A stretch of DNA of 22,329 nucleotides, taken from positions 1 through 22,329 of IMG/VR virus record IMGVR_UViG_3300032322_002047. One strand, given 5' to 3'. The notes under the pieces are model-generated. The model was not told where the DNA came from. It ran no database searches and worked only from the letters and a program-made list of their open reading frames with translations. The stretch is from a virus. Positions 1-22,329 of this stretch are shown here, one piece after another; positions within the stretch are counted from its first letter, which is position 1; each line of letters begins with the position of its first letter. The translations under genes and the position numbers were made by a program.

Positions 1-732
1 ACTGAGAATCTGTGTGTTCAAGCCGGTAAACCAGTAGTCATAGGCCTTGTGGGCTCCAAGATACTTGCTGTCATTGAAATAAATGCTGCACATTTGATTT
101 ATTTTGTAAGCACTGATCAGGAAAGTGATGCGATACGCATGATCCCGACGGAAGGTATCGTACTTGAGTTGTTGAGCGCCGACACTGATCTTGTACCAGG
201 CCGTGACGCCACCCGGATTGGCTTTTTGATTTTTTTCATTTGTGCCATCGTCCTCCACAGTGACTTTGGCCTGATCTGTGATGTAACTGCTGCTGCGCAT
301 GATCTGGTCAATCAGTTGCACTATCTGTGTGCCGGCCAAGATTTTCCAGGTCTGACTGTTGATATTGACCGAATCAGTATCAGCAACAACTTTGTCTGCG
401 GCTGTTCTTATAGCTTTGGCCGCGGTGTTCTTGTAGTTCACTGGTTGAGCAGGTGGCACTACTTTGGAAGCCCCAATCTCTGGAGGGCTAAACTCAAACA
501 CATACTCATCGGCCACATAGCCAGGATGTTGTTTTTCTAGATCTTTTTGATACTTGTTGAGTGCGTCGGCCAACCCTGTGAATAAATTGCCCTGTCCTTT
601 GGTAGGAGCATCCGTGGCCTTGGGCGGTGCCGCCGAAGGAGTAGTTGATTCTGTGTAGCCTCTCACTGTTGCTCCGGTGGCCTCGGTCACTGCCTGAGGC
701 CCGCCGAATTCTAGATCAAATGTATTGGCCAT
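1..732 (-). CDS. Partial virion structural protein (baseplate/tail), C-terminus beyond window
   Basis: An open minus-strand frame runs from an ATG at 732-730 to the window edge, giving 244 codons with no stop, so the C-terminus is missing. The product begins MANTFDLEFGG. It has a Pro/Thr/Ala-rich segment at about residues 15-45, then a folded-looking part containing YVADEYVFEFSPPEIG (about 70-85) and NSQTWKILAGTQIVQLIDQI further on. I do not recognise a named family. The start lies 2 bases after the TAA of the upstream gene (735-2069), so the two are probably translationally coupled, and all genes on this strand up to 3467 look like one baseplate/tail operon. Virion function is inferred from that context (gp53 is two genes upstream) and from the Thr/Ser/Asn-rich style typical of structural proteins. 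No signal peptide or membrane segment is seen. Confidence 0.75.
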   Translation of the reverse strand, partial: MANTFDLEFGGPQAVTEATGATVRGYTESTTPSAAPPKATDAPTKGQGNLFTGLADALNKYQKDLEKQHPGYVADEYVFEFSPPEIGASKVVPPAQPVNYKNTAAKAIRTAADKVVADTDSVNINSQTWKILAGTQIVQLIDQIMRSSSYITDQAKVTVEDDGTNEKNQKANPGGVTAWYKISVGAQQLKYDTFRRDHAYRITFLISAYKINQMCSIYFNDSKYLGAHKAYDYWFTGLNTQILS

Positions 733-734
733 GA

Positions 735-2069
735 TTATGGAGCCACTATACTAAAAGGACTGGTTGTGTCACCAGTGAAATTGCCGTTTTGGTCAACCTG
801 TGCTCGAGCTTGATCTTGTGCAATACCGGCATTGATCAAGTTGTCTATGTTGGCCGGCTGTGGTTGAGTTTGCCGTCCATCTTCTCTTGTGTTGGTAGAT
901 GCCAAAGGACCTCCCTGCAACAGTTGGCTGACCGTGGTTCCGGCCAACTCAAAAGCAAATGGTATGGTGCCACGTGCCTGTGCTGTGCCAGTGTCATAGG
1001 GCACTGGGCTGGCTACCACGTGATATTCAACTTGATTGGCCTGGGTACGGAACGTGATATTGCGCAACAGGAATGGATAGTATTTTCTGATTGTGGCCTG
1101 TGCCCCGGTGCCACTGTTGCCTTTGATTGGTGCGGTCAGGTTGCCTTGACTGTCGTAGCCGTAGAACTCTATGGTAAGACAGTATTGTGCGGCTGCATAG
1201 TTGGGCACAGCACGGCTGGTCTGATTGGCCGACACCTGGGCGCCAGCGGCGGCCGAAGCCGGCGGAGCAGGATTTTTGTAGGCAAAACTCACTGCATCAA
1301 ACAAACGTTGGATCAAGGTCAGTCCATTGGGTTCTACTACCTTGAATCTAATCTCCATGGCATTGTTGCTCATGTTGGTACCTTTGCCCATGAGGAAACT
1401 TTCAATTTCCAGGTCATCAAAATAAAAATCATCAGGAAAGAACTGGCTTCGTCCGGCAATGGGGGCTCCGCCACTTTGTATCAACAGGGTCCAGTTGCCG
1501 GTTCCGGGTGCTGGAGCTCGTCGTCCGGCTGCGCCCAGGTTGTTGTACTGTTCGGGTGTGAGCAACCACCACGAAATGGCATAGGTATAACTGGCATACT
1601 GATCCAGTTCATTGGCTCTGGGTGTAATGGTCTGATTAGCAAAGGCTGTGTTGATGGCCTGCTGATTAGATGATCGCGATGTTGGAGGGGTGTTGTCGGG
1701 TCCGCGACTGTCAAATGCATTGGGACTGGTGCCAGCACCCACACCGCCCGACGTGGGTGCTTGAGTAGGGCCGTCATCTCTGGCATTAGGTGCTGGTGTG
1801 CTTTGTGACTGGCCGGTTGTGACTGCGGGACTGGCCAAATCAGTATTTGATCCAGAAAGAATAATTTCTTGCACTTGGTTGTTTGCTTCTATAACCTGTG
1901 GTGCAAGTGCCGAAGCCTGTTGTTGATACTGTTGCGCCTGGGCTGAGTCGATACCAAATTCTCTAGCTGCTGCGTCACGTTGATCCAACAAGGCGTCGGC
2001 TTGTGCTTTGAGTGCCCGATATCGTGCCAGGGCTTCGTTGTATCCTGGAATAGCATTCAAACTGCTCAT
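735..2069 (-). CDS. Virion structural protein, probable baseplate/tail component
   Basis: 444 residues starting at ATG 2069, one base after the gp53-like gene's stop. The N-terminal part (about 1-75) is Ala/Gln-rich and helical with coiled-coil character (ALARYRALKAQADALLDQRD). A Ser/Thr/Pro/Asn-rich linker (about 80-150) follows, then a beta-rich domain with YTYAISWWLLTPEQYNNL and FFPDDFYFDDLEIESFLMGK, then EPNGLTLIQRLFDAVSFAYK. The tail end is Gln/Asn-rich and low-complexity. I have the impression that similar domains occur in unnamed structural proteins of large myophages, but I cannot name the family. The position between gp53 and another structural gene in a tight operon supports a baseplate or tail-tube-junction role. 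The gene and strand are secure; the exact role is inference. Confidence 0.8.
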   Translation of the reverse strand: MSSLNAIPGYNEALARYRALKAQADALLDQRDAAAREFGIDSAQAQQYQQQASALAPQVIEANNQVQEIILSGSNTDLASPAVTTGQSQSTPAPNARDDGPTQAPTSGGVGAGTSPNAFDSRGPDNTPPTSRSSNQQAINTAFANQTITPRANELDQYASYTYAISWWLLTPEQYNNLGAAGRRAPAPGTGNWTLLIQSGGAPIAGRSQFFPDDFYFDDLEIESFLMGKGTNMSNNAMEIRFKVVEPNGLTLIQRLFDAVSFAYKNPAPPASAAAGAQVSANQTSRAVPNYAAAQYCLTIEFYGYDSQGNLTAPIKGNSGTGAQATIRKYYPFLLRNITFRTQANQVEYHVVASPVPYDTGTAQARGTIPFAFELAGTTVSQLLQGGPLASTNTREDGRQTQPQPANIDNLINAGIAQDQARAQVDQNGNFTGDTTSPFSIVAP

Positions 2070-2070
2070 G

Positions 2071-2370
2071 TCAGAAGCCCAACACTGTTTTGAGTGTGCT
2101 CAACTTGGGCAGATATATCACAGCGCCGGCTTCAAAGTCCATGGGCGGTGCTGTTAGTGTATTGGGATTGCGTTGATAAAACACCCACCATAGACCGGCA
2201 TCACTGTACAGGTCAAAGGCCAAAAGGTCAGGTCGGTACTGGTAAGTGGTATTGATTGTAAACAAGATATCGTCGGCTGACCTGGGTATGGGTCTATTGA
2301 CCATGACATCCAAGAAGAACTGGCTGTAGCCAGTTTCAGCATAGGGGCTGGTTGCGTTGTAGTTGGCCAT
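2071..2370 (-). CDS. 53: Baseplate wedge protein, gp53-like (short form)
   Basis: 99 residues. Recognised by the run RPDLLAFDLYSDAGLWWVFY followed by QRNPNTLTAPPMDFEAG and a closing IYLPKLSTLKTVLGF. This pattern (a DLLA.DLY...LWWVF..RN motif, then a LysM-like strand-helix end with PKLST) is typical of T4-superfamily gp53, the wedge protein that links adjacent wedges during baseplate assembly. T4 gp53 is about twice as long (196 residues); this version keeps the conserved core. The ATG at 2370 overlaps the upstream TAA by one base (TAATG), and the next gene starts one base after its TGA, so it is translationally coupled in the middle of a minus-strand virion operon. Confidence 0.82.
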   Translation of the reverse strand: MANYNATSPYAETGYSQFFLDVMVNRPIPRSADDILFTINTTYQYRPDLLAFDLYSDAGLWWVFYQRNPNTLTAPPMDFEAGAVIYLPKLSTLKTVLGF

Positions 2371-3467
2371 TACCAGAATCCTCCCTTGAGCAGGTTGCCA
2401 TTGGCAAAGTTTTTCAAGCTAAATTGTTTGCTGATCTGGCTGCGACTCTGCACTGGCAACAGACTCAACTGTATGTCAATCTTGCTGGGCACATAAGTGG
2501 GATTGTTAAGCAGGGCCTGCAAGGGAGCAGACACTTCATTTTGTGCCCCCAACGGCAAGAAGGCCGTGGCCAGCCTAGTGGCCGTTGGGGCCACGGCATT
2601 CAGCGTGGTGCTGTACAAATTCTGCAAAGGTTGTAGGTTCAGTCCCAGATTGTTGGGCGAACCCGAACTAATGTAGTCCACGTCAGCCGGCAACACATAG
2701 TTGAACTGGCTGACCACGCAGGGATGATTGTTGAACTGATAGTCGCCCAGTCCACTCAAATATACCAAGGGCGGCGGACTTCCACGCTGTGCATCTTGGC
2801 CATAAAACATCTTGGTCACGCTACGGAAAAAGTGTATGACGGCCAGCACATAGGCCGCGTCCGCGGTGCTCTGTGCCGTGAATGTGGCATTGAGTTGCAA
2901 GGTATCAGTGTAGCTGTTTTGATAAAAATAGCCACGATAGTTGCTGTGTGTGAGATTGTACTCGGAATAGTTGGCCTTGTAGGCTGTGGTTATGCTGGGC
3001 GTGTAAGGAAATACTACGCCATTGGTGGCTTTCAGTGGTTGCAACAGTCCAGCCTGTGGTGCATTGTACAAGTAAGTGGCACCGGGTGCCAGCCTGAGTA
3101 CCACACGCCAGTCAGTGTTGACCGGAAACTGTGCCAGATTTGAGTTGGTTTGTTGATTCCTGGCCTGGCGAACTTGGCTGTTTACCCCACCGGCTTGACT
3201 AAATGGAACCTGCTGGGCATCTTCATCGCCCGGAGCAGCAAATGTTTGAAATGCGACTTGTTGCGCATCTTCATCTCCAATGATGGATGGAGATGTACGA
3301 ACGTCAGCGGTTGGCACAGCCAATTGTTCGTCTGGCGGACCGCCATAACCGTCGGTGTTGGTGGGCGGGTCTGCTTGCTCTTGTATGTCGGCAATAGGCA
3401 CTGCTGGTGGTTCACCAGCACCGGTCTGGGGATCTATATCGGGATTGACTGGATTTGGATCTGCCAT
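2370..3467 (-). CDS. Virion structural protein, possible tail-tube initiator/baseplate protein
   Basis: 365 residues, first gene of the minus-strand virion operon. ATG 3467 is preceded by an AGGAAAA ribosome-binding site. Residues 1-95 are Pro/Asp/Gln-rich and disordered-looking, with an internal duplication of GDEDAQQV at residues 64-71 and 80-87. From about residue 110 there is a compact domain: DWRVVLRLAPGATYLYN, VVFPYTPSITTAYKANYSEY, THSNYRGYFYQNSYTDTLQL, then AVIHFFRSVTKMFYGQDAQR and PPPLVYLSGLGDYQFNNHPC. I recall such domains in unnamed myophage structural proteins next to gp53. By analogy with T4 gene clusters it could fill a gp48/gp54-like tail-tube initiator role, but I see no diagnostic motif. 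No cysteine cluster, signal peptide or membrane segment is seen. Confidence 0.8.
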   Translation of the reverse strand: MADPNPVNPDIDPQTGAGEPPAVPIADIQEQADPPTNTDGYGGPPDEQLAVPTADVRTSPSIIGDEDAQQVAFQTFAAPGDEDAQQVPFSQAGGVNSQVRQARNQQTNSNLAQFPVNTDWRVVLRLAPGATYLYNAPQAGLLQPLKATNGVVFPYTPSITTAYKANYSEYNLTHSNYRGYFYQNSYTDTLQLNATFTAQSTADAAYVLAVIHFFRSVTKMFYGQDAQRGSPPPLVYLSGLGDYQFNNHPCVVSQFNYVLPADVDYISSGSPNNLGLNLQPLQNLYSTTLNAVAPTATRLATAFLPLGAQNEVSAPLQALLNNPTYVPSKIDIQLSLLPVQSRSQISKQFSLKNFANGNLLKGGFW

Positions 3468-3485
3468 GTTTGTTTTCCTGTAACA

Positions 3486-3491
3486 TATTTA
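3486..3491 (-). promoter_or_regulatory. Putative late promoter element (TAAATA) for the baseplate operon
   Basis: On the minus strand the sequence reads GGTAAATATG, ending 19 bases before the ATG at 3467, with an AGGAAAA ribosome-binding site between. TAAATA is the core of the T4 late promoter (TATAAATA) recognised by gp55, which is encoded next door. The leader would be very short (about a dozen bases). It is one of several such elements in front of virion genes here. Confidence 0.5.
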
Positions 3492-3525
3492 CCGATAAAA
3501 TAAACCACCTATATTATGATTCAGG

Positions 3526-3553
3526 TTGACAGGCTGGGTTTTTGTGCTACAAT
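3526..3553 (+). promoter_or_regulatory. Sigma70-type promoter with extended -10, upstream of gp55
   Basis: TTGACA (3526-3531) matches the -35 consensus exactly. A 16-base spacer leads to TACAAT (3548-3553), one mismatch from TATAAT, preceded by TGC, an extended -10 TGn. It lies 25 bases before the preferred GTG start of gp55. Host-type sigma70 polymerase would be expected to use it, fitting early or middle synthesis of the late sigma factor. No operator-like repeat was noticed. Confidence 0.72.
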
Positions 3554-3558
3554 AAATA
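3552..3558 (+). promoter_or_regulatory. Late-type element ATAAATA overlapping the sigma70 -10 box
   Basis: ATAAATA at 3552-3558 shares its first two bases with the last two of the sigma70 -10 box. It resembles the T4 late core TATAAATA. The AGGAGG ribosome-binding site follows at 3567-3572. If functional, gp55 would drive its own gene late in infection. The overlap could also be chance in an AT-rich stretch. Confidence 0.4.
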
Positions 3559-3577
3559 CCTACCCAGGAGGATTTCA

Positions 3578-4480
3578 GTGTCAACCACACCCACAAGGAC
3601 CCCAGCAAAAACCAACTATCTCAACAACAGAGATATCCTAAAACAGATACACCTTAGCAAAAATACCTACTGTACATACCTAGATCCAGTAACGGATCAC
3701 CAGTATGATATAATTTTGCCCACCGTGGAACGAATCAATCAAAGGACCACGGCCGAAGCACGCAGAAACCGTGCTGAACGCATCAAGCGAGAAACCGGAC
3801 AGGTCGTAGACCCCAAAAAAATCCCCAACACAGATCTAGTGTTCCGCATAACCTGCTGGGAACACATACCCATGGCACCCAAAAAAGTGCCCAAGAGTAC
3901 GGCCAAGAAAAAGAAAATTGAAGACATATTTGAACTGGACGTGCTGGAAGAAGACGACCCCTTGGCCGAGCTGATTGAAGAGCCGGTGCTGGATCCCAAA
4001 CATGTGAGATTGAATTTTCCTCCATTTTACCATTACCGCTTAGATGACAGCAAACAACCTTACATCGTGGGCAAAAGCCACTGGCGCGGTGATCTTGAAC
4101 ATGGAGAATTCTGCCGAGATCACGGCACCATGACCCGTACCCTGGCCACCATGTTTATCAAGCTGTGTGAACGCTATGCCACCAGATCAAACTGGCGTGG
4201 CTACACCTACAATGAAGAAATGCGAGGACAGGCCTTGTTGCAACTCAGCCAGATTGGCCTGCAGTTTGATGAGTCTAAAAGCCAAAATCCATTTGCCTAC
4301 TACACAGCGGCCATAACCAATTCGTTTACCAGAATTCTAAATTTGGAAAAGAAAAATCAAAACATCAGAGATGACATGCTGGAACAGGCTGGTCTAAATC
4401 CGTCATGGACTCGTCAGAACGCAGGCAAGAAGAACCCCAACCATGCGCCCGGCGAGGTTGTAATCGTCACAGAAGAATAG
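3578..4480 (+). CDS. 55: Late-transcription sigma factor, gp55-like, with long N-terminal extension
   Basis: Start chosen at GTG 3578 because AGGAGG sits 6 bases upstream; the in-frame TTG at 3542 has no ribosome-binding site and lies inside the promoter. 300 residues. The C-terminal part (about 188-280) is the gp55 core: ATMFIKLCERYATRSNWRGY, then EEM near 213-215, DESKSQNPFAYYTAAITNSF (231-250), TRILNLEKKNQNIRDDMLEQ and NPSWTRQN. gp55 binds host core RNA polymerase and recognises the TATAAATA late promoter with the sliding clamp. T4 gp55 is 185 residues, so about 110-120 residues here are additional: a basic/charged N-terminal domain (20-100), a lysine cluster KKKK near 110-113 and an acidic stretch (115-140). 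The order gp55 then gp47 then gp46 follows T4-like genomes. Confidence 0.88.
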   Translation: MSTTPTRTPAKTNYLNNRDILKQIHLSKNTYCTYLDPVTDHQYDIILPTVERINQRTTAEARRNRAERIKRETGQVVDPKKIPNTDLVFRITCWEHIPMAPKKVPKSTAKKKKIEDIFELDVLEEDDPLAELIEEPVLDPKHVRLNFPPFYHYRLDDSKQPYIVGKSHWRGDLEHGEFCRDHGTMTRTLATMFIKLCERYATRSNWRGYTYNEEMRGQALLQLSQIGLQFDESKSQNPFAYYTAAITNSFTRILNLEKKNQNIRDDMLEQAGLNPSWTRQNAGKKNPNHAPGEVVIVTEE

Positions 4481-4492
4481 TATACTAGCTCA

Positions 4493-5506
4493 ATGAGTCT
4501 ATTCCGTAAAGTAGCAGTATGCACTGATATCCACTTTGGCCTAAAGTCAAACAGCCTACAGCACAATCAAGATTGCAGCGATTTTATTGATTGGTTCATA
4601 ACCACAGCTCGAGCCAATGGTTGCGAAACTGGCATGTTCCTGGGTGACTGGAGCCATCAGCGTGCCGCAATCAACATGCAGACCTTGCAGTACAGCCTGC
4701 GTAGTTTAGAAAAACTAAGTGCGGCCTTTGATAGATTTTATTTTATTCCCGGCAATCATGACTTGTACTATCGTGACAAACGTGATATCTACTCTACAGA
4801 ATGGGCCCGGCATATACCCAACATACAAATCGTCAACGATTGGTTCCAGGACGGCGATGTTGTGATTGCACCCTGGCTGGTTGGAGACGACCATAAAAAA
4901 ATCCCCAAATTAAAAGGGCAGTACATGTTCGGACATTTTGAACTGCCGCACTTCAAAATGAATGCCATGGTAGAAATGCCCGATCACGGAGAGATACAAG
5001 TTGATCACTTTGGCAACTTTGAACGTGTGTTTTCAGGACATTTCCACTTGCGACAGCAAAAGAAAAACATCCACTATATTGGCAACTGTTTTCCGCACAA
5101 CTATGCCGATGCCGGCGATTCTGCACGTGGCATGATGACTCTAGAGTGGGGTTCCGAACCTGTGTTCCATGCATGGCCCGGACAACCCCTGTATCGTGTG
5201 CTTAAACTAAGTCAAGTCATTGATTCGGCCCCCAAAATACTTGTGCCTAACATGCATGTGCGTGTGGAATTGGACATTGACATCAGTTACGAAGAAGCCA
5301 ACTTTATCAAAGATACATTTGTCAAGGATTACCGCTTGAGAGAAATGGCTCTAATTCCTGTGAAAAGTTCAGCCGTGGATTTAGACATGTCTCCTGGAGA
5401 AGTCAAGTTTGAAAGTGTAGACCAGATTGTCACTGATCAGCTGACCAATATCGAAAGTGAATTCTACGATCCTAAATTGCTATTGAAAATATATCAAAAT
5501 CTATGA
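4493..5506 (+). CDS. 47: SbcD/Mre11-like nuclease subunit, gp47
   Basis: 337 residues, close to T4 gp47 (339). It is a calcineurin-like metallophosphoesterase with all metal-binding motifs visible: D12-x-H14 (TDIHFG), GD at 51-52 with H55, GNHD at 87-90, GHFE at 147-150 and GHFH at 182-185. With gp46 it forms the Mre11-Rad50-type complex that resects double-strand ends for recombination-dependent replication and helps degrade host DNA. The start ATG 4493 is 12 bases after the gp55 stop, so the two are probably co-transcribed. Its partner gp46 does not follow directly: four unrelated AT-rich genes separate them. Confidence 0.93.
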   Translation: MSLFRKVAVCTDIHFGLKSNSLQHNQDCSDFIDWFITTARANGCETGMFLGDWSHQRAAINMQTLQYSLRSLEKLSAAFDRFYFIPGNHDLYYRDKRDIYSTEWARHIPNIQIVNDWFQDGDVVIAPWLVGDDHKKIPKLKGQYMFGHFELPHFKMNAMVEMPDHGEIQVDHFGNFERVFSGHFHLRQQKKNIHYIGNCFPHNYADAGDSARGMMTLEWGSEPVFHAWPGQPLYRVLKLSQVIDSAPKILVPNMHVRVELDIDISYEEANFIKDTFVKDYRLREMALIPVKSSAVDLDMSPGEVKFESVDQIVTDQLTNIESEFYDPKLLLKIYQNL

Positions 5507-5513
5507 CTATAAA
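5483..5513 (+). promoter_or_regulatory. Weak candidate sigma70-like promoter before the accessory cassette
   Basis: TTGAAA (5483-5488) and TATAAA (5508-5513) are separated by 19 bases, longer than the usual 17. The pair sits at the gp47 stop codon, 45 bases before the first cassette gene, in a very AT-rich leader where such matches arise easily. Reported as a weak candidate only. Confidence 0.25.
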
Positions 5514-5557
5514 ACTGGAAAATATTAAATTTTGGAAAAACTTTAATCTTTAATTAT

Positions 5558-6253
5558 ATGCCTTATCTTTTTGTTGATTACGAGCAAGGCGCCGGAGGAG
5601 AATTTTTTTGTGCCAATCTAAGTAAGAGCCCGCAGTGTGTTGAATTGATTGCTACTACCTATTCAAACGGTCGAACAAAAATTAACGATTTATTTGATCA
5701 GGAGTGGCTAAAGTTAGAACCTGTTTTAAAAACTATACCTACTAATCCAGTATTATATGATGTGGTTCCTACACATCGATTTACCAATATTGCCCAACAA
5801 CATCTAGGATCAATACTATCAATAAGAATAGCCAATCCAGTAGACAAAAATTACTGGCGTTTTTTAAAATATCAGCAAGAGATCAAGGTGTTACGAACAA
5901 CTGAACCAACAGATAAATATTTTCTAGGTTATTTAAAAATACTACAAAAACAATATAACAATTACAATTTTGTTAAAAAGGTCAAAAAAGGAATGGATAA
6001 TTTGACGCTTATATTACTAGCAAAAAATATCGAGCCTACCGAAGAAAATAAACAAATATACCTAAAAAAAATATACAATAGCTACACCACAGAACCAGAT
6101 TTTGAATACAATCTTGTCATCAAGTACGAAGATTTATTTGTCAATCCGGCCAAGGTGAAACAACAACTATTTGACGTGTTCGGGATTGAAATTTTAACTG
6201 ATTGGTTGTTGGCCTTTGAAAAAAAATATGAAACATATATTTCCGAGACTTGA
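5558..6253 (+). CDS. Sulfotransferase-like protein (accessory cassette, copy 1)
   Basis: 231 residues, Lys/Asn/Ile-rich and encoded by AT-rich DNA unlike gp47. The N-terminus MPYLFVDYEQGAGGEFFCAN looks like a first beta strand followed by a glycine-rich loop where sulfotransferases hold the PAPS 5'-phosphosulfate. Near the C-terminus, NLVIKYEDLFVNPAKVKQQL then FDVFGIEI matches the (Y)EDL..NP......L..FLGI pattern of the sulfotransferase fold. The classical catalytic His is not identifiable, so activity is uncertain. The last 26 bases overlap the next gene. Two other proteins in this window (7730-8605 and 12524-13543) share the same plan: a glycine loop near the N-terminus and a helix-NP-helix-like segment near the C-terminus. 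The function (sulfation of a glycan, lipid or other acceptor) is inference. Confidence 0.6.
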   Translation: MPYLFVDYEQGAGGEFFCANLSKSPQCVELIATTYSNGRTKINDLFDQEWLKLEPVLKTIPTNPVLYDVVPTHRFTNIAQQHLGSILSIRIANPVDKNYWRFLKYQQEIKVLRTTEPTDKYFLGYLKILQKQYNNYNFVKKVKKGMDNLTLILLAKNIEPTEENKQIYLKKIYNSYTTEPDFEYNLVIKYEDLFVNPAKVKQQLFDVFGIEILTDWLLAFEKKYETYISET

Positions 6254-7073
6254 TATTATGATTGCATATGCTTGCAATATATCCTGCGCCGGATGTATTA
6301 GTTTGAGTGACCATAATCGAGTTGGCATTGAACCGTTAAATCAACTAGAAACGGACATTGATAATTGGGCAAATGTTATTGAGCCGCAAGTTATTACCAT
6401 ATTTGGAGGGGAACCATGTATCCACCCATCGTTGATAGAAATTTGTCAGCATGTTAGAAAATCTTGGCCCAACTCGCTGATTAGATTGATTACTAACGGT
6501 TATCTGTTAGGAAATTTTGACCCCGCTGTTTGGTTCACGCTAGGCAATTTTGAAATACAAGTTAGTGTACATAGAAAAGATCACGAATCATTAATTAATC
6601 ACCAGGTAAAACAAATTTTAATACAGCAGGATCATTGGCAAACAATTAAACACCACTCTAACGGTCATAAACAAATTGAGTGGAAACACAATGATTTTAG
6701 CATTTATAAAAGCATTTTCAAAGATTTTATAGTGCCTTATAAAAAAATCAACAAGGAAATATTAGCGTGGAATAGCAATCCAGCTGATGCTCACAAAATA
6801 TGCGGAGCTCCTAACACTCCTATTTTATATAAAGGACTCCTGTACAAATGCCCACCAGTCGCAAACACAATAGATTTAACTAACAACAACTGGTTTGGGT
6901 ATAGCCCATATAGTATAGATTCAAATCTTGAAGAATTTATTGCCGGAATTAACAAACCAGAAACGGTATGTGGGCAATGCCCAGATCTTCAACAGGCAGT
7001 AATTATTAATCACTTTGATACTAAAAATGTCCTTGTCAAACAAAAAAATCTTAGTAAGCGGATGTGGCCTTAG
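6228..7073 (+). CDS. Radical SAM protein with SPASM-like C-terminal cysteines
   Basis: 281 residues from ATG 6228; the earlier in-frame TTG at 6216 only extends the overlap with the preceding gene. The radical SAM [4Fe-4S] motif CNISCAGC gives cysteines 16, 20 and 23, and the SAM-binding FGGEP is at 59-63. A second cysteine set, C192, C208, C248 and C251 (ICGAP, YKCPP, VCGQCPD), resembles an auxiliary SPASM/twitch cluster as in peptide- or sugar-modifying radical SAM enzymes. The substrate is unknown. No precursor peptide gene is evident beside it. It overlaps the gene before by 26 bases and the gene after by about 47, so it is coupled within an AT-rich four-gene cassette inserted between gp47 and gp46. 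Confidence 0.82.
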   Translation: MKHIFPRLDIMIAYACNISCAGCISLSDHNRVGIEPLNQLETDIDNWANVIEPQVITIFGGEPCIHPSLIEICQHVRKSWPNSLIRLITNGYLLGNFDPAVWFTLGNFEIQVSVHRKDHESLINHQVKQILIQQDHWQTIKHHSNGHKQIEWKHNDFSIYKSIFKDFIVPYKKINKEILAWNSNPADAHKICGAPNTPILYKGLLYKCPPVANTIDLTNNNWFGYSPYSIDSNLEEFIAGINKPETVCGQCPDLQQAVIINHFDTKNVLVKQKNLSKRMWP

Positions 7074-7746
7074 TTGGGGATCTCAAGAGAGAAAAACCTG
7101 GGTCAATATTTTAAAAATTGGAGGTGCATCAATTATTGATGCTGGAGGACCTGCGGTTAGTAATCAGTGGATTATAAATCAATCTATTTTACAAGCTATG
7201 TCTCGTACAGATATTACTCATGTTGTAATACAACTTACCTCCATTGGAAAATTAGATGTTGAAACTACCCCTGAAAGAATTGCCGAACTAGTTGTGTCAG
7301 ACCAATTAAGAAATTTTACATTTAACGGCATTTGGCCAAGCAGTCATAGCACCAATCATCCGGCTAAACAACTATGGAAAAAATGGTTATCTAGTCCAAG
7401 TCTAGAATTAGAAGATATATTTTGTAAACTTGTTTTGTTTAGTGAATGGTGCAATTCTCAAAATATTAAATTATTAGTGTTTCAAGGGTATCCGTTGCCG
7501 TGGACTCAGGAACAATTACCAAAAATAAAAATTATAATTGCAGATATCAACAAGGTAGCCGAACAAGAATATCAAACCTCTTTGCATTATGCTAAACATG
7601 ACCACACAAATCAAAACACTGTTCCTTGTTTAGATTATCAATTTGAACTAGCCGACTATATCAGCCAACGCATTTCTATCAAAATTAATCAACAAGTGTT
7701 AAAAATAAAATCACAATATTTTAAAAAACATGACAAAACCATCTAA
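7027..7746 (+). CDS. SGNH/GDSL-hydrolase-like protein, active site apparently degenerate
   Basis: 239 residues from ATG 7027; an in-frame TTG at 7015 is an alternative start. The fold is suggested by ILVSGCGLSWGSQERKTW at the N-terminus (SGNH block I position), DAGGPAVSNQWIIN (about 38-51, block II), VVIQLTSIGKLDVE (about 66-79, the 'vvqwT...R.E' strand) and a terminal CLDYQFELADYI (about 201-212, block V). The nucleophile position of GDS/GCS reads Gly (GCG), and the D-x-x-H motif reads D203-Y-Q-F, so neither catalytic Ser nor His is obvious. Ser16, or another residue, might substitute. It may be a non-catalytic binding protein, or I may have misaligned the blocks. It overlaps both neighbours in the AT-rich cassette. 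Confidence 0.55.
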   Translation: MSLSNKKILVSGCGLSWGSQERKTWVNILKIGGASIIDAGGPAVSNQWIINQSILQAMSRTDITHVVIQLTSIGKLDVETTPERIAELVVSDQLRNFTFNGIWPSSHSTNHPAKQLWKKWLSSPSLELEDIFCKLVLFSEWCNSQNIKLLVFQGYPLPWTQEQLPKIKIIIADINKVAEQEYQTSLHYAKHDHTNQNTVPCLDYQFELADYISQRISIKINQQVLKIKSQYFKKHDKTI

Positions 7747-8605
7747 TTTACTAGTTATAGAATATCCTAGCGGAGGTTTTGGATTTTATGTAGCTAGACT
7801 AATAAATCAATACATCAATGGAGTAATTAAAACGCCCGATTCGTTAGAATTTGACGAGCTTGGAACAAGCCATCTTCTGGAAACAGCGACAATCACAATA
7901 GGACCAGTTAATCGACCCACATGGGAATTACATGTACATCCAGAATATCAAAATCAGTACAATCTAGGACAATATCCAGTGATTCCGGCTTGTCCCGGAA
8001 TCACTTTTGGTAGTGGTAATTTAAATAAACAATTTCCTAACATAACTACAATATATTATAATGATGATGCCTGGCCATTAGTATTTTATAATTGTATTCA
8101 CAAAGCAAAGCAAGGCGATATCGTATCGGATGTCAGTTTTAATTCTGATGCATTTAAGTCTACTGATGACTGGGCCTGTCGTGAAAACTATACCTTAATG
8201 CTGGCTAGTTCTGAGTTGCGTAACCAGTGGGCCATGAATTCAGACAACCGGTCTTTGTCAATTTCTGTTACAGAAATTATTAAAAATCCCAAAGCTATTA
8301 TAAAAAATATTGCCAATCACTATGGATTACAAGTTTACCCTTTCATTGGATTAGAAGATCTTCATAATAAATTTTTAAAATCAAATCCGCAGATTAATCT
8401 ACATCTTTCTATCATACAGGCTGTTGAGAATCTTAATTTATTACAAGATCTTGGATTTGTTCATTCTATCTACTGGCAGGCTGTTTTTAATTTTTATGTA
8501 CAACAAAAATATCAAATTGAAATACCGGTAAACGATTATGCTAACTGGTTTACAAATACCAAAGATGTTGTTATAATGCTTAATAATCTCGGAGTTACAA
8601 TTTGA
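7730..8605 (+). CDS. Sulfotransferase-like protein (accessory cassette, copy 2)
   Basis: 291 residues; the start ATG overlaps the preceding gene by 17 bases. The N-terminus has a hydrophobic strand and glycine loop, LLVIEYPSGGFGFYVARLI, comparable with the glycine loops of the products at 5558 and 12524. Near residues 180-205, SISVTEIIKNPKAIIKNIAN followed by HYGLQVYPF resembles the sulfotransferase C-terminal '.E....NP......L...G' segment. The middle is rich in Trp/Tyr/Asn. No clear catalytic residues can be assigned, so the family call is tentative. Its final bases carry a GGAG ribosome-binding site for gp46, and its TGA overlaps the gp46 TTG start (TTGA), so the cassette is translationally coupled into gp46. 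Confidence 0.5.
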   Translation: MTKPSNLLVIEYPSGGFGFYVARLINQYINGVIKTPDSLEFDELGTSHLLETATITIGPVNRPTWELHVHPEYQNQYNLGQYPVIPACPGITFGSGNLNKQFPNITTIYYNDDAWPLVFYNCIHKAKQGDIVSDVSFNSDAFKSTDDWACRENYTLMLASSELRNQWAMNSDNRSLSISVTEIIKNPKAIIKNIANHYGLQVYPFIGLEDLHNKFLKSNPQINLHLSIIQAVENLNLLQDLGFVHSIYWQAVFNFYVQQKYQIEIPVNDYANWFTNTKDVVIMLNNLGVTI

Positions 8606-10365
8606 TAAACATTAAAAATCTAACCGTTAAGAATTTCATGAGTGTAGGCAACAACACTCAAGGCATAGATTTTGACCGTCAAGACTTGACCTTGGTGTTA
8701 GGAGAGAATCTGGATCTTGGTGGAGATGGCTCACGCAACGGCACAGGTAAAACTACCATTATCAATGCTTTGAGTTATAGCCTGTATGGCCAAGCTCTCA
8801 GCAACATACGCAAGGACAATCTGGTCAACAAGACCAATGGCAAGAACATGTTGGTCAGTTTGGATTTCAGTGTGAGTGGCAAGGAATATCGTATTGAACG
8901 TGGGCGCAAACCCAATGTGCTGAAATTTTACATCAACAACGAAGCGCAAATCATCACCGACGAAGCACAAGGTGATTCAAGAGAAACACAGGATGCAATT
9001 GAGCAAACACTAGGGCTCAGCCACGACATGTTCAAACATATTCTTGCTCTCAACACCTATACTGAACCTTTTTTAAGCCTTAAAGCCAACGATCAAAGGA
9101 CCATCATTGAACAACTACTAGGCATTACCATGCTGAGCGAGCGTGCTGATCGCATCAAAGAACACAATCGACAAACCAAAGAGACCATACAGCAAGAAGA
9201 ATTCCGCATACGTGCAGTGCAAGAAGCCAACAAACGTATCGAAGAGCAGATCGAAGCCTTGCGACGCAGACAAACCTTATGGACCACACGACATGAAGAA
9301 GAGATTACCAAACTTGAAACCGCGCTCGAAGAGCTCAAGAAGATTGACATTGAAGCCGAGATACAGAGTCACAAGGCACACAAAGTATGGGATCAGAAGC
9401 GCAAGGACCTTAACGACCTGGCTGGACAGATCTCCCGCACGAAGCTTGATAAGGACCGCGAGAACAAAAGCATTGAGAAGCTTGGCAAGGAGATTGCGAC
9501 ACTTGAAGATCACACATGCCACACTTGCGGGCAGGCTTTCCACGACCATAAGCACCAACAGGTCCTGGAAGGTAAGCAGGCTGATCTGGAGCGAGCGCGA
9601 GAAGCGTGCTCGGAGCATACACAGCTCTTATCAGAACTTGAGATTGCCCACACCGCCTTGGGCACGCTAGGCAAGCCACCTACCATGTTCTATGATCGCG
9701 AAGAAGATGCCATCGATCATAGGTCTAGCATGTCTGCGCTGGAAAAGCAACTCGCAGACAAGACCGCAGAAACTGATCCCTACGGTGAACAGATAGAAGA
9801 CATGCAGGGACAAGCACTACAAACAGTCAGCTACGATGCTCTCAACGAACTCACAAGATTACAAGAACATCAAGACTTCTTGCTTAAACTGTTGACCAGC
9901 AAGGATTCGTTTATACGCAAGAAGATCATTGAACAGAATCTCAGCTATCTCAATGCCAGACTTACTCATTATTTGGATCGCATTGGTCTACCACACACAG
10001 TGGTATTTCAAAATGATCTTTCAGTCAGTATTGAAGAACTAGGGCGTGAACTAGATTTTGATAATTTAAGTCGTGGCGAGCGCAATCGTTTGATACTTTC
10101 AATGTCGTGGGCCTTCCGAGATGTATTTGAAAGTCTATATCAACCAATCAACGTGTTGTTCATTGACGAAATGATTGATTCGGGTCTAGACACACAAGGT
10201 GTGGAGAATAGCCTGGCTCTGCTCAAACACATGAGCCGTGAAAGACACAAATCAATTTGGTTGGTATCACACAGAGATGAACTGGCTGGTCGTGTGGAAA
10301 ATATCTTGCGAGTGGTCAAAGAATGCGGCTTTACCAGCTATAATACCGATGTAGACCTGACGTAA
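8602..10365 (+). CDS. 46: SbcC/Rad50-like ATPase subunit, gp46
   Basis: 587 residues (T4 gp46: 560). Start TTG 8602 is supported by GGAG at 8591-8594 and a TTGA overlap with the upstream stop. Walker A is NGTGKT (46-51). A coiled-coil arm of about residues 180-430 carries a zinc-hook CHTC (C306, C309). The ABC signature LSRGE is at 489-493, Walker B VLFIDE at 518-523 and the switch His in LVSHRDE at 557. It is the ATPase partner of gp47 in end resection, recombination-dependent replication and host DNA breakdown. The arm around 9400-9640 is richer in G+C and in AAG lysine codons (7 of 8 lysines by my count) than flanking parts. The catalytic ends are fully conserved, so the protein looks functional. 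Confidence 0.93.
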   Translation: MINIKNLTVKNFMSVGNNTQGIDFDRQDLTLVLGENLDLGGDGSRNGTGKTTIINALSYSLYGQALSNIRKDNLVNKTNGKNMLVSLDFSVSGKEYRIERGRKPNVLKFYINNEAQIITDEAQGDSRETQDAIEQTLGLSHDMFKHILALNTYTEPFLSLKANDQRTIIEQLLGITMLSERADRIKEHNRQTKETIQQEEFRIRAVQEANKRIEEQIEALRRRQTLWTTRHEEEITKLETALEELKKIDIEAEIQSHKAHKVWDQKRKDLNDLAGQISRTKLDKDRENKSIEKLGKEIATLEDHTCHTCGQAFHDHKHQQVLEGKQADLERAREACSEHTQLLSELEIAHTALGTLGKPPTMFYDREEDAIDHRSSMSALEKQLADKTAETDPYGEQIEDMQGQALQTVSYDALNELTRLQEHQDFLLKLLTSKDSFIRKKIIEQNLSYLNARLTHYLDRIGLPHTVVFQNDLSVSIEELGRELDFDNLSRGERNRLILSMSWAFRDVFESLYQPINVLFIDEMIDSGLDTQGVENSLALLKHMSRERHKSIWLVSHRDELAGRVENILRVVKECGFTSYNTDVDLT

Positions 10366-10385
10366 ATTTCAACTGTTAGACAAAA

Positions 10386-11501
10386 ATGAAATTTGATTTC
10401 AATGACATCGACGAGTACCAAATTGAGATTACAACATACTGTAATGCTGCCTGCCCCCAATGTCCTCGCAATAATTCAGGCACAGGTATTAACCCACACA
10501 TGCCACTGGTGCACTTGTCACAGTCTGCAATTGATCAAGCGTTTGATACCGATTTATGCCAGCGGCTGAGACAGATATTTTTTTGCGGCAGTTATGGTGA
10601 TCCTATAATGCATCCAGATTTTTTGGACATATTGCGAGACTTTAGACGCAAGAGTCCTACCTTATGGTTATATATTCATACCAACGGAGGTGTTCACCCG
10701 CCCAGTTACTGGGCAGAAATTTCGCAAATTATGGCCGGGTATGGACAGATTGACTTTGGCATCGATGGGCTAGAGGACACTTTACATTTGTACAGAAAAA
10801 ATGTAAAATATAATAAAGTTATAGAAAATGCCAAAGCATTTATTTGTGCCGGTGGTCGTGCGCAGTGGAATTTTATTGTGTTCAAACACAACGAACATCA
10901 AGTTGAAAAAGTAAAAGAGTTAGGGCAACAGATGGGATTTTTCAATGTATTAATTAGAAAAACAGGAAGATTTTTTAATCATAGAACTGTAGAAGAAATG
11001 CCCGGGTGGCCAGTAAAAAATGAATATATCCTTGAGCCGCCGATTAATCCCCAATATCGAAATCAAAGTATGCTGTTTTTACCCGAATTAAAAAAACAAT
11101 ATAAAAATTTTAAAGATTATTTTAATACTACAGAAATTAAATGTGATGCTGCAATTGGCGCCAAGGTTACAATCAACGCAGAAGGCCTAGTGTTGCCTTG
11201 TAATTTTTTTAATCATAACCTGTATGATCGTCGATTCTATGAAGATGGAGTTCTTCCTGAGTCAAATCAATTAAGCACAGTCAACGGCAAAAATCAAGTT
11301 AGGCAATTTTTGGAAAGTTACAACTTAGACAGTTTTAATATTAATTTACACAGTTTAGAAGAAATTTTTAGTAGTGCCATGTGGGTTGATTTAGTTAATA
11401 GCTGGAATAAAACATTGACTAATGGTCGATTGTTTGAATGTGCAATGACCTGTGGGTCAAAAATTACTAAAGTATGGGATCAAGGAGGAAGTGTAAGATG
11501 A
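10386..11501 (+). CDS. Radical SAM/SPASM-like protein
   Basis: 371 residues. The N-terminal EITTYCNAACPQCPRN carries the CxxxCxxC cluster motif (C19, C23, C26). The following CGSYGDP (67-73) stands where most family members have GGEP, a variant SAM-binding loop. LWLYIHTNGG (93-102) and FGIDGLED (124-131) fit the radical SAM barrel strands. C-terminal cysteines C253, C272, C352 and C356 (IKCDAAIG, LVLPCNFFNH, FECAMTCG) suggest an auxiliary SPASM-type cluster. The product has no recognisable specific function; SPASM proteins modify peptides, sugars or other small molecules. It starts 20 bases after gp46, and its 3' end holds AGGAGG for the next gene, with an ATGA overlap. AT content rises along the gene relative to gp46. 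Confidence 0.82.
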   Translation: MKFDFNDIDEYQIEITTYCNAACPQCPRNNSGTGINPHMPLVHLSQSAIDQAFDTDLCQRLRQIFFCGSYGDPIMHPDFLDILRDFRRKSPTLWLYIHTNGGVHPPSYWAEISQIMAGYGQIDFGIDGLEDTLHLYRKNVKYNKVIENAKAFICAGGRAQWNFIVFKHNEHQVEKVKELGQQMGFFNVLIRKTGRFFNHRTVEEMPGWPVKNEYILEPPINPQYRNQSMLFLPELKKQYKNFKDYFNTTEIKCDAAIGAKVTINAEGLVLPCNFFNHNLYDRRFYEDGVLPESNQLSTVNGKNQVRQFLESYNLDSFNINLHSLEEIFSSAMWVDLVNSWNKTLTNGRLFECAMTCGSKITKVWDQGGSVR

Positions 11502-12079
11502 AATATATGATTACAGGCGGCAATCGCGGATTAGGATTGGAATTACGCAATCAATACAACGGTGATAGTTTTAGTCGGGCGTCGGGATTTGATATCACCA
11601 AAGATCGAGAAAAGCTAGCTGAATTAAGTCTTGAGTATGATGTGTTTATTAACAACGCATTCGACGGACCTTTTCAGGAAACTTGGGCAGACTTTGGTCA
11701 GGTTAAATTATTATTTGAAGTTGCTAGCTTATGGCAAAAAAATAAAAAAACAGGGCATATCATCAACATTGGTAGTTCTGGCAGCGAGGCTATTGTTCCG
11801 CCTGAACCAAGTTGGGAAACGTATAGAGTAAACAAATCTGCATTAAAGCACCACAGTCTGCAATGGACCCAGGCATTCAAGGCCAATCAGGTAAAATTTA
11901 GAACAAGTCTGATCACGGTGGATCGATTAGACACTGAGCTGAGCCGTAGTCGGCAGACCTGGACTGGAAATGGAGTTGACTTGAACAATGTTAAAAGCAT
12001 GATCGATCTTTGTTTAAACATGAATCCCAATACTGTGTTAGGAGAAGTCACTGCCTGGGTAAATTTAGATTTCGAGTAA
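11498..12079 (+). CDS. Short-chain dehydrogenase/reductase (SDR)
   Basis: 193 residues. The start is ATG 11498, with AGGAGG 9 bases upstream and an ATGA overlap with the radical SAM gene; the upstream in-frame ATG at 11474 lies before that ribosome-binding site and is unlikely. The Rossmann motif TGGNRGLG (6-13), NNA (52-54), the catalytic serine region IGSSGS (91-96) and Y109-x-x-x-K113 (YRVNK) are all present, so an NAD(P)-dependent oxidoreductase is expected to be active. It is shorter than typical SDRs (about 250), with a reduced C-terminal substrate-binding part. Coupling to the radical SAM gene suggests sequential steps on the same substrate, possibly a nucleotide sugar or other small molecule; that is inference. 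Confidence 0.85.
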   Translation: MKYMITGGNRGLGLELRNQYNGDSFSRASGFDITKDREKLAELSLEYDVFINNAFDGPFQETWADFGQVKLLFEVASLWQKNKKTGHIINIGSSGSEAIVPPEPSWETYRVNKSALKHHSLQWTQAFKANQVKFRTSLITVDRLDTELSRSRQTWTGNGVDLNNVKSMIDLCLNMNPNTVLGEVTAWVNLDFE

Positions 12080-12123
12080 TAGAAAATTTCGCAGTCGTTG
12101 AAATAATTGCTAATTAATAGTCC

Positions 12124-12552
12124 ATGGTATGGCTTTATGAGCAACAACAAATCAACGATTTACCCGAAGATTGTGTCGGTTTTGTCTATTTGATTACAAA
12201 TAACAAAACCGGCAGGCGGTACATTGGAAAGAAACTAGCAAAATTCAGTCGAACAACATACCGGGTAGTAAAATTAAAAAACGGCAACAAGAAACGCAAG
12301 AAAATACGTGGCAAAGTAGAATCAGACTGGCAGACATACTACGGCAGCAACGATCAACTCAACAAAGACATCCTGGCGCTGGGCGCTGACAACTTCACTC
12401 GCGAAATCATATACTACTGTAGGTCCAAGGCTGAATGCAGTTACGTAGAAGCTAGAGAACAATTTAATCATAGAGTATTAGAATCAGACGACTGGTACAA
12501 CGGACAAATAGTGTGTCGTATCCATGGCAGTCATATCAAAGGAAAATTGTAA
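12124..12552 (+). CDS. GIY-YIG nuclease (Seg-like, possible homing endonuclease)
   Basis: 142 residues. The N-terminus GFVYLITNNKTGRRYIGKK (19-37) is the GIY-YIG pair in the form VYLI/YIG. A basic loop (KNGNKKRKKIRGK) and ESDWQTYYGSN follow, then a C-terminal conserved acidic region, KAECSYVEAREQF. This single-domain form is frequent in T4-like phages and resembles Seg-type free-standing homing nucleases, though a separate DNA-binding domain is not visible. It lies 44 bases after the SDR gene, and its 3' end overlaps the next gene by 29 bases if that gene's earliest ATG is used. The G+C content of the middle part is higher than in its immediate neighbours. No clear ribosome-binding site precedes its ATG. 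Confidence 0.8.
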   Translation: MVWLYEQQQINDLPEDCVGFVYLITNNKTGRRYIGKKLAKFSRTTYRVVKLKNGNKKRKKIRGKVESDWQTYYGSNDQLNKDILALGADNFTREIIYYCRSKAECSYVEAREQFNHRVLESDDWYNGQIVCRIHGSHIKGKL

Positions 12553-13543
12553 AAAGTATATGGTATTGATTTTGACCGACCCAGGCGTTGGAGGCACATT
12601 TTTAACATGGAGCCTGCACTACCTTGCTGGACATACCAAGTATTTCCATGCCAGATCAAATGCCTGGGTTGACTTAATTAATAATCCTATTACTGATATC
12701 AATGCACATAAATTCCAACCAACACAACCAGTAACCATTAACGAAGTTTGTGAATTTTTGCAAAAAATATTAGGTGTGGAGCCTGAGGGATTTCATTCGT
12801 TTTATTTTCATAATCTTCAAGATCAGACCGATTACTCTTCGTCAGTTCATCAACCAACCATTGATGTTGTAAAAGATATATTGCCATGCTTTTCCAAAGT
12901 TGTAATTGTTAACAACACTCATCCGCTGTATAATACATCATTCAACAGTAGAGCGTTGACACCAAAATTTTGTAATTCACAACAATTAAATTTAACATTT
13001 GAAGAGCAACATGCCGATTTTATTGAATATTTTTTTAAAGACAGCCTAACAAGTTGGCAAGAAAAAAATTTAAACAATTGCTGGGATCACCGTGAGTTTT
13101 TGGCTTTGAACCTAAGACCGTACCAGCAAACAAATATGATTTCAAATATTAATTTAAAGCAACCACATTATTTGCTCAACACATTTGAATTGTACAACCT
13201 ACTAGATCAAACCATCGATCAGTTGTTTGATTTTTTAGAAATCAAAATTGATAAAACTCGCAGAACGCACTGGGCAGAAATTTACAATAGTTGGAAAAAA
13301 TTACACATTAGAAGATTAAAATTTGTTTGGTACTTTGATACTATTGTTGATTATATTGTCAACGGCTACCATATGGACTTATTAAATTTTGATCTTGATT
13401 TAGTGCAAGAGGCCACGATACAACATTCTTTAATCTACAAACACAACTTGAATCTAAAAACATTTCAACTAGAAAAATTCATCAATACCAAACAGTTACA
13501 CGATCTTCTTGAGCCAAACATACATTCACTAGGCAAGTACTAA
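12524..13543 (+). CDS. Sulfotransferase-like protein (accessory cassette, copy 3)
   Basis: 339 residues from ATG 12524, or 327 from ATG 12560, which places the glycine loop nearer the N-terminus as in its two relatives; neither start has a convincing ribosome-binding site. The N-terminal VLILTDPGVGGTFLTWSLHY is a strand-loop-helix resembling the PAPS-binding P-loop of sulfotransferases (SGTT[FW]L). Near the C-terminus, LLNTFELYNLLDQTIDQLFD then FLEIKID stands where family members have the '.EDL......l..FLgI' segment, followed by a Trp-containing helix (NSWKKLHIRRLKF). The middle is poorly conserved. It is the last gene before the structured non-coding region. Sulfotransferase fold is a moderate guess; the acceptor is unknown. 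Confidence 0.5.
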   Translation: MAVISKENCKKYMVLILTDPGVGGTFLTWSLHYLAGHTKYFHARSNAWVDLINNPITDINAHKFQPTQPVTINEVCEFLQKILGVEPEGFHSFYFHNLQDQTDYSSSVHQPTIDVVKDILPCFSKVVIVNNTHPLYNTSFNSRALTPKFCNSQQLNLTFEEQHADFIEYFFKDSLTSWQEKNLNNCWDHREFLALNLRPYQQTNMISNINLKQPHYLLNTFELYNLLDQTIDQLFDFLEIKIDKTRRTHWAEIYNSWKKLHIRRLKFVWYFDTIVDYIVNGYHMDLLNFDLDLVQEATIQHSLIYKHNLNLKTFQLEKFINTKQLHDLLEPNIHSLGKY

Positions 13544-13970
13544 TTCAACAACATAGGCAACTCAACTGACTCTGTGCTAGGCGACATGGCCTAGCCCCAT
13601 CGAGGAACGGTGCAATACCCGGTCTGGAAACGTTTGGGCGTCAAAGGCAATTGCTAACTTAAGGCAACAAATGGTTTGAGCTCTGTGAAAAAGACACAAC
13701 TCATGCTCGCGGGACTTGGATTTATCATCGGGTCACCGGGGTTCCGTTGATATGTGAAGCTTGAGTAGGGGGTACCGGTCAACCGCCTCCGCCTAGGAAA
13801 CTACAATCTCATTATGATAAATGACAGCTACAACTCGGATAATGTAGACGTCAGTTCACCGTGCATACGGTGAATTGTGACCGCATAATCTGGATAATGC
13901 AAGAGAAAGACAATCATGTGTGAGCGCAAGCGAAACACATAGATTAGCGCAGCTAATCTCTTGATGTCAC
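13544..13970 (+). ncRNA. Candidate large structured non-coding RNA, family unknown
   Basis: No coding frame of note lies in these 427 bases, but perfect or near-perfect stems fill them. H1: 13576-13582 with 13589-13595 (7 bp). H2: 13677-13680/13700-13703 plus 13684-13687/13695-13698. H3: 13713-13719/13728-13734 (7 bp, with G-U). H4: 13768-13772/13786-13790 inside GTAG/CTAC (13765-13768, 13801-13804; one base is shared, so these compete there). H5: 13809-13813/13820-13824. H6: 13828-13832/13843-13847. H7: 13855-13862/13867-13874 (8 bp, GCAT loop), extended by GTCA/TGAC. H8: 13883-13886/13897-13900. H9: 13916-13921/13935-13940, with a GA/GAA internal loop and a GC-closed GCAA tetraloop. H10: 13941-13948/13952-13959 (8 bp). 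GCAA is a GNRA loop only on the plus strand, and H3 needs G-U pairs there, so plus is favoured. I see no tRNA T-arm, tmRNA tag frame, group I core or U-run terminator. Ends are approximate. Confidence 0.6.
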
Positions 13971-14306
13971 TCAGAATGTATCAGGCCAATCACGAAACAA
14001 GGCATGCTGGATGTCACCTGCAACAAACTGATTGAAGCTTTTGTGTTTTGTTTCGAGTTCACCTTCCAATGGTGCTACTCGTTTGAAAGCTGAGTCCATT
14101 TGACCCATGTCCCGGAACTCCATCAAGATCATCCATTCCGGCATGTCTGCTATGCTACGGAATCCCATTTTACATCTGGTAATTCTGTAAGTTTCCATCT
14201 TGCCTTCTGACACCAAATGATCAAAGAAACTCTTCATTCCTGTGACCCAGTCTAAGTCCGAAATATCGCCTTCTTTGTTTGCCCAAATTGTGTATAAGTC
14301 TGCCAT
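13971..14306 (-). CDS. Small conserved protein, possibly DUF6614-like
   Basis: 111 residues, last gene of the minus-strand operon. MADLYTIWANKEGDISDLDW, GKMETYRITRCKMGF, PEWMILMEFRDMGQMDSAF and a terminal FRDWPDTF suggest a small alpha/beta dimeric ferredoxin-like protein. The pattern '.EGYR.TR.K.GF....(E)...M.E..D..Q...AF' reminds me of DUF6614 proteins of marine bacteria, a match I cannot check. The function is unknown. Its ATG overlaps the previous gene's TAA by one base (TAATG). Its stop lies 12 bases from the last hairpin of the structured non-coding region, with which it is convergent. Confidence 0.72.
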   Translation of the reverse strand: MADLYTIWANKEGDISDLDWVTGMKSFFDHLVSEGKMETYRITRCKMGFRSIADMPEWMILMEFRDMGQMDSAFKRVAPLEGELETKHKSFNQFVAGDIQHALFRDWPDTF

Positions 14307-14740
14307 TATTGTATAGGTCCTAGTAGTTCAAAGCCTTCGAGGCCTTGTTTGTACAAGTGTGCTTGATCCAAGTACAAGTATTCAAAACCGCGATCTCTAT
14401 AGATAGCACATTCGGTCTTCAAACTCTCTATGCCCAGTCGTGTTTTAGGATTGTGATAGGTCCACGCAAACTGACTGGCCAATACATTTTTATCATCGTA
14501 GCGTTTCATCAAACTAAAAGCCACCAGTTCACCGTCTTCTCTATATCCAATCACATCAGTCATGGCATCGGTAAATTGACTGTCAAACAAGGGCATGACA
14601 CTGGCAAAGTGCTTGTAAATACAATAAGTCCTGTAGATATCCTGCAGTAGAGGTATATCGGGTTCACGAAGATATTCCCAACTTACCAAAGGCCGGTATG
14701 TGGTCTTGGTCAAATCTATTCTAGCAAATTGGTAGGTCAT
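14306..14740 (-). CDS. GNAT-like acyltransferase-type protein
   Basis: 144 residues. The segment GYREDGELVAFSLMKRYDDK looks like GNAT strands 2-4. LGIESLKTECAIYRDRGFEY (with R-L-G-I before it) resembles the acetyl-CoA pyrophosphate loop and following helix, ending YLYLDQAHLYKQGL. No specific acceptor can be inferred. The N-terminal 50 residues (PLVSWEYLREPDIPLLQDIY) are unassigned. The start overlaps the previous gene's TGA (ATGA) and the stop overlaps the next gene's start (TAATG), so this is a fully coupled operon. It could be a structural homologue without catalytic activity. Confidence 0.6.
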   Translation of the reverse strand: MTYQFARIDLTKTTYRPLVSWEYLREPDIPLLQDIYRTYCIYKHFASVMPLFDSQFTDAMTDVIGYREDGELVAFSLMKRYDDKNVLASQFAWTYHNPKTRLGIESLKTECAIYRDRGFEYLYLDQAHLYKQGLEGFELLGPIQ

Positions 14741-15240
14741 GACCTGGGATCCTGTCGGTGTCGAAACAGGTCAGTCAAGTATTCTTCGGGCCAGGTATTG
14801 TAAAATCTTTGGCGTGCCATTGACCGTGCTTTTTGATCCAGGTCACTGAGACATTGCACCAAGGCCAAGGCATAGGTACCTTGATTCATGCTAACGCCGT
14901 TGACTATTTCTGGAAGATCTGGATGATCCTCCAAGGCCAACAAGTCTTGGCTCAATAAAAATTCTTGATTGGCTGAGTCAATCTGCACAGCAAACTGCTC
15001 AGCAGTGTAACTTGTTGATTCATATACAAAAATTACCACACTTTTGGTGATGCCAGTCTGCGACACGACCTTCAAATCAAAATAAGGATTGATGCCTAGC
15101 CTGACTTCAAAGTCTCGGTCCAGTCTTGCCCGTCGGGCATACGGGCACGGGGCCCAGCCGCCCAGGGCCGGATGCGGAACCTCCACAAAGGTAGCCATCC
15201 AGCGTTCGATGTCATAGGTAACAGTTTCTAAATTTAACAT
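14737..15240 (-). CDS. Conserved phage protein of unknown function
   Basis: 167 residues with ATG at 15240, three bases after the stop of the frameshift-extension frame. The most conserved-looking piece is the N-terminal VEVPHPALGGWAPCPYARRA (about 18-38), followed by basic/acidic strands, a helical QEFLLSQDLLALEDHPDLPE and an end FYNTWPEEYLTDLF. I recall WAPCPYAR-type segments in phage hypothetical proteins but know no function. No membrane segment is seen. It is translationally coupled to the GNAT-like gene by ATGA. Placement downstream of a tail-assembly protein need not mean it is structural. Confidence 0.7.
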   Translation of the reverse strand: MLNLETVTYDIERWMATFVEVPHPALGGWAPCPYARRARLDRDFEVRLGINPYFDLKVVSQTGITKSVVIFVYESTSYTAEQFAVQIDSANQEFLLSQDLLALEDHPDLPEIVNGVSMNQGTYALALVQCLSDLDQKARSMARQRFYNTWPEEYLTDLFRHRQDPRS

Positions 15241-15243
15241 TTT

Positions 15244-15474
15244 TTAAAAGAAAGGAAGTCCTGTTTTCTTTGTGGTTTCTAAGTTTTCTTTGATCAAGTT
15301 GCTGATGGTGTTGCGCTCTTCTGTACTGAGTTGTAGAGCTTGATCGTAGCTGATGCCGCCACGCATGTACCAGGCCACCTTGATGGCTTCTTGCCGTATG
15401 TCCTGTGTTTCCTTGTCCATCTGATCCACTACTTTGGAAATCTGGTCAGAGTCCAAGACTAAGAGGCGGGCGCG
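15244..15474 (-). CDS. -1 frameshift extension of the gp26-like protein (small tail/baseplate chaperone domain)
   Basis: This frame is open from 15534 to the TAA at 15244, but its only upstream ATG (15534) lies inside the gp26-like gene with GGA directly abutting the ATG, so independent initiation there is poor. The coding-looking part starts about residue 25: SDQISKVVDQMDKETQDIRQ, then EAIKVAWYMRGGISYDQALQ and KENLETTKKTGLPFF. Such '.WYMRGG.SYD.AL' small proteins follow gp26 in marine T4-like phages as far as I recall. A -1 slip at 15480-15474 joins the first 273 residues of the gp26-like protein to these 76, giving a 349-residue product. Alternatives are internal TTG or ATG starts between 15455 and 15418. 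Confidence 0.6.
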   Translation of the reverse strand, partial: RARLLVLDSDQISKVVDQMDKETQDIRQEAIKVAWYMRGGISYDQALQLSTEERNTISNLIKENLETTKKTGLPFF

Positions 15475-16292
15475 AAAAAACTGGCCATGTCCAAGGTCAG
15501 AACTTGCTCGTATCGGTGATTGCAGGCTGTGCATTCCAGTTTCAAGGGTTGTAGCTCGCTTTGCTCACGCAGTCGCAACACATGATCGCGTATCTGATTG
15601 AATAGATCTCGATCGCAGTTTTTAAGGAATTCTTCAATGAACGCTGGCTCCTTGACCAAGGCCTGTGGAGTTTTGATGGCAACAATGCTGATGGCCAGGC
15701 TTCGCACAGTGATTTCAGTCAGCTGTCTGAATGCCTGATTCAGTGCGGCCATCTTGTCGGCTTCAGATATGGTGCTGTCAGGTATGACCTGTAAGAGTTT
15801 TTGTTGTTCGTACTGCAGGGCACTGTTGTCATTGAGATTTTTGTAGCTCAAAGGACGGAAATATATTTCCAAATCACCATGTGCAATGTGTGCCGAGTAG
15901 TCGGGAGCTCTCAAGGCATCCAGCATGGTTCTTAAATCTATACTACGCTCACCGGTGTCCTGACAGGCCGGGCACGTGGTTGCAAACTCCATGTCATGCC
16001 CGTAGCTGGCTATGCGTATGGCTATTAAAATGGTGTCTAGATCGATACCGGGTACTGCCCAGGCATCTCTGATGTTGGGCACACAACTTTGTATAACGTT
16101 GACCGTGGCCTGGCCATTAAACAAGGCATCTGGTGTACGATAGGTAATTTCGTCTATGGCGGTCATGGGATACACCGGCAATTCGCCATTGGCCGGCATG
16201 TTTAACGTGCCAGCAGGATAGTTCTGCCCGCCACTGGGCAACTTGATGTAGATGCTGGGTTGTCGGAAATACTGACTTAAAGGATTGCTCAT
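15459..16292 (-). CDS. 26: T4_baseplate-family protein, gp26-like (tail/baseplate assembly)
   Basis: 277 residues. Family features in order: IYIKLPSGGQNYPAG (14-28), ELPVYPMTAIDEITYRTPDA (37-56), LFNGQATVNVIQSCVPNI (57-74), DLDTILIAIRIASYG (84-98), then C107-P-A-C110 and C254-T-A-C257, which together form a likely zinc ribbon. This pattern is that of the T4 gp26-type 'base plate protein' family, an assembly protein of the baseplate hub. Start ATG 16292 has GGTGG 4 bases upstream. It diverges from the tape-measure gene at 16336, and near its end carries a slippery heptamer linking it to the 15244 frame, the arrangement known for tail-assembly chaperones (lambda G/GT). First gene of a five-frame coupled minus operon. 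Confidence 0.8.
   Translation of the reverse strand: MSNPLSQYFRQPSIYIKLPSGGQNYPAGTLNMPANGELPVYPMTAIDEITYRTPDALFNGQATVNVIQSCVPNIRDAWAVPGIDLDTILIAIRIASYGHDMEFATTCPACQDTGERSIDLRTMLDALRAPDYSAHIAHGDLEIYFRPLSYKNLNDNSALQYEQQKLLQVIPDSTISEADKMAALNQAFRQLTEITVRSLAISIVAIKTPQALVKEPAFIEEFLKNCDRDLFNQIRDHVLRLREQSELQPLKLECTACNHRYEQVLTLDMASFFAPAS
15474..15480 (-). other. Programmed -1 ribosomal frameshift slippery site (T TTT TTC)
   Basis: The minus strand reads T TTT TTC with zero-frame codons AGT TTT TTC (Ser271-Phe272-Phe273). This is exactly the X XXY YYZ heptamer in the correct phase. Only four sense codons remain before the zero-frame TAG (15461-15459), and the -1 frame stays open to 15244. A small AGTC/GACT hairpin follows about 14 bases downstream; no strong pseudoknot was recognised. 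Confidence 0.6.
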
Positions 16293-16301
16293 TTTGCCAC
16301 C

Positions 16302-16308
16302 ATAAATA
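16302..16308 (+). promoter_or_regulatory. Putative late promoter element ATAAATA before the tape-measure gene
   Basis: CATAAATATT lies 27 bases before the preferred ATG 16336, in the short divergent gap between the gp26-like and tape-measure genes. It matches the T4 late core TATAAATA except for the first base, and its distance is suitable for transcription to begin upstream of the start codon. Confidence 0.5.
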
Positions 16309-16335
16309 TTGTGCTAATACTTATACGTGGAAAAC

Positions 16336-18519
16336 ATGGACCCAAATGAATTACAAGCCGTATCTGAAGCTCTAGAACAACTGCGTCAAGGCGGCACTGT
16401 TTCAGCCGAAACCTTGTCCAAGCTGGGCGGTACTACTCAAAATGTCAACAAGGCTCTAGAAGGTTACACCAAAAAGCTCTTGGGTGTGACCACGGCCGTG
16501 GGTGGCATGGCCAAGGCCGTGTCCGACGGTGAAGGCAGTTTCAAATCTCTAGGCGGGGCCATCAGCGGACTGACCGGTGTGGTTGGAAAATTGGCCAGCG
16601 CCATACCCTTGGTGGGTGGTGCAGCCAAGGCTCTGGCCGAAGGTGTAGGTGAAGCGGCTAAGTTTGTGTTGGAACAGTTGGACACCATGGCCAAGAACTA
16701 CCAGACCTTGGGCGATGCCAGCGCCGGAGCTGCTGACGGGGTAGATGGACTATTGCGCCAGTTTAATCAGATGGGCAACTACAGTTTGCCAGCATTTACA
16801 AAAGCAGTTAAGGCCAACACTCAAGGCCTAGCAGCCTTAGCAGGCACCGCCGGATTGGGCGCCGAAGAGCTCAGTAAAGTAAGTGGAGTGTTGACCACCG
16901 GTGACACAGCAAGAAAGTTTCTGAAACTAGGTATTGGACTGGATGCAGTAGGAGATGCCACAGCTCAATATCTAGCTGACAGTGCCAGATACGGTATTAC
17001 TCAAGGTAGTACCACTGAACAGCTGACCAAAAAAACACAAGATTACATTGTTGAAGTTGATAAGATAGCTCGACTCACAGGACAAACTCGCGAAGCCCAG
17101 GCCAAAGAAGCACAAAAAAGTCTAGTGGATGCCAGGTTCCGTGCCAAGATAGCCGAAATGACGGCTAATGGCCAGAAGGATCAGGCAGAACAATTGAGAC
17201 TATATGTCGAAGGACTGGGCGGAGCAGCCGGAGATGCGGCTAGAGCCCTGGTCACAGGCATTCCGCTGACCAAAGAGGCTGCTGCCGCTAATCTATTTGC
17301 CAACGATGCCATCAGACAAAACACCGAAGCCATTCAGGAAGGCAAGAAAGCCACAGTGGCTATTGCTGAGACTCAGCAGGCTCTAGCCGACGGAACTGAC
17401 AGATTTGGTAAGCAAATACAGTATGCCGGAGATCAGTTTGGCGGCGTAGCAATACAGGCCTATGATGCCAAGGTCATGATAGCCGAACAAAACAAACTCA
17501 TGGCCGAAGGTCTCACACGCGAGCAGGCCATAGCCGAAATACAACGCAAACAAAAAGAGGCATCGGGCAAAACCACAGAAGAGTTTACAGACGCACAGTT
17601 GGCCACAGCCGGTGCCAGCAAAAATTTACAGAGCCTGGGCTTTAGCCTGGCCACCTATGCTGTGCCAGCGGTCAACAAGTTTTCTGGGGCCCTGGAAAAA
17701 GTAACTGGATACATCAACGAAAAATTAGGTGTCGGAGGTAGATATTCGACACCAGCTGGGGTGGATCGTGGTTCCATGGGCGGCCCTAGAAGCGCAGTAC
17801 CAGAAGAACAACGTCGAGTCGCCCCTGGCACGGCAAGAGAAAAAGCCGAACAGTATTACGGCAAAAAAATATCAGATGAAGAATACGACAAACTAGTAAG
17901 AGCAACACATGCCGAAGCTGCTGCCGGCAAACAAGCCAGTCAGCGAGAGCAGGCCATGATAATGGCGTCAATTTTAAACCGTGCTCGTGACAACGAAAAA
18001 GGAATTATTGGCGCACTAGAAGCTAAAAATCAATTTCAAGCAGTCACAGGCACACGAGCCAACAACAACCAGCCAAGTAGCCAATATCTAACAGGACCAG
18101 ATCAAACCCGACGACAGTCCATTGAAGGTGCTACTGATCTACTGGCCAAAATAAGCAAAGAGCAAAAGAATTTCACAGCAGCCAGTGCAGCTGCGTATGG
18201 TCCAGGAACCAATATTGGATATAGGAATAAAATGCTGGCCGAAGGAGGCCAACAGATTGGTGGTAGCATATTCCAATCTTCTTTCCCCGTCGGAACGGAT
18301 CGTGAAATCACTGGGCCTAGAGACAAATACCAGACATCAATAAACGGTGTGAGTTACGATGCAGCCGGAAGAGGCACACAAACGCAAGGACAACAAGCAC
18401 AGCCTCCGCAGACTGAAAAAGCTGGGTTTGCTCTTCTAGCACAACAACTGGCTCAAATTGAATACAACACACGCAACAGTGCCAGAGAACAGCAAAAAAC
18501 CAATCGTCAACTCAGCTAA
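16336..18519 (+). CDS. Tail tape-measure-like protein with SleB/cell-wall-hydrolase-like domain
   Basis: 727 residues from ATG 16336 (GGA 6 bases upstream); an in-frame GTG at 16327 would add three residues and lacks a ribosome-binding site. The N-terminal half is Ala/Gly/Lys-rich, helical and hydrophobic (VGGMAKAVSDGEGSFKSLGG; LVGGAAKALAEGVGEAAKFV), as in tape-measure proteins. Helical segments with Gln/Ala repeats run to about 460. Residues about 511-630 look like a SleB/Hydrolase_2 peptidoglycan hydrolase: YDKLVRATHAEAAAG (putative catalytic Glu in HAEA), AMIMASILNRARDN and NQFQAVTG. The C-terminus is Gln-rich. Divergent from the gp26-type chaperone-like gene, it fits tail assembly, and the hydrolase domain could open the cell wall during DNA injection. 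It is larger than T4 gp29 (590). Confidence 0.7.
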   Translation: MDPNELQAVSEALEQLRQGGTVSAETLSKLGGTTQNVNKALEGYTKKLLGVTTAVGGMAKAVSDGEGSFKSLGGAISGLTGVVGKLASAIPLVGGAAKALAEGVGEAAKFVLEQLDTMAKNYQTLGDASAGAADGVDGLLRQFNQMGNYSLPAFTKAVKANTQGLAALAGTAGLGAEELSKVSGVLTTGDTARKFLKLGIGLDAVGDATAQYLADSARYGITQGSTTEQLTKKTQDYIVEVDKIARLTGQTREAQAKEAQKSLVDARFRAKIAEMTANGQKDQAEQLRLYVEGLGGAAGDAARALVTGIPLTKEAAAANLFANDAIRQNTEAIQEGKKATVAIAETQQALADGTDRFGKQIQYAGDQFGGVAIQAYDAKVMIAEQNKLMAEGLTREQAIAEIQRKQKEASGKTTEEFTDAQLATAGASKNLQSLGFSLATYAVPAVNKFSGALEKVTGYINEKLGVGGRYSTPAGVDRGSMGGPRSAVPEEQRRVAPGTAREKAEQYYGKKISDEEYDKLVRATHAEAAAGKQASQREQAMIMASILNRARDNEKGIIGALEAKNQFQAVTGTRANNNQPSSQYLTGPDQTRRQSIEGATDLLAKISKEQKNFTAASAAAYGPGTNIGYRNKMLAEGGQQIGGSIFQSSFPVGTDREITGPRDKYQTSINGVSYDAAGRGTQTQGQQAQPPQTEKAGFALLAQQLAQIEYNTRNSAREQQKTNRQLS

Positions 18520-18524
18520 CCCGC

Positions 18525-18530
18525 TAAATA
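18525..18530 (+). promoter_or_regulatory. TAAATA element immediately before the portal gene
   Basis: CTAAATATAC ends 7 bases before the portal ATG. A T4-type late start site would fall almost on the start codon, giving a leaderless message, and no ribosome-binding site is visible in the gap. It matches the repeated TAAATAY motif of this window, but its promoter role is doubtful. Confidence 0.3.
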
Positions 18531-18537
18531 TACGACC

Positions 18538-20361
18538 ATGGCAGACAACGACAACAACCGCAAACGCGGCTGGAAAAAGTACTTTAGAGTAGCCAACACT
18601 GGCGGACAACTCAGCCCAATCAGCGGACAAAATCAATTTGGCCTGCCCAACTATCCCAGACAAACTGGCATGGGTTATTCTGACGGCACTGGCACACCCA
18701 ACGACTTTGCGTTCCGCAACTATGCGTCACGCTTGCCTGAAGTCTACAGCGGACATCCTAATCGTATTGAACGCTACAATCAGTATGAAAACATGGACTG
18801 CGATTCGGAAGTCAATGCCTGCTTGGACATCATAGCTGAGTTCAGCACGCAGATCAATCCTGACAACAAAACGCCGTTTGACATTGTGTTCAACGACAAG
18901 CCCACGGACCACGAAGTGGAAATTATCAAAAAACAACTGCAACAGTGGACCAAGTTAAACCAGCTGGATCAAAGAATATTCAAACTGTTCCGCAACACCA
19001 TCAAGTATGGCGATCAGGTGTTTGTGCGTGACCCAGAAACCTTTGAAATGATGTGGGTGGACATGGTCAAGGTAGCCCGTGTCATCGTCAACGAAAGCGA
19101 AGGCAAGCGCCCAGAACAGTACATCATACGTGACATCAATCCCAACTTCCAAAACATGAGCGTGGCTCAAAAAACCACGTCAGACTACTATGTGAGCCGT
19201 GCTACTGGCGTGGCTGGACAAAACAACTACACAGCACCCAATGGTGGTGGCTATGGTGGTGCCGGAGGCGGCACTGGCAACAGCAGATTCACGCAGGCCA
19301 TGAACGAAACCTGTATTGATGCCCGACATGTGGTGCATCTCAGCTTGAACGAAGGCCTGGATTTTTTCTGGCCTTTTGGACAAAGCATACTGGAAAACAT
19401 ATTCAAAGTATTCAAACAAAAAGAACTGCTGGAAGACTCAGTGTTGATTTACCGTGTGCAACGTGCTCCAGAGCGCAGGATATTCAAGATTGACGTGGGC
19501 AACATGCCCAGCCACATGGCCATGCAGTTTGTGGAACGTGTCAAAAACGAAATGCATCAACGCAGGATTCCTACCAACACTGGTGGTGGCGCCAACATGA
19601 TGGATGCCAGCTACAATCCACTCAGCATCAACGAAGACTACTTCTTTCCGGTCACAGCCGAAGGTCGTGGATCAGATGTGACCACCTTGCCCGGTGGTGC
19701 TAATCTGGGCGAAATTGACGACTTGAAATACTTCAACAACAAAATGGCCCGCGGTTTACGTGTGCCATCCAGCTACCTGCCCACTGGACCCGACGACTCA
19801 GATCGTGCCATGAACGACGGACGTGTGGGCACAGCCTTGATCCAAGAATATCGATTCAACCAGTACTGCATGCGCCTGCAACGTGCGATCATGCAGAAGT
19901 TGGACGACGAATTCAAGATGTTCCTGCGCTGGAGAGGATTCAACATAGATGCAGGACTTTTCAGCATTACCTTCTGTGAACCACAGAACTTTGCTTCGTA
20001 TCGCCAAAGCGAGTTGGACACCAGCCGTATAGCTTCGTTTTCACAGCTGGAGCCCATGCCCTACATGAGCAAACGCTTTATGATGAAACGCTATCTGGGC
20101 CTCAGCGACGAAGAGATCTTGGAAAACGAGCAAATGTGGCAAGAAGAGCGCGACGAACCCGAACTATCCACCACACAAGGCCAGGATCTGCGAAGCATTG
20201 GCATTACTCCAGCTGGACTTGAGCAAGACATTGCCACCGGGCAAGAATTGGCCGGCACCGAAACAGGCCTGGAAGCTGGCGCCCCACAAGGCGGTGCTCA
20301 ACCAGTCACAGCTCCGGGCACAGCGGCTCCAGCCGGCGCTCCTCCAATACCCACAATCTAA
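18538..20361 (+). CDS. 20: Portal vertex protein, gp20-like
   Basis: 607 residues (T4 gp20: 524). Recognised from RIERYNQYENMDCDSEVNAC and LDIIAEFSTQINPDN (about 78-115), FKLFRNTIKYGDQVFVRDPE, RHVVHLSLNEGLDFFWPFGQ, SILENIFKVFKQKELLEDSV, YRVQRAPERRIFKIDVGNMP, GANLGEIDDLKYFNNKMARG and LRVPSSYLPTG, all typical of T4-type portals. The dodecameric ring nucleates prohead assembly on the membrane and is the DNA entry channel and neck attachment site. A Gly-rich insertion (about 236-247) and an Ala/Pro/Gly-rich C-terminal tail extend it. It is followed by the prohead-core and protease genes, as in T4 (20-67-68-21). No ribosome-binding site is visible before the ATG. Confidence 0.95.
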   Translation: MADNDNNRKRGWKKYFRVANTGGQLSPISGQNQFGLPNYPRQTGMGYSDGTGTPNDFAFRNYASRLPEVYSGHPNRIERYNQYENMDCDSEVNACLDIIAEFSTQINPDNKTPFDIVFNDKPTDHEVEIIKKQLQQWTKLNQLDQRIFKLFRNTIKYGDQVFVRDPETFEMMWVDMVKVARVIVNESEGKRPEQYIIRDINPNFQNMSVAQKTTSDYYVSRATGVAGQNNYTAPNGGGYGGAGGGTGNSRFTQAMNETCIDARHVVHLSLNEGLDFFWPFGQSILENIFKVFKQKELLEDSVLIYRVQRAPERRIFKIDVGNMPSHMAMQFVERVKNEMHQRRIPTNTGGGANMMDASYNPLSINEDYFFPVTAEGRGSDVTTLPGGANLGEIDDLKYFNNKMARGLRVPSSYLPTGPDDSDRAMNDGRVGTALIQEYRFNQYCMRLQRAIMQKLDDEFKMFLRWRGFNIDAGLFSITFCEPQNFASYRQSELDTSRIASFSQLEPMPYMSKRFMMKRYLGLSDEEILENEQMWQEERDEPELSTTQGQDLRSIGITPAGLEQDIATGQELAGTETGLEAGAPQGGAQPVTAPGTAAPAGAPPIPTI

Positions 20362-20367
20362 TAAATA
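20361..20367 (+). promoter_or_regulatory. ATAAATA element at the portal stop codon
   Basis: ATAAATACTGG directly follows the portal stop codon and ends 5 bases before the HNH gene ATG, so it could at best start a leaderless HNH message. It might serve the 20540 gene, or be coincidental. Listed because the same TAAATAY core recurs before virion genes. Confidence 0.3.
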
Positions 20368-20372
20368 CTGGC

Positions 20373-20543
20373 ATGAAAAACTATCGTAAAGTTTACGAAA
20401 GTTATTATGGTGCAATTCCTAAAGATAGCAACGGTAGATCATACGAAATACACCACGTTGATGGAAACCACGATAACAATAATATTTCTAATCTCAAATT
20501 GGTAACAATAGAAGAGCACTACAATATAAATAGCATATCATGA
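20373..20543 (+). CDS. Small HNH endonuclease-like protein
   Basis: 56 residues from ATG 20373 to TGA 20541-20543. It starts MKNYRKVYESYYGAIPKD. The HNH core is visible: YEIHHVDGNHDNNNISNL (24-41), with H27-H28 and the structural Asn residues, then VTIEEHY (44-50) with the last His. This minimal single-domain HNH is widespread in phages, sometimes as a homing-type element. It lies between the portal and the next head gene, overlapping the latter by ATGA (20540-20543). Its A/T-rich codon use differs from the adjacent portal. It could be a functional nuclease or a remnant; all core HNH residues seem present. Confidence 0.78.
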   Translation: MKNYRKVYESYYGAIPKDSNGRSYEIHHVDGNHDNNNISNLKLVTIEEHYNINSIS

Positions 20544-20761
20544 TACTCAACGAAATCTATCAGCGCAGTCCAGAAGCCTATCAGGATGTCAGTCAGGACA
20601 ACAGCCAACCCAGGCTGGGCGATCTACGCAAAACACGCCTGACCCTGCGCCAGCTCAACAAACTGCGCCAGATGAACGACGTGAGAAGCTACGAATACAA
20701 AGAAAAACTCAAGCAGGTCAAGAAGCAATACGCACCACCAGCTGCTCCGCCAGCACTGTAA
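20540..20761 (+). CDS. Small prohead-region protein in the gp67 position
   Basis: 73 residues, highly charged (LRKTRLTLRQLNKLRQMNDV; YEYKEKLKQVKKQY), with a short Ala/Pro-rich end. It sits between the portal and the prohead-core gene, where T4 has gene 67 (80 residues, prohead core). I see no sequence identity that proves homology, so the assignment is positional. The basic helical character could suit binding to the acidic core protein encoded next. It starts within the HNH gene's stop (ATGA), so its translation depends on reading through that insertion. No ribosome-binding site other than the coupling is evident. Confidence 0.65.
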   Translation: MILNEIYQRSPEAYQDVSQDNSQPRLGDLRKTRLTLRQLNKLRQMNDVRSYEYKEKLKQVKKQYAPPAAPPAL

Positions 20762-20813
20762 CAAAACAGTCAAAAAACACCCAGTTTTCCACCTCAAAAC
20801 TACCAATATTATT

Positions 20814-20835
20814 CGTTAATAGTAAATATCTAACG
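20814..20835 (+). promoter_or_regulatory. Late promoter element TAAATA inside a CGTTA/TAACG inverted repeat
   Basis: TAAATA (20823-20828) is flanked by CGTTA (20814-20818) and TAACG (20831-20835). It lies in the longest gap of the head gene block, 32 bases before the ATG at 20861, with AAGGAGATA as the ribosome-binding site between. Of the plus-strand late-type elements this one and 16302 have the most plausible spacing. Confidence 0.55.
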
Positions 20836-20860
20836 AGCCATAACCTACGAAGGAGATAAT

Positions 20861-21748
20861 ATGACATCGAAATTTGAACAGTTGATCGAGTACGTGATCA
20901 ACGACGAAGAGGCGAAAGCCAAAGAACTTTTCCACGACATCGTGGTAGAAAAGTCACGTGAAATCTACGAAAACCTCATGAGTGAGGAAGAGTTAGACGA
21001 AGCCGAGTCCACTGACAAAGAAGACGAAAAAGCTGAAAAAGCCGGCGAAAAAGTCACCAAGGACATCGAGTACGACGACAAAAAAGATCGTAAAGAGCGC
21101 ATGGACGAGGAAGAAGACGAAGAGATGGACGAGTCCATGCACGACATGGATGAAACCATGATGGGCGGCGACGCAGCCGATGATCTAATCGACGACGTAG
21201 AAGCCGAAGAAACTGGCATGGAAATGTCCGAAGGCGACGGCGAAGAAGAAGGTCTTGAAGACCGCGTGGTTGACTTAGAAGACAAACTAGACGAACTCAT
21301 GGCCGAATTTGAAGCTCTCATGGGCGACAACGGCGACTCAGTTGGTGACAAAATGGGCGGTGACGACTTAGAAATGGACGACACAGAAACAGCCGATTTT
21401 GACATGGACGGCGAAGAAGAGGAAGAGTCTGATTCAGAAGAAATTGAAATGGGCATGATGGAAGCTATTAACCTAGCCAAAGCTCCTGCTCCTGTGACTT
21501 CTGAGCCAGCTGGTACTAACACCAAAAGCACAAATGCTAACAACAGCGGCGCCAAAGGTGCTGTAGCTAGTCCTGTAAAAATGACTGGTGACACAGCCGA
21601 AGGTCGTCCAGCTCCCAAAGCTGGTGAGTTGATTGGCAAAGTGCAAAACACTCCTGCTACTGGCGACAAAAAAATGTCTGCAGCACCAAAGCCAGTCACA
21701 GCACAAGCCACGGGTGTAAACACAAAAACTCCATTTCCCAAGGCGTAA
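20861..21748 (+). CDS. Acidic prohead core/scaffold protein, gp68-like N-terminus
   Basis: 295 residues. A strong AAGGAG ribosome-binding site precedes the ATG. The N-terminus FEQLIEYVINDEEAKAKELF then HDIVVEKSREIYENLM resembles gp68-type prohead core proteins (a helix with E.LI...L..D...A...F). The middle (about 45-200) is extremely Asp/Glu-rich with many Met, including a coiled-coil-like LEDRVVDLEDKLDELMAEFE. The C-terminal quarter becomes Ala/Pro/Thr/Lys-rich and basic. It lies between the gp67-position gene and the gp21 protease. It is about twice the length of T4 gp68 (141), so it may combine core functions. Core proteins are normally cut up by the prohead protease; I did not map cleavage sites. 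Confidence 0.72.
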   Translation: MTSKFEQLIEYVINDEEAKAKELFHDIVVEKSREIYENLMSEEELDEAESTDKEDEKAEKAGEKVTKDIEYDDKKDRKERMDEEEDEEMDESMHDMDETMMGGDAADDLIDDVEAEETGMEMSEGDGEEEGLEDRVVDLEDKLDELMAEFEALMGDNGDSVGDKMGGDDLEMDDTETADFDMDGEEEEESDSEEIEMGMMEAINLAKAPAPVTSEPAGTNTKSTNANNSGAKGAVASPVKMTGDTAEGRPAPKAGELIGKVQNTPATGDKKMSAAPKPVTAQATGVNTKTPFPKA

Positions 21749-21757
21749 TAGTTAGAT

Positions 21758-22329
21758 ATGGCTCGCTATCTAAGAGAACATCTAAGCTTCACTCAGGCAA
21801 GAGCAGAAATCTTGTCTGAGGAAGCCGCGGATGGATCTGGCAAGAACCTGTACCTCAAAGGCATTTGCATTGAGGGCGGTGTTCGCAATGCCAACGAACG
21901 AGTATATCCTGTCAACGAAATAGCCAAGGCAGTGGACACCATCAACGAACAGATCACCACTGGTCACAGTGTTTTGGGAGAAGTAGATCACCCCGAAGAC
22001 TTGAAGATCAACCTGGATCGTGTGAGTCACATGATTGAAAAAATGTGGATGGACGGTCCTGCTGGATATGGAAAATTAAAGATATTGCCCACACCCATGG
22101 GCGAGCTGGTCAAGACCATGCTCACTAGCGGTGTGAAATTAGGTGTTAGCAGTCGTGGCAGCGGTAACGTCAACGACGCCAACGGACATGTCAGTGATTT
22201 TGAAATCGTCACTGTAGATGTGGTTGCTCAGCCCAGCGCCCCCAATGCATATCCCACAGCAATCTACGAAGGCCTGTTAAATCATGCCGGCGGAGCTAGA
22301 CTGTTGGAAATGTTCAAGGACCCAGCCAA
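21758..22329 (+). CDS. 21: Prohead core scaffold and protease, gp21-like (C-terminus beyond window)
   Basis: 190 codons from ATG 21758, open to the window end. KGICIEGGVRNANERVYPVN (about 34-53), LGEVDHPEDLKINLDRVSH (73-91, containing the catalytic His in DHPE), KLGVSSRGSG (126-135, containing the catalytic Ser) and DFEIVTVDVVAQPSAPNAYP (about 147-166) are the signature of the T4 prohead protease family (peptidase S80). It matures the head by cleaving core and shell proteins after assembly. The partner core protein precedes it by 9 bases, and the scaffold and major capsid genes are expected after the window end. T4 gp21 is 212 residues, so only the C-terminal end is missing. Confidence 0.93.
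   Translation, partial: MARYLREHLSFTQARAEILSEEAADGSGKNLYLKGICIEGGVRNANERVYPVNEIAKAVDTINEQITTGHSVLGEVDHPEDLKINLDRVSHMIEKMWMDGPAGYGKLKILPTPMGELVKTMLTSGVKLGVSSRGSGNVNDANGHVSDFEIVTVDVVAQPSAPNAYPTAIYEGLLNHAGGARLLEMFKDPA

What the first reader, a model, noticed from the sequence alone, without database searches (positions are those of the whole stretch)
13544..13970. Large hairpin-dense non-coding interval: candidate undescribed phage structured RNA
427 bases carry no plausible gene in an otherwise gene-packed phage, yet contain at least ten stems, four of them perfect or near-perfect (7 bp at 13576/13595, 8 bp at 13855/13874, 6 bp at 13916/13940 with a GCAA tetraloop and GA/GAA internal loop, 8 bp at 13941/13959). 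Large ornate phage RNAs such as GOLLD and ROOL are known (established knowledge), but I cannot match this one to either and it is shorter than both. It sits between a plus-strand accessory gene and a convergent operon.
Basis: partly seen in the sequence, partly recalled or inferred. Interest (0 to 1): 0.85.

Follow-up and report, generated by a model that had tools for sequence, protein, structure and literature searches.

The report
Giant-phage RNA with twin identical loops
The gap is a real 400-letter folded RNA carried by hundreds of uncultured giant phages; it displays the same 7-letter word in two separate loops, and whenever evolution changes one copy it makes the identical change in the other, for reasons not yet known.

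Summary
The interval is a genuine, strongly covarying, plus-strand non-coding RNA of about 400 nt (13568-13959). Single-sequence folding is unremarkable (z -1.33), but over 100 homologues from IMG/VR settle it. On 60 diverse sequences, 94% of cells in 88 proposed pairs are standard and 58 pairs show changes on both sides, against 37 after shuffling. It contains a covarying pseudoknot. It is non-coding. The RNA lies in T4-like jumbo phages (up to 347 kb), usually directly downstream of a SegE-like GIY-YIG gene.

The window RNA ("type I") matches no Rfam family. It shares its 3' module and genomic position with a second form ("type II") whose 5' domain is the orphan Rfam family RF01718, Polynucleobacter-1 RNA. 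So it is an undescribed relative of a poorly known RNA.

Unexpected: two 25-nt repeats (13822-13844, 13878-13899) carry a heptamer (consensus RGAYRAN) that differs among phages but is identical between the two copies in 116/117 type I and 100/100 type II sequences. About 31 substitutions occurred in both copies on the same tree branch. No complementary partner was found in the RNA or in four large phage genomes.

Most likely (inferred) both loops are read by one co-evolving trans partner.

The parts
13568..13959 (+). Type I structured RNA, from the first covarying pair to the end of the last hairpin; transcript ends not determined
   Evidence: 117 non-redundant homologues, covariation; strand from 657 G-U versus 69 A-C cells in helices and near-invariant G-U pairs
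13568..13642 (+). 5' domain: P1 (13568-70/13640-42) enclosing hairpin P2 (13576-82/13589-95), P3 (13596-99/13635-38), P4 (13604-06/13623-25 and 13608-10/13619-21)
   Evidence: P1 and P3 99-100% paired with both-side changes; P2 hairpin in 117/117 sequences
13651..13667 (+). hairpin P5 (TTGC/GCAA) with conserved loop TAACTTAAG
   Evidence: 93.7% paired, 3 of 4 pairs with both-side changes
13677..13703 (+). hairpin P6/P7 (13677-80/13700-03, 13684-87/13695-98) with conserved GAAAAAGA loop
   Evidence: pair 13677/13703 has the second-highest score of the tree-null test; 99.6% and 99.1% paired
13710..13738 (+). hairpin P8 (13710-12/13736-38, 13713-18/13729-34); its loop 13720-27 is the pseudoknot strand
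   Evidence: 99.1% paired, 6 of 9 pairs with both-side changes
13720..13822 (+). pseudoknot: 13720-27 (ATTTATCA) pairs with 13815-22 (TGATAAAT)
   Evidence: 90.2% paired, 6 of 8 pairs with both-side changes
13762..13811 (+). P10 (13762-65/13808-11) enclosing the near-invariant hairpin GGGGGTACCGGTCAACCGCCTCC (13768-90) and a variable small hairpin (13794-803)
   Evidence: 13762/13811 and 13768/13790 significant; the hairpin word is shared with type II
13822..13844 (+). repeat unit A: TGAC-N7-ACTC-heptamer GGATAAT (13837-43)-G
   Evidence: heptamer identical to copy B in 116/117 aligned type I and 100/100 type II sequences; all changes shared
13855..13874 (+). central hairpin between the two repeats
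   Evidence: 98.5% paired
13878..13899 (+). repeat unit B: TGAC-N6-ATCT-heptamer GGATAAT (13892-98)-G
   Evidence: as for unit A
13916..13940 (+). P17 hairpin with a GA/GAA internal loop and closing GC pairs
   Evidence: pairs 13918/13938, 13919/13937, 13920/13936 at E=0.000 in the tree null; 95% paired
13941..13959 (+). P18 hairpin at the 3' end, terminator-like; also scored as a terminator for the convergent - strand operon
   Evidence: 7 of 8 pairs with both-side changes; scan hit on - strand
12124..12552 (+). SegE-like GIY-YIG protein gene, the usual upstream neighbour of the RNA
   Evidence: PF19835 E 2.6e-33; within three genes of the RNA in 118 of 135 loci
12524..13543 (+). 339-aa accessory gene inserted between SegE and the RNA in this phage
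   Evidence: cluster 8: found either upstream (+) or downstream (-) of the RNA in other phages; no PHROG or Pfam hit
13971..14306 (-). convergent DUF6614 gene, the usual downstream neighbour
   Evidence: PF20319; cluster 1

Best explanation
The interval encodes a stand-alone, trans-acting structured RNA of T4-like jumbo phages, made from the + strand at the end of the gp46/47-SegE gene run and ended by the P18 hairpin. A variable 5' scaffold (type I here, Polynucleobacter-1-like in type II) is joined to a conserved 3' module. That module presents two hairpin-like repeats with the same heptamer (RGAYRAN). I infer that the two loops are read simultaneously by one partner outside the RNA, either a nucleic acid that pairs with both loops or a dimeric protein, and that the partner changes over time so that both copies must change with it. 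Shown: structure, strand, non-coding nature, phage distribution, relation to RF01718, concerted identity of the heptamers. Inferred: free RNA rather than UTR element, and a trans partner that reads both loops. Not known: what the partner is and what the RNA does to the infected cell.
For: Covariation far above two controls and significant against a tree-based null. Plus-strand G-U signature. No conserved frame. RNA independent of any one neighbour: usually after SegE, but after an inserted gene in the window and in unrelated surroundings in L112 and L085. SegE homologues of five cultured phages have no such RNA annotated or visible as a gap. Heptamers identical in 116/117 aligned type I sequences, the exception being an alignment shift (L133), and in 100/100 type II. 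Changes fall on the same branch and are identical: 18/18, 9/9, 3/3, 1/1. Flanks of the two copies (ACTC versus ATCT) stay different, so copying between repeats does not explain it. No column in the RNA tracks the heptamer, so a partner in cis is unlikely.
Against: No partner was found: no enrichment of the heptamer or its complement in four large phage genomes, no orthologous complementary site by nucleotide or protein orthology, no conserved intergenic candidate, and SegE residues do not explain the first heptamer position. At least two of these genomes are probably incomplete, and host genomes are unknown. The heptamer vocabulary is restricted, which fits a pairing partner less well than a protein. 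Transcription has not been observed.
Confidence: 0.55

Rival explanations
1. The two heptamers contact each other directly, within one RNA or between subunits of an RNA-only multimer, through a contact that needs identical bases (for example symmetric homo-purine pairs). The RNA is then a building block like OLE, ROOL or GOLLD.
For: Virtually no mismatched intermediates and every change shared on the same branch looks like a direct contact. OLE dimers contain a conserved symmetric contact of four A-A pairs, and GOLLD has a conserved 3' and variable 5' region (PMC12286853), as here.
Against: Seven consecutive like-with-like pairs, including G-G and U-U, would need a parallel arrangement for which I know no RNA precedent of this length. 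Size is about half of ROOL or GOLLD. No direct evidence of multimers.
Confidence: 0.2
2. The heptamers are recognition or cleavage sites of a sequence-specific RNA-binding protein or ribonuclease, possibly the neighbouring SegE-like GIY-YIG protein, whose preference drifts (a protein version of the best explanation).
For: Close linkage with SegE; restricted vocabulary RGAYRAN; two copies suit a dimer.
Against: No SegE residue accounts for position 1 of the heptamer (best 29% of entropy, against 23% for the control gene DUF6614). L112 and L085 carry the RNA with no SegE within three genes.
Confidence: 0.2
3. Cis-acting 3' UTR element or elaborate terminator of the SegE operon, with no trans role.
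For: RNA begins about 0-20 nt after the upstream stop codon in most loci and ends in a terminator-like hairpin.
Against: Gene immediately upstream differs between phages; about 400 nt, pseudoknot and twin heptamers are far beyond what termination needs; a terminator gives no reason for matched heptamers.
Confidence: 0.1
4. DNA-level element (recombination or homing site) in which the heptamers are matching crossover cores.
For: Matching short cores are required by site-specific recombinases (general knowledge); homing endonuclease genes are inserted next to the RNA in some phages.
Against: RNA-specific G-U signature across the whole interval; the one locus that lost copy A (L295) does not have its junction at the heptamers; no consistent inverted arms around the cores.
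Confidence: 0.03

Closest known systems
Polynucleobacter-1 RNA (Rfam RF01718; Weinberg et al. 2010, PMC2864571)
   Same: Type II RNAs at the same phage locus score 75-116 bits against it (gathering 37) and share with the window RNA the SegE-upstream position, often the DUF6614 gene downstream, and the whole 3' module with twin heptamers.
   Different: The window RNA has a different 5' scaffold and no match even at E=10. The Rfam model (141 positions) covers only the 5' part of type II; the 3' module with the twin heptamers lies outside it. The 2010 paper rated it probably RNA and probably cis-regulatory.
GOLLD and ROOL RNAs
   Same: Large ornate RNAs of phages and prophages with pseudoknots and unknown function; GOLLD too has a conserved 3' and a variable 5' region (PMC12286853).
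   Different: No covariance-model match; about 400 nt against 659 nt for the solved ROOL and over 800 nt for many GOLLDs; matched heptamers not reported for them in what I read.
OLE RNA
   Same: Symmetric like-with-like base contacts occur in its dimer, a possible analogy for identical heptamers.
   Different: No sequence or model match; host context entirely different (from general knowledge).
Bridge RNA of IS110 elements (from memory, not tested)
   Same: One RNA with two recognition loops.
   Different: No transposase nearby; the bridge RNA's two loops bind different sites, whereas these heptamers are the same.

Membership tests
Polynucleobacter-1 RNA (RF01718) | Covariance-model match above 37 bits | tested here: not met
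   No match of the window at gathering or up to E=10; met by type II L016, L079, L082, L295
Polynucleobacter-1 RNA (RF01718) | 3' module (GGUACCGG-N-CAACCGCC hairpin, twin heptamers, GA hairpin), established here for type II; not part of the Rfam definition | tested here: met
   nhmmer of the type I profile finds type II loci L011, L016, L079, L080, L082 (50-75 bits); 100/100 matched heptamers in type II
GOLLD / ROOL / OLE / HEARO | Rfam covariance-model match | tested here: not met
   cmscan of the window, 4227 families
GOLLD / ROOL | RNA-only homo-oligomeric cage | not testable with these tools
   needs cryo-EM or sizing of the folded RNA
tmRNA / tRNA | ARAGORN or Rfam match | tested here: not met
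   none in the window; two related phages carry a separate predicted permuted tmRNA
Group I / II intron, RNase P | Rfam match; splice position inside a gene | tested here: not met
   no match; lies between convergent genes
Protein-coding gene | Conserved open frame | tested here: not met
   lengths mod 3 are 32/43/42; longest ORF in the window copy 42 aa

The most novel reading that the evidence does not exclude
A phage-encoded RNA superfamily with interchangeable 5' scaffolds and a common 3' recognition module, in which two loops must carry the same evolvable 7-nt address: an RNA device that reads one partner twice, or that recognises itself through like-with-like base contacts, a principle not described for any RNA class known to me.
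Probability: 0.45. Interest if true: 0.93.

Novelty: new variant of a known kind. Interest (0 to 1): 0.82.

Why it matters
Hundreds of environmental jumbo-phage contigs carry this RNA, so it probably matters to infection by a very common group, yet only a 5' piece of one form is catalogued. The matched heptamers are a sharp, testable clue to function of a kind rarely available for orphan RNAs: about 31 paired identical substitutions. Finding the partner would reveal either a new RNA-RNA or RNA-protein recognition system in phage infection, or a new way for RNA to assemble with itself. It also shows that Rfam's Polynucleobacter-1 family is a fragment of a larger phage RNA.

Tried and rejected
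Protein gene, tmRNA, tRNA, intron, RNase P, GOLLD, ROOL, OLE: rejected. The RT-9 match (E 5.7, 16.6 bits against 46.1 gathering) is chance. Minus-strand RNA rejected by the G-U/A-C count. Partner searches that found nothing: cis columns, neighbourhood of the RNA, genome-wide enrichment, orthologous sites in four genomes, conserved intergenic sequences, phage tmRNAs, SegE residues. Bacterial genomes: 35 exact hits to the 17-mer GGTACCGGTCAACCGCC in GTDB contigs are chance, none matches the profile; RF01718 absent from 369 genomes of one class, where no control rang either, so this is uninformative. No relatives by blastn in GenBank phages or plasmids. One viral scan was wasted on a mistyped pattern. 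The anchored scan (246 of 251 distinct sequences with 7/7) picks the best pair and so has a chance component; the aligned-column counts are the reliable figures.

Full report
What was checked. The window is a 22,329-base IMG/VR virus record. Its portal protein is closest to those of the jumbo T4-like phages Phosso, Atu_ph07 and PA5oct. The interval 13544-13970 has no ORF of 50 aa, no tRNA and no Rfam match. Folding energy of the single sequence is ordinary, so the observation alone would not carry the claim.

Homologues. Searching IMG/VR with the neighbouring DUF6614 protein and then with an exact conserved 21-mer gave loci carrying the interval; after removal of sequences of 97% identity or more, 117 full-length relatives remain. 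Contigs reach 346,856 bases, with one copy of the RNA in each of the large records searched.

Structure. On 60 diverse sequences (alignment A1) a structure of 88 pairs, including a pseudoknot between the P8 loop (13720-27) and 13815-22, has 94.4% standard cells, 58 pairs with both-side changes (36.5 after shuffling) and covariation 0.338 (0.130 shuffled, at most 0.070 slid). The structure was partly chosen from the same data, which favours it; an independent test of all column pairs, with substitutions re-placed on a tree, still gives E < 0.05 for 15 column pairs, ten of them more than 80% canonical. This test is my own approximation to R-scape. Transcription from + is shown by 657 G-U against 69 A-C cells. 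Coding is excluded by length changes that ignore the reading frame.

Context. A SegE-like GIY-YIG gene lies within three genes of the RNA in 118 of 135 loci, and is its immediate upstream neighbour in 97; the usual downstream neighbour is a convergent DUF6614 gene. In the window a 339-aa gene has come between. In the divergent relatives L112 and L085 the surroundings are different and the RNA is still there. SegE homologues in five cultured phages (Melnitz-3, phiM12, ACP17, S-SRM01, C48C1) are not followed by such an RNA: the next annotated gene starts within about 150 nt. So linkage with SegE may be synteny rather than shared function.

Relation to a known family. A second group of loci at the same place (type II) has a different 5' two thirds but the same 3' module. 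Four type II loci hit RF01718, Polynucleobacter-1 RNA, at 75-116 bits; its 2010 description rated it probably RNA and probably cis-regulatory, in Burkholderiales and freshwater or estuary samples. The window RNA does not hit RF01718. I therefore call it a relative, not a member.

The twin heptamers. In the tree-null test some significant pairs were not base pairs but like-with-like: 13837/13892 (GG 62, AA 54, AG 1) and 13841/13896 (AA 75, GG 40, CC 1, GA 1). They belong to two repeat units, UGAC-N7-ACUC-heptamer and UGAC-N6-AUCU-heptamer in the window. In aligned columns the heptamers agree in 116 of 117 type I (the exception, L133, agrees after a shift) and 100 of 100 type II sequences. More divergent relatives use other words (ACGAAAT, ATGAAG, TGGAAA) yet still match across six or seven positions. 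On a tree built without the heptamers, the changes in A are accompanied by the identical change in B on the same branch: 18, 9, 3 and 1 events at four positions; at a fifth position (13840/13895) one change in A has no counterpart in B, which is the L133 alignment shift. A few background column pairs reach similar overlap, as base-paired columns should. Because the flanks of the two copies remain different throughout, copying from one repeat to the other is not a good explanation.

Partner. No complementary segment in the RNA follows the heptamer. None was found near the RNA, by enrichment in four large genomes, at orthologous sites or in conserved intergenic sequence. Variation of SegE does not track the first heptamer position. 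What is left is a host molecule, a phage protein elsewhere, a phage RNA in a part not assembled, or a direct contact of the two heptamers.

Exceptions to state plainly. L295 has lost copy A and the central hairpin. L315 and L333 have the GGUACCGGACAACCGCC hairpin with pairing flanks but no matching heptamers that I could recognise. No transcript has been observed, and hosts are unknown.

Verdict. The matched heptamers are its most informative property and make its function directly testable.

Noticed in passing
L235-L288 (genomes G001-G004), for example G002:41010-41125 and 40654-40737: A repeated intergenic element of about 60 nt, in its sense reading GGTTGACC-N17/18-TATAAT plus a downstream start region, probably the phages' early promoter family, shared by all four jumbo genomes.
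   Followed up: partly
L240:10821-11310 and L266:17949-18305: Predicted permuted tmRNA genes with tags ANVNKTVTVSGKNIKFSARSAKEALAV and ANAANDEVFALAA, in genomes that also carry the structured RNA; G001 has 27 tRNA/tmRNA predictions in one cluster.
   Followed up: no
loci such as L054 and L184, directly downstream of the RNA: Homing-endonuclease-like genes (GIY-YIG, HNH-type) are inserted right next to the RNA in several phages, as if the RNA locus were an insertion hot spot.
   Followed up: no
window 12524-13543: The 339-aa gene (P-loop-like start, no PHROG or Pfam hit) occurs on either side of the RNA and in either orientation in different phages, so it moves around this RNA.
   Followed up: partly
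L295:8274-8600: Type II RNA that has lost repeat A and the central hairpin but keeps heptamer B (AGATAAT): a natural single-heptamer variant.
   Followed up: partly
L315, L333: The hairpin GGTACCGGACAACCGCC with complementary flanks in otherwise unrelated RNA-like surroundings, possibly further scaffold types.
   Followed up: partly
window 6216-7073 and 10386-11501: Two radical-SAM-like genes in the + strand accessory run next to gp46/47-like genes.
   Followed up: no
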